This document shows, one piece after another, positions 1-64,000 of a stretch of DNA of 64,000 bases. A model generated the notes under the pieces. That model was not told where the DNA came from, searched no databases, and saw only the letters and a list, made by a program, of their open reading frames with translations. The stretch comes from Spirometra erinaceieuropaei (Eukaryota > Platyhelminthes > Cestoda > Diphyllobothriidea > Diphyllobothriidae). Position 1 is the stretch's first letter; each line of letters begins with the position of its first letter. The DNA lies in contig CACRXP010001247.1 in assembly GCA_902702965.1 (NCBI GenBank), forward strand, positions 1,782 to 65,781, read 5' to 3'. A program made the position numbers and the translations under genes.

Positions 1-2370
1 CTCTACATAAACGTTCTCACATCAGAATTATCCCTAGTATCTTAGAAGATCCCCGTGTATGAAGCAATCGGCTGGATTCTACAAGGTCAGTTTACTTACA
101 GTGCGTATCTCAAATTCAAATACACATTTTGATTCTATGAAAGTAGTCGCAGAAATATCTTCCATATTACAAAAAGATTCTGTTCACACGCTAACTGTGG
201 CTTCTAAGCAAAAGCTGGAAATTGGAGACACCGAACTAATTAATTTGGCGGCTTATTGCTAATCCGATAATTGGGACTACAACTCTGCAGTTGTTCCACG
301 CCTGTGAAATTTCCCTTAATCTAAAATCCTCCAATTTTAGCCTACATATGTTCTTGCGCAGTTCTTAGGCACATGGACACAGTACAGTATTTTTTAAAAA
401 CTTTCAACTGGCTAAATAATTTATATTCGTTACGGTACGCCTGTCTTTGAAGAACTGGTTCTTAGGCAAGTAGCCCCTTACATGTAGTTAATTGTAGGTT
501 TTATTTTTCTGATATAACATGAAACATGAAAAGGAGCATTGTAAATACAGTCGTAGTATTAGGAAGGCGATGTTAACTGATGGTGTTAGCAGAAAAAAAA
601 GCATATGTTGACTAACGGGAGCAAACTCCATCCTCAGGCGAATTTCCTACAAGGCGAAATAAAAGAGCCTTGTTTGATTTTGTGCGTGTGCAACCATTTT
701 AATTGCTCTATATTTTGCTCATAGAGTGTAATAATGCGGTTAGACCACGAGACAGTTCGGCATCCCCGTCTAATTTCCAAAATATCCTCAGAAGGTGTCA
801 GAATAAGGTAAATCGTTGTGTCTCAGTAAATCCCTTTATTTAAAAAAAGTGGCCTAAATATACTAGGTCGATTTTGTGGCTGTAAGTCTTTATACGTCAG
901 TCGGCGCTAAATGACTGTCGAATTAGACTATGAAGCGGACCATGATGAATCAAGATACGGTGTATTTAGATTACTCGTCTGCATAGAACATTTAAAAAGG
1001 TTACTGGCATATTTTACAGCAGTTTGCCCACACATGTGTATTTTTGCGTTGGCAAAAGAAGTGGCAACATTTGAGAGACCCAACTGAACTAGATTTATCC
1101 TAGGCTTTTATGAATGATTGCACTAATCACAAGCAGTGCGAATGCTTTCCCGGGATATTCGAATTTATGCCCTAATTAGTGGAAAATCAGATGCATGATT
1201 ACAACGCAAATCCAATCGATTTCTAAATAAAGAAACAAAGAAATATTCTCAGATTAATCATTTTAAAATCAGGCATAATTTCGGCAGCAGGCATCTCACC
1301 GGTGTGTGTCCAATTTACGAAAACCGAGACAAAGGATTCGTCCAAATGCCATTCGTACGTTTCCCACTCATACTCGCTTTTGTTGAATTTTCCATTAAAC
1401 CAGACTTCTTTGTTCTCATTCTGGAACGTTACTTCTTAAATTGTATCCGACAGTAATGAGATGGTTATGATGAACAGTGCAAAACAAATACATTTACTAT
1501 ATAAGAGGATGAATTCATTTAGGCACTGTTATTCGAAGCCGAGTCAACAGCGTTTTGTGACATAAAGAAAGGCTGTGGACCTTGACGCAGTTAAGCGATT
1601 TTTTGTTTCAGCCAACTAATGATAAAACTGGCATCACCTCCTCGTGGTTCACAATGCATCATTCGGTTTGACTTATGTGTGTCTCCTAGAAGACCTCACA
1701 GGCAGTCGCACATGAAAAAGGATAAATTATCCGGAAATGGTGACTCGAGTGGTTACTTGTGACTCTTAAGTTTTTATAAGCTGGTCACATTCACTAGCTA
1801 AATCGGTATAAATTCAATCATTTAGGTCAGCTCTCATAAGGGCTTCTTACGGGGTTTTGAGAATGTCCAGTCATCGCCAATAATCTCCGAGCACTACATC
1901 CGGTATATTTTATTCTAACTAATAAACTTCTCAGTCAAGGTTCGATTTCCTGTTTTATTTGCCTCGTATAAAAACAATACTACAATTGGTCAAAATCATG
2001 CGAGTAAATTTACAGCTAACAGGTAAGCAGTTATCCTCCATTACACGACTAATAATAATATCATTTGCTTCCGGGAACGTAACCAAAAATGCAAAATGAT
2101 CCTTTTAATTTATCTGTTAGATTCGATTTTTACGGCATGCCAGATGCGATTCTCAGAACGGCGTGTCCTTGCTGCTGGATACTGTGACTGTCTGAATAAA
2201 CCATACGCTGCCCCTTCATAAACATAGACTCAAAGCATTTTAAGGGGAGATGATAGGAGACTTCATTTGACCGCCCTTGCAACACTTTTCGCTCCCATTT
2301 TGGACAGTACTGGGAACACATGGCAATTGTAGATGAGATTAAAGTATTCACCTCAAAAGTGTGAGCGAAA
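1..2370. other. Unannotated intergenic stretch
   Basis: No ORF here resembles a known family, and the longest are under 75 codons. No repeat shared with the rest of the window was recognised by eye. The sequence is AT-rich with ordinary complexity. It could hold intron or old repeat sequence. Confidence 0.6.
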
Positions 2371-2374
2371 TACG

Positions 2375-3363
2375 GTTGCTGGAGGTAGACACCCAGAAAT
2401 TCTTGGGGGTATCTTGGTTACGGTTTCGCTTAAAACGTCGTTCTGATGCTCCAAGTTAGCCAATTCCGCGATGTCAACCCTTTACATTGTAAAGCGGGCT
2501 TTCTCTCCGTAAACGAGGACTGTTTCGCTAGAGTCGTTAGGGGGTTTGTGCAGCCACAGTTAGAGTTCTCTATTTTAGCGTGCAAACCGTGAACCGCTGA
2601 AGACCTCGGCATCCTGAAGAAAGTTCAAAGGCAGCCAACCAAACTCTTCAGTGGACAGGACTCTATTCCCTACGAAAGACGGTTATCCAATCTCCGTCAT
2701 TTTAGTCTGAGGCACAGACAGTTAAGAGGCGACTTGATACAAACATACCGTATTATGCGCAGCCAGGACTGCTGTCTCGTACCTGCTGACTTCTTTGAGT
2801 TAGCAACCACAGCGAACCTCCGAGGTCAACCACTCAACCTAAGTATGACTGGCGCCAGGCTGGCCACACGAAAGTTATTCTTTTCCAACAGAGTGGTCGA
2901 AACTTGGAATGCTCTGCCTGCAGACATTAACATGTCAACATCCGTCGAGGTTTTTAAGCGAAAGCTGGATCGCTATACCACCACACATCACATTGTTACC
3001 CGACAGATACCGTCTTAGCGGTCCGTTTTAACAGTTTACTAGTGCTGTAATATTACTCACTGCATTTCAGTAACGTCTAGTTTTGTTGATTAGTGTCCCG
3101 CGTCCTTTGAATGTGAATATTGACATTTGCTTCGTCTCCCCCGATAACTGAGATCGGCACAATTATTCGTGAGCTGACTAGTGTAAAGCACATTTATTAA
3201 TGATAGTGTTTTACTACTTGGAAAAATGCGTTTATCTCCTCGGTTTCAGAAGGGTGTCTGTAGCAGTTTGATGTTTCCTTTGTCCATTTTTTCATATAAT
3301 TCGCTTCCTTGTAAGAAACAGGGAGTTCTCTCAAATAAACTGAACTGAACTGGACTGAAAACT
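2375..3363 (+). pseudogene. LINE-B relic: 3' end of a CR1/Jockey-type retrotransposon
   Basis: A 5'-truncated non-LTR retrotransposon. The protein-like trace starts near the conserved post-RT motif that reads EVDVQKDLGV in the sister copy (39660), here degraded to EVDTQKFLGV. It runs through several frameshifts into an open piece at 2734-3018. That piece carries the family's C-terminal block: a CCLVPADFFEL segment, an LRGQPLNL segment and FFSNRVVETWNALP. The 3' UTR follows and ends in AATAAACTGAAC with ACTGAA-type repeats at about 3332-3360, the same kind of tail seen at 26780, 27425 and 40665. RT catalytic domain and endonuclease are absent, so it cannot move. It is the same subfamily as the copy at 39660-40680. 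Clade assignment by motif only. Confidence 0.8.
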
Positions 3364-3789
3364 TGAGAATAGTCACTTTTTATTTTGGATTGCGTCAGAG
3401 TAGTAAATATACTCAAGGCGAGTAATATTGTGTCATTTCGCACGATGCTCTCATTTTTTTTCAAGAAACATATTCAGCGTCATCAAAATGCTTGACATAC
3501 TACATCTTCTCTCATCCGCATAAAACGTTTACTGTACACGACAACAGACAGGAGGGTACGTTAAACCAACAATTAAGTATTTTCATCAGAAGATATCATG
3601 GAGGCTTTGGTAAGCTGAGTTTAAATAAAACAGTTTATGGAAATGCCACAGCGTTCTATTTATTTAGGAATGGAAATTTTTAGTTTTCAGCACGAAAAAA
3701 CACTGGGGTAGGAGTGAAAGGTACCATATTTGCTCTAGATTTATGCATGAAATTTTAAATAGCCAAAATAACAACAGTTTTGACTGTCA

Positions 3790-3826
3790 GAAGAAGAAGA
3801 AGAAGAAGAAGAAGAAGACGAAGAGG
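3790..3826 (+). repeat. (AAG)n microsatellite
   Basis: About eleven GAA/AAG triplets with one interruption. It abuts the PLE-derived segment that starts at about 3834, so it may mark that element's junction. Confidence 0.85.
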
Positions 3827-3833
3827 CGTTCAC

Positions 3834-4575
3834 CGGAACGGGTTTACTGGAAGTCTGACGTTTCGAATATTTGGTTCGTTTACCCATCTTCAGATACTGG
3901 GAAGTCCCGCGCACGAGTCCTCTTATAATGGCACCCTTTGTTCAATGCGTGGCCCGTCAACGCCGCCTGTGTGGCTGCTGTCACCGTGACCTGAATCGCC
4001 CCCGTTGGTCGCGGAGATGACTGACGGCCCCGATTGTCGCGCGCCTTGACTATCCCCCGCTAAGAAGTTTCGTAAAGTCAGATAGGGGGGAGGCAAATTG
4101 ATGTGTCGGTTGACAGAGCAGTCGGTAGAAATCCAGGCTTCTTGCACTTGCCTTTCTGTATGATCACCGCCACGGACCACAATCTCAACGGCGTCAAAGT
4201 TGAAGATGTGTCCCATTTGCGCGGCATGGGTTGCTACCTCCGACTTTGGGTCCCACCTTCGCACGGCCAACTTATGCTCGTGCATTCGCGCTTGCAATCG
4301 CCAAAAGATCCGATCCCCCAGCAAGATATGCCGGTCGTTGTCTACCGACTTCAATGCGGCTGCGGAAGGTGCAACTACGTCAGCGAAACCGGCCGACGGC
4401 TGAAACCGCGAATGCACGAGCATAAGTTGGTCGTGCGAATGTTGGACCCAAAGTCGGAGGTAGCAACCCGTGCCGCGCGAATGGGACGCATCTTCAATTT
4501 TCACGTCGTTGAAATTGTGGGCCGTGGCGATGATCATACAGAAAGGCAACTGCCGGCAGTCTTTCTATTTGCATA
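3834..4575. pseudogene. Penelope-like element relic with GIY-YIG domain, folded back on itself
   Basis: The plus-strand part (about 4306-4575) encodes a GIY-YIG-type nuclease end: VVYRLQCGCGRCNYVSETGR, then RMHEHKL and a VATRAARMGRIFNF block, matching the other PLE ends in this window. The minus-strand part (about 4300 down to 3923) encodes the same domain's C-terminal half plus the tail beyond it (QEAWISTDCSVNRHINL). Arms at about 4145-4288 and 4406-4551 are reverse complements with roughly 117 bp between. The reverse transcriptase is missing. A hammerhead-like motif lies at the outer end (see the entry at 3843). This fits two PLE ends joined head to head after truncation. Neither strand encodes a full protein. 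Confidence 0.75.
3843..3908 (-). ncRNA. Degenerate hammerhead-like ribozyme motif of a PLE end
   Basis: On the minus strand the order is CTGAAGA, one T, a GGGT...ACC helix candidate, CGAAAC, then GTC. This is the same order as the better copy at 21334-21376. Helix II is poorly formed, with extra bases before CGAAAC, so catalysis is doubtful. PLEs are known to carry hammerhead ribozymes in their terminal repeats. Confidence 0.4.
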
Positions 4576-4579
4576 GTCA

Positions 4580-7500
4580 GCAAATTTTCTAAATGGTTCA
4601 TTACGGACTTACACGGTCTTTGCAGAGATAGACTGACACATTCGAAAGTCTGTGTGCTTTTCGTAGTGATCTTAATTCACGGTGGTACTGCAACTTTGAG
4701 ATCTAATGTGCGCACCCGCCCCTCCTTCCCCCTCATTGAGCATAGGACACTGGGTGGTGGGGACCGATGACCCTTCCTTAGGATAAACTCTATGGCTGTT
4801 TTAAATTAAACAAATGAGCAATCTGATAACCCGAAACAACACTCTCTATGTCCTCGCCGGCGTTCTGTCTTTATCAGATTTTCGAGGGACCTTGTTCGGC
4901 ACCATTTGCTTTTAACTTCTTTTATTACTGATTTAAAGTGTATTCTTACGGATTTCGACGAAAATGCATCAACTTCTCTTGACAGTGAAATGTGCATGCG
5001 TTGTTGGGTTTCGTTAATGCAGAAAAACATTGTTACTTTTCAAGCAGGTATATTTTAATACTGTGCGTGGCAGCAAAAAATTATCCTTATGTTTGCGAAC
5101 TCCCCTTATGGCTGTTTTTGGTTGCGCCGCCAGTTTTTTGGAACAAACAGAATGAGTCTTGATGGAAATCAGACAAATTTGCGAAATATACATAAATGCA
5201 GAAAACTGCTTTTGAAAACCCAGAAGATCTTTGCTTGGCATTCAATTTAAAATCTGCTTTTTTAAATATCAACTGAAAAATTTTGCCAAACATGTTTTGA
5301 CCATTGATTTACCGTTACTACTTTAGTTTTCAGTTAAAAATAAAAGGTAGATACAACGTTTTTCACGACTTTCTTGGGACATTAGGCAGTAAATATCCGC
5401 AGCAGATAAACGTACGACAGAATTGTGGATTCTCTTCTGCTGTCTGTTTATTGAAATGACAGAGGACTTTATCTCCCTCGTACAATTCTATCTAAATTAA
5501 AGAATCAGTATGTCTGTCAGACTGGAGTTGACGGGCTAAATTAACAAATCTTGAGAAAATGCACGCCGCAGCATTACCTAAATTTGCAGTAATTTATCAA
5601 AGCTCGCCCGGTAATGATTGGATATGTAGACCTCAAAATATATTATTATGGCATGCCTAATTATTTGATTTAGACAGGCATGCTACGCAAGTATCAATTT
5701 TACGGCGGGATTTTTTGGTGAGGATTATGCCTTAGGTTTGGCATTCGGGTTAGGCTGACATTAAGGGTCACGGTTTAATTCTGGTGCCTTTATTTTGCAG
5801 TTAGGCCTACCACTTTAAGTTCGGATTAATGCTAGGGTTTACTTGAATGTTCTGATTTGAATTAGGCGTTGGGTAGGGTTTTTGCTTTGAGATGCGGGCG
5901 GCTTTGCTTAAATAGATGGCTTAATTGTGAGAGCTAGGGAGAAGGTTAGGTTTGAGGTTAGAAGCAATTTCAGGTTGACGGTCAAGTTTATTTGCCACGA
6001 ACTGTCTTACCCAGTCCGACGTTTTCTAATTAGTTTCTTCGGACCACCTGTTTTCAACCCGTTTACCCTACCATAGTTTTTATCTGCCTGTTCGAATACT
6101 TCGTTGGCGTGATAAAACTAGTATGTGACCGAACCACACATTTTTGTAGTTCCCTACACAAGTTCCCATAATTGACGCGTCCATCTTCTCTAATTAGGAA
6201 ACTTATATTGACACCTCTCCCATATTTCGGAAGTATCTGTGTTATGTTTTCTCGGGGGGCTTAAATATCCAACCACTTTCACACGGTTATTTTAATTTCC
6301 TAAGTTTCTGCAAACCGCTTTAAATTCTTGTTCACGGAAAGATATCAAAATTGTCACTCCGAACATCGGGTAATGTCCTAGCATGTAAGTGGTCTTATGT
6401 TTATTTACGGATCGGTTAAGTTCCTAAATATCTTCTCGAATTTTCATTGCCAGTGTAAGTGGTCATTGTGTTAGACATCGACATCTGTATCCTTCAGCCG
6501 GTAAATTGACTACACAGCTCAAAGACTAACACTTCAGATTATGTGAAGCCGAGGGGTCAACGTTGTGGTGATAATTCCATATTGGACGTCAACATCTTCT
6601 AAAGATGTCGTCTTCCAAAATACATCTGCTGGATACAGTCACATTTACAGCAGGACATCGCAAAAATTTGCAAAACTTGCATTTGAGTGGATGCAGAATT
6701 TTCGAAAAGTCTTAAAACACGCTAAACAATAACCATATGCTAGAACCCTGCAAAAGATTCGCTGATCAGTGCTTCCGATCGCGTTATTATATTAATGTCA
6801 GAAAGAGATTTGTTAAAACTTGGGACATGCTTGCTTTCTGATATAGAAAGTGTTCCACAGATATCCCATTTCAACTGTGCTATTTAACATTAATCATTCG
6901 TATTGGATCAATTCGGCCCAATGTTTGTTCTTTTGAAGAAATTCATTATGGTCTGTAATTATAACCCCTACAGTTATTAAACTGGGATGCATGTACTTAC
7001 CGAAAAATTGGTCTGGCCCACAAATGCAGCAAATGTGATATAGACTTCGTCATGTCCCCCCATAAATCGGGAGAGTGGTAACGATGCCTCCGGCATAGCG
7101 GTCCCTGAAATAACAAAGTATGCGTTGAATGCATATTAGGACTTCAAGTCATAGTTTAAACAACAAAACTACTGCAGTCACAAGTTCCGCGTTCGGCTTG
7201 CTTGAATTTTACATTCTTCAAAATTCAGGCGAATTTTGGGAAGAGGCAATAGACTTAATGACAAAAAGGTGTTCTTACCTGCCATGGATGTTGGAAAGAC
7301 GCAGTCAGGGGCAAAAAATGTGGAGTGATAACTAATGTCCTCTATTGTTAACATCGTATGATTGGTCACGGAGGAAAGCCTAATTTCCGTCAAAAATCCT
7401 TCAGAATCTAAAAGTTGATTTTGAATTTTTTATTCACGAAATAATTAAGCTTTTATGGAGAGAAATATTCGACAGGGTGCAAGCATTTGAAGTACGTGAT

Positions 7501-10250
7501 TTGTTTTAATAGTGTATATAACATTGCTTGTCCCACCGATTGTTCACAAAAGTCTGCGTATGCGGTAAATATTTGACAAATTCAATAGAGCAAGCACCTT
7601 GAATTGCTAATCATTGGCACATAAGTTTGCTATTTCTGAAAGCTAGCAGCAAGTAAACTACGTTGACGGGTGAAGGCGTCTCTGCCCGTTATTTTACAAA
7701 TTTACTAGTAAATATATGATAGTTGTTTAGGTACATCCAACCGTTGCATTTTTTGAACACTTGTCTTCCAAAAAATTCGAGTCACCAAACGAACAGTTGT
7801 TCTGCAAAATATTACAACTGTTTAGCAGAGGGGAAAACTAATGGAAAAATTTTGTATTTTAAGCGTTTATAAATTTTTTCATATTTCGTTAACTTTCATA
7901 ATCATCAGAAATGTGGTTGACGTTAATATGCTGGGAGGACCTCCTGAGACATCCTTAGCATTTAAAGTTAGTAAAGTTGCAAAGAGTGCATACCATTTGT
8001 AAAGGCGCACGGCTCTCTGACTTTGTCACCAAGTAAGAAACATGACCCATTAGTAATTTCTAGTTCTTTGCCATCAAGATATACTGACTATAAAGGAGAA
8101 AAGGATTTTTAATATATTTACTCCCATAATATGGTCTCACTCAAGAAATGCTTGTGCTTACAGCTGATGTATATTCCAGCAGATGTTCTTTTTTAAACCA
8201 TAATGGCGACATACGGCAAATATGATCCATCTCGATTTTTATGTTGGACTGTAAAGTAAGTCAAGCGACTCGTGTGTGCTAATGACGAGGTTTATGAGGC
8301 CCTAATAACTCAACGTCCGTGTTCCTCATGCTGATTACTTAAAGTTGCCTTCACAAGTACAGCAACGCTGACCGTCAACGATAGTCCAACTACATCGCCC
8401 GGTCTCCGCTAAAGAAATTATCAATCTGATTGCTTATTAATAAGTTTTTGCTTTTGCTTAAATATTTTCGTTCTTTAAAAAGGCGTACAGAAATTTGCCT
8501 AACGCACTGATCTGCCATTGCCTGTTCTTACTGCTCCTTTTACGATAATAGACGAAAATCCGACCTCCATCTAAATGGAAGATAACCGCAGTATATCCGT
8601 TTACGAAAATTTTCCCTCGAGACTATGATCGTAATGCGCATGTACATACAACTTGTTTCTGTTCTTGCGTCTCCTGTCCCTGTGCTTCTACTTGCAAACA
8701 TGCCTTTTGATGCCCTTTTGAATTTCATAACTGCAACCTTTTATCTATACACGAGAATAGGTTTCGAGGTCTGCATGTCATAAGTTACAGACTGCAGTCC
8801 ACGTCACTTTGTAAACCTACTTTTTCATTTGCACTTCTCATCCAGCGCGAACAAGATCCTCTCGCATCGACCGTTATTTATCACCAGCTGTTCTGCCGAT
8901 GCCTGCAGCAAAAGTATATGCTGCGTGTATTGCCTTTTGTATTCTCTTTTATATCAAGTTCCTCGTATTTGGAATTTAGTGTTAGATATTATGTGGTTTA
9001 GAGCGTATTTGATTTTTGCAACTGATGTACACTACAGAGTGCATGATTCCTAATAGCATATTGACGTTGTGCTTACCGGTTCATTGTCGGTTATATAACG
9101 TAGAATGGGCGAAGGACCGCTAGTCTCAGTGACTACCGACGACCCCCATTTGACTGAGGGTCCTCCGTCTATAATAGTTGAAATGGGCAAATTGAACATT
9201 AACAATTCAGCGGTCAACTCTAAGTAATATTTTTTTTCTCTGATTGAGCATTGATATCAGCACAGCCAGGTTATTTACAGCATGCATGGAATCATTCATG
9301 AATATGTTTTTGGCTAGAATTACAGCTTAAAGTTTTATTATAACCTCTCGGCCCTTCCGAAATGATACAAAAGTTGAATGATTGCAGTGAACACGCTTCT
9401 TAGAAGAGCTATCTAGGAACTGCCAATAACAGACAAAATACGTCAATCTACCGTTGGAAAGCAAGGTATCTCCAATGCTTTCAATCAGGCCGCAAGCATA
9501 TTACGGTTCTCCTGGGAATGATAACTTAGGAGGAAGTTTCGATTGGTGATTTGTTGGGTATTTCACATCGAAGAACGTCCCTCCAAAGGACTTCCGTCTC
9601 GGATATACGCCAGTCTTTTACAACTACTATCTAGCACTTTTCATTTCGTTCCTTTCGGCACACCCAGCTTATCAGTTCTTTTTTCGAAAAGATGAGCGAG
9701 AATTGAAAAACGATTCCTTGTCTGCAATGGACATCAAATCTTTAAATGCAGGGCCTTTGCAGTGACTGGATGGGATAAAGCACGCATTTTTCCATTTACT
9801 CTTCAAAGATTTCCCGTCATCAGCGTGTATTCAGCTCCTACAAGTCAAGTTTAAACCCCTAGTAAAGACAGCAGCAGGGCTTGAGCCTACTTACGGTTTT
9901 CGGTGCCGTTAGAAATCCTTTTTGGATTCATCCACTGTTGCTTCTTAACGGTGTCATGCATACTTCCGACCAGGTCCTTAACATATTTCATTAAGGATTG
10001 GCAGAAAATATGGCAAAACTACTGTTTAGCATGCGCGACATTTACGGGCAATCTTGGATCCAGTGTAACTGCTATTTCAATTTGTTCACCAAGATTATAT
10101 ATCATCGGCTTGATGGTCGCGTGTTAGTGTTACCATTCTGAACGCATTGCTTTCAGGAAATTCCTAGACGCTACAGTAAAGCTCTTCCAAGTGAGGTGCG
10201 GAAATGGCGCATGACATTATTTAGTTACAACATTTTAGAGGGTATGAAAG
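4580..10250. other. Long unannotated stretch
   Basis: No recognisable protein family, RNA gene or shared repeat was found over 5.6 kb. Small ORFs (for example 5014-5293, 7129-7393, 8540-8728, 9903-10127) lack known motifs. Part of it (about 5730-5985) is rich in degenerate TTAGGG-like words on the plus strand. Spliced exons too short to see by eye could be present. Confidence 0.5.
5730..5985 (+). repeat. Degenerate TTAGG/TTAGGG-like words
   Basis: GGTTAGG, TTAGGC, TAGGG and AGGTTAG words recur irregularly. Two C-rich counterparts of the same flavour occur at 26851-26956 and 46972-47055. It looks like eroded interstitial telomere-type repeat, or just G-rich simple sequence. Confidence 0.3.
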
Positions 10251-10263
10251 ATGTATTTGAGTT

Positions 10264-10345
10264 TCATTGATGTTTTGGCAGATTTTTGAATTATTCACAG
10301 TTGGGTCAATATGAATAATTCAAAAATCTGCCAAAACATCAATGA
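10264..10345. repeat. Perfect 34-bp inverted repeat (hairpin), 14-nt loop
   Basis: The left arm 10264-10297 and right arm 10312-10345 are exact reverse complements. The loop holds CAGTTGGGTCAATA, the same words that follow each tRNA-like unit (10602-10617, 47747-47762). The right arm is the normal start of the tRNA-like repeat unit; the left arm is an inverted copy of it. Confidence 0.95.
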
Positions 10346-10620
10346 ATTACGCGAGCCTGGTAGTCATCTGGTGGATTCTAGGTGAATTACTTAGGAAATC
10401 CTGCTTGAGCAGTCAACTTACTGTATCAGATTTGGTGGATTCCAGACGTTGCAGTAGGTTGGGCGGGTAACTTGACCCACATGTGATTAAACTCGCGTCG
10501 TCCGGCGGGGCCTCGTAGCTCAGGTGGTTAGAGCGTTAGCTGCGCTAAAGCCTTCCCCTTACTGCGTGGGTTCGAATCCCACCGAGGCGCCGAGTTTTTC
10601 ACAGTTGGGTCAATATGAAT
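10312..10620 (+). repeat. tRNA-like repeat unit (SINE-like, about 300 bp)
   Basis: The unit begins with the right hairpin arm. It continues through a stretch shared with 47470-47650 and a tRNA-like core at 10510-10588, and ends in GAGTTTTTCACAGTTGGGTC. In the core, GCCTCG pairs with CGAGGC, GCTC pairs with GAGC (D arm), and GTGGG-TTCGAAT-CCCAC forms a T arm. It has A-box-like (TAGCTCAGGTGG) and B-box-like (GGGTTCGAATCCC) promoter words for RNA polymerase III. The flanks are conserved along with the core in other copies, so this is a repeat rather than a plain tRNA gene. Confidence 0.8.
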
Positions 10621-10659
10621 AAGTATTTGAGTTTGTACGGACATCGAAATTCACTGGGA

Positions 10660-12925
10660 AATATATAAATTCTTACGTGGCCACCTTTGGCTAAATGCGG
10701 TTTCGGACGTGGCCGAAAAGAAACTCATTTAGAGAACGGCATTCTCGTGTTAGTAAAATAATTCGGGATAATGCGGCACAATAATAAACATTGTAGCCTC
10801 ACTATGGTATTCTTTTCTGATATAAAGCGCATTTCGGAAATGCCGGCTAAAATACCATGCGATAGGTGAGATGCTCTAAACGTACTTTAACTCGTTCTCC
10901 CGCCACATGCAAAGTCTATGAGCGTGAAGAACATTGCCAAGAATTCCATTTTTATTTTAAATTTGGCTGCCGCCCTGGGGCCGGTTTTTAGTCGATTGAG
11001 TTGCTTTTACTGTGAGGCATTAAATATTTTAAAATAAGGCTGCTTTACGCTTACCCCAACCAGACTTCTGTAGTGCGGTTGTTGAAACTCACCGGAGTTT
11101 GCCGTGTCTAATTTGAAGTAGCATTAGCAAAGTCAACATGCTTATGGCAAATTCCGTATAACGACATTAGCCGGCCCATTTACGTTCTAAGCGGTTTTAT
11201 TGGTACCAATAAATTCTACCGTCTTTGCCTGCTTTAAATTCATTTCGGGGAAATATTGCTTAAGGTTTTAGTTTTTTCTCGCCCAAAGTGACGAATAAGG
11301 CAAAGAAATGAAAGCACCGCATAATTCTCCTAAGAGGGAGAGTATAAACTCAAAAAATATAATTGAAATAAGAATGATAATTGAAGTGTCAATTCGTGCT
11401 AGGTGGGTTCACGTCTCACAGCAGAATTGTAAAAAATAGGAATGGTGATTTGAAAATAATATTCTTGCAAGGGCTGTGGCTTAGACAGCGGTGCTTTAAT
11501 TAAACCGGGCTGTCTTTTTGATGCCTGTCTTGCCCATATCTGCAGTCTACTTCAACGTTCAGAACTGATAAACTAGTACTAAACTAAAAAGTTGCTAAAA
11601 CTTTTTTGAGGTAAATTGCACGAAGTGTATTTCCGTAATAGTCATTCCTTTAGAAAATTTTGTTTAGCACAGACAAGAGCTTACTGATTTTACGAGTAGC
11701 CCACACATATGATGACAAGTTGAACGACCATTTTTGTGCGTTGCCACAATAATGACACTTCTGAGCAAATCATATAGGATGTCTTTTCAGAGCGACATTC
11801 ATAGATATATTGCATAATCCGCCACTATGACTGCACTGGTAATTGCTAAATGCACAGTCATGTCTTTTGCCGTTTTTGCCTACTGCATGAGACGTATGCG
11901 AAAATTTCGGCCTACTGGCATCATCCAGCACTGACCATCGATATTCTCATATATGCTATATTTTTGACATCCTAGCTATTTACTCCTGTTAGAAATGAAA
12001 GCGCTGACTTGGAACCAAACCCTTACGAGACATACCTTTAGGTCGCTCACAATAAACTCCTTGTCTCTTGCGGTTCAAATTCACTAATGCCACTACGATA
12101 TGAGAATTGCTCATATCATCCTAGGAATTCAGAATACTGGATGATTTATAAACCCTGGTAGATCATTCACAAATCTAGTCACATTTTTGCCAGATCCTAA
12201 ATAAAATGTGCATAGATTGACCTAAGTAAATCAACAGATTGATAGCTACTCGCATCCATCGTATTATAAATTAGCGAGTCCTAGTATACTTTACGAACCT
12301 ATTGTGCGTTCGCACACGATACATAAACCGCAACAATTTTTCTGAATTCACTAGTAACAACGCATGGATAACTACTGCACGGTTTCATGGCAATTTCAAA
12401 GTATATGGAGACCGCAAAAGCAAGACGCAAAACGTACAGCTGAAGCATTTCCCGATCAATGGGAAAACAATACACAAAGCCCCCAACTGAACGCTTGTCA
12501 TCGGATAGACTGAGAAGGGCAGTCAGAGTGCATATTTATGCAACAAAAACAGCCCCTCTGCGATGATTGGATAACGCTTAATCTTCAAAAAGTTCCTTGA
12601 AATTATAAGTGTTTTCCACATATGACAACAAAGGGGGAAATCGATTTCTAAAATTGACCCATGAATTATCGTCCCGCCCCATATGTGCTTTGTATAGCTC
12701 TGAATACATTTCATCAAATCGAAAGTTCTCAAAATAGATATTTAATATATTATTTAGCATTTTGGAAGCAGTAATAATAGTTAGATGCCAGGACAAGTAT
12801 TTTACTGATATTGCACCTCTACAGGGATAGTTGCCAATTGCTATCTTCGCGTAAATCATCCGCAAAATACTTTTTCAGGCTTCAGTGTCTTTTATTTGTA
12901 TCATTATACATTCCTCCATATATAT
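10660..12925. other. Unannotated intergenic stretch
   Basis: No recognised coding family or shared repeat. Small ORFs at 12302-12490 and 12523-12865 have no known motif. AT-rich, ordinary complexity. Confidence 0.5.
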
Positions 12926-12931
12926 ATATGC

Positions 12932-13200
12932 ATGTCAAATGGGCGTTTGACCCTCACTGCTGTGGTTAGGATCTCCCTCGATCCCATTCTGTCCGCCCGC
13001 CAGCTTGCTACTGACGAAAACGAACGCTGTGTCAGAGGACACATACCATATATAATACATGAGCAGCTCGATAAGAGTGCAACAGGCCAGACGCAGACAG
13101 CTGTTTCACGGTCGTTACCGATCATCAGTACGTCATAGGCCTTATGAAGTGAGGCATATAAGCATGTCAGGTGGGCGTTTGACCCTCACTGTTGTGGATA
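12932..13200 (+). repeat. Pair of direct repeats of about 40 bp
   Basis: A segment containing GCATGTCA then GGGCGTTTGACCCTCACTG occurs at about 12930-12970 and again at about 13160-13198, roughly 230 bp apart, with few differences. No coding sense. It may be two partial copies of one short repeat next to the SINE at 13257. Confidence 0.7.
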
Positions 13201-13256
13201 TGTGAATAACGGAGAGAGAATGCATTCCGAGACGATACAATAAATGAAGAAGAGTG

Positions 13257-13560
13257 TTATTACCGACAAAGAAAGGGGAGACTGGAATGGTCAGTTCTTG
13301 TTTATTAGCCGTCGTCAGCCAGTCATACCTAACCCCGAAGTGTGGAACACCCGAGTCTCGAACTCGCGACCTGTCTGTTAGAAGTCCACGCTTCTAACCA
13401 CTGGGCCACGAGCCGGTTGCCTTGTCGGTTTTGATCGGGAATAAACAATGGTAGGGGGCGCTCATCGATCGTTCATGCGGAACTTACTCATTCCCTTGTG
13501 CCCTACGGGCCCTCTCTCGAACCCAATTAGCAGCCGCACAGCGGTGCATGCTATAGGCAG
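13257..13560 (-). repeat. tRNA-derived SINE, copy 1
   Basis: On the minus strand it carries an A-box-like TGGCCCAGTGG and a B-box-like GCGAGTTCGAG inside a tRNA-like core. A 3' body follows with GGCTGACGACGGCTAATAA and a tail with CTTTGTCGGTAATA. The 5' part has a CTCGAGAGAGGG-type segment. At least six more copies occur in the window, and the next one (13590) lies in the opposite orientation. Confidence 0.8.
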
Positions 13561-13589
13561 AATGTTATTACCGACAAAGACAACGGGCA

Positions 13590-13860
13590 ACCGACAGGAC
13601 AATCGGCCGGTGGCATAGTGCTCAGAGGCATTGGACTTCTAAATAACAGGTCGCGAGTTCAAGCCTCGGGTGTTCCACACTTCGGGGTTAGGTATGGCTG
13701 GCTGACGACGGCTTATAAGCCAGAAATGGCCATTCTAGTCTCCCTTGTCTTTGTCGGTAATACCATTCTGCCTATATATCATGCGCCGCTGTGCGGTTGC
13801 TGGTTGGACTCAAGAGAGAGTCACAAGACACAATGGTACGAGTGACTCTATATTGTCTTT
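13590..13860 (+). repeat. tRNA-derived SINE, copy 2
   Basis: The same core and body as copy 1, in plus orientation: GGTCGCGAGTTCAAGCC, then ACTTCGGGGTTAGGTATGGC, GCTGACGACGGCTTATAAG, and a TTGTCTTTGTCGGTAATACC tail. The tail runs straight into a second partial 5' unit, so units can be joined in tandem. Confidence 0.8.
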
Positions 13861-13887
13861 GTCGACAATGTTATTCTGCACATAATT

Positions 13888-14290
13888 AAACATTCAGCAG
13901 ATGGACTAAAACACGAAATTTTGACCGAGATGCTGAAATGTGTTTTCCACCCGAAAAATTATTTAAGTAGGTTTGGTAGATTAATAATTGTGCAGCATGA
14001 TCTCGTGGTAATCCAATTACCTCAGGATGACGGCATTCGAAAGATCTTCCTTCCCGTCGTCATTAAAAACTCCATTCTGTAAAAACGACCAGTTAATTGT
14101 CAATTTCATCTTCAATTTTCGATGCCCTTACATATTCAAATATAACTTATAGAAAACATGCAACGAATATTTATTCTTTCACTCATTCGGTGGAAAGTTC
14201 TGCCTTCTTTAAATTCTATATTTGAAGGAAGGGTACAATTCGGTTTAAAAATACGTTCCTCATTCTAGGACACTTTTGAACCCGACGCGC
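13888..14290 (+). repeat. Foldback-family arm (single left half)
   Basis: Related to the arms of the palindromic elements at 34930 and 41530. It has the same ordered words: a tip like CAGTAGATG, GAAATGT..TTTCC, TTACCTCAGGATG, TTTTCGATGCCC, GAAAACATGC, and GAAGGAAGGGTA before TTCGGTTTAAAA. Only one arm is present. Non-coding. Confidence 0.6.
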
Positions 14291-14339
14291 CTTTGCACTT
14301 ACATTCAGGGTTTACAAGATAAAAGCTGCAAGCTATATA

Positions 14340-16275
14340 CAGTGAGTGGCCGACCCCATGAAAGGTTCACCGAAATTCTGAAATGTCCTTTTCACCTGGG
14401 GGGGATTACTTAAACGGGGTTATAATACTTGTTATCTTGCGGTGTAATCTTATAGTAAATGTAGAAGTAGAGGGGTTGAGGACCGAAACACCTTGTTTGT
14501 CGTCCTGAGCTTTTGGACTCATTCAGTGGTCCATCGTCAGAGATAGTAGCAGCAGAAAAACGAGCGACAGTTATAGGGTATGTAGGCCAATCATCGACCG
14601 ACTGCGCACGATTGCAGGTGACTTCGCAGGGCTCTGCACGCCGCCGCCAAATCGATAAATTGGTTGACTGAGTTTTCACTTGAGGCCTAGACTTAAACCA
14701 ATTCTCGGCCTGCATTTTCCGGCGTGGACGACAATTTGGTGGCTGTGTAGACGGCCACTTGTGATAATGTGTCGCCTCGTCGCAAAGCAAGCCTATATTC
14801 GTGTATGCGCAATTAGAGCCTGTATCCAGTCTAGCCTGTGTAGTTACAATGAAGGTTTTGACACGGGATGCAAAAGGACAGTAAACAAAATGTTCCGTTG
14901 TTCTAAAACTCGAAATTTTGCCTTCAATCTAATGATATGTTGGACTCACCAGGGTGTTGGCTTTTGAATGCACTTCTTTTCAACATCTTGCAGAAACCAC
15001 ATTCCATAAAAAATGGCTGCAAAAGAAGCAGGTATTTTTCACACTGATTTTCAATGATCTTATAAACTCAAGTATTTTTATGCAACTGTGCTTTCTTTTA
15101 CTCACTTTGTGAACTAGCACGTTGTCTTCAGGTTTTATACTCAGGTAAAGGATATATTTTAGCCTTTTAAAAATTTGTAACCATCAGATTTCTGGAGACC
15201 GTAAAATGTCTATTCGTACATCATCGTGCGTGTTCGTTTACCAATGTTCCTCATGAAGTGTGTCACGTAGCCTCCATCCATTGCAAAATTTTGGAATTCT
15301 ATACGTTAGTTTCTTAAAGACATAGAGGAATATACTATTTTTCTAACGCGGAAAGCATGCACCTCGTAGACTGAGATTGCTCAACGCTAACGCAACGGTT
15401 GATCTGGCCCAAAAATATTCGGGAATTTTTAAAACCATTTCAAAGCCTTAATATATAATATAACACGTGAAGACGATGTGATTTCTAACAGACGAGTAAA
15501 AGGAAACTTACTTTGTGCCCTTTTTCTTAAAACTAGATTTGAAACTAGAAACCATCGAAAATAAATGTGAAAAGTGTATATCGCCCATGTAGTCATCTTT
15601 TGTGGATTGCGCTTTTACAGGAGGTCGAAAAGAAGTAAATTCAAAAGCCAGCATCCCAGCTAGTCTGAAATATTTTGGGACTATACAGTAAGACAGTCAA
15701 TTTTACAACCTCACCTAAGTCATCCATTCCCGTCGAAATTCGTACAACATTTTATAAGGTCCGTTACTCATAATACATTTCTATGTGTTTTTACGAGGAG
15801 ATCATATACGGCTTGTTCTAAATTTGGCAGTAGATTTAAGCCATATTGTAGACCTTACGAGAAACAATAGTAAATTCAGAGACACGAAATTTTAAGAAAG
15901 GGTATTTTCCGGTCTTAAATTCCATAAATGGAAAATTTTTAAAACCGAATTATACCCTTTCTTCTAGTATAAAGTTTGAAGAAGGCGTAAGTTCCTAATA
16001 AATGAGAAGACAAAAGAATATTTTTATGCATGGTTTCTATGAAATATATTTTAATTTATAAAAGCGCCGAAAATCAATGAGAAAAATTCATACTTAATGA
16101 GCAGTCATTTTTATAGACTGTGGTCCCAGGCGGCCGAAACAAAATTCGTTCAAAAGCTGCCATCCTGAAGTAACTTACTTATTTTAAGATTATGCCGCAT
16201 GACGATTAATATTACAGTTCAATTTAAGTAATCTTTTTGAGTGTTTATCACATTTCGGGATTTCAGTTAACAAGT
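14340..16275. repeat. Foldback-family element, interrupted and diverged
   Basis: A left tip (CACCGAAATTCTGAAATG) lies at about 14370. The arm is interrupted at about 14450-14925 and resumes at about 14930-15230. The opposite arm runs 15880-16275 with reverse-complement words (CCGAATTATACCCTTTC, ATATTTTTATGCATG). The middle (15231-15880) is not clearly symmetric. No transposase sense is seen. Confidence 0.5.
14410..14925 (-). pseudogene. Possible PLE-end relic with hammerhead-like motif, nested in foldback repeat
   Basis: It interrupts the foldback arm. On the minus strand at 14515-14545 it reads CTGACGA, T, GGAC...GTCC, AAAA, GCTC, AGG. This has the same spacing and order as the PLE hammerhead-like motif at 21338, with GAAA changed to AAAA. 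An ORF of 126 codons covers 14410-14790 but has no domain I recognise. The assignment rests on the ribozyme-like layout only. Confidence 0.35.
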
Positions 16276-16324
16276 TGTGTGTTAGCATGCATGTATGTGT
16301 AAATGTATTTATTCATGTTTATAC

Positions 16325-16515
16325 ACGGGCAGAATAGTATCGCAGACAAAGGCAGAGGAGACTGCAATGACCACTTCTGTCTCGTTAGCCTTTAATCCGC
16401 CCACTATACCGAACCCTGAGGTGTGCAGCCCCGACAGTAGAACCCATGATCTATTGCTTAGAAGTCCATGTCCTTCCTGTTGGGCCACGGGCTCATGGTC
16501 CTGTCGACTGTCATA
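16325..16515 (-). repeat. tRNA-derived SINE, copy 3 (diverged)
   Basis: A minus-strand core: GAGCCCGTGGCCCAACAGG (A-box region), TAGATCATGGGTTCTAC (B-box region), then CACCTCAGGGTTCGG and a tail with GCAGTCTCCTCTGCCTTTG. Clearly the same layout as copies 1 and 6 but with more changes. Confidence 0.65.
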
Positions 16516-16529
16516 GGTAATTCTATGAG

Positions 16530-17400
16530 TTCTTTGCGTAAACAAGAGACCCGGCAGATGTATTTATCTCACAGTCTTTTCTGACTTCGCATAATCTGTT
16601 GGATCTCGTCACATAACGTAGTGCCATAAATCACAGAACCTGGCTGAATACTCCTTAATCATTTTGCGTGCGAATGCGTCTGCTGACTAATGCAGTTAAT
16701 TATCAGTAATCTATGTAGGCCGGGGTTTCATGAACGTCACATTGTTGGCTGACCGATTAGCAACCGAGGCACATTCTGTGGGATGTGAATTAGCAAATCG
16801 AGTGAGTGACGTCGCTCTTGAAAAGGGGTCCTCGTGAAATCTTGGACGTGCTTTATCATATTGTCACCATTGAAAAGGAAAATCGGCTTGCAACTAATGT
16901 TACAACATCATCTCAGTAGTGAATGGCGGTCCATCCCATTAACCGACGACGAGAGATATGATGAAGGAAACTGCGAGAGAGGGGAGTACTAGAAACGGGA
17001 CGTTACATTTAACAACATTCTTGGGGCCTACTGGTTTTGGCAAATCAGGGTGAGAACGCTAGTACTGCATGGGAGTTTTCTAAGGATACGTTTTCCAGAA
17101 TTAAGGTAATAAATTGTTAAATGTACCTACTTCCGACTTAAAATCTAAAAGTAACTCAAGAGCAGTTGAGCATGCTTTGCCTAGTTTGCATAGAGGGTAT
17201 CTATTGGTTCTCTGTGAATGACGTAATTAGTTGCAAAGAAGGGTCGTTTTTTCCCCAGGAAACCACAAAGCGCATCTTACTTCCACGCAAGAAGCTTTAC
17301 TATGTCAACTTTTCGATTATTACTAGTCAGGCTCCAAATACATAAATTTCACTCAAATTCCAAAGCACCTTAAGTAGGACGGCATGTTTGCTCGCCTTCA
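16530..17400. other. Unannotated stretch between SINE and foldback repeat
   Basis: No ORF, RNA gene or shared repeat recognised. Ordinary base composition. Confidence 0.5.
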
Positions 17401-17404
17401 ATCA

Positions 17405-18340
17405 ATGCATACAGTAGATGTGCTAATTCATAAGATGTATGCGGAAATTCTGAAAGGCGTTTTCTACTCGAATAGATTGCTTAAGTAGGCTTGTCATATC
17501 AGTCATGTCGCAGAACAATCTTTAGATAATTCAATTACTTCAGGATGTCAACTTCCGAACGAAAGTCTTTCCGGTAGCCTGCGTAAACTGCTTTCTACAA
17601 AAACTGACTGCTTAATTAGCATGGCGATATATCATTGATTTTAGATGCCCTGACAAATTCAAATAAATTTTATAGAGACATGCATAAAAATGTTCGTCAG
17701 TCTTACCATTTTCTAGTAAAGTTCGTTTTCTTTAAATTTTATGCTTGACGGAAGGGTATTATTTAGTTTTAAAAAAATTCCAACGATAAGCATTTTTAGT
17801 ATTATAAAACTTCCGTTCAATTAACATCGCACTTCTTGCAATATGGCTGAAGTCCAATGCCAAATTTAATGAACCCTATGGTCATGGAAATGCATGATTT
17901 TGTGTGCACGTAAAATGTACAGCTTGTAGTTTGGAAACCCCAAACCCCGATTCAACGACATTTTGGGTTCAAAATTTTTTCTTTCTTGGAAATATCTTTG
18001 AGAACGGCCTTTCCTTCGAGTACAAAATTAAAAGAAGACATAATGCTCTACTGCATGAGAAAACGAGCGAATGTTCTCATGCACGTCTTCGCTGATGTGC
18101 AATTGAATCTATAAGGGCATCGAATATCAATGATAATAATTCATACCAATATGTAGGCAGTTTTCGTAGCTTGTTGCGTCAGGCCAGCGAAAAGAAGTTC
18201 GTGCAAAATCTGGCATCCTGAGGTAACTGAAGTGTCTTTAGACAATGCTGCGTGGTGACTAATATTCCAGCGCTAACTAAGCAATCATTTGGAGCGGAAA
18301 ATGCCTTTCAGAATCTTATTATCTAGCACATTTGCTGTGT
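17405..18340. repeat. Foldback (palindromic) element copy
   Basis: The left tip, near CATACAGTAGATGTGCTAAT at 17409, is followed by CGGAAATTCTGAAAGGCG. The right arm ends at about 18340 with CGCCTTTC-type words inverted. In between, left words (CTTGACGGAAGGGTATTATT) are mirrored by right words (CCTTTCCTTCGAGTACAAAA). About 0.93 kb, AT-rich, no coding sense. Confidence 0.65.
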
Positions 18341-18344
18341 ATAC

Positions 18345-20600
18345 TGCCTACAACAGATCTCTAATTTCCGTTCTTTATGCTAGAGGTGAGCTGCAGTGGG
18401 AAACTTTGGCGGTTTTTTTAATTTAAGAGCAAGCTAAGAGTATTTAAATCGCGGAATCATTTGAAGCTCAACTTCGGAGATAGAATGTGCTGCGTATTCT
18501 GGCAGACTTAATTTTATGGACTACAGTGAACAATTCACGATTATGTGGTGGGTGTAGTGTAAGCGTTTGGCAGAAGTCTAGAAAAGGATCATTTCCAGAG
18601 GGGACAGAAGAACGAATGAAATGTAAGACAGTGTGTTGTCGAGACGCGTATTTCACCTGGTCTGACAGTTGTCTGTACGTGGTGAGGGAGTTAGGAGCTC
18701 TTGCCTGTTTGCTATTGGATGCCGCATTTGAGAGCTGAAGGCGAGAGAGTGTTCAAACGCAGGTCGCATGTTTATCGATTGCGCGCCCCTAGGTAGATCA
18801 ACGTGGGTGGGACTGGTGCTCGCGTGTACAGAACGCACAGTGTAAAGCAACCAGGCTTTGTGTGGCACATTGGTAAGCCCGACGTCTCAAAGTAGAAAGG
18901 AGAGGGGGCGAAACTGGTGGTGGCAGTAGTAGTGGTTTGTTCACCCTGACTGAAAATCCACCCATAACCTGCTCCCAGGGGCTGTGCAAACTGGAAATGT
19001 GTGCCTCCGAATAAGACCAGCGACGTTTGTTTACACTATTAGAGGCTGTTATTTAGTGAACGGAAATAAAAAAGATATGGATAGCTGGCTGTGGGCCAAA
19101 TAGAGACGTTTTTGCAGAAATGCAGTGCGACAACATTCAGTCTGCAAATTTATCTAATTTGTCAGGCCAAAGTGCAACGTCTGCACTGGGAACAAAACAA
19201 AATTTTCTTCTCCCTTGCTTACGCTATTGTCATGCATAGATCAAGACTTGGTTTGAAACGTTTGGGCTTACCTTGAGCAACTTTGCGTATATTGAGTATT
19301 TGTAAGCCGGGGATGAAGAAGAGGAACTGCGGCAGAGTGAAGTAGGGAATCCGCTTCCTATTAAGAGAAAATGAGTGAAAAGGATTAGGAAAAAGAAGAC
19401 TATAAGTTTGCAATATGAAGCAAACAGGCAGGCATGCATTTTGGAGAAGCACAACGCATTACGGAAAAGTTTAGCCAGTTAGATGGGCGGGGAGGAGCGG
19501 GTTGTAAGAGCCATTTCATTGAGCCGAACGAGTCGCACTTGCAAATCTGCGCTATGTCATGCCCTTTGCAAACACCCAACAACCTACCGCGAAACCACAA
19601 GCCATCTAGTGACTATGTCAATTTTGAGTATAACATAAAATATTTTCGTATAGTCTAGTTTCCACTGGTTCGCAACTCAAAAACGGAAAGGCAGAAGATT
19701 ACTAGTCTTGGCAATATCATAGTATTAATGTGATCATCCCGTTGTGCATTCAAAATCGTAGAACAAAGCCTTAAAGTGAGTTAATATTGAGAAAATGGTT
19801 CCAATAAAAAAGGAAGAGGATTTTTTGTTAATAGCAGAAAGCGTATGCTTATTTTTCGCGAAAGTAGAAAAACCGACTAAAACGTTTTAATTTTCAACTT
19901 GACTTTACCTTGGTGAATGGTAAGTCTGTCACCCAACCACCATACCAAATTGCTTTTAAAGAGGTATCTTATAAGAGAAAAGTGTTCAATGGGTCCACAG
20001 CACAATTATTGTCGACCTTTCTTCTGTTCGCTCATTTTTCTTAGAAACGAGGTTGCATGTCTTAGTAAATCTATAAATAGAACTAAGTGATCATCTGTAT
20101 TACGGAGAAAACATAAGCGCTTGCTGCTTCGATAAATGTTTTATTTTCAATGTTTTTTAAAACAGGCAGCTGACCTCCTCCGCAAGTACGGATGCTGTAT
20201 TCTGGAAAACGAGTCAGCAGATCGCCAGACAACGTATTATGGGAGAGCGCGTCTAGAAAGTTTGGACACGTGATCTGTTACTTTCGTCTGTCTCACCCAA
20301 TTTGAAAGTAATGAAAGCGGTGAGTAGTGAGGGAGAGGCAAGGCCGAATTTCCCCAACTCTCGCGCGAACGAATGTGTTTTCGTTTTAACTGCAGCCAAC
20401 GCAAAACAAATTGGCAGCTAGCAGCCTGCAGCTCCAGGGAAAAGTGGGGAAGTTCATTCCTATCCAGCGATCACGACAAGTCGGCGCACGCCACATTCTT
20501 GTCTGACTAAATGCTCCCAATCTCAGTCGGCCCGACGCGAGCTTATTAATGCATACGCAAAAGGGACGAAGAGCCTAACCGCACGGACGCCAAATCTTAA
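18345..20600. other. Unannotated stretch
   Basis: Small ORFs at 18487-18738, 18653-18868, 19219-19600 and 19434-19658 have no recognised motifs and overlap one another on both strands. No shared repeat was recognised. Confidence 0.5.
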
Positions 20601-21286
20601 CGGGCGCTTCCGTATGTCAAGAACGTTTCGGAAGCTGTCGGCTGACTTCTCGCACCACTTGGGGTTGGAGTTGCACACAGAATGGAGGCAACCATCGGAC
20701 GTCTGATAATGAAACCGAAAGACCCGCTGCCACGACTAGAAACGTCTGGAGTCGTTTATCGTATCTGGTGCAGTTGCGGACACAGCAACTACGTCGGAGA
20801 AACTGGTAGACAGCTCCAAACGGGAATGGCCGAACACGCTGTAGCGGTGCGGAGAAATGAGCCAGCTCCCAAGTTGCGGCTCATTCGACGAGATCCGGCC
20901 ACACATTCAAATTCGACGAGGCCGAAATTCCCGCAAAAGGTGACAACCGCGTAAGCCGGGAGCTACTTGAATCATGGTTTACTGGCCCCCAGTCTATTAA
21001 CAAGTGCAATGAACTTCACCTTGCATACTCGGTGCTGAGACTTCGCCTAGGCGGAGAAATTATCCACGCGGGGAGCGCACAAGTGAACACTCTTCCCAAC
21101 ACCAGGGTCGATGCGTCAGATGGTCGAGCAATCATCACACCAACATCCAACGCACGTGATGAAATTGCGGCAATTAACGACGCAAACGTCGGCCATCAAG
21201 CAATTAGCACATCAAGTGCGACGATCTCGGATGAAGGGGGGAGCCGTGAATGTTCATAGGTATGCGGTAGAAAAGCGACTGCATCC

Positions 21287-21294
21287 TATAAATA
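21287..21294 (+). promoter_or_regulatory. TATA-like word in the PLE terminal repeat
   Basis: TATAAATA sits about 45 bp before the hammerhead-like motif. It is kept at the same place in the copies at 52092-52099 (minus strand) and about 52436 (plus strand, TATAAATATT), while surrounding bases differ. It may be the element's promoter; no expression evidence is available. Confidence 0.35.
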
Positions 21295-21333
21295 CTGCAG
21301 CTCCTTGTGCATGAATCACCCGTATCTGCTATT

Positions 21334-21376
21334 GTCTCTGATGATGGATTCGAGCAGGAATCCGAAACGTCAGGCT
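21334..21376 (+). ncRNA. Hammerhead-like ribozyme motif of the PLE terminal repeat (best copy)
   Basis: The order of parts is: GTCT (21334-21337), CTGATGA (21338-21344), one extra T, helix II GGATTC (21346-21351) with GAATCC (21358-21363), GAAA (21364-21367), and GTC (21369-21371) as the predicted cleavage triplet. AGGC (21372-21375) then pairs with GTCT as helix I. Helix III is only the self-complementary ACGT, so activity would need two molecules or tandem copies. That is the kind of minimal hammerhead described for PLEs. The extra T after CTGATGA departs from the textbook core but is kept in all copies here. Confidence 0.6.
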
Positions 21377-21929
21377 AATAAAGCTCTTGTCCCATCAATC
21401 CTGTCACCTTCTTCAAAACTAATTCCTGAGACTCGTCTCTTCGCTTCTATTGGCAAGGACCACTGCATCATAATTCGGGGCTCCCCAGAGTCCTCCGCCA
21501 GTACCCCTAGGGAACGAGTCTCTGCTGACTTAGAGCAATTCCAGAAACTCCTAAGTAAAATGCTGCAATGAGCAGGCGAAACTAATCCTTTCCAGGCGTT
21601 TTCGATCGAAACATTCCCATAAAGGAGTGTTTTTTCAGTCGGTCTACTCACCTGACGAGAGGATGAAACGCCGCGAACTTGTCCTAGAATTGAGAACACG
21701 GCAAACCAACGGAGAACAAAACTTGACAATCTACAACGACCAGATAGTCAAACAACATTCCGCTCCCCTCTGGATCAAGCCGATCCGAATGACCGCACAG
21801 ATGCCCCAGTAGCCTGTGTCGGGGTTGAAAACAAATGGCGCATGAACTCGAAACTCGTATTCATTTATACCAAAGCGCAAAGTGTACTTTCAAAACTGGA
21901 TGAACTCCGTATCCATGTATTCGACGGTA

Positions 21930-22460
21930 AGATGATAGTTGGTAGTCGTGCCCACAGACTCCACAATGGTACCTACTGGCTCGATTTCAGTAGCTGTGAT
22001 TGCGTTCTCATTATGCTTCTTAATTCACGCGCACGCTGTAGTACCTGTATCAGATTCATTTTAAAGATACTATCCTGGGCAGATTTGCACCGGTAACGAT
22101 GATAATGAGACCTACCCTATGTCAAATTTCATTAGGAGAGGTAGTTGGAAACCGTGCCCACAGAATCTACAATTGTACCTACTGGCTTGATTTCAGTAGC
22201 TATGATTACGTTCTCATTATGCTTCTAAATTTGCATGCGTGCTGTATTACCTGTACCGGATTCATTGTGGAGGTACTATCCTGGGCACCGGTAACGATGA
22301 CAATGAGACGTTCCCTACATCAACTTTCATAAGAAGAGGTAGCTCTTGACTGCCTCATTCATTGTAGAGGTACTATCTTGGGCGGATTGGCACCGGTAAA
22401 GATGCCAATGAGGCTTACCATTTAGCAACTTTCATTAGCAGAGGAAGCTTTCGACTGCCT
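21930..22460 (+). repeat. Tandem repeat, unit about 200 bp, 2.5 copies
   Basis: Words such as GTGCCCACAGA, ACCTACTGGCT(C/T)GATTTCAG, GTTCTCATTATGCTTCT, GTACTATC(C/T)TGGGC, CACCGGTAA and GATG(A/C)CAATGAG recur in order. Units start near 21945 and 22150, with a shortened third unit from about 22350. Small ORFs inside simply reflect the repeat. It separates the PLE end from LINE-A. Confidence 0.85.
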
Positions 22461-22469
22461 CATTAGTTG

Positions 22470-22889
22470 CGGATTTTCTCTTCCGCCCAAACCAATTTTT
22501 CGCATAAAGATCTTACCCGGCTTGCGCTGTGGCGTTCCGCGTGCCGCTGCTTGACTCTCGTGTCCTCTTGCCCATTATGTTGCATGGAGTTTTATCGCTT
22601 ACACTGCGGAATGACATTCGGACCAGTTGCCTTCTTCCCATTGCTTGTTCGCCTGCACTTGCTATTCGTTCCAATCTGAGGCTAGGATGAATTTATTCCA
22701 CCACCGTTCAAAGTCTCCTTGCTCATTTCCATACCTTCCTTGTATTTTTCACCTAATCTAAATTAGGCTTCCACTTAACCTGGAGCGTCAATTCCTAGCA
22801 TATACTACAATCGCCATTTACCCGTCCAGTCAAATGTCCCACCCGTATAGCCCCTATTACCACCGGTCCCGATTGACAGGCAGCTGGGA
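22470..22889. other. Spacer before LINE-A endonuclease
   Basis: No recognisable protein. It could be a decayed ORF1 or 5' UTR of LINE-A, but no motif supports that. Confidence 0.4.
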
Positions 22890-22924
22890 GTTCGCGGTGT
22901 CAAGAGGGCTACCAACTATCATCT

Positions 22925-23330
22925 AACCTATTCGACCTCCACCCAGACGTTATCTCAATGACAGAAACATGCTTATCCGAACAGATTGATGATAGGGAGC
23001 TCATGCTCCCTGGATTTCAACTGTTCCGCAGAGACAGAGGAAACAGAAGGGGTGTAGGCATAGTAACGTTTGTTAAGGATGGCTTGCATGTTTCTGAAAA
23101 AACTGCCCAATTACTTGTAGTACGGAAGCATAATGGCTGACTACAAGGGCGCCGGGCTCTTAAAGCCTCGATATCTTGACAGTATATCCTCCCGTGAGAA
23201 TGAGCTCTGACGCTGATTTCCAACTGCTGGAGGAGTTCAGATTATTTTCAACGCGGCCGACTTCTCTCATCATTGGGGATTTTGACACACCCCACAAAAA
23301 CTAGAGCTCGGCCTTAGCCGAGTGCTCCGA
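22925..23330 (+). pseudogene. LINE-A endonuclease domain, N-terminal part
   Basis: Reads NLFDLHPDVISMTETCLSE, where TET is the metal-binding Glu motif of APE-type endonucleases. PGFQLFRRDRG then GVGIVTFVKDGL follows (22958-23140). A frameshift follows; the trace resumes as SDADFQLLEEFRLFSTRPTS and LIIGDFDTPH at about 23205-23300, the GDFN motif with Asn changed to Asp. The first part of the domain is missing. Target nicking by this copy is not expected. Confidence 0.75.
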
Positions 23331-24104
23331 AGCAGCATTCTACCAGCAGTTACTGCATACCTCCGAAAATCTGCTTCTCACCCAACGCGTAATGTTTCTA
23401 ACGAGAGTTCGAGAGGTCAACAAATGAACTGCCCTCATCTTGTGTTTGACCAATCGTCTGACAGCATCGAAGTTGTGAATTGCCTTCCCGCGTTGGGCCA
23501 GAGTGACCATGTAGTTCTCATGTGGGAATGCACATTATTCTCCCTGCCTGCACAACCGCTCAATTCCCGACCCAATATTTGGCTCGGTAATTTCAAACAG
23601 ATGAAAAAGGATCTTAGTCCTATCGACCGGGCATCCTCTCTCTCCGGTGATATCGAAGAGGTTTGGTGTCAGTTTAGAGAGATAGTCCACAACCTCATCT
23701 CCAACCACTGCCCAATCATGCGCAGAAGACTAACGAATAGACCCCGCTGGTTGACTCCGTCCCTGAAGAAGGAAGTTAACAAGAAGAGGAAGCTATGGAA
23801 AAGATGCCTGATTGACCGGAGGCCAGAAGCCCTAAGTAGTTATAAGTTACAGAGAAATCGGGTGAAGATTCTCATCGCCAGAAAGCGGGAAGCCTTTGAA
23901 AAGGATCTTTTGAACCGTGCCATGGTTAATCCCAAATTCCTTTACAGCTGCATAAGACAGAGCACACGGAATAAAGATCCAATCCCACTGCTGCGAACAG
24001 CAGAGGGAATGGAAATCTCCGATGACAAGGATAAGGCTGAACATCTCTCTCAGTTATTCCGGTCCGTCGTGACAAGTGAACCTGATTTTCTTTCACCCAA
24101 TTGA
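23322..24104 (+). pseudogene. LINE-A endonuclease C-terminus and linker before RT
   Basis: An open stretch of 260 codons. It contains the C-terminal endonuclease block LVFDQSSDSIEVVNCLPALG and the SDHVVL motif, where SDH is the conserved Ser-Asp-His of APE nucleases. A basic linker follows (RRRLTNRPRWLTP, KKEVNKKRKLWKR, NRVKILIARKREAFEKDL). The first Met is not a real start; the frame enters from a frameshifted upstream domain. It ends in TGA at 24102, after which the trace continues as DEETPTLEAVFFTITIF and STSPGPDAIPAKLLKG. Confidence 0.75.
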
Positions 24105-24149
24105 GGAGATGAAGAAACGCCTACCCTCGAAGCCGTCTTCTTCACCATA

Positions 24150-25130
24150 ACAATTTTTCGGAATGAGCTACTAAACCTAAAAGAATCGACCTCCCCAGGC
24201 CCTGATGCAATCCCGGCCAAGCTGCTGAAGGGGCTAGCTCCCGAAATGTCCAAGCCGTTAGCCTTGATCTTTCAAACTTCATTTGTTACTGGATGCCCGC
24301 CCTCTGATTGGAAGTCCACTACCATCGCTCCGCATTTTGAGGGCAGAAGTCGTGCGTCTGCGAATAACTACAGGCCAGGGAGCCTTATCTCCATCAGTTG
24401 CAAAATCAGGAGAAGATAATTAAGAAGGCTTTGATGCAGTTTCTCGAGCAGCACCACCTCCTCTCTGATGCACAACACGGCTTTCGAAGTGGTAGGTCCT
24501 GTCTCACCAATCTACTCTTTACGCTCGAACGCTGGACCAAAGCACGTGATAAAGGCAAGCTGGTGCACGCCATCTACATCGACTTCAAAAAGGCTTTCGA
24601 CAGCGTTCCTCATCAACGTCTCTTGTACAAACTGCGCAACGCTGGAATTCGTGGACGCCTTCTTGTATGGATCCAGAACTTTTTGGCTGGACGGTCCCAG
24701 AGAGTGCAGGTCGGGCGTCAACAGTTCTCATATGTAAGCGTGGTGAGTGGCGTCCCACAGGGCTCAGTCTTAGGTCCCACGATATTCCTCGTTTTCATAG
24801 ATGACTGCGTCAAGGACCTAGACTGTGATTCCATCCTGTTTGCCTAGGACATGAAATTGTGGAAAGTTATTCACGATGCGGCAGACGCACACCACCTGCA
24901 AGCAAAGTTGAACAGGCTCGAAGACTGGTCGAAGCGCTGGCTAATGCCCTTCAATATAAGCAAATGTAACTTTCTTCAACTCGTCAGCTTCAGGGCCTCC
25001 AGCCCCAGGACCTACTTTCTAAACGGCACACCACTGCAACAGGTTGACATTCAGAAGGACTTGGGTGTATGGATTACATCTTCACCCAAAACCAACACTG
25101 CACTGTGCGAAGGCGGCTAAATCGGCTACG
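24150..25130 (+). pseudogene. LINE-A reverse transcriptase, copy 1, catalytic Asp replaced by TAG
   Basis: RT blocks in order: STSPGPDAIPAKLLKG; a frameshift near 24410; HGFRSGRSCLTNLLFTLERW; IYIDFKKAFDSVPHQRLLYK (first catalytic Asp); SGVPQGSVLGPTIFLVFIDD; then SILFA-TAG-DMKLW at 24838-24864. The expected sequence there is FADDMKLW, so the first Asp of the catalytic pair is a stop codon (24845-24847). After it come LNRLEDWSKRWLMPFNISKC and VDIQKDLGVWI. The frame then fails again after NTALC (about 25110). The same stop and frameshift occur in copy 2. The enzyme is dead as written. Confidence 0.9.
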
Positions 25131-25672
25131 GCTACATTGCTACTCATTAGGCGAGCCTTTATGGGATTTGACCCTGACTGCTTTTGCAAAATATTTGGCA
25201 CTTACGTGCGGCCTCATCTAGAATATGTCATACAGGCGTGGAGACCTTGGACTGCCAAGGATTATATCGTCTTGGAGAAGGTCCAGAGACGGGCGACCAA
25301 AATGACACAAGGTCTGGAAGCACTGCCCTATGAAACCAGACTGTCAACTCTCAACCTGTTTTCACTTTCCCACAGGCAATTACGTGGTGACCTTATACTA
25401 GCATTTCGCATTATCAACGGCCTAGACTGTTGTTTAGAACCCACTGATTATTTCACTCCAGCTAACAGACCACTTTGCGCGGTCATTCCCTAGAACAACG
25501 CGCCGGGAAAGCAAGGATTAATATACGAGAGTTCTTTTTCAGTAACAGATTGGTTGCAGTGTGGAATGCCCTGTCTACCGATGTTGTAATCTCCTCCTGT
25601 GTGAATTGCTTTAGGCGTAGACTTGACCTGCGTCAAGTTTCCCACTTACCCTCTTCACATCTACTCACATAA
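25044..25672 (+). pseudogene. LINE-A C-terminal region after RT, copy 1
   Basis: After the frameshift the protein continues as HCAKAAKSATATLLLIRRAF, YVRPHLEYVIQAWRPWT, EKVQRRATKMTQGL, RLSTLNLFSLSHRQLRGDLI and DCCLEPTDYF. A further shift at about 25475 leads into FFFSNRLVAVWNALSTDVV to a stop near 25672. This C-terminal block is shared by LINE-A and LINE-B. Its role in the family is not well defined. Confidence 0.8.
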
Positions 25673-25744
25673 CCCGGAACCAACTTATAAAAGTTTATAG
25701 TACTTGCAATTAGTGAGTAACTGTTAATGATCATGCTTTGTCGA

Positions 25745-26630
25745 CTATCTGGCAACGCAACCTTCCAAGCGCATTCTCGATGGCTTTCACTAACTACCAC
25801 TCGGCTACAACGGTAAAACTTGTTTTCCTAGATAGACGTAGAAACCGCCAAAAATGGCTACCAAGTCCATATGCCTTGCGTGACATTTCAGCCGGACAAT
25901 TGTGCAACATTTATTGCCGAAAGTATTGTCTAAAGGAAGCAATGAGTTAGAACATCTAAATGTACACTAAATTTGAGTGAGACAGACGGAATTAACAGAT
26001 CAGTGATCACTCGCCCAAACTTCGTAGAAGCGCTCTCCCATCAGACTTTGTCTGGCGATCTACTGACGCCATTTCCAGAAAACAGCATCAGCACGTGCGG
26101 AGGAGGTCAACTGGCTGTGGCCGCCCTTGGGAGGGGGAAGGCGAAGGTCCAACTTACCTGGATCGGTCAGACCAGCGCACCGTCGCAGTCTCACCTGATC
26201 TGCGCAGGTTCCCGACGTCGCAGGCCCCGTGACCCACTCTGTGCATCGAACACACTTCACCCAGGTAAGTTCTGCTCTGTGATGATTAACGTTGAGTCCA
26301 TAAATGACAGCTGCTTTAGGAACTATGGAGATAAGTACATAATTGAAGATATGGAGATCGCGTAGTCAGACCGGACCACAAAACACAGACGAGAGCTCCC
26401 AATGCCGATATGATTTAGGCAAGCTAAACTTATGAATTAGCATCTGACGTGTCGTGCAGTGATCGTTTGGTCTGTGTTTTAAAGATGAATATCACCGAAT
26501 TCTACTAATTAGTGATAAGTTTTACCTGCACTGGCCTGAAGTGAATTCATCTGAAGCAAGCGTGTTCTCGTCAACCGGTTTCGCGAATCCTGAAATTGCA
26601 GAAAATACATACATCCAGAAATAATGTTTG
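25745..26630. other. Insert in LINE-A copy 1, absent from copy 2
   Basis: Copy 2 runs straight through the sequence that flanks this segment. Both junctions sit in related words (TCGACTATCTGGC on the left, TCGACTAGCCGTC on the right), so a 7-bp TCGACTA duplication is possible. No coding family was recognised; an ORF at 25973-26365 has no known motif. Inside are CTTACCTGG (26153-26161) and its complement CCAGGTAAG (about 26262-26270). No terminal inverted repeats were found. It may be an insertion here or a deletion in copy 2. Confidence 0.55.
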
Positions 26631-26796
26631 CGACGACATCATCGACTAGCCGTCAGCTGTCCGCGATTGTGTACAAAATCCCTTTTTCACCTTCCCACTT
26701 ATCCGTGTTCTTCTCCATCGACCTGTAACTAATAGGGAGTTCAAAGGCGCTGGTCTGTTTTTCCCTTAATAAACTGAAACTGAAAGTGAACCAAAA

Positions 26797-27410
26797 GAAC
26801 ACCTATTGGGAATGCGCGTTGTGCTTTGAATGGTTGACAAATAGTTGTGCTAACCCCTAACCTTAGACATAACCCCTAAATATAACCCTTAATACTAAAC
26901 CCTTACCCTAACCCCCAACCATAACCCCTAATTTTAACCCCAAATTTCAACCCCAGCAATACTGTGTCCATCAGGTGGGACTACCGAACCACATCTTTCT
27001 GAATATTTTCTCATAAAGAGCGTCAAAATGTCCATAAAATAAAATCATGTATTTGCAAGAAAAAAATTGCATCTCTGATAATATCACAGTAAATGATGTC
27101 ATTATAGAATAGTCCTCCCGCTGAAGATATTTTCTGAGTAAAAATTAAAGACAATAAATGAAATCAGCCCGTCTGCCATAGCGATACTCACAAACGCACG
27201 CACTCCGAAGGAGACCAGGAATTCCTAAGAGGAGCAGACAGTTGATAGAGCAGAGTTAGTGTGTTTTTCTTTGAGAAAGTGAAGTTCCAGTACAGGAAAA
27301 TATCTGGGTAGGGGATCTGTACCAGAACCGCATGTATACATATCCCGTTTGGCACCATTCAGCCAGTGTAACCATAATGTGCAGTCAGAAAACATTTCAG
27401 CAGTCTGTTT
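26797..27410. other. Spacer between the two LINE-A copies
   Basis: It separates the two inverted LINE copies. The first part is the CCCTAA-like stretch at 26851-26956. The rest has no recognised content. Confidence 0.6.
26851..26956 (+). repeat. Degenerate telomere-like (CCCTAA)-type repeat
   Basis: Repeated TAACCCCTAA, AACCCTTA, TTACCCTAACC and ATAACCCCTAA words for about 105 bp with irregular spacing. Metazoan and flatworm telomeres are usually TTAGGG repeats, so this may be an eroded interstitial telomeric tract; plain C-rich simple sequence is the alternative. Confidence 0.6.
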
Positions 27411-27632
27411 GACTATTCAGTATCAGTATCAGTTTATTAAGGGAAATATAGGCAAGCGCCTTTGAATTCCCTCTTGGTTACAAGTCGTCGGAGAAAAACA
27501 CTGATAAATGGGAAGGTGAAAAAGGGATTTTGTACATACTCGCGGACAGCTGGCAGCTAGTCGAAAAAGAGTAATCATTAATGGTTACTTACTAATTACA
27601 AGTAGTATAAACACGTATAAGATGGTACCGGG

Positions 27633-28175
27633 TTATGTGAGTGGATGTGGGGGTGGTAATTGGGAAGCTTGACGCAGGTCAAGTCTACACTTGAAGGAGT
27701 TCACACAGGAGGAGGTTACAACATCGGTAGGCAGGGCATTGCAGGCTGAAACCACTCTGCTACTGAAAAAGGACTTTCGTCCATTGGTTCTTGATTTCCC
27801 TGCGCGTAGTTTTAGGGGATGACCGCGCAAAGTGGGCGTGTTAGCTTGGGTGAAATAATCAGTGGGATCTAAACAACAGTCTAGGCCGTTGATGATGCGA
27901 AATGTTAGTATAAGGTCACCACGTAATTGCCTGTGGGAAAGTGAAAACAGGTTGAGAGTTGACAGTCTGGTTTCATAGGGCAGTGCTTCCAGACCTTGTG
28001 TCATTTTGGTCGCCCGTCTCTGGACCTTCTCCAAGACGATATAATCCTTGGCAGTCCAGGGTCTCCACGCCTGTATGGCGTATTCTAGATGAGGTCGCAC
28101 GAAGGTGCCAAATATTTAGGAAAAGCAGTCAGGGTCAAATCCCATAAAGGCTCGCCTAATGAGTAGCAATGTAGC
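27633..28175 (-). pseudogene. LINE-A C-terminal region, copy 2
   Basis: Contains RPHLEYAIQAWRPWT, EKVQRRATKMTQGLEALPYE, FSLSHRQLRGDLILTFRIIN and DCCLDPTDYFTQANTPTLRG, and ends SFFSSRVVSACNALPTDVVT. A stop just before (DCFS-stop-IFGTFV) breaks the upstream link. From about DCCLDPTDYF onward it differs from copy 1 much more than the upstream part does. Confidence 0.85.
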
Positions 28176-28185
28176 CGTAGCCGAT

Positions 28186-29061
28186 TTAGCCGCCTTCGCA
28201 CAGTGCAGTGTTGGTTTTGGGTGAAGATGTAATCCATACACCCAAGTCCTTCTGAATGTCAACCTGTTGCAGTGGTGTGCCGTTTAGAAAGTAGGTCCCG
28301 GGGCTGGGGGCTCTGAAGCCGCCGAGTTGAAGAAAGTTACATTTGCTTATATTGAAGGGCATTAGCCAGCGCTTCGACCAGTCTTCGAGCCTGTTCAACT
28401 TTGCTTGCAGGTGGTGTGCGTCTGCCGCATCGTGAATAACTTTCCACAATTTCATGTCCTAGGCAAACAGGATGGAATCACAGTCTAGGTCCTTGACGCA
28501 GTCATCTATGAAAACGAGGAATATCGTGGGACCTAAGACTGAGCCCTGTGGGACGCCACTCACCACGCTTACATATGAGAACTGTTGACGCCCGACCTGC
28601 ACTCTCTGGGACCGTCCAGCCAAAAAGTTCTGGATCCATACAAGAAGGCGTCCACGAATTCCAGCGTTGCGCAGTTTGTACAAGAGACGTTGATGAGGAA
28701 CGCTGTCGAAAGCCTTTTTGAAGTCGATGTAGATGGCGTGCACCAGCTTGCCTTTATCACGTGCTTTGGTCCAGCGTTCGAGCGTAAAGAGTAGATTGGT
28801 GAGACAGGACCTACCACTTCGAAAACCGTGTTGTGCATCAGAGAGGAGGTGGTGCTGCTCGAGAAACTGCATCAAAGCCTTCTTAATTATCTCCTCCCTG
28901 ATTTTGCAACAGATGGAGGTAAGACTCACTGGCCTGTAGTTATTCGCAGACGCACGACTTCTGCCCTCAAAATGCGGAGTGATGGTAGTGGACTTCCAAT
29001 CAGAGGGCAGGCATCCAGTAACAAATGAAGTTTGGAAGATCAAGGCTAACGGCTTGGACAT
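28186..29061 (-). pseudogene. LINE-A reverse transcriptase, copy 2, same TAG and frameshift as copy 1
   Basis: MSKPLALIFQTSFVTGCLPS, NNYRPVSLTSICCKI, HGFRSGRSCLTNLL, IYIDFKKAFDSVPHQ and SGVPQGSVLGPTIF follow without the frameshift that copy 1 has near 24410. The frame then meets TAG (28456-28458) in place of the first Asp of FADD and continues DMKLWKVIHDAAD. It ends after NTALCEGG at 28186, exactly as copy 1. The protein from EEIIKKALMQF to SILFA is almost identical to copy 1. Confidence 0.9.
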
Positions 29062-29284
29062 TTCTGGAGCTAGCCCCTTAGCAGCTTGGCCGGGATTGCA
29101 TCAGGGCCTGGGGAGGTCGATTCTTTTAGGTTTAGTAGCTCATCCCGAAAAATTGTTATGGTGAAGAAGACGGCTTCGAGGGTAGGCGTTTCATCGTCTT
29201 CATAAGCGGGTGAGGAATTATTACTGGAAAGGCGAAGTTCTCCCCTTGTTCTCATTGCTTTTGTATTGCGTACGAAATTGTAGG

Positions 29285-29760
29285 TGACAATTTGACCCTC
29301 GCATCCGACGATGTCCGCCGTCTGCTCCACAGTGAGGGGGGGGGAGGCACGGTAACTTGCACGTTAATTAGTTTATAGCGAGAGTAGACTTGCGCAACAT
29401 CTAATGCGCTCTCTCCACCCCACCCCTCTGGCCTGCACCCGCGGTCAAGGCTTAGACAAGAAGATCGGAGGCGGAAAAGGGCGCAGGTGGCTGGCACGGC
29501 CGGACCCACGCATAGGTTTACCGCCACAGGCTCTCAAAAAAACACATGATCAGGATTTTAACCAACAAAAACACAACAGCGGGTCGGAAAGCGGAGGAGG
29601 ACCGGGCAGCTATTCTCACGACCTGTATACCCAGCGGAATTTCAAGCACCTCTACCGACAGGGAACCAGGAGCCAGCGAACTGGCAGGGCACATCAGACT
29701 GTCGGGGCTATGGTTTGGTGCATCGTGGCATAACATTGATGAAATTGAAGGTAATGAAGT
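29285..29760 (+). repeat. R1 dispersed repeat, uninterrupted copy
   Basis: Starts near GACCCTCGCATCCGACGATG and continues through a GGAGGCACGGTAACTTGCACG segment, a CGCTCTCTCC.CC segment, a GTCAAG..AAGA segment and an AACCAACAAAAACACAACA segment. It ends in TGGTTTGGTGCATCGTGGCATAACATTG. The same order is seen in the two composite blocks (34222 and 40831), where a foldback element splits it. Overlapping ORFs on both strands have no family resemblance. Confidence 0.7.
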
Positions 29761-30004
29761 CATGTGTGTGTGTGTGCCCTCAAAACGGGCCACGTGTTAG
29801 ATGCGCTGGACCAACACGGGGGCCACATCGGACTTTGGCAGGCGTTATCTGTGCGCAATAACAAATGCCAACATTCCCGGGGTGCGCTGGCGGACCCTGT
29901 TGTCGGCATTCGTCGCACAACTGGACCACTGCCACCACCCCATTGTTTTGCGGTCAAAATCCTGGTCATTTGTGTGTGGACCAGGAGGTGTGGTGGAACG
30001 CCTA

Positions 30005-30150
30005 GGTGAGGATCCGTCCGAGCCATCCACCTGCGGCCTCCCTCGTCTCCGGTCTTCTTGACTCTGTCTTGACACCGGGCCCAGGCGGGGAAGGAGGAGA
30101 GAGTGTAGGTAGATGCTACGCAAGTCTACTGGCACTATAAACCCCTGCGT
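30005..30150 (-). repeat. R1 dispersed repeat, partial inverted copy
   Basis: The reverse complement shows TAGCATCTACCTACACTCTC, GCCCGGTGTCAAGACAGAGT and CAAGAAGACCGGAGACGAGG, the central part of R1. Confidence 0.65.
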
Positions 30151-30227
30151 AAGTCACCGTCCCTGCTTCCACAATGCAGTCTGTGGGGCACACGGTGGTC
30201 ATCGTCGGAATCGACGGACGAACTGTC

Positions 30228-30250
30228 GTGTGTGTGTGTGTGTGTGTGTG
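30228..30250 (+). repeat. (TG)n microsatellite
   Basis: Eleven TG dinucleotides without interruption. Confidence 0.9.
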
Positions 30251-30439
30251 GCAAAGTCCAGTGTATCCTCGGCGCCATGCTAAAGTATCAGCTCATATTA
30301 GTTTTGAACTACTTTAACATCAGAACCCTCAAAAAAACGATTTCAGTGATCAGCTGATAGACCGGAGAATTCACCAGAGTCCACCTAGTTCTACTTACAG
30401 AACTCAAACCGTATGCTGTTTCTTCGCAGCAACTACCCG

Positions 30440-31120
30440 TTTTTTGTCTCATCACCTGACACCCACTCGCGAGAAATGTTTTCGGTCACTTACCGGATCT
30501 GCTGCAATTGCAGAAAAGGAACCTACGTCGAATAAACTGGGGGACTGCTTCGGATGCCAATCGCTGAACATGTGACAGAATTGCGGAGAAATAACGTCAA
30601 CGCTCAAGTCGCGGCCCATTAGATGAAACCCGGCTACACATTAAAGTTCGATGAGACCGAAATTCTAACGAGAGGTAACATTCGCGTGGGCAGGGAGTTA
30701 CTCGAGTCATAGTGTACAAGACCGCAGTCTGTCAGGTAGTGCAAGGACCTCCCACCCCATATTCGGCGATGAGACTTTGTTTGGCCATATTAATAAGCCA
30801 CTCGGCGAGTGCGCAGACCGGTGAGCCAGGCGACTGAGCAATCTTCGCGCCAACCTCCAGCACGGGTGGTGAAATTTCAGCAATGACTCGCATGTCGGCC
30901 ATCAAGACGTTAGCAACCACCCTCGATGAAGGAGGGAGACGTTTCTTGTCGTCTGTATGCGGTGGCCCAGCGACTGCATCCTACAAATACTGCATCCTCC
31001 TGTGTATATGTATCTGATGCTGTCTCTGGATATAGATTCGAGCGTGAATCTAAAACGTGGGGCGAATGCCGTTCTTGTTACAGCAACTGCATCTACTCCT
31101 CATGCCCACTTTCCCTTGGC
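30440..31120 (+). pseudogene. Penelope-like element 3' relic (GIY-YIG, strongly decayed)
   Basis: One frame at about 30490-30625 reads YRICCNCRKGTYVE, a stop, TGGLLRMPIAEHVTELRRNN, then VNAQVAAH. This is the GIY-YIG core of the PLE family seen at 20735, with stops. A tail of about 300 bp and a degenerate hammerhead-like segment at about 31023-31065 follow (CTGGATATAGATTCGAGCG, GAATCTAAAACGTGG). The order GIY-YIG, tail, TACAAATA word, ribozyme-like motif is the same as at 20605-21380. Confidence 0.7.
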
Positions 31121-31139
31121 GTTGCGGGTTGCTAGCTGC

Positions 31140-33295
31140 GAAATGTTTGTTAGTATGGTATGCTGTTAGTATGGTATCACCTTACCCTAAAGTATACTGC
31201 TAGCTGCCTATCGGCAGTTAATGAATATTATGCGGTTACGTTTCAAGCAGAATTATGCTTTTAGTATCTCATGTTTTAGTTTCTCATATAAAAGCTTACT
31301 TGGTTCCTTTCGTCCAAAGGCCATTCTACGAGTGACTCATAAGTCACAGTCCCTCGGCACCTTTTCTCTTAACCGCTGTGTGATCAGATGCCTGAATGCA
31401 GCAGTTACTGAATTCAGGCTCTCACCTTGTCAATAACTACAAGAGGATGAGTGTATTTAGCCGCGGAGTTCCCAGAAATGACCTCACTCCCCCTTCTCAC
31501 TCTTAAGCACAGTCCACAGTCCGAACCGGTCAACTAGGTGATGAAGAGGTTAGGTGCGAGTGGCTGACAGACGTAGAGGATCCGTCTGCGCGTGCCACAC
31601 ACGACACAGCCCTTCCCACAACACACCGGATATTCATACAAAGGGCTGAGCAGCTCGGGTCCCACACGCGTGGGGATGCCATAAAGGCCGAATGGCACGC
31701 ATCCCACCCAGGTTAGAGACGCCTAGTCCATGTCTGTGGTTAGCCATTCTCACGACCGGGGAATTATTGAAGAAGTGAGGACCTGACTTCAAAGTTTTTG
31801 TTGGCAACGGCGAAGATAAAGGACGCACAGAAGTGTTTGAGTCACAAGAGGTTTACACTTTTGTAATGCGCCCTTCATTCGGCACTTTCCCAAACAGAAC
31901 TTTATCCGAGAGAGTAGAGGAGGAACTAGCCACTTTTGTCAAAGGGAGCATGCATTTTGCTAAAAGCATCATAATTCCAGTTCAACATTTTGGTATTCAA
32001 AATTTGGCCATGTGATGCTCAAAGGGGCCGGGCAAAAACAAAGCCTATGATACGCAGATGGATATCTTATTTTGTCAAGTAAATAAAAATGCACATCGTC
32101 AAAGTCCCATCCTCTTCCCCATCATTTTAACTGTATTTGCAGACGTACGTAAAATCGAAGACGAAGAAAATAATGAAAACGGGAGCTTCTGGGGGAAGAA
32201 TAAATAAAACTCCTAAATCTCATTGGTGAATCCCCTTGCTTTTTTCTAGAGTAAATACGCTTTGTTATAGCTAGGGCCGGCCGCAGCCAAAATGCATACC
32301 TTAACGTTGCGCAGTTGGTTAATTATAACAAACTCCACTTCCAAGATCTCGTGGATACAAACACAGCTGTATCACAGTCATCCCGCAGAATATCTACGCT
32401 CTTATGAGCGTGTTTATCACAGCAAAAAGGAGACATGTAGAGCATCCACTCTGGAAATTTCGTAACAGCCTGCGAATGCTAACATTGCTCATGCACAATA
32501 AGCAACCAGCTTAAGAACACTTTCGATCAGGTCGCAGGCAGCAGGTAGAAGCATCGAATAAACGCCACCCTACGGTCAATCCGAATTCTTAGGAGGGCTT
32601 CACCTCAATTCAGACGCACTATTTTTCGACCGCAACCGGTAGAGCAATGGGCCCGTGGTTCAGAAGTAGAGGGCCGGCTTCAATGGTACATAGTGACAAA
32701 AGGGTCCGGACCAGAATTCCAGGCTATCCAAACCCGGGGCTGGGGGGGGGGGCTTGCAATAATTCAGAAGCGGCCGTCCCTGTCTACATTAACAAGACAT
32801 GGAAGTTGTGTATCGTCTCTTAAAATATGCTCACATCAGCCTAGCTTGGCCTTTGCTGGGGCACGCGTAATTAGTTTACTCAGCAAAAGTCTGTCGAATC
32901 CTACATTGCAGGCTTTAAGAAAGAGAGAGAGGAATTCGCTTTATTTAGAAATTATTAATTCAACATTTTCATCAAGGATGGGCTCCACTTACTGCAGACA
33001 GAAAATAAGTTAATAAATTACTCAAGAGCCAAAAGGCTTTACACACAAAGGAACGAATATTATGGCGAAAGTTCGAGTCTTAGCTTCTGTATTCCTGCCT
33101 CTTCGCACGTTAGATAGCGCGCCAAGAACGACAATACTGAATGTTGATATGTCGGTGTACGACAAGAGGTAAGTCTAAAACCACGGTGCATGGGACGGAA
33201 AGACTTCTCAGATGTTTGTTTAGAATGCAGTGGATGAGCAATTTCATGCAGAATTCGATCAGCAAATTACTTGACCGTTTTGTAATGTTGTTGCA
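31140..33295. other. Unannotated stretch
   Basis: Small ORFs (31221-31436, 31634-31828, 31833-32015, 32693-33013) have no recognised motifs. A short poly-G run lies at about 32740-32752. A weak R1-like segment may exist near 31550-31620, too diverged to call. Confidence 0.5.
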
Positions 33296-33299
33296 GGTT

Positions 33300-34215
33300 A
33301 ATATCGACTGAAGAGAGATAAAAAACACCAGCAGCAGAAGAGAACATTCGGAGGACTCATTTAAAATCAACAGATCTTTTTAAGCGAAGCAGGAACACTG
33401 ACAGGAGAACAATATAGAATAAGAGGAAGAATGCAGGCATATACGAATCGCCAGATAAAGAGATGAGGTGTGTGGGAGGAACGTAGACAACGAATATAAT
33501 AAAGATGTTTACAAACTTTAGTGAAAAGGGACTCAATATGGAGTGCGAATGAAAGATTTTGTGACACAATAACGCCAAGATACCTGAAAGAGGACACCTC
33601 GTTAGGAGGGGTGTCTAAGTATTCAGAACTAGAAGAGGAAAGCACATCGAACTGATTTTGATTGTTCAGTAGGAGACCATTTTCCTACGACCATACTGAG
33701 ACATGGTCAAGACCATCCTTCAGGGACTGGAGATATGTCTGACCTTTGAGAGTGTGTCCGACAACCACATCATCGGCACACTTAATTAATAGACGGTCAT
33801 TTTGGGATTGTAGATCCTCAGTGTGAAGGGAAACGATGTGAGGGGATAAAATGGAACCTTGAAGAGCTCCACAGTCATGGGGAAGGACTGTCAACTTCCG
33901 CTTGCCGGATTGGACACTTTGAGTGCGGGAGGTAAATAATCGCCATGCCAAGAAACAACCCAGCCTAGAGGGCCGCACGCGGATGTTTCAGTAAGGCGAA
34001 AATGGCAGGGAATGGTATTGAAGGTGGAGGGGTAGTCAAGAAAAGCACATGTGTACGCACGGAAACCCTTATCTAGTTTTCTTGGGGCAGATTAAACGGC
34101 AAGAGCAGCAGCATCTAAGGTACTAAGCTTGGCTTTATATGCTAATTGTAAAGGGTCGGAAAAACTGGAAAAGAATGGCTTTATAATATCTATGGCAAGG
34201 TAATTGGACGAAATA
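33300..34215 (-). pseudogene. LINE-C relic: non-LTR reverse transcriptase of a second clade
   Basis: On the minus strand: DIIKPFFSSFSDPLQLAYKA then STLDAAALAV (34200-34090); LDKGFRAYTCAFLDYPSTFN then TIP (34075-34010), matching the FLDYSSAFNTIP block of L2/Rex/CR1-like RTs; LPHDCGALQGSILSPHIVSL then HTEDLQS (33900-33800); CADDVVVGHTLKG (about 33765), with both catalytic Asp kept; and NEVSSFRYLGVIVSQNLSFA then HIESLFTK (33615-33520). Frameshifts separate these. LINE-C differs clearly from LINE-A and -B in these blocks. Endonuclease not seen. Confidence 0.85.
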
Positions 34216-34221
34216 TAAATT

Positions 34222-36185
34222 TGTGAAAATACTACCAACAGTTTGACCAGCACGTGGTGAATTTTGGCAAATTAATGCGACCAAAAGCTTTAAAGTAAGC
34301 CGTCATGGCATTTATCTCGGCGCAAGAACGTTTACAATTTGTTTGTACGTTTAACCTTTAAAGCACACTCAAGGAAACAAAACGTCACGATGTCGTATTC
34401 AATCCACACACTCCAACAATCATTTATCCACTTTGCAATATTCACCACTGGGGATTAGGTTATGATCGCAATTTTCAATGAAGCCCTCAAAATTTTCAGA
34501 GCATTTCGTGGTCTAGGCCTGACCTGTGGGCCTTAGTTAATTTGCCCATCTTAGCAAAACGTTATGACCCTATTAGTAGACGCGTAAACCTGTTTGCTTT
34601 GACCTCCTGCCCTCCTTGCGCGGACTGTGCCTACCTTCTGCCCACCAAATGTTCAAATATCTGCACGTAACTTAGTTCATTTGGCCCGTAAGTGCAGTAC
34701 AAGTAGGTGGGTTTTGGATGAACTAAACCACCATAAAACGCAAAGGAAGTTGTCATTTGACAGTTTGACCCTCGCATCCGACGATGTTCACCGTGTGCTC
34801 CACAGTAAGGTGGAGGAGGTAGGGTAACTGGCACGTAAGTTAGTTTACTGCGACGGTGGACTTTCGCGGCATCTACCGCACTCTCTCCTCCTACTCCCTC
34901 GCCTGGACCCGGTATCAAGAGATGCAGTAGGTGAACAAAATCATGAAATGTCAACCGAAATTCCGAAATGCGTTTTCGTTTCGAAAAGATTAATTAGGTA
35001 GGCTTGTAAAACTAATCAGCCTGCAACATAATTTTATAATATTTCAGTTACCTCTGGGATGCCGACTCTTGAATGAACTTCCTTTCGGCTACATCAAAAA
35101 CAACGCTCATTAAAAACTGACTACTTATGTAGCATACATTTTTCACATTGATTATCGCTGCCCCTAAAATTATATTTCATTGAAAACGTGCATAAAAATA
35201 TTCACTCTTCTGCACATTCGGTAGAAAATTACGTCTTCTTCTAATTTTATACTCGAAGGAGGGACATAATTCGGTTTTAAAAAAGTTTCTAATTATGGGA
35301 CTATTAAATACCGTGAAATGGCCGTTCATAAATCGTCATGTCTCTGCATTTACCAACCTGGCTTGTAAAGTCAACAATATGAATCAAACCCACTGGTAAA
35401 TTTTATGAATCCTATTTGCTCCTCCTTTTTACCGTAGAGAAATATGTGGTTTTGCGTACGCGGAAACTATATGGCTTGTATTTTGGAAGCCCTGAATGCA
35501 AGTGTAACGGCACATCGGGTTCAAAATTATTGGGGAATTGAAGAAGTTTTTGAAAACCGAATAATATCCTTCACTCTAGTATAAGATCAAAAGAAGACGT
35601 ACTTATCTACCGAAAGAGCGAAAGAATGAATATTTTTATGCATGTTTTCCATGATATATAATTGGACTTTTAGGGGCAGCGATAATCAGTGTGAAAATGT
35701 ATGCTAAATAAGTAGTCATTTTTTACAGAGCATAGTTTTTGCATGCAGCCAAAAGGAGGCTCATTCGAAAGTCGGCATCCCGAGGTAACTGAAATATTAT
35801 AGAATTATGTTGCGGGCTGACTAGTTTTACAACCCTGCTTAATTAGTCTTTTCGAAACGAAAACGCATTTCGGAATTTCGGTTGACATTTCATGAGTCAG
35901 TTCATCTACTGTAGTCAAGAGGACTGGAAACGGGGGAGGATGCGGGTGGTTGGCGCAGCCGAGCCTTGGCGTTCCACTCCCCACCCCCTGGTCAAAACAA
36001 CAAATGACCAGGGTTTAAACCAACAACAACACCACAAAGGGTCAGATGGAGGAGGATGACTGGGCGACCATGCTCGCTGCCTGTATACACAGCGGGAGCG
36101 CAAACGCATCTGCCGGCAGTGAGCCAGCGAATACCAGGCTGCGAGGGCCATGGTTTACTGAATCATAGCATTGCAGAAGCTTAAA
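34222..36185 (+). repeat. Composite block 1: unique-like lead, split R1 repeat and nested foldback element
   Basis: About 1.96 kb also present, nearly base for base, at 40831-42815. Its layout is lead sequence (CAGCACGTGGTGAATT onward), R1 left half (34750-34928), foldback element (34929-35908) and R1 right half (35909-36180). Both copies share the same nested insertion at the same point, so the block was duplicated after the foldback element inserted. Its start abuts LINE-C. ORFs inside (34627-34954, 35915-36151) are not family members. Confidence 0.9.
34929..35908. repeat. Foldback (palindromic) element, best-preserved copy 1
   Basis: Each half is close to the reverse complement of the other over some 430 bp. 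The left starts CAGTAGGTGAAC...TCATGAAATGTCAACCG and the right ends with the complement of those words before CTACTGTAG. Shared internal words in inverted order include GAAATTCCGAAATGCG, GTTACCTC.GGGATGCCGAC, TTATCGCTGCCCCT and AAAAATATTCA. The middle (about 35290-35520) is less symmetric. No ORF. It resembles a MITE or foldback transposon without its own transposase. Confidence 0.85.
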
Positions 36186-36394
36186 GATTAAAGTAAATTC
36201 GTAACCCTTGACGGCGTAACGTCTTTTTGTTCAAGTATTCGAAGCTTTCGTGGTCTATAGTTTAAAAAAATCGTCACCTAAATAATTGTACCACTTACAT
36301 GTACTTCTTCATTCGCAAGAGCAGTCCTTGGAGCGAAAACAGTCACAGGAATGCAGGCTCTCGATGCGACCGCGAGTAAAACGTGCAGTAAGTG

Positions 36395-36765
36395 GGCTAT
36401 CTCATGAAATGTTAAAGCAATTTTCGAAATGTCGTTTTGTAAGATAACTGGGTGGCTGTATAATATTGATTATTATGCAGCATAATATCAGAATATTTTT
36501 GCTCACCGGGTCACCGGCGTTCGAGTGAGTTTCTTTTTAGTCACCTGCATAAATCACATCGGGGAAAAGAACTATCATCTAATTTGCATGGCACTTCCGC
36601 ACAGATTTTCGATGACCCTTACGTGCAAATATCTCTCACAGGAATTGTGCACAAAAATACTCTTTGTGTATGTATTTCGTAGAGAGTTACGTCTTAAATT
36701 TCCGCGCTCGAAGAAAGGATATCTTTCGCATTTAAAAGCTTCTAATTATGAGATTTTTTGAGATC
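36395..36765 (+). repeat. Foldback-family arm, half copy
   Basis: A left arm only: tip GTGCAGTAAGTGGGCTATCT, TCATGAAATG, then diverged arm words up to AAAAGCTTCTAATTATGAG. It is followed 65 bp later by a fuller copy in the same direction. Confidence 0.6.
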
Positions 36766-36825
36766 GCGAAACGCCTGCTCATGCAGCATCGCACCAATAC
36801 GTTTATTAATGCTGCTTGCGAAGTA

Positions 36826-37790
36826 CAGTAGATGTGCTATCTAATGAAATGCCAGCCGAAATTCTGAAAAATGTTTTCGATTCGGAAGGATTATTTTACT
36901 GGGGTTGTAATTTTATCTGCCATATGGTACAATCGCAGGTTATTTCAATCACATCGGGATGCCGGCTTTCAAAAAGAAACCTTTTCAGTCATCTGGAAAA
37001 GCAACAATTTAAAAAGTTGCTACTTGAAGAGTGTGACTTTTTTCCAACTGATTTTCAATATCCCTATAAATTCATGCATAAAAATACTCTTTCTTGCGCT
37101 CATTTAGTAGACAATTGCATCTTTCTGAAACTTCACACTCAAAGGAAGGGTATCTTTTGGTTTTGAAAAGTTTCTAATTATAAATTTTCTAAGGTGGCAA
37201 AATGTCCACTCATACAACATCGCAGCAGCATGTTTCTTAATTTTTCATATAAACTTTACAATCTAGTCCACATCTACTGGGCCATTTTGTGGGTGAGGCA
37301 TGAAATCTTGCTGTCCGTCTAAATAAATTTTTGGTATTTCTTTGATGAAGTGTATACTACCTGCAGTTTGAGAACACCGAATGCATATGTAACGGAAAGT
37401 GGAAAAAACATTTTTCCGAATGGAAAATTTTTTTGAAGACCGAAGGATACACTCCCTTAAGGTAAACAAACTGATGAAGACGTGTTTTGCTACCAAATGA
37501 GTTCAGTCGGGGAATATTCTTGTGCATGCTTCCTATAAAATATAGTTGAATTTATAACGGACATCGAAAATCAGTGGAAAAGTCATACTACTCAAAAATC
37601 GTTTTTTTACAGGCTGTAGGTTTGCAGGCGCCGAAGGGAAATCCATTTAAAAGCCGGCATCCTGGTGTGGCAGCAATATTTTGTAGTTTTACTATGTGAT
37701 GATTATTATCTCAACACTAATTAAGTAATAGTTTTGAATCAAAAGCAGATTTCAGAATTTCGACTAATAATTCACGAGAACTTCTGACCG
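36826..37790. repeat. Foldback element copy
   Basis: Left tip ACAGTAGATGTGCTATCTAA, then GAAATGCCAGCCGAAATTCT. Arm words CATCGGGATGCCGGCTTTCA and GGAAGGGTATCTTTTGG are mirrored on the right by CCGAAGGATACACTCCCTTA and AAGCCGGCATCCTGG. The right arm ends near 37790 in GATTTCAGAATTTCGAC. The ORF at 36816-37166 lies wholly inside the arm and is not a gene. Confidence 0.65.
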
Positions 37791-37869
37791 AGTAACCAAC
37801 GACCCCGGATTTGGATCCCAGACAATACACACTTGAAACTGGATCTAGCCGGTTGATGACTGCTAATAA

Positions 37870-38300
37870 GCCAGATATGGCCATTCCAGTCTCCCGTGTC
37901 TCTTGATTGAGTCCCAAGGGTCAACGGACTAAGCATATCCCGCAACTTGAGCGATGGGTGTCACTTCATCATAATGGTAGATGGGCGCTCACTGATTGCG
38001 CTACGGAACTCATCCGTCCCGTTGTGCCTTGGGGCTCGCGCTCTCTCGAGCCCCGCCGACAGCCACACGGCAGTACGTCATATAGGCAGAATAACATTAC
38101 CCAATCGACAAGCGAGACTGAAATAGCCATTTCTGGCTTATTGGCCGACGTCAGTCAGTCATCTCCAAGCCCGAAATGTGAACCACTTGGGACTTGATCT
38201 CGCGACCCGTTGGTTAGAAGTCCAACGTCCTGACCACTGAGCCACAGGCTCGTTGTCCTGTCGTAACGCAATCGGGGAACGCCCTCTGCCATTGTATAAC
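37870..38300 (-). repeat. tRNA-derived SINE, copy 4 with joined partial unit
   Basis: The minus-strand core at about 38200-38260 has AGCCTGTGGCTCAGTGG (A box) and GGGTCGCGAGATCAAGTC (B box). The body has ACTGACTGACGTCGGCCAAT and the tail GTCTCGCTTGTCGATTGGGT. A partial 5' unit with CTCGAGAGAGCG at 38040 and another SINE tail fragment at 37870-37910 adjoin it. Confidence 0.75.
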
Positions 38301-38304
38301 TCAA

Positions 38305-38795
38305 GTGCCAGTTTCAACTGAAGGGCAGGAGAATGGAAGAAAGATCGTATTTGTGACTGCCCTATAATAATAAAATTTGCACTACTGCTCCCAGTTTTCA
38401 GGTCCCGCCCCTTTTCCCAGCACAATGTACGTGGTCTTCAAACCATTTCACATTATTCCCCACATCTGAGGCTGCCTAGTTTTCATTCCCTGCTGTTGTA
38501 GTAGTATTCTTCAAGTGTCTATGTTACTGAAAATGTTATAGTAACCTGTTTATCCTGATTTGATAAGTGCAGATGCCGTTTTCTTAGGATCTTACAAGGC
38601 AAGGTCTATTACCCTTAAATATACTGAGCTCTAGCAAGCAGCTGCTCTCTTAACCTTTGATTCCCTGAGCATTCCAAATACAACCCCCTTATGAAGCATC
38701 TGCGATTTTGGAAAGACATTTGAATAAAAGCACAGGCAGAATTGAGAAGTGCAGGTCTGTCCTCGGCACAGACTGTCGTGAACGAAGATGTCCAC
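38305..38795. other. Unannotated spacer
   Basis: No recognised coding or repeat content. Small ORFs at 38159-38425 and 38615-38876 carry no known motif. Confidence 0.45.
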
Positions 38796-38799
38796 TGTA

Positions 38800-39010
38800 T
38801 GCCCCGCACCATGGCAGGTAGGGAGGCGGCGACTAACTCGTGAGTTAGTTCCTATTTGGAGAGACTTGCGCAGCATCTACCGCATTCTATCTTCCTTCAC
38901 GCACCTGAGCCCGGTGTCAAGACAAAGTCAAGAAGTTCCCGGGGACGGTATCGGGACATTGGCTGACAAAGCTAAACAGTCCGTCTGCCTGTGGCACACG
39001 CACCTCTGTA
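38800..39010 (+). repeat. R1 dispersed repeat, partial copy
   Basis: Central R1 words: TTGCGCAGCATCTACCGCAT, GCCCGGTGTCAAGACAAAGT, CAAGAAGTTCCCGGGGACGG. The target region where the foldback element sits in the composite blocks is uninterrupted here. Confidence 0.7.
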
Positions 39011-39344
39011 CTGAACACAAAGAACCAGGTCTTCACACACAAGCAACAAATGGAATGACCATTTCCGGGTTATTTGTTAATGATATCCCAAATTAAGCCT
39101 GCTTATTTTAGGTTTGAATGCAAACCAATTGATCATCAAGCAGCTCCCAAAGGGACTCTGATCGCCTTGGCCGAGGCCGAGGTTATTCATTTACATGACA
39201 GTGATGTGCATCAGTTAGTCCTGGTCTAAGGGAGACTTACAGCATTTGTTTCACACTCTTTCCACATGCATCAAGTTTCAACGACAAGATACGTTCAATA
39301 TAATTAATGATTGTTGTAGACATGAGGATATTTGGACCGTCGCG

Positions 39345-39530
39345 AATGACGATGCCGCAGTTTGGCGAGCGCAGGGATGGTGACTTGCGCACGAATCAAA
39401 TCATTTTAATAGTAGACTTGCGCATAAACTGCCTGCGTGCTCTCTCGCCCCTCACCCATTTGAGTTTGGTGTCAAAACAGAGTCAAGAAGACCGGAGGCG
39501 GAATCGGGCGTGGTGACTGACAAAGCTTAT
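39345..39530 (+). repeat. R1 dispersed repeat, partial copy
   Basis: GACTTGCGC, TGCGTGCTCTCTCGCCCCTC, GGTGTCAAAACAGAGTCAAG, AAGACCGGAGGCGGAATCGG. It sits just upstream of the LINE-B copy at 39655. Confidence 0.7.
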
Positions 39531-39654
39531 TGGCCCATCTACGCTTTCCACGCACCACGCGGACGGCCGACCTGGACTTTATACACAAACAAGAAAAGGA
39601 GGAGGTTCAGATCCCTGCCGAGTGAGTGTGTCATAGGGGCCACATAAAGGGGTG

Positions 39655-40680
39655 GCGTACCATTGCAGGAGGTAGACGTCCAGAAAGACTTGGGTGTGTG
39701 GGTAAGGGCTTCTCTAAAACCGTCGCTCCACTGCACCAAGGTAGCCAAGTCAGCGATGTCTGTCCTTTATCTTGTCAAGAGAGCTTTCTCTATCTTCGAT
39801 GGGGACTGTTCCAATAAAATCTTTCGGATATTTGTACGGCCACAGCTAGGGTTCGCTAGTCAGGCGTGGAAACCCTGGACATATAAAGATCTCAGCATCC
39901 TTGAGAAAGCTCATATTCGGGCAACCAAACTCGTAAGTGGACAGGGTTCACTCCCCTAGGAAACACGACTATCCCAACCTCGGCCTTTTCCCACTGAATT
40001 ACAGACATCTAAGAGGCAACCTTATACAAACATTCCGTATAATGCGCGGCCAGGACTGCTGTCTCTTACCCGCTAATTGCTTTGAGTTAGAAACCACAAC
40101 GAACCTCCGAGGTCATTCACTTAAACTACGTGTGACTGGCGCCAGGCTGGACATGCCGAAGTTCTTCTTTTCAAACAGAGTGATCGAGTATTGAAATGCT
40201 CTGCCAACAGATGTCGTCATGCCCACCTCCGTCGAGGCTTTTAAGCGCAAGTTGGACCAGTGTACCACTAAACGTCATAAAGTCTCCTGACCGACATAGT
40301 CTTAGCATTTCGTTGAACAGTTTATCCACTTTATTATATTACTGCCTGTATTTCAGTAATGTTTGTTTTATCATTATTATCCCAGGTGCGTTGAATGTGT
40401 GTTGGCATTCAATTTGTCTCCCCCAGAAACTGGGATAGCACCAATTATCCGTAGAAAGACTACCGTACAGCACATTTCGTAACGTTAATGTTTTTTAACA
40501 CCTATAACAATTCGTTTATCTGTCCGTTTTCGAAAACCTTGTCAATCTGGAAAAAAACTTCTGCAGGTGTTTGATGTTTCCATTTTCAAATTTTTGATAT
40601 AATTCGTTTCCTTGTAACAAATAGGGAGTTCAAAGGTTCAACACCTATGTTTCCCTCAAATAAACTGAAAATGAAACTCT
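39655..40680 (+). pseudogene. LINE-B copy 2: C-terminal part of a CR1/Jockey-type LINE
   Basis: Better kept than the copy at 2375. It reads QEVDVQKDLGVWVRASLKPS, LHCTKVAKSAMSVLYLVKRA, FVRPQLGFASQAWKPWTYKD and EKAHIRATKLVSGQGSLP (39663-39959). After a frameshift come YPNLGLFPLNYRHLRGNLIQ, TFRIMRGQDCCLLPANCFEL, LRGHSLKLRVTGARLDMPKF and FFSNRVIEY, then a stop where Trp is expected, and NALPTD. The 3' UTR ends at about 40680 in CAAATAAACTGAAAATGAAA. The RT domain is lost by 5' truncation. Confidence 0.85.
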
Positions 40681-40830
40681 CCGCCCTGAGGGGACGGAGT
40701 TAATCCTTTAACTGACAGCCTTCCGGTCAACAGCTGTTAGCGCGGCGTGTCAGATTGTTTGTTTTGAGGAATATGTGTTGAGTGCCGCGGAGATGGAGCT
40801 CCCAGACGAAATGGAAATAGGTGAAAATAT

Positions 40831-42815
40831 TAACAACAGTTCGATCAGCACGTGGTGAATTGTGGCAAATTAATGCGACCAAAATCTTTAAAGTAAGCCG
40901 TCATGGAATTTATCTCGGCGCAAGGACATTTACAATTTGTTTGTAAATTTAACCTTTTTAAAGGGAACAAAACGTCGCTATGTCGTATTTAATCCACATC
41001 CTCCAACCGTCATTTATGCACTTCGCAATATTCACCTCTTAGGCCTCTGTTTATGATTGCAATTTTCAATGAAGCCCTCAAAAGTTTCAGACACAAGCTG
41101 GGTATTTCGTGGTCTAGGCCTGACCTAGGGGCCTTAGTTAATTTGCCAATCTAAGCAAAACGCTATGACCCTGTCAGTAGACGCGTAAACCTGTTTGCTT
41201 TGACCTCGTGCCCTCAGTGCGCGGACTGCGCCTACCATTTGCCTAACAAATGTTCAAATGTTTGCACATAACTTAATTCCTTTGGCCTGTAAATGCAGTA
41301 CAAGTAGGTGGGTTTTGGATGAACTAAACCACCATAAAACGCAAAGGAAGTTGTCATTTGACAGTTTGACCCTCGCATCCGACGATGTTCACCGTGTGCT
41401 CCACAGTAAGGTGGAGGAGGTAGGGTAACTGGCACGTAAGTTAGTTTACTGCGACGGTGGACTTTCGCGGCATCTACCGCACTCTCTCCTCCTACTCCCT
41501 CGTCTGGACCCGGTATCAAGACACGCAATAGGTGGACTAACTCATGAAATGTCAACCGAAATTCCGAAATGCGTTTTCTTTTCGAAAAGATTAATTAGGC
41601 AGGCTTGTACAACTAGTCAGCCTGCAACATAATTCTATAATATTTCAGTTACCTCGGGATGCAGACTTTCGAATGAACTTCCTTTTGGCTACATGCAAAA
41701 ACTATACTCTGTAAAACTGACTACTTATGTAGCATACATTTTTCACATTGATTATCGCTGCCCCTGAAAGTCCAATTACATTTCATGGAAAACATGCATA
41801 AAAATATTCACTCTTTTGCTCATTCGGTAGGAAATTACGTCTTCTTCTAATTTTATACTCGAAGGAGGGACATAATTCGGTTTTAAAGAAGTTTCTAATT
41901 ATGGGACTATTAAATACCGTGAAATGGCCGTTCATAGATCGTCATGTTTCTGCATTTACCAACGTGGCTTGTAAAGTTAACAATATGAATCAAACCCACT
42001 GGTAAATTTTATGAATCCTATTTGGTCCTCCTATTTTATCGTAGAGAAATATGTGATTTTCCGTACGCGGAAAATATACGGCTTGTATTTTGGAAGCCCT
42101 GAATGCAAGTATAACGGCAGGTAGGGATCAAAATTATTCGAGAATTGAAGAGGTTTTTGAAAACCGAATAATACCCTTCCTTCGAGTATAAAATTAAAAG
42201 AAGACGTACTTATCTACCGAAGGAGCGAAAGAAGGAATATTTTTATGCATGTTTTCCATGAAATATCACTGGACTTTCAGGGGCAGCGATAATCAATGTG
42301 AAACATTTATGCTTCGTAAGTTGCCATTTTTTACGGAGCGTAGTTTTTGCATGCAGCCGAAAGGAAGTTCATTCGAAAGTCGGCATCCCGAGGTAACTGA
42401 AATATTATAGAATTATGTTGCAGGCTGACTAGTTTTACAACCCTGACTAATTAATCTTTTCGAAACGCAAACGCATTTCGGAATTTCGGTTGATATTTCA
42501 TGAGTTAGTTTACCTACTGTAGTCAAGAGGACCGGAGACGGGGGAGGGTGCGGGTGGTCGGCGCGACTGAGCCCGAACCTTGGCGTTCCACTCCACACTC
42601 CCTAGTCAAAACAACAAATGACCAGGGTTTAAACCAACAACAACACAACAACGGGTCAGATGGAGGAGGATGACTGAGCGCCCCTGCTCGCGGTCTGTAT
42701 ACCCCGCGGCAGCGCAAACGCATCTGCCGGCAGGGAACCAGGTGTCGGCGAACTCCCAGCACATACCAGGCTGCGAAGACCATGCTTTGCTGAATCATAG
42801 CATTGCAGACGCTTG
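40831..42815 (+). repeat. Composite block 2 (duplicate of 34222-36185)
   Basis: Same order as block 1: lead, R1 left half (41350-41525), foldback element (41527-42515), R1 right half (42516-42800). Scattered single-base differences and small indels separate the two, so the copies are not very recent. It starts about 150 bp after the LINE-B 3' end. The R1 right half is cleaner here (TCTGCCGGCAGGGAACCAGG). Confidence 0.9.
41527..42515. repeat. Foldback (palindromic) element, best-preserved copy 2
   Basis: The left arm from CAATAGGTGGACTAACTCAT and the right arm ending CATGAGTTAGTTTACCTACT are near-complementary for over 400 bp. Internal words such as TTATCGCTGCCCCTGAAAGT and its complement, and GAAGGAGGGACATAATTCGG against CCGAATAATACCCTTCC, show the symmetry. 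No ORF of its own. Confidence 0.85.
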
Positions 42816-42819
42816 CAGA

Positions 42820-43650
42820 CCTTTAAGCCCAGAAGGGTTATATGTGGCCCTGAATTTGCCTGGGCCGTCAGTCTTCAAGACTGGGTAACCAAGCAGTCGT
42901 AGGCTGAGAGACACTACCCGTAAAGCACACGCAGACAATCCTCGCATGCATGGGAGTGTCACAGACCAGTGAAGACCCAGGCGTGACAGCTTGGCTCTCA
43001 GCCCACGGTCTGGCATGCAGTGAGCATAGACTTGCACGGTAGACTATTTGTGGGTATTCAAAGCTGTCAGTCAATGTGTGGCTACGAAGACGTCGAAGAG
43101 AGGAAGGCAATTAGACAGAAAGACGAGAGGTTTCAACTTCAGTCCTGGAAGAACAGCATGCTTTTTAGCAGTAGTAAGTGCGCTAGTTCCAAAACTGACC
43201 AATCAAGAGTGCATCACAAATCGGGGTGTAATAAAAGTAGTTGCGCCTACGAGTCTACTTTACCACGAGTCAAAACGGAAAGAAACCGGAGAAGTCGTCA
43301 TTTGCGGATAATTGTCGCCATCGATGACGTTTGCCCTGCGAACTCGAAGGATATTGGATCGACTTTACAGTCGGGACTCAAGAATGTTTGGAAATAGCAG
43401 TATTCAGACCCAAACAAAAAACTGGTGAAGTAAAATCTGCCAGCTGTTCGTGGAAATCCAGCCGTGATTTCCCATAAAGAACGATTAACGTCCGTTGCGG
43501 TCACCAATTCTTTAAGCGAAAATTCCCACTCACGTACTAGAAGACTGAAGATGGCCATTTATGATAAAATGTCGTCTACATGGGGAATGTAAATAAAAAA
43601 TTTGACTTCTAGATCTTCCCTAACATCGGGTACACTTGGTTAACGCCTTG
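42820..43650. other. Unannotated stretch
   Basis: ORFs on both strands (42868-43110, 43020-43397, 43298-43558) overlap one another and show no known motif. The longest, 125 codons at 43020-43397, is Ser- and Lys-rich; function unknown and reality doubtful. Confidence 0.45.
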
Positions 43651-43654
43651 CATT

Positions 43655-43840
43655 GGAATAGCATTACCGACAGAGACAAGGGAAACTGGAATGGCCATTT
43701 TTGACTTATTAGTCGTCGTCAGCCAGTCCTACCTAACCCCGAGGTGTGCAACACCTAGAGCTCGATCCCGCGACCTGTTGGTTATGAGTCCAACGCCACT
43801 AACCACTGAGTAGCAGGCTCGGTATGCAGCAGCCGCTTCA
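43655..43840 (-). repeat. tRNA-derived SINE, copy 5
   Basis: A minus-strand core GAGCCTGCTACTCAGTGG (A box, diverged) and CAGGTCGCGGGATCGAG (B box), followed by body words CGGGGTTAGGTAGGACTGGC and TGACGACGACTAATAAG, and tail CAGTTTCCCTTGTCTCTGTC. Confidence 0.75.
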
Positions 43841-43974
43841 TCCCCCCTTTTCTCCGGCTCCGTTTTGTCAATCGGTGGCCGCGACAATCGTTGCCAGNCC
43901 TGTCCAGCTGCAGTGACTCCCGGCTGCCCTCACAAACTAGTATCACGTCACGCGCGTCGGACGATCTGGCTTGA

Positions 43975-44080
43975 TACCCGTGAGCCCCGAACCCAAGACG
44001 GCAAGGAAAGGTTTGAGTACAGTCAACCCTCTAGCCACCTGAGCCACGAGGCCCTTTCGAGTGCTGTAATTATAATAACA
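43975..44080 (-). repeat. tRNA-like repeat core, partial inverted copy
   Basis: The reverse complement reads GGGCCTCGTGGCTCAGGTGG then CTAGAGGGTTGACTGTACTC, with a TTGGGTTCGGGGCTC B-box remnant. It lies opposite to the copy at 44190. An unknown base (n) is present just upstream at about 43899. Confidence 0.6.
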
Positions 44081-44188
44081 TTTGGTGGGAACTACCCACC
44101 CAGCCTACTGCAATGTATGGAATCCACCAAATCTGCTCCAGTTAGCAGACTGCCCAAGCTGGCTGTCCAAGCTCACTGCTCCCGGTGG

Positions 44189-44275
44189 GGTCTCGTAGCT
44201 CAGGCGGCCAGAGCGTTGGCTGTACTCAAGCCCCCGCCCTTTCTATTGTGGGTTCTAATCCCCCCGAGGTCACTG
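44189..44275 (+). repeat. tRNA-like repeat core copy
   Basis: GGTCTCGTAGCTCAGGCGGC, GAGCGTTGGCTGTACTCAAG, then GTGGGTTCTAATCCCCCCGA: D arm intact, T arm damaged. The upstream sequence (GGAATCCACCAAATCTG...) is the complement of the usual leading flank, so the flank is inverted here. Confidence 0.65.
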
Positions 44276-44309
44276 AGCCTTCTGCAATTGAGTCAGTATC
44301 TTATTCAAC

Positions 44310-46127
44310 ATTTGCCAAAGCCCCTTTTAACGCCCTAATCTGTCTCACCCGTTGTGTGCGTGGTCCCACGTTGTCATGCTAATCGATCGATTTGACTTGG
44401 GCATGCATCCGCCCTCCCTCTCGTCCACGGCTTAACGATGAGGATGGCAATCCTCTGTTTTCGGGCCTTTCCTCTTGGCTGGCCAGCCGGCCCTCCCATA
44501 GCTCACTCAACCAAGCGCTCCACCCCCCCCCTCACCCACCCACCCCACCGACTTGTGTCCGTTTCGGCTTATTTATCTGTGACTTAGCTGGTCTGCAGCG
44601 GACTGGCTGACAGACCTGGAAGAAGGGTTGCCCGTTTGCTGAAAAGAAGAATTATAACGGTCTAACTTCTCTATGTATGACTTTATTTGCGAAAGCAAAG
44701 AGTAAGGGGTATCTGAGAGATTGGAGGCTGGACTGGTGAGGACTTGGTAACATCGCACATCTTCAGTAGCCGGCTGGCCATTCAAACCGGCCCCAAATAA
44801 AAGATTATTCATTGTCATCATCTAACTTTGTGGAAGATTAGAAATTACAAAGGCTTGTGCCGACGTAATGCAGATGATTTGTTAGAAGCGGCAGCCGGTA
44901 ATCTCATGATTCCTAAGTCCAAGGTCGGAGAGGTAGATCTTAGAGAACGGTCTTTCCTGTGGAGGAGAGCGTACGAACAGTTCAGAGAGCAGTCAGCCAG
45001 CCAACAATAGCTTCCTAAGTTGTAAGTCGATGTTGGCAAGCCATAATACCACACGGGCGATGAGGGCGCTTACTAAGAAAATTGAGCCAATGCAGATCGA
45101 AGACAGCTTGAAATTACACCAGAGTGTGCTAATGCCCGAAAAACATTAGTACGAGAACAAAGAGTGAAAGGAACTTATTGTGCACTTCTAGTGATACAAA
45201 CGGTAAAGGCGGTTGAGGCGGTTATAAGATGCGCATAGAGGAAGACCCTTTGAGTGCTGATCTGAAAAGAAGAGCCAGAAAAGCTGGTGTTACAGTAGGC
45301 TGAAAACGAAACAGAGAGACATTGGTAAATAGAGGTGGTATATCAGTAAACGGGGGACTACGTGAGCTATTCTGCGTGTTGGGTAAGCTTACTTTTTTGC
45401 CAGCCACATCTTAGAAGGGTTTCTTGAAAATTGATTGGACGGAGCAGCCCAATCAGTAAGACTGGCGGATAAAGGGCCTTGGTAACATAACCACCTTTGA
45501 TGTTAAAACTCGTCGTCGCGTTAGTCCTGCACCCCTACACATCCAGCTGGAAATGCACGCAAAACAGACCATCCAGAGCATCAGTATGAGTCATTCTATC
45601 ATGGCTGGTAGATGCCTTCTGATCTACTCTGCCGCTTACAAATCGCCAACTTTAGTGTGACCATCAGCTGCAGGTTTCTCGACCTTCCCCTGGATGATCA
45701 TCTCCATGCTAGTATATCCTACCGACGCTAGTTATCGTGTGGAATTTGATCGGGTCATTTGGGTGACCTATCGGGTAGCGAAGCATCACTTATAGCCACT
45801 GAGGCAACACAGTCTACAGACGATATCACTGAAGTTGAGAACTTATTTATCGACCTGTGAAAATACACTGTTCAGTCTTTTAGTCTATCGAAACCTAAAG
45901 AATGTCTGCTAATGCTTGTGAGATAGACAGGGCCCCATGATGAGGGGGAAGTGGACTGAAACCTTGTGGTCCGCCCTGGCCCAGCAACTGACAGGTTGTT
46001 CCTTAAAAACTCGAGTCACTAGTTAACAGAGAGCCCCTGTCCATTAAGGGGAAGATCTCATGTCTCCCGACCCAAATAACTTCGTAACATTAGGTGAGTG
46101 AGAAGGACTTAAGACCGCAGACATTTA

Positions 46128-46130
<3 letters not shown>
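44310..46130. other. Unannotated stretch
   Basis: Contains a C-rich run (about 44521-44550). ORFs at 44392-44610, 44573-44821, 44828-45010 and 45222-45407 carry no recognised motif. The 60-codon ORF at 44828-45010 has a plausible charged protein look (LLEAAAGNLMIPKSKVGEVD) but no known relative I can name. Confidence 0.45.
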
Positions 46131-46131
<1 letters not shown>

Positions 46132-46208
<77 letters not shown>

Positions 46209-46210
46209 GA
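46132..46210 (+). repeat. (GA)n microsatellite
   Basis: About 70 bp of uninterrupted GA followed by GATAGAGAGA. Likely length-variable. Confidence 0.95.
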
Positions 46211-46970
46211 CATGTTGCATTCCCATGTGTGCGGAAAGCACTGTTTTGCCAACGGCGTATTTTCACTTACCTCGTTCAACAGTCAACATGCACAACCGTT
46301 AACATGATCTTGAGCAGCTCGTCGATGGCTGACGAAATACACAAAAGACCTACCGTTGGGGGGGGGGGTGGCCTTGCGAAAACGAGCGCAAACGTGAGCC
46401 ATTTGGCGTCCTGCCTCGTCCTGATTGGTAGGCCAGCTACCTCGTGTTTAGTCGGCAAAATAGCAAAAAACGGAAGTGAGTGATTGAAACTCGACATGTT
46501 ATAGCCGAGTATGATGAAATACGGTCGTCACTGCATGCAAAGGGCAAACACCGATTTCGGGAGGTAACGGCTATGAATGAAGCCAGAAAGCTAGATTCCA
46601 CGCGACTTCAAACTGACTGGAGTCATGTGGTAAACACAGGAAAGTAGAAAAGAAGCTACTTTGAGCGAGGATGGGACATATAAATCGACGGAGGAAATAG
46701 AGCCCAGGGACTCTCGTACTGCAGTTGGATAGATGAACTCAGCGATTAAAGGAATCTGTGGAAATTATTGAGAAAACTAGCATTTCGGCCATCCGTTTGT
46801 TTTATTACTTCAGTGAGGTACCGGAATAGGCCGTGCAATTTGAAGTATACGAAATAGGGACAAGTAAACGGGAGGAAGCAGATAATCCAAACTTATTGGT
46901 TTGGGAAAGCTGGATTGAGTAGGACAGCATGTGACAGGCAAACTTGAACCTGACTCTTTTCCTACATCTT
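46211..46970. other. Unannotated stretch
   Basis: A short poly-G run at about 46360 and overlapping small ORFs (46229-46497, 46805-47083) without known motifs. A part resembles 54230-54640 (GTTTTGCCAACGGCGTATTT, TTGCGAAAACG...GGCAAACACCG), so a diverged dispersed repeat is likely. Confidence 0.4.
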
Positions 46971-46971
46971 A

Positions 46972-47055
46972 TCCATAACCTAACGCTTACCACAAATTTA
47001 ACCTTAACCCTAAGTTTATCCCCTTTCTTAGTCTCATACAGAAACACAACCCTAA
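46972..47055 (+). repeat. Degenerate CCCTAA-like words
   Basis: CATAACCTAACGCTTACC, TTAACCTTAACCCTAAG and ACAACCCTAAAAC. Similar in style to 26851-26956 but shorter and weaker. Confidence 0.35.
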
Positions 47056-47190
47056 AACAAAATGTCGACCTAAGTAGGCACATTATAATGATGAAGACTT
47101 AGGACTTACACGTTTGATCTTCATCCTAGTTCGTTTTACCCAGGAGAGCTGGACTAAAATGCGGCACTCGTCCTGAAGTTAACTCACCGA
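47025..47190 (+). repeat. Dispersed repeat, copy a
   Basis: Shared with 48153-48315: CCTTTCTTAGTCTCA, GACCTAAGTAGGCAC, TTAGGACTTACACGTTTGAT, CCTAGTTCGTTTTACCCAG, CCTGAAGT. About 165 bp, roughly 80-85 percent alike by eye. Non-coding. Confidence 0.8.
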
Positions 47191-47235
47191 CCGCCGTCAG
47201 AGCCGTGAACGTCTCCCCCCCTATACAATCGAACT

Positions 47236-47770
47236 TCATTATCTTCCTTGGGCAGTCAACTTACTGTATAAGATTTGGTGGATTCCAGACCTTGCAGTAG
47301 GTTGGGCGAGTAACTTGACCCAAGTGGGATAAAACTCGCGTCGTTCGACGGGGCCTCGTAGCTCAAGTGGTTAGAGCGTTGGCTGTACTAAAGCCTTCCC
47401 CTTACTGTGTGGGTTCGAATCCCACCGAAGCGAGGAGTTTTTCACAGTGGGGTCAATAGGAATTATTCAAAATCTGTCAAAATACCTATGAATTACGTGA
47501 GCCTAGTAGTCATCTGGTGGATACTAGGTGAATTACATAGGAAATCCTGCTTGGGCAGTCAACTTACTGTATCAGATTTGGTCGATTTCAGACCTCGCTG
47601 TAGGTTGGGCGGGTAACTTGACCCAAATGTGATAAAACTCGCGTCGTCCGGCGGGGTCTCGTAGCTCAAGTGGTCAGAGCGTTGGCTGCACTTAAGCCTT
47701 CCCCTTGCTGTCGTGGGTTCGAATCCCACCGAGGCGCCGAGTTTTTCACAGTTGGGTCAATATGAACTAT
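47236..47770 (+). repeat. tRNA-like repeat, two tandem units (period about 303 bp)
   Basis: Unit cores are at 47353-47431 and 47656-47735. Each is preceded by GGGCAGTCAACTTACTGTAT...GATTTGGT and GTAGGTTGGGCG, and followed by GAGTTTTTCACAG. GCTC/GAGC and GTGGG-TTCGAAT-CCCAC arms are intact in both. The anticodon arm is GGCT-GTACTAA-AGCC in the first unit but TGCACTTA in the second. The extra bases before the T arm and the six-pair acceptor stem do not fit a standard tRNA. The unit matches 10312-10620. Confidence 0.85.
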
Positions 47771-47959
47771 TGAATACTGCTCGTGAGCCCGCCAGAACGA
47801 TACCAGTGAGATCAACTCCCAGTAATGTCTTTTCATAGTAACGCGTCGGGAACAGGACAAGTCCAAAATAGTTTGAACCCTGGGCCACAGTCAATCAGTG
47901 TATCGATCTGGCGTCGACATGCAGAGCCCTGCGTCACAGATCGTGGATTGATGAGTATC

Positions 47960-48030
47960 CCCTATACCTGTCGTTTGTTCTGTTGCTCCTACTGTCTCTG
48001 ACGATGGGCTCGTACGATTTTGAAAGCACA
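47960..48030 (+). ncRNA. Possible degenerate hammerhead-like motif
   Basis: ACTGTCT, CTGACGA, T, GGGCTCG....., GAAA, GCACAG. The parts are in the order of the PLE motif at 21334, but helix II does not pair well and the cleavage triplet is unclear. No GIY-YIG coding trace is next to it. Confidence 0.25.
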
Positions 48031-48130
48031 GAACAATAAGTAAATTCATAGATGTATTGGCAGATTTTGAATTCATATTGACCCAACTGCGGATAACTCG
48101 GTGCCTCGGTGGAATTCAAACCCTCGAACG
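48030..48130 (-). repeat. tRNA-like repeat fragment, inverted
   Basis: The reverse complement shows TTTGAATTCCACCGAGGCAC, CGAGTTATCCGCAGTTGGGT and CAATATGAATTCAAAATCTG, the 3' end of one unit joined to the start of the next. Confidence 0.7.
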
Positions 48131-48152
48131 CAAGGACAAGTTTGGCCCCTTT

Positions 48153-48315
48153 CTTAGTCTCAGCCAGAAAAACAACGCTGATATAACATGTCTACCTAAG
48201 TAGGCACGTTGTAATAATGAAAACTAAGGACTTACACGTTTGATCTTTATCCTAGTTCGTTTTACCCAGAAGGGTTGGACAAAAACGTGACACTTCTGCT
48301 GAAGTCAGGAAGGGC
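48153..48315 (+). repeat. Dispersed repeat, copy b
   Basis: The second copy of the segment at 47025-47190, ending at CTGAAGTCAGG. In both cases it sits beside tRNA-like units, so it may be part of a larger composite. Confidence 0.8.
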
Positions 48316-48316
48316 A

Positions 48317-48402
48317 AGGCTGTACTAAAGCCTTGTCCGTGCCGTTGTGGGTTTGAATCGCACCAAGGCGCTGAGCTTTTCACAGTTGGATCAGTATGAA
48401 TA
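48317..48402 (+). repeat. tRNA-like repeat, 3' partial copy
   Basis: GGCTGTACTAAAGCCTTGTC, TGTGGGTTTGAATCGCACC, then CTGAGCTTTTCACAGTTGGA. The D arm and 5' half are missing. Confidence 0.7.
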
Positions 48403-48489
48403 AACAAAGTGTTTTGGCAAATGGCCAGTCTTCTTCTTCTTTACTTACACATACACATGGAACTAGAGCGTTCGCATCAGTTCATTTCT

Positions 48490-48810
48490 GAACTGTTTAT
48501 TTCCTACTCGGCTCGGGATCGGCAAAGTATCGAAACTTTCCCATAATGTCTTTGGCTGGTTTAACTGGAATGGTCGTTGTGGTACTTATGAACAACAAAT
48601 TAGAGGCGGTATACGTCCTTTCAACTGTGCACCGAAGTCGTCTCGTGATCACGTTTGACACGTTATCACACTTGAAGGGGAGGTAGATAGTCACTGACTT
48701 TGTGGTACAGATATTTTTTGGGAATTCCTTGCCTGGGATGGCGGTATTTATCGACGAATTTCTCCGGATACCCGTTTATTCATAAGCACCACAACGGCCA
48801 TTTGAGTTAG
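48490..48810 (-). pseudogene. Penelope-like element RT C-terminal region relic
   Basis: On the minus strand an early frame reads MNKRVSG/GYPEKF-like words near 48770. A long frame then gives SVTIYLPFKCDNVSNVITRR, LRCTVERTYTASNLLFISTT and TTIPVKPAK (48694-48520). This is the segment between the RT and the GIY-YIG of PLE proteins. It is cut off at 48497. The matching GIY-YIG lies just beyond on the opposite strand (48930-49255), so one element has been broken and its 5' part inverted. Confidence 0.75.
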
Positions 48811-48850
48811 ACCAACTAAAGACATTTTGCTGATAGAAGCGAACAGGCGA

Positions 48851-48893
48851 GTCTCTGAGGATGGATTCGAGTGAGAATCCGAAACGTCAGGCA
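48851..48893 (+). ncRNA. Hammerhead-like ribozyme motif, PLE, second-best copy
   Basis: GTCT (48851-48854), CTGAGGA (48855-48861; position 7 of the core is free, so G is allowed), extra T, helix II GGATTC (48863-48868) with GAATCC (48875-48880), GAAA (48881-48884), ACGT, predicted cleavage after GTC at 48888. AGGC (48889-48892) pairs with GTCT. Helix I and II pairing is as complete as at 21334. Confidence 0.6.
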
Positions 48894-48929
48894 AATAAAT
48901 TTCTTGTTCCAGTGATTGCATCTTCATCT

Positions 48930-49260
48930 TCTAAAGACATTTTGCCTATGCACGCCACATCAAACTGTATTTATGAGTTTACATGTAGTTGCGCATGCAA
49001 GTACATTGGGCGCACGCAAAGGCAGTTGACAACTCGGTCAGCTGAATACATGCCAAAATGGCTGCTTAAGGCGCAAAATAAGGTTTCCAGGAGCTTAATT
49101 ACAAAGCACCTAGTGGATACGGACCATACGGTGGACCCAATGGTTGCATTCAAGGTCCTGTTTCGGGCGACGACCAAGCGTCTCTTGCGCTTTGCAGAGG
49201 CCCTGCAATACGGAGTAGGAAACCAGAACTCTTTAAGCAGTTGGACCACGTGATAAACCT
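48930..49260 (+). pseudogene. Penelope-like element GIY-YIG domain relic
   Basis: Within the open frame 48861-49253 (its N-terminal part merely translates the ribozyme motif): NCIYEFTCSCACKYIGRTQR, QLTTRSAEYMPKWL, SLITKHLVDTDHTVDP, VAFKVLFRATTKRLLRFAEA. Expected GIY-YIG core words are present: I-Y-E-F, K-Y-I-G-R-T, R near position 63 of the frame. The catalytic Glu region is AEALQYGVGNQNSL. The RT is not attached in the same orientation. Confidence 0.75.
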
Positions 49261-49269
49261 GGCACTACC

Positions 49270-49645
49270 ACAGTAAGGATCGATTATGGACGAAACCCTG
49301 TCCCCATATACGTCCTCTCATTTCGCCTCTAGCCCTCCCCCCCTTCCCCTCCCTGGTTTGACTGAACGCAGCCCGCGCGTTGCACTTTAAATCACGCCGG
49401 ATAAGTTCTCACTATAATCCCTACTCGCATACTTGGATGACTTCTTTCCCCCTCCCCCTCCCCTCGCCATGCGCAGTCGCATACTAGACCCGTGTTTCAT
49501 GTTACCTATCACGCTTTATCCCTCTTGGTCGATCGGTGATTGAACAGTCTGCCTTTTAATGCAACTATGCAATGACCGTGTGCAGGTGAATGAGAGTTCT
49601 CGAAGTTTATGGCGTCAGTAAATTCCACATGCGTTGTCGCCTTTG
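49270..49645. other. Unannotated stretch with C-rich runs
   Basis: Pyrimidine-rich runs at about 49330-49350 and 49445-49465. No gene or shared repeat seen. The sequence 49650-49790 is probably the 3' tail of the minus-strand PLE. Confidence 0.45.
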
Positions 49646-49789
49646 TCTTATTCAAATTTATTCCTGGTAAAGCATTGCTTCAATTCGTCTTTAAACACAA
49701 GCGAGGTGTGGGAATAAGGGGGAGGGGTGATGAGTGTCAATGCTAAGGGCGGGGTGAGAGCTGAGGGGCACGGAGTGTTGCACGTAGTT

Positions 49790-50620
49790 AGTCGGCCTTT
49801 GCCCTCGGCAAACGCTGAGTCCGAACGACGTCCTTCTGCGCGCATAAGACTAGTTTTTGAAACCCGATAGCAGCCGTTTCTGTTGTTGCTAACAGACCCT
49901 GGTCTAGTAGCTTCGGGTAGCTCAATGGGACTTTATAAATCACGCGAAAAGCTCCGCTGGGGTCCACGCGATACCGCGAATCAACAACATGTGCCAGAAT
50001 GGAGTTCTTTATGCTCCTAGGTTCGCCTTTTCCCAACCATGCCAAAAGGTGTTCTCGTATTCTTTTGGAGAGGTGCCCACTCACACGACCAATATAACTT
50101 GCTCCACAGAAGCAAATAAAGGAGTAAATGCACACTTAGGTGGTCTGAGATGGCAACTTATCCCTACCTTCTCGTACAATAGGGTTAGTAGAGAATAATA
50201 TTCGAACCCTTGCTGCTGAGAAGGTTCATGAGACAGCTGGATCAAAGCGTCTTCCTAGGGTTTCATTCACAGTGTTCCCTTGAAAAGGAGTTTGAGGAGC
50301 AGCGTATTCTTTTCGGTGGTTAGTGTGGTGGGTCTTCTGGTCTCTCGACAATAGTCTTTGCAATGAACCTATCAGGATATCCATTCTCACGAAGCAAGTT
50401 CTGGCCTGATGAGAATTTATAGAAAGCAAACGCATGCTCGCCAACTGGTATGCTGAAGACATAGTTGGACAACCTATACTGCAATGCGCGAGTGTACAAG
50501 CTGCCGAAAAGGCGGTGGCGGCAATTGTTCCAGTAAACCGAATACCAGCCGTTGAGGCTGTTGGGTCCAGCGAGAGGTGCAGGAGTGCGCCTACAACCGA
50601 TCAGCAACGTCGATTAGTTT
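49790..50620 (-). pseudogene. Penelope-like element: RT C-terminus plus GIY-YIG
   Basis: On the minus strand, from 50607: TPAPLAGPNSLNGWYSVYWN, HRLFGSLYTRALQYRL, LLRENGYPDRFIAKTI (after-RT thumb region), then in another frame TPFQGNTVNETLGRRFDPAV. A gap with stops follows, then 50135-49788: MCIYSFICFCGASYIGRVSG, HLSKRIREHL, SIKNSILAHVVDSRYRVDPS, GAFRVIYKVPLSYPKLL and TTETAAIGF. This is the longest PLE coding trace in the window and keeps RT tail and GIY-YIG in one orientation. Frameshifts near 50320 and 50230 break it. The upstream RT catalytic blocks are not present. Confidence 0.8.
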
Positions 50621-50699
50621 CAAGTCGTCAGCGTGCCATGGCTCGCGCTGGTAACCGCGGCAGCAGACTACCGCATTCCTATCCTGACGGGCATTAAAA

Positions 50700-51065
50700 T
50701 TGTCGTCTTTCCAACCGAAACAGACAGCAGCGTTTGTCCAAATATGCCCCACCTCCACACGTATGTGGGAGAGCGCGCACACGCGTAAAAGCAGTCGGCA
50801 TGACTGATTGTCTTCTGTGATGCCAGGTGGTTCGAGTCAGGGGTTGAGGCGTAGCTCCTGAGGTCAGACGCTTTGATCGTGGAAACGGCTTAACCAATAA
50901 ATGCACGCAACTAGGCCTGTCGGTGGGCATGCAAAGCGGACTTCTGTACAAGTAACGGTCAAAAACAGGTATTCCAGCGTGACGCAAGATCTTATATTAA
51001 TACCTCAGACGGTCATATGCTAGGTTCGTAATGGAGGTTAGAAAGTCGGATCTCTGCACAGTGCA
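50700..51065. other. Unannotated stretch upstream of minus-strand PLE
   Basis: On the minus strand this would be where PLE RT catalytic blocks should lie, but no YxDD-like block is readable. ORFs at 50591-50782 and 50694-50987 have no family motif. Confidence 0.4.
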
Positions 51066-51069
51066 GGTA

Positions 51070-51265
51070 TTACTGTATGTTATTACCGACAAAGACAAGG
51101 GAGACTGGAATGTCCATTTCTAGCTTATTAGGCGTCGTCAGCCAGTCATGCATAACCCCGAAGTGTGAGACACCCGAGGCTCGAACTCGCGACCGGTTAG
51201 TTAGAATTCCTCTCCTCTAACCACTGGACCACGAGCCCGTTGCCCTGTCGGTTTCAATCGAGTAT
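51070..51265 (-). repeat. tRNA-derived SINE, copy 6
   Basis: Minus-strand A-box region GGCTCGTGGTCCAGTGG, B-box region CGGTCGCGAGTTCGAGCC, body CTTCGGGGTTATGCATGACT and GGCTGACGACGCCTAATAAG, tail CAGTCTCCCTTGTCTTTGTC then GGTAATAACATAC. One of the better preserved copies. Confidence 0.85.
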
Positions 51266-51279
51266 ATAGAAGGTATTGA

Positions 51280-51985
51280 TGTTTCCTCAATCAGAAAAAT
51301 GATGCTTTCTTACATGGAAACGAGAACACACTTTCCCCACCAGGTAGTATATTAGATGAGCCTGTTGATTTAACTGGCTGATTGCCGAAAACAGCGAATG
51401 GACGGAAAAGCTCTTCTTATTAATCAGACCTTTTGTCCGTACTCTCGCCCTTTCCCTCTCCCGGATCATGCCATCCGAATCGTCAACGTGAACATAGGCA
51501 TCATTTTTCACTTCTGCAGCGAGCTACGGCGGTCCTCTCGGGCGCTTACAGGCAACCAACTCCACTCTCATCACCATCTGCGGAAACGCGCATCTTTATC
51601 CTGCCGGCATTAACCATTTTATGGACTTAATCAGACCCTTTGGGTGTTCTGTTGAGTCACCAACATATACTACAGATAACAACCCCCGAGTAGATAAGAG
51701 AGTCATTTGCGTGTGAAAGGACTTACCTAAACCGTTGCGCCCCTGACGGCTAAGGATACCAAACTTCAACCACACGCACACAACAAGCCCGTCCCGTGTA
51801 ATAGAAAAAAATAAGAGAGCAAATTTATTCTGTACACAGAGTAGGTAGGTAACCGTAATTTAGCAGTTTTATTATTCGTTAGGACAAGGCGTCCGTGTGG
51901 GAGTGCGTGAGAAGGGTTGAGGCGTTGGCATGCATCTGACATATCCGTATCAGCAGGAGGAGGTAAATGGCTGCAGCGAAGGAGA
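51280..51985. other. Unannotated stretch
   Basis: Overlapping small ORFs at 51287-51781 on both strands, none with recognised motifs. No shared repeat seen. Confidence 0.45.
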
Positions 51986-52007
51986 CACGATCACTGAAAC
52001 ACGTGCT

Positions 52008-52052
52008 TTATTAGCCTGACGTTTCGGATTCTCACTGTCCATCACCAGAGAC
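52008..52052 (-). ncRNA. Hammerhead-like motif, left arm copy (mutated)
   Basis: On the minus strand: GTCT, CTGGTGA (A6 of the CTGANGA core changed to G), T, GGA.....TCC, GAAA, ACGT, GTC, AGGC. Helix II is reduced to three pairs. Probably inactive. Confidence 0.45.
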
Positions 52053-52473
52053 AGAGTCAGATAAGGGTAGTGGATTGCCCAGGTATTGCAGTATTTATAG
52101 GATGTAATTGTTATGCCGCTACGTGTCTATCAGAGTCAGCGCTGAGACCTAGCCTAGGTAAAGAAGTTAGCCGCGAGGAGGACGTGCAAATAACCACCTT
52201 CCTCGATATCAATGTCGGCAAGCCAAATCATCCAAGAGTCCATACGGATGACGAAATCCGGTAGGCAGCCACTCGGCGACGTGCGATGAGCGTGGGAGCC
52301 GATAATCTTGATCGGCATACAGGCGTTATGGCAACGGCATGGCAACAGCATATTTAAATACTTGGCCAGTCGAGTTGTGGTGCACTTGGGAGCTGCCAAC
52401 TGTGATAGGCATGTAGCGGTTTAGAAACTAAATCCTATAAATATTGCAACACCTGGGCAATCCACTGCCCTTA

Positions 52474-52515
52474 TCTGACTCGATGGATTCGAGTGAGAAT
52501 CCGAAATGTCGGGTT
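52474..52515 (+). ncRNA. Hammerhead-like motif, right arm copy (core lost)
   Basis: Helix II GGATTC (52485-52490) with GAATCC (52497-52502) and GAAA (52503-52506) are kept. The CTGANGA box has become CTGACTCGA and ACGTC has become ATGTC. Inactive by these changes. Confidence 0.45.
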
Positions 52516-52539
52516 AATAAAGCACATTTTCCAGCAATC

Positions 52540-52620
52540 GTGTCTCCCTCATCACGACTGCTTCCTGGAACTCCTCTCTTCGCTTCTATTAACGAAGTAA
52601 TTGACTGTGTTGGACATGTT
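52540..52620 (+). repeat. PLE sequence downstream of the hammerhead-like motif
   Basis: CGTGTCTCCCTCATCACGAC, CTTCCTGGAACTCCTCTCTT and CGCTTCTATT match 21400-21465 and the complement of 54391-54450. It is the stretch that follows the ribozyme-like motif in this PLE family. Confidence 0.7.
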
Positions 52621-52629
52621 ATTGGTTTG

Positions 52630-53440
52630 CCATGGGTTGAGTCATGGACGCATGATTAGGGGACAGGAGTGGTGGTAAGCCACGTAGGTCGACGACTGTT
52701 TGCGGGCGAAGCCGTGACTCAGCACAGCTGGACAAGGTATGCTTCAGGTCAAGCCTGAACGGTGACTGTGCGTTAGCGGCAGGTCTTCCGGCTAGCTCTG
52801 CTCCCGTAGTCGCCTGCCAGCAGCCAGACACCGAAAAATAGGGCGGTGGAGCGGCTTTCACAAGTCAACCCACAGCATTAAGACCGCCTACCGACGACGC
52901 CCACGAGATCGACGCAGACCTACTATAAGAGGATAACTGAAGGAAGGAGAGTGGGGCGTTGAAAACAGGTCAGACCCAAACACCAGAAACTCAGTTCCCT
53001 ATTTGGTAGGTAGCTTCTGTACGCTGAAGTGGAAACAACGCGTCTCCCGACTCCGAAACAAAAAATATCAAGCAGAAAGGGGAATATACCAGCTGAACAC
53101 AATCAGAACATGTGTCTGTTTTCCAAAAACTATGAAATAAATATCAGAAATTATTGAGAAAGTAACGCACGGCCTCTGAATCAGGGAATTGTTAGGAAGT
53201 ATCATGTAATCTGAAAAAGATTCGCAAGTTGCGTGAACAAGACAGGATGAAAGTGGGACTGCGTCTCCTTTCTAAACGATTCCCAGGAAGTAAATTAACT
53301 AGTAACACAGGAATGACGATCATTATATGCGATTCTTTTCAATTCCACGTGCCCCTGAAGCCTGTTACGCCGAGCTGCAATATTTTCCCAATCATCGGAC
53401 CTAATTGAACAGCAGTATGACGTCCACGACAGGTGCAGTA
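52630..53440. other. Unannotated stretch
   Basis: An ORF at 52619-52861 has no recognised motif. No shared repeat noted. It could contain more of the LINE-D 5' part in a decayed state. Confidence 0.4.
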
Positions 53441-53449
53441 AAGGCGAAT

Positions 53450-54190
53450 TTCAGGATGGCTGTAATCTGTGGAATTGCGTGGTCCGGATGGTGTCCTTGA
53501 AACAGTTTCAAATAATCTTTCCTACCAAATGGTTCTCAGGCTCTTCAAGGTCTTTAATATAGCTTCAGGCCAGTGAGTTTAGGAAGCCTTTGCCCAGTCG
53601 ATGCAGCCTACGTTGACTTTAGAACAATTTTCGACAGTGTTTCACACAAGTTGCTGATATTTAAACTGTGCCAAATGATAGGGAAAGGGAACGTTTTCAA
53701 GTAGCCGACTGACTTTCTTGCAGAAAGACCTATGCATATGCGTATTGTTGACGTCAATTTGGATTGGGCGACGGTTTGCGGTGGGTTTCCGTGCGTGACC
53801 ATTTCGTGCTCCATTCTTTTTAAATATATGTGAACGATTGTCTAAACTGACTGGATTGCAAGAGGATAATAGTCGTATATGACCCCAAATCGTAACAAAC
53901 GGTGGGCATCGGAGGGAACGTTACAGCTGCAAGCTAACCGGGATCGGTTACAGCCGCGGTGTACTGCATGAACCCAATAAACACCACTTACACGCCTCCG
54001 ATCTAACTACAGGAGGACGGAGGATTAGGAAGTCATCAGTCCGAATCACGTAACGAGTCGATGGACTTCGGGGTGTTGATAGCCTCCGTACCCAAACCAC
54101 CCTCTCACTGTAGCGAGATATTAAAGGAGACCACAGCTGTCCTAGGCGCGATCAGGGCGTTCGTCCCCTCTTATAGGAAGTACGGAGGAT
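53450..54190 (+). pseudogene. LINE-D relic: decayed non-LTR reverse transcriptase
   Basis: One frame at 53600-53840 reads YVDFRTIFDSVSHKLLIFKL, a stop after NVFK, PTDFLAERPMHMRIVDVNLD, WATVCGGFPCVTISCSILF, then KYM-stop-TIV. These match the YIDF.KAFDSV, FL..R...V and GVPQGSVLGPILF blocks of CR1/Jockey-type RT in the right order, with PQG lost. Upstream, PDGVLETVSNNLSYQMVLRL is a trace of the N-terminal RT block. Downstream, MDFGVLIASVPKPPSHC and LKETTAVLGAIRAFVPS (54061-54170) match the post-RT DLGV....KPS.HC block of LINE-A/B. The catalytic DD block is unreadable. Long dead. Confidence 0.7.
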
Positions 54191-54294
54191 ATACAATCAT
54201 GGTTCCGGAAATCCTGAAATTAGTGGGCTGTGTGCTACGTGTGCGGAGAGTATTTTTGCCAACGGTGTAGTTTCTCTTACGTAGCCCAATAGTC

Positions 54295-54510
54295 AGCCTG
54301 TACAAGCAAAAGTTGACCTTTGACGTATCCTCTGGCGATGCAACACGCGAAAAACATGACGTGCGGGGTGACCTTGGACAGTCTATGTTGTTGCCAATAG
54401 AAGCGAAGAGACGAGTCCCAGGAAGTAGTCTTGATGAAGGGGACACGATCGCTAGCCTGTTATTGGCTGATAGACGAAAGCGGGCGCGAATAAGAACCAA
54501 TTAGCGCCCG
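54295..54510 (-). repeat. PLE terminal fragment, inverted
   Basis: The reverse complement contains GATCGTGTCCCCTTCATCAA, GACTACTTCCTGGGACTCGT and CTCTTCGCTTCTATTGGCAA, the segment that follows the hammerhead-like motif at 21400-21465 and 52540-52600. The motif itself is not recognisable here. Confidence 0.65.
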
Positions 54511-54514
54511 GTCT

Positions 54515-56975
54515 CGTCCTGATTCGTGGATTGGTTCATTAGCGTAGGGGAAAACCTATTGGCTGTGGCTTGGGCATGATGAAATGTGGTTGTCACTGCG
54601 TGCGGAAGGCAAACGCCGCCCTCATTACTTAGTTGCCACGGTTGAAGCTAAAATAATTTTTTCAGAAAACTGGTGAGGAAGGGACTGCAGCGGCAGCCTT
54701 TCGCATTTGAATCAAATTTCGGCCTATCAAAGCGAATCGTTGCTCCTGGGAGCCGCTGGCCATACTGACCCTCGAGGTTGCAGGATTTGTTGCACGGATA
54801 ACCTGTATGCCGGCGGTAAACACGGTAAAGATAACAACGCCTGCAATTGAATGCAGGCAAGGAAATTAGATTCCGCGTGACGTTAGGCTGGCCCAGACCT
54901 GTAGGCAAACGTCGAGAATCAGCGGTTAACGTCCTCGTTTATGACGATCGAACTGTCATCTAGCGGGTTAGTATTGCACACTGAAGTCTGGCACACCGGC
55001 TGCCTTATAAAATGCTGCAAAGCATGATGACAGAACTATGATATGGAGATCACGAACCGCCTTTAAATAAGTTAGTTTGTCACCGGTGCCTTATGGTTAG
55101 GTTATTGAACCAAAGCGCTAGATGCAACCTCAACAAGAAATCCGAACAGCTGTTGGGGAATCCCCTGTACTCAAAATCCTCGCGAAACCTCATTAAACGG
55201 ATTCGGGTATTACGATACATGTTAAGGCGTCCGGGAGAACCGACGCGCTCCCTGGTTCAGTCGCGCGGGCAAATATTTTGTGAGACGGACTACTCAATCG
55301 GAAATTAACACTTAATACTGGATGCTGGAATATGGGAACTTCCCAAGATCCTGGTACCAAAGTCTGGGGCGCGCAGCCTTCGTCAGTCCAGCGTGCATGT
55401 CTGTTCCCTATCTGAAGTCTGAATACCCAACTCAGGTGCTGAGTAAGTAAAGATCCTCGGAGTTAACTCTAACTTCACCCCGAATCGCAACGGTCCACGC
55501 GACTCTTCCGGTAGACGCAGTGTGACGAACACCATTGCAACATGTGAACAGCGCACTACTTGCGTGAGAACCAGAGGTCGGATGGTTTACGTGTAACTGA
55601 ACAGTCATTTTGTGAACACATCTGTTGTCTTTATGTAATCAGTTGAACACCGTGATAAAGAAGACTTTATGGCTGCCAGTGTTGGTCAAGACACTCCCTC
55701 ACCGTGGTCTCAAAGGAGTTACCACCTCAAAAGTGGTCGTCTCCAGTGAGCAACAAATGCTTCCTGGCAGTAAAAGAAATGTTGGCCCGTTTCAGACGGC
55801 TACTTCGGTCACTAAGCATGCAAAAGAGCCATTTTTAGACATTTTCGTGGGCCTCTACCTAGGCGAGATATCCGTTATTAATTCAGTAAGACAGTATTGT
55901 GACGGAGCAACTCAAATGAGCGGCCCCGGGGTGAAGTAAGATAACTGAACCCAATCCAGACCTCTAAAGCCCGTACTTTGCTCAATTTTTGTCTGACGGA
56001 ATTGATAAGTGCTCTCGGTATTTGTTGAAATGCGATGCAAATCCCGCCACATATTTTGATAAGACGCCAAATGTTTCCTGGTCCAATGTCACCGCAGAAC
56101 ACAAGCAACTGGTCCTCCCAGCCCGGGAATAATCAGGGATCTAAATACCTCAGCAAGTTCCTATTTAAGACCAACAAGCAATGAAAATTAAGTCATAAGT
56201 CAAACCGCACGAATAAGCCTTGTGCAATTTTAATGGGCAAGAATTCCGGTTAGAAAAAAAAATAAGCTGCACGCATCGGACGACCTTAAATGATTTTTGG
56301 GTTCGCGAAAAGTACCATTCAGGCCAGAATCCCGTTTGGCGCGATCGAAAAATAATCTAGAATGCACGCTCGCGTGAAACTGGCTTCCTAAATGTAATGC
56401 TTATTAAGAAATCTTATTAACACATCTAAGTAAGGTGCCGACCGTCTTAAGAACTGTAAGGTTGGTTGCAGCCCGAACGTTGTTCCTTTCGAGTATTTTC
56501 GTCTTACATCCCATGTAATGCCTGTCTCACGAGGGCACATACCAACATCTGGAGAGGATGCGAACGTCTACCTACCAGTCTTGAAACACATTGACCCACT
56601 ACGCGGACCTGCACGCATCAGAACAGGGCTAATAAGATTTCTCATGGTTTCCTACCGAGATTGGACGACAGTGGTCTATACATACCCTGATTGCCGGGTA
56701 CAGAAGATAGGTAGGCCACATAAGCGAGAACAGCTACGCGGTCTACGCGAGTTCCACTGCCTCTCCTGATGACTTCTGCCTTGACGAGCTTGTCCAGAAC
56801 ACAATGTCAAAAAGACTATACGGCCCAGCGAACAGGTCATAGGTAAGGGACGAGGTGCGGCTAACGCGAATGCAGCACTGACTTACTGGGGCACACAAAC
56901 GCCCCAAAATCCGGACGTATGACTAAACCAAGTTTTGTAAAGGTTAAAATAAGTCATACACATGCCATTAATTTA
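54515..56975. other. Repeat-poor stretch downstream of asnA
   Basis: ORFs at 54648-54908, 55093-55308, 55625-55939, 55878-56108 and 56518-56769 lack motifs I can name. A possible LINE trace (VKILGVNSNFTPNRNG at about 55452-55500) resembles the post-RT VxxLGV block but is weak. No AATAAA lies in the first 80 bases after the asnA stop on its strand. Confidence 0.45.
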
Positions 56976-56980
56976 CTGAA

Positions 56981-58132
56981 CTAAAGCAAATGGATATTCT
57001 TTTTCAAACAATCCTGTACAATTTCATCGGACCAGAGGGAGACCTGGACTTCTCCGATATGAACCTTATCCAAAAAGAAGAGGCACAACCGGGATTGACC
57101 AATGCCACCGCCTACCGTATATGGGAGTTCACCATTTAGGAGTCTCCTGTGGAAATCAAACTGCTTCCTTTTTTCTTGTCCAGCAAGCTTCAACTGCCTC
57201 TCCATGGCCTCCTCATCCACGCGGATGCCCATGCTAGATAACTCCAAACCGATGTCCAGCGGTTCGTAGTAAACAATAATGTCCCCATTTAGTTCCCAGT
57301 CATCATAGTCAGGCGCACGTCCATCGTGTTTATTCCCCGATTTTAGCGTCTTCCCGATCTGGGTAATGAAAATGGCTCCATACTTCTTCGAATAAACCCG
57401 TTCTCGCTCCTTCGGCGTCATTTCTGGATACAGATCTTCAAGCTCCTGTGAACTGACAAACGTGATGCTATCTGGCAGTTTTCGGGTAAGACAAGGATAT
57501 GCCTTGACAATCTTCTCTTCGAGTTCCTTTAATGCTTCATATATTCGCTCCACGACATCCTTTAGCATATCGTACGTTCTGTCCTCCTTGCGTATCACCA
57601 CCTCCCAATCCCATTGGTCGACGTAATAGGAGTGTATTGGACTCAGATCTTCATCTCGTCGTATGGCATTCATGTCTGTGTAGAGACCGCTTCCTACTTC
57701 AAAATCATATCGCTTCAAAGCCATTCGCTTCCATTTTGCCAGTGAATGAATGATGACACCTTTCGCCTTCGACTTGAATTCAAACGAGATAGGCCTCTCA
57801 TACCCGTTGAGATCGTCATTTAGTCCACTTTCGGCAGCGACAAACAACGGCGCCGAGACTCTGGTAAGGTTGAGTTTAGTCGCAAGGGCCTGCTGGAAAG
57901 TATCTTTAACCACCTTGATGGCGTGCTGAGTGTCTATAAGTGATAGTTTGGATTGGTATTCGAACCGCCCGTTCTGCAATGACTCCATTGGTTTCAAAAG
58001 GCAAATGTCCAGAGCGTAATGCCGAGAGAGCGTAATTCCAAGCGGCAGTGGCAGCCAAACCTCCCAACCGTTTCTGACCGCAGCTGAACCTCTAATGCCT
58101 GCGAAAGTCATTTCCGCGCCTTCTATAGGCAT
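56981..58132 (-). CDS. asnA: Aspartate--ammonia ligase (asparagine synthetase A)
   Basis: Makes asparagine from aspartate, ammonia and ATP (AMP and pyrophosphate released); cytosolic in known cases. AsnA has a class II aminoacyl-tRNA synthetase-like fold and is unrelated to the glutamine-using AsnB/ASNS normal in animals. All family blocks appear in order: SKLSLIDTQHAIKVVKDTFQ (61-80), LNLTRVSAPLFV (87-98), GLNDDLNGYERPISF (103-117), HSLAKWKRMALKRYDF (129-144), GLYTDMNAIRRDED (149-162), HSYYVDQWDWE (167-177), VSSQELEDLYP (226-236), GRAPDYDDWELNGDI (271-285), ELSSMGIRVDEEAM (297-310) and GGGIGQSRLCLFFL (341-354), then HIGEVQVSLW (358-367). No stop, frameshift or intron interrupts it. Length is 383 residues against about 330 in E. 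coli. The first 48 residues have no family counterpart; starting at Met49 (57988) gives 335 residues, so that is the likelier start unless the extension is a targeting peptide. Wording is closer to Firmicutes/Bacteroidetes/protist AsnA than to the E. coli enzyme, from memory. No operon partner. Confidence 0.95.
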   Translation of the reverse strand: MPIEGAEMTFAGIRGSAAVRNGWEVWLPLPLGITLSRHYALDICLLKPMESLQNGRFEYQSKLSLIDTQHAIKVVKDTFQQALATKLNLTRVSAPLFVAAESGLNDDLNGYERPISFEFKSKAKGVIIHSLAKWKRMALKRYDFEVGSGLYTDMNAIRRDEDLSPIHSYYVDQWDWEVVIRKEDRTYDMLKDVVERIYEALKELEEKIVKAYPCLTRKLPDSITFVSSQELEDLYPEMTPKERERVYSKKYGAIFITQIGKTLKSGNKHDGRAPDYDDWELNGDIIVYYEPLDIGLELSSMGIRVDEEAMERQLKLAGQEKRKQFDFHRRLLNGELPYTVGGGIGQSRLCLFFLDKVHIGEVQVSLWSDEIVQDCLKKNIHLL

Positions 58133-58162
58133 TCTGTGACGTATCGACTTTTTCTTTTTCCC

Positions 58163-58216
58163 ATTGGCTGTTCTAATAGATGACTAGCCAATGCCGACGA
58201 GCGTTCTTCTCATTGG
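58163..58216 (-). promoter_or_regulatory. Cluster of three CCAAT boxes upstream of asnA
   Basis: CCAAT occurs on the minus strand at 58163-58167 and 58212-58216 and on the plus strand at 58188-58192, all within 31-84 bp of the first possible ATG. Spacing is about 25 bp. CCAAT boxes bind NF-Y in animals. There is no TATA box nearby. Three in 54 bp is more than expected by chance, but promoter function is inference. Confidence 0.4.
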
Positions 58217-58219
58217 ACA

Positions 58220-60475
58220 GCACGCTGGCTCGCCTGTACGTCTTCCCAACGGGCATGGCCGTCGTTGGTGTGTGCTTTAGATAATGTTGTCGGGGCTTTG
58301 ACACGTGTCCCCTTTTTCTAATCATGCCGGACGAACTACGATAACTTGCCGTAAAGGAGGGTGCACTTTTTGATTACAGCCAGCCATACGTCAGCTCGCG
58401 CCGATTTTTTGAAGCTACCTCCTTGTTTTAATTTCAGTCCGGTATTTGGAACCAAAGTTTAGTAAGAGATTTCACAGTAACACTTCCACGGTCCCCAAGT
58501 AAGCATTTTCACTACCTGGGTAGTGGTGCTTCGCGCGTTCTCCCACAAACTGCAGAAGGGTGATTAAAGTCGCTAAAAATCCTCCGCTCAGTCGTCCAGG
58601 GCTTTTGGTTTCTTCGAGTCAAATAAAATCGAACTAAACACTAGCGAAGTTCCTGTGGTCTGCATGGCCCAAAATACCTTCTTAGTTGCGAATGAGTCTA
58701 CTGTGGCCGAAGAATCCTTGCAGTTTCTCACTACTTTTTAGTAATTAGTGTTTCCTATCCCGAGTTTATTTCCTCATCTTAAAAATGCGATGTAATTTGT
58801 AGACGCGCTGTTGAATCAGGTCCTTCTCAGATTTTAGGTGCAGACTCCGTTGGCCTTTACCATCGAGCCATCCCAGATAACGCAGTGTATAGGGTCGAAG
58901 GTGGCGGCGTAAATAGCGTCCGGATGTGATCAGATTATTCGCAGTATTTCCACTTTTACAACTTTTGCAACTTGGAAAACAGTTGCTGCCTGGCTCGGTA
59001 TCGTCAAACTGAGGAAATGCCTAATGTGTACTGAAAACCTCTCGGCAAATTTTTCAAAAGATTTTTATGCAGCGAAAAGCGCAGCATTTAATTATTGAAG
59101 ATACACTCAAAAAGGTAGTGGCCACCACCCAGACGACTGACGGTCGTCTTATTCAGTTCATTTTTTTTCTCAGTTCAAGAACTCGAGCAAAACATTATTT
59201 TCCATGGAGGTGTAGTGCCACGGCGGACGGAGTGTGCACACAGAGTGCTATAATCATCAGGCCAAATCCCGTGTTGTAGGAGAAGACACAAGGCGCCAGA
59301 CTGAGGGGTTTTTGTATACAGAACCCTGGGTTGTCGTCTCAGGTGGCAGTGGCAGCTGGCGAGGCCAGGGCTGGTGTCGACTGCGTTTAGTAATGCCTGA
59401 GAGTTCGTAGGAAAGGGTTGGCAGTCGCTTTTGTAGGTATGGTGTCCAATCGGTGTATGTTTCATTTGTCGAGGGTTGACCTTCAAGTGGCTTATGTTGC
59501 TGGTTGCAGGTGGGTGGTGAGTCTATGGGGCGCATGGGAAACTGCGACTCTGCACGCACGTGCGTCTGAGTTGAATTCAGTCGAGTGGCTGCAGTTCAGT
59601 GCGTCTGGAACGCTTAACGTCCCCTTGAACTAACGAGACCCTAAACAAGGACGCCAGACATGGCCGTGATGGCTATCAATAACAGATGTTTCAACTATTG
59701 CCTTTCCTGGACTTTTAGACTACACTCCAGGAGGCAGCTGTAGCCATGCAGCTTCCTCAGCAGTCACACAGTGTAGGACCACTGTAGATGTTATAGGTCG
59801 ATGCAAATTATAAATTTCCATCTTCCCAATGTAGCAAATTTGAATTTTCTCCTGAACGTGAAACCTTTTGAAGTTTAAGTAAGGGACTACGGATCTTGCG
59901 TTCTGCAGCATTTCACAGTTTTCGGTCTATAAACGCACTTCCAACTGCTTCAGTGATCCTGAATAGCATTTGAAATAATGCGAATTAGCAACGATATAGA
60001 GAAGGACCCCACTTAACTGTCAGTAGCCTGTGGATCGTCTCAAATGGGGCTTTATCTTAGGATACATTTGTTGGCTGTTGCAAAAATTACACTGCCCACA
60101 ATGATTACTTCCCACGACCTCACACCTTATCTCGAAATCCGTTATTTTGTGAAGTTTACTTACCGTTTATTGTTTAAATACTACCCTCATTTCCGTTGTC
60201 GTACAATAGCGTAGAATAAGAATTTCGGCATAAATTCAGGCGATTTCTGTGTTTTCTTTCATTTTGCCAGATTACTGTCTTGCGTGCTGTCCCACCCATA
60301 AAACTCTCCTTATCGTAAATCACGTATCCATAGTCTACTGACGGTTAATTGGGGTCTTTCTCTATACCGATGCCTGCGAAACTGCATTATTTAGCCGGTA
60401 ATAGCCTGCTAGTTTGGCCCTCACCAATGACAAGGTCCACACTATCCCACGAGGTGAACGCAGCCATCACTTGAA
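58220..60475. other. Repeat-poor stretch upstream of asnA
   Basis: ORFs at 59067-59279, 59175-59559, 59418-59633 and 59720-59911 show no known motif. No repeat family of this window was recognised. Confidence 0.5.
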
Positions 60476-60479
60476 GGCT

Positions 60480-60990
60480 AGTTTGTTTAATGGTAGAGGG
60501 TCGTGCTCATCGATCGCTCCCATGGAACCCACTCGTCCCGTTGTGCCTTAGGGCTCTCTCTCTCTCGAGCCCAACCAACAGCCACACAGCGGCGCATGAT
60601 ATAGGCGGATTGACGACGGCTAATAAGCCAGAAATATCTATTCCAGTCTCCCTTGTCTTTGTCGGTAATACCGTTCTGCCTATAGCACGCGCCACTGTGT
60701 GGCTGCTGGTTGGGCTCGATAGAGAGAGCCGTAAGGCACCACGAGATGATTGAGTTCCGTAGAAACGATTGACGAGCGCAAACTTCTACCAGTTTACATT
60801 CCCAATCTCAACCGACAGCTTAACGAGTCCCTGGCTCAGTGGCAGAGGCGTGGACTTCAAACTAACGGGCCGTGGGATCGAGCCCAAGTGTTCCGCACTT
60901 CGGAGTTGGGTATGACTGACTGACGAGAGCTAATGACCACTCCAGTCTCCCCTGTCTTCGTCTTTAATACCATTCTGCTAATTTGTCTGT
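60480..60990 (+). repeat. tRNA-derived SINE, copy 7 with joined partial units
   Basis: The full unit runs about 60660-60990: CGGTAATACCGTTCTGCCTA, CTCGATAGAGAGAGCCGTAA, then A-box region GTCCCTGGCTCAGTGG and B-box region GGGCCGTGGGATCGAGCC, body GACTGACTGACGAGAGCTAA, tail CAGTCTCCCCTGTCTTCGTC. Partial units precede it at 60490-60660, one of them in inverted orientation. ORFs in this span are repeat-derived. Confidence 0.8.
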
Positions 60991-60994
60991 TGTG

Positions 60995-62590
60995 TACCTG
61001 ATGCATTTGCCCACTCCCTTCTCTCACAACCATCCACTTCCACCAAAACCATGACGACCAGAGATGGACGTAGTTCCAGTAGCTGTGGAGCTACATATCC
61101 AGGACGTGCGCGCCTAACATGATCTCGCCTCTAACTCCACACGTACTGGGTTAAACTCGAGTGTCTCTGTTCTCATTACACTCGAGACTGCCTTAGAGGT
61201 CACCTTGAGAAGCAGCCCTTACGGCCTAACTCTCGGTCCTGAGAAATACCGAGGGATTCCGTCAGTTAGCGGTCTTCCGGACGTCAACTGCTAGCGCATT
61301 TGGTTGTTTCTGCTGAGGAAGTAGACGAGAGATCCGGACTGGATCTACCTCTCCATCTCTCCCTCCCTCCCTCCCTCCCTCTCTCGCTCTCTTTAATTCC
61401 TTCGACCAACGACCTCTCTGAGTTAGACAATCTGAATGAGACTGGGCTTAGTGGCTGATATGACCTGAAGTCGCTATTCATCGTCTGCCTCACAAGAACG
61501 CGAATCGTGCACGAATGAAAGATGTGAGAAGGACCTAGACATGGATAAAGTATATGACCAGGGTCAGAAAAAAGTAACCTGTGGAGCGTGTCTTACGGGA
61601 TGGTGGTAATAGAGGTCATACCGGTGGGGCCTTACAACGAGGAGTTAGGAGACCCTGGCATGGAAACTGAAAAAAGTCAAAAAGTACCACGAAACTTTGT
61701 CGGTGGTAAGATAGTAAGCGGAATTCAATCTCGAAATTCAAGGAAAAAAACTACTTCTCAGATATAAAGAAGTAGGTCGTGTCCTAACGTTCTCCGTTGG
61801 GCACCCGGATATGATAGCGATGTTGATTATTTGAATATGCATAGGAAGACGCCTCTTGCATTCCCTTAACTGCGGACGAATCGTTTGCCTTTTATTAAAG
61901 AATTACTTATGGGGGTGCAGAAAAACGAGTCTGTATAGACATTTTTGCGGCACTGAGTACTAGGGGCGATTTAGTTCAAATAATGTCATCTTGCCGGGGT
62001 TAGAGCCGTCGAAGGGTTTGATCGCATTCCGATCAAAAATGCCACCGAACAAGGTCTATATTGATAAATATAGTAAGCAGTTCTCGATAGTAAACCTAAC
62101 CCAGTCGTATACTTTATCCTTACAAGGTCTCCTATTAATGAAGAACCATTGCAGTCCGCTTTGCCTTTCCGAGAAGAGAATTGTCCAATCGGCTGGCAGC
62201 CCTTCAAGTCACAAAGGCCAGCATGGCGTGCCAGTTCAGGTGCGTCAGTGTTGCTGCGGTGTGGAATTAAGGGATTGGTGAGGATGGATGAATGTTGGAG
62301 AGGATAGACTTATCGGCTTCACTACCTCCCTCTCCATCTCCCCCTCTTCTCTTTCCCATACTCGGTGACTCTCCGAGCCTGTCGAGCCGCTGCTGATGAG
62401 GTGAAGCATAGTAGCTAGCGTGCAGTGAAAGCATCCGGCTTCAGAATGTCACACGCAGACTCAGTGCAGTCCGGAGTACGTGCATCGTCAGCCAGCGTGG
62501 TTTTGCTCTGGTTAAGCGTACCTGCAGCGCAGTCCATTTAAGAGGTGATGGTAATAATCGGGAGATGACACCCAAAAAAATCCGCCTAAC
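60995..62590. other. Unannotated stretch before the Merlin relic
   Basis: Contains a (CCCT)n run at 61362-61385. Segments at 61575-61625 and 62590-62640 share CTTACGGGA...GGTGGTAATAG.GGT, so a second, more decayed piece of the Merlin-like element may lie at about 61290-61700. No readable transposase there. Confidence 0.4.
61362..61385 (+). repeat. (CCCT)n simple repeat
   Basis: TCCC repeated five times followed by CTCTCGCTCTC. Low complexity. Confidence 0.85.
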
Positions 62591-62604
62591 CATAGCAGCC
62601 TGTC

Positions 62605-63057
62605 TTACGGGACAGGTGGTAATAGGGGTTTTATGCGTGGTGGCTGGTCGGGATGTACGATACTAGCCGACAGAAAGCCTTATTTGAACAGGTGAATAGT
62701 CAGCGTTGGCCCGCTCTCCGTTCCCTTATTACAAAATGAGTCGCCAAAGGCAGTATAGTGGTAACGGACGAGTGGAAGGCGTATAATCGTCTTCCCTCAG
62801 AAGGTTATCTACATTTCTCCGGTAACCACTCAAATAACTTCAAGGATCCTATCACCGGACGGCACAGCAATGCCATTGAGGCATACTGGAGTAGACTGAA
62901 AAGGAAACACCCCAAGGGAGGCCCTGTATGTGGTCGAGCTGCGTGGGCTCACATAGACGAAGGACAGTATCGTCCTTGGTTTGGTCCCAATGCCATGTCT
63001 TTGACAGGTGCCTGGGAACTGTTCCTGTCCCCTGTTGTGCAGAATTATCCTATTTAA
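62605..63057 (+). pseudogene. Merlin-type (IS1016-like) DDE transposase relic
   Basis: One frame reads VGMYDTSRQKALFEQVNSQR, WPALRSLITK, a TGA at 62737-62739, then VAKGSIVVTDEWKAYNRLPS, GYLHFSGNHSNNFKDPITGR and HSNAIEAYWSRLKRKHP. The three acidic residues fit the Merlin/IS1016 catalytic triad: Asp at 62659 (YDTSR), Asp at 62767 (VTDEW), Glu at 62878 (NAIEAYW). Before 62650 the frame shifts and the trace is GGNRGFMRGGW. The N-terminal DNA-binding part is missing. No terminal inverted repeat was identified. One stop and one frameshift are the visible lesions in the catalytic part, so decay is moderate. Merlin elements are known from flatworms and other animals. Confidence 0.85.
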
Positions 63058-63059
63058 AA

Positions 63060-64000
63060 GTGATTTTGTTTTGTAATAAACTGCCATAATGCGAATGTAT
63101 GCCGTACATTCAGGTGTACGTGTGTACCGATGGGGAAGGTTGGGTAACAGCGACCATCGTCCATGCAACCTCCTGCGATGTTCGTTCGACCAGCCCATGT
63201 TAGGCCGTCGCGGAAAGTCCAAGTAGTGCGTGAAAAAAGGCCTGCAACCGCTGATATAGCCTGAAGGCGTTTAAGTCCACTGTTAAAGGTATTATTTCTA
63301 GGTAACGGATTTATTTGAGTGCCATCTCCCGATTGTTACCGAGATGATGTAATAATCCTTAAAAACTAGGCCTTGTAACACTTGCCAACTCTCTTTCTTT
63401 GGTTTAACCTTTCATTCTCTAAAAAAGGCTTTGTCTTTTGTAAAGTCTACTTCTTTTTTGTTAAAGGATTTGGTCGCGTTCGCCATTCGTTTCTTCTCTT
63501 GAAAATTTCACCTGTTAGATACGGGAAACTTCCAAATGTATTACACTCTTATCTCAACGTTTGCACACAGCCGATTAAGATTTTTAGTGGTTTCCCAATC
63601 CCTATATATTGTAAAGAGTTCAGTCATTCGGGGTAGCTTGTATGAACCACTTTTGTCGTTTCTTGCCAGTCACACGTCTAGTATACTTCAGAATGCCAAG
63701 ACCCCTATGCGAAGGGTAAAATTAATCAGTGTGGCAGGCTACACGCGCTATTAATCTGCCGAGTCGTTACTTATGTACCAGACGTATTCTGGATCCCGAA
63801 AGTAGCCTATAGGCTCTTTTCCAATGATAAAGCGCACAACTCCTTCTCCCTGCTTGGCACAGAGGTTCGGTCACGCTTGTTGGTAACGACCATCCACTGT
63901 AAATTGGAATCGGTGGTCAAATCAGAACCGCTCAGGGAGTTTAAGAAGCTGGGCGTCTTCTGCCCCGAAGGTCTCCAAAACGCGCATAATGACCGAATTT
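63060..64000. other. Unannotated end of window
   Basis: AATAAA-like TAATAAACTG lies at 63076, shortly after the transposase frame. ORFs at 63382-63636 and 63536-63754 are hydrophobic by composition (T-rich DNA) and have no motif. Nothing else recognised. Confidence 0.45.

Follow-up and report, generated by a model that had tools for sequence, protein, structure and literature searches.

Asparagine is made in animals by the glutamine-dependent synthetase ASNS (EC 6.3.5.4), which gives the same product as bacterial AsnA (EC 6.3.1.1) with an unrelated fold and another nitrogen source. The AsnA of E. coli has the PDB entries 11as and 12as. According to a passage of PMC3532385, AsnA genes of bacterial origin are also known in kinetoplastids (Leishmania, Trypanosoma brucei), Entamoeba, Trichomonas and Cryptosporidium. 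Among flatworms, an aspartate-ammonia ligase of Schistosoma japonicum (FN326707) is listed as higher in females (PMC4851400), and the transcripts of Trichobilharzia regenti include an enzyme of that name (PMC4749378); the passages of these two papers that name the ligase do not mention a bacterial origin. These schistosomatid ligases are expressed and are likened to the gene described here by name alone. The papers listed by a limited search of open-licence texts include, by their titles and the beginnings of their abstracts, none on a bacterial origin of flatworm AsnA. As far as this search shows, the gene kind is already known for flukes by enzyme name, and the new parts are its fusobacterial origin and the apparent disappearance of ASNS.

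The DNA analysed here is a stretch of 64,000 bases (the window) that spans bases 1782-65781 of a contig of 97,862 bases in the 758.7 Mb, 1932-contig assembly of the tapeworm Spirometra erinaceieuropaei. Its setting is one of repeats and decayed mobile elements. On the minus strand lies a frame of 383 codons that runs from ATG to TAG with no internal stop, inside a stop-to-stop frame of 400 codons (Table 1). Its product matched the Pfam profile PF03590 (AsnA) at 355 bits (cut-off 27, 2.6e-106) over positions 1-227 of 228, and TIGR00669 (aspartate--ammonia ligase) at 328 bits, above the equivalog cut-off of 292.8. The Pfam search of the product gave no domain beyond AsnA and the overlapping tRNA-synt_2 core. 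The sequence-only reading had described an intact, intronless asnA of bacterial type in an animal chromosome, and both the intact frame and the bacterial type in a flatworm chromosome are borne out by these results. When 80 bacterial AsnA proteins were used as tblastn queries, each (80/80) gave one match in the window, always at asnA, starting at 57958-58024 and ending at 56984-57014; neither the window nor the other compared stretches of the worm's own genome gave a second match. AsnA has one match in the whole assembly.

Table 1. Position of asnA, its parts and the flanking host repeats in the window.
Feature	Position	Strand	Remarks
asnA ORF	56981..58132	-	383 codons without a visible intron; matched once in the assembly (758.7 Mb)
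AsnA enzyme core	56984..57952	-	aa 61-383; equal in length to Cetobacterium AsnA there; holds Asp277 and Gln173
N-terminal extension	57953..58132	-	some 58-60 codons; no clear counterpart in bacteria
Upstream region	58133..58232	-	CCAAT motif at 35 and again at 84 bases upstream of the first ATG; consensus match only
Dispersed host repeat	59205..59686		5' side of asnA, about 1.1 kb away
Host repeat stretch	51077..54449		3' side of asnA; pieces recur

The worm protein belongs to the same family as E. coli AsnA, matches it over the full length and shares its fold. An AlphaFold2 model (pLDDT 84.3, pTM 0.85) was closest in the PDB to E. coli AsnA 11as (TM 0.88, rmsd 1.9, 44% identity), followed by T. 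brucei AsnA. This match and the Pfam domains indicate a class II synthetase-like core without an anticodon-binding domain. A comparison set of 83 other AsnA rows (the 80 loci together with E. coli, 9v83 and 4lns) has 72 invariant columns, of which the worm keeps 71 and changes one from Val to Ile; when invariance is taken from the 80 bacterial loci alone, 92 of 93 columns are kept. All positions of the active-site region that were compared are also kept (21/21). Asp277 and Gln173 are, in our own mapping, the counterparts of E. coli Asp219 and Gln116; a passage of PMC3532385, which uses L. major numbering, describes this Asp-Gln pair as the anchor of the beta-carboxylate of aspartate in AsnA. 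From the residues and the modelled fold we infer that the worm enzyme most likely works like other AsnA. The class II synthetase-like subunits would use ATP to activate the beta-carboxyl group of L-aspartate to beta-aspartyl-AMP, with the Asp277-Gln173 pair holding the beta-carboxylate during activation, and free ammonia would then displace AMP to give asparagine. The worm gene differs from that of E. coli in its animal genome, its host-like third codon positions and an extra 5' stretch of 58-60 codons. E. coli AsnA has in addition a short loop after DYDDW, which is absent from the worm protein; damage was considered as a cause of this absence and rejected, because 80/80 of the fusobacterial and other bacterial relatives are without the loop too.

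The closest relatives of the worm gene are the AsnA genes of Cetobacterium and near Fusobacteriaceae, which match it at 68-71% over 322-323 residues and form one well-supported clade with it. The match lengths fit no gap between the worm and Cetobacterium-group proteins, and the similarity starts at about aa 61 in the worm frame. In a scan of public genomes, the best 80 of 589 confirmed stretches included Cetobacterium at 69-70% identity, Fusobacterium at 67 and 62% and others at 59-64%. An AsnA match was present in 78 of 98 Fusobacteriota genomes, with a best identity of 71%. The 12 best of these matches (68-71%) included the Cetobacterium of the first scan and, by their order of listing, look like its near kin. 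A near-identical match to one bacterium, with no homologue in related worms, would have counted against the sequence-only reading; no bacterium above 71% was found in the 98 Fusobacteriota genomes or among the best 80 of the 589 stretches. As to related worms, an aspartate-ammonia ligase is named in the passages on the two schistosomatids, a likeness that is one of name.

The trees were built from rows chosen by their likeness to the worm, which cover Fusobacteriota and Bacillota plus two PDB entries. In a tree of 83 rows, the worm grouped with two Cetobacterium rows (100/98) inside Fusobacteriaceae (100/98). A tree of 41 of 81 rows, picked by hand for spread and without the two long PDB rows, gave the same placement (100/97 and 100/99). 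In this smaller tree, a four-row fusobacterial clade that left out the worm was disfavoured at p-AU 0.0148, a group that had been named after the first tree had been seen. Another tree held 32 Fusobacteriota rows (the best 30 loci of the Fusobacteriota search plus L002 and L021) and 17 of 76 non-fusobacterial rows picked for spread; some long-branch rows such as L080, L070 and L044, which were present in the 83- and 41-row trees, were left out of it. Here the worm fell in a 16-row clade (95/92) with 13 rows of the Cetobacterium group and two others. The 13 Cetobacterium-group rows could be held together without or with the worm, neither arrangement being rejected (p 0.271 and 0.272). L002 and L108, between which this tree shows zero distance, may be one gene. 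Among the rows sampled, the placements agree with a worm asnA nested within a bacterial clade with strong support, and the source was probably in the neighbourhood of Cetobacterium.

The gene does not look like a recent arrival. The codons of the worm asnA are host-like, since GC3 of its core is 0.519 versus 0.127, 0.189 and 0.146 in the nearest bacterial genes (L001, L002 and L003; the two Cetobacterium asnA genes measured lie at 0.13-0.19). Between the worm and L002, the differences by codon position were 0.32 at the first, 0.15 at the second and 0.65 at the third, and the differing codons among 323 comprised 149 synonymous and 98 non-synonymous ones. In a crude neutral simulation that started from L002 and modelled no insertions or deletions, 19, 3 and 0 of 500 runs remained stop-free at 0.05, 0.1 and 0.2 substitutions per site. 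Taken together, GC3, the codon differences, the invariant columns and the simulation argue for an old gene under selection. A degenerate leftover is rejected on the kept invariant columns and the open frame, and a recent transfer on the best identity of 71%, on GC3 and on the flanks. The sequence-only reading had offered recent arrival or purifying selection. Identity, GC3 and the 71 of 72 columns favour an old arrival under purifying selection, and the recent arrival falls away.

Host repeats lie on both sides of asnA. On the 5' side, the query 59205-59400 returned 41 rows from the assembly; one is the query's own locus, and the remaining 40, which are 76-85% identical, are on other contigs. 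The scoring covered 40 of 1256 first-look candidates. On the 3' side, copies of pieces at 52.0-52.6 kb are present on other contigs, and those at 51.1-51.3, 54.2 and 54.4 kb have further copies within the window; the piece nearest to asnA (54391-54449) is one of the latter. The scanned frames of at least 70 aa had no Pfam match in 54.45-56.98 kb (6/6 scanned) or in 58.2-59.6 kb (4/5 scanned), and no bacterial gene was recognised beside asnA in these flanking frames. The earlier claim of host repeats on both sides is upheld by copy number, and the LINE-D and PLE names given to 53.4-54.5 kb are not, the scanned frames being without a Pfam match. The repeats on both sides and the single assembled contig support the reading that asnA is physically joined to host DNA. 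A viral carrier of the gene was considered and rejected, as a viral-contig scan gave four pattern matches and no relative.

These results make it very probable that a flatworm ancestor took a functional asnA, now in single copy, from a member of the Fusobacteriaceae close to Cetobacterium long ago. The time since capture would have been long enough for the base composition of the gene to become host-like. The evidence for this reading consists of the frame, the family, the residues, the fold model, the tree position among the rows sampled, the flanking repeats and the single copy; expression of asnA, activity of the enzyme and replacement of ASNS are inferred. The alternative that comes closest is a transfer by way of a protist or fungus that had itself acquired asnA from Fusobacteriaceae. 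Eukaryotic AsnA is represented in the tree by two PDB entries alone, which leaves room for such an intermediate; however, nothing speaks positively for it, and in the trees built here the intronless asnA groups directly with bacterial rows, so we regard such a detour as unlikely. We give still less weight to an asnA that has another main reaction or is silent, with asparagine drawn from host tissues. The N-terminal extension, which lacks a clear bacterial counterpart, and the general ability of parasites to take up amino acids speak for it. However, a silent gene would have decayed, to judge from the neutral simulation, and the invariant columns have been kept (71/72), with the Asp-Gln pair among them.

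Two further explanations concern the origin of the sequence itself. The assembler might have fused worm sequence with the AsnA of a gut bacterium. In favour of this, the gene has no intron and is of bacterial type, its contig is small (97,862 bases), and no host-tying repeat was recognised in 54.45-56.98 and 58.13-59.2 kb. Such a chimera is nevertheless very improbable in view of the GC3 of 0.519 against 0.13-0.19 in the nearest bacteria, the host repeats beyond these intervals on both sides, the scanned neighbouring frames in which no bacterial gene was recognised, and the ceiling of 71% identity in both bacterial searches. Alternatively, AsnA might go back to early eukaryotes, with flatworms having retained it and most animals having lost it, as the possession of AsnA by several parasitic protists (a passage of PMC3532385) could suggest. 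However, the T. brucei enzyme 4lns and 9v83, to which the worm protein is 47.7% and 51.9% identical, fall far outside the worm/Fusobacteriaceae group in the 83-row tree, the nesting of the worm within Fusobacteriaceae is strongly supported, and the same passage reads the protist genes as bacterial in origin. Vertical inheritance is the least credible of the explanations considered. What the worm gene would share with those of the protists is that a parasitic eukaryote carries an AsnA derived from bacteria.

It is likely, though not proven, that ASNS has been lost from the worm genome. The profile PF00733 (Asn_synthase) had 0 matches in the assembly, two first-look candidates having been scored and neither being significant. 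Human ASNS gave 0 candidates at E<=10, an empty protein-query result that is uninformative without a genome known to match. The control profile PF00152 (class II synthetase core) gave 13 matches, AsnA itself included, with four exon-sized pieces on one strand of a single contig (C281). The search proceeded exon by exon in an assembly that may be incomplete. Because no ASNS was found in the genome, AsnA probably took over asparagine synthesis in the worm, a step of which we are less sure than of the origin of the gene. Leishmania, by contrast, keeps AsnB besides AsnA, as stated in a passage of PMC3532385. The same source already argues for AsnA as a target in Leishmania on the ground that humans do not have it.

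We lean, with some reserve, towards a wider reading in which the flatworm lineage lost ASNS and any other protein with the Asn_synthase domain and would obtain asparagine solely from the AsnA of a Fusobacteriaceae of fish-gut type; Cetobacterium commonly inhabits the gut of freshwater fish. If this is true, the asparagine supply of the worm would be coupled directly to free ammonia, and the worm would have an essential enzyme that is absent from vertebrates. A role of the enzyme in ammonia disposal is a guess. To our knowledge, there are few well-supported transfers of bacterial metabolic genes to animals in which the animal's own unrelated enzyme has apparently been lost. If the schistosome aspartate-ammonia ligases share the same event, the transfer would date far back among parasitic flatworms, and the identity of the donor group would hint at the habitat of their ancestor.

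The 5' part of the frame can be read in two ways. The family models start at aa 63-69 of the product, and 76 of the 80 bacterial matches begin at or below 57994, the other 4/80 between 58006 and 58024. The extension may be an N-terminus peculiar to the worm, or else untranslated 5' sequence; a mitochondrial presequence and an upstream exon were considered as further possible readings. Translation may start at Met49 (codon 57986-57988) as an alternative to the first ATG, which would give a protein of 335 aa, near the length of bacterial AsnA. The two CCAAT motifs upstream are possible promoter elements, judged by their match to the consensus.

Several minor observations were made in the window and the assembly. 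Different contigs carry two synthetase exons (L093, C133:500800-501288; L094, C223:899184-899672) that have identical profile limits and near-equal scores and represent either a duplication or two assembled haplotypes; the L093 exon is most like asparaginyl-tRNA synthetases. RVT_1 copies occur at 24.4 and 28.5 kb of the window. They belong to a reverse-transcriptase element present in two inverted copies (24093-25754 and 27551-29213), whose arms are 98% complementary over 1059 bases and lie about 2.4 kb apart, and this is a young pair amid a decayed neighbourhood. A piece of an ISXO2/IS1595-type transposase at 62740-62910 on the plus strand (PF12762, 41.1 bits), presumably as in Merlin-type DNA transposons, looks decayed. 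Four tRNA-like predictions (10509-10591, 44189-44273, 47352-47433 and 47655-47738), three of them also found by Rfam, are probably tRNA-derived SINEs rather than tRNA genes, since they sit in copies of repeated units. A (GA)40 microsatellite with 97% matches occupies 46131-46210.

The only COX1 match in the assembly is a fragment at C892:98700-99527 (L170), whose first 200 codons match PDB COX1 chains. Its sense strand is 46% T and contains one stop; the conserved Asn in the motif LLFDRN is encoded by AAA, and a Trp by TGA. The Asn of this motif is conserved in the best PDB COX1 matches. AAA read as Asn marks the echinoderm/flatworm mitochondrial code (table 9), and a T-rich bias is usual for flatworm mitochondrial sequence. 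We accept, on codon usage and base composition, that the fragment reads in the flatworm/echinoderm mitochondrial code and, with its T-rich bias, fits a flatworm. Its internal stop and its position past base 98,000 of the contig make a nuclear copy of mitochondrial origin probable. No mitochondrial DNA was recognised by base composition in 21 stretches from small contigs (L149-L169), eight of which were also searched by Rfam. One of these stretches (L150) is AT-rich. Bases 2000-4500 of two contigs of about 15 kb (L159 on C1839 and L163 on C1828) have a G+C content of 2-4%, versus about 45% in the window.
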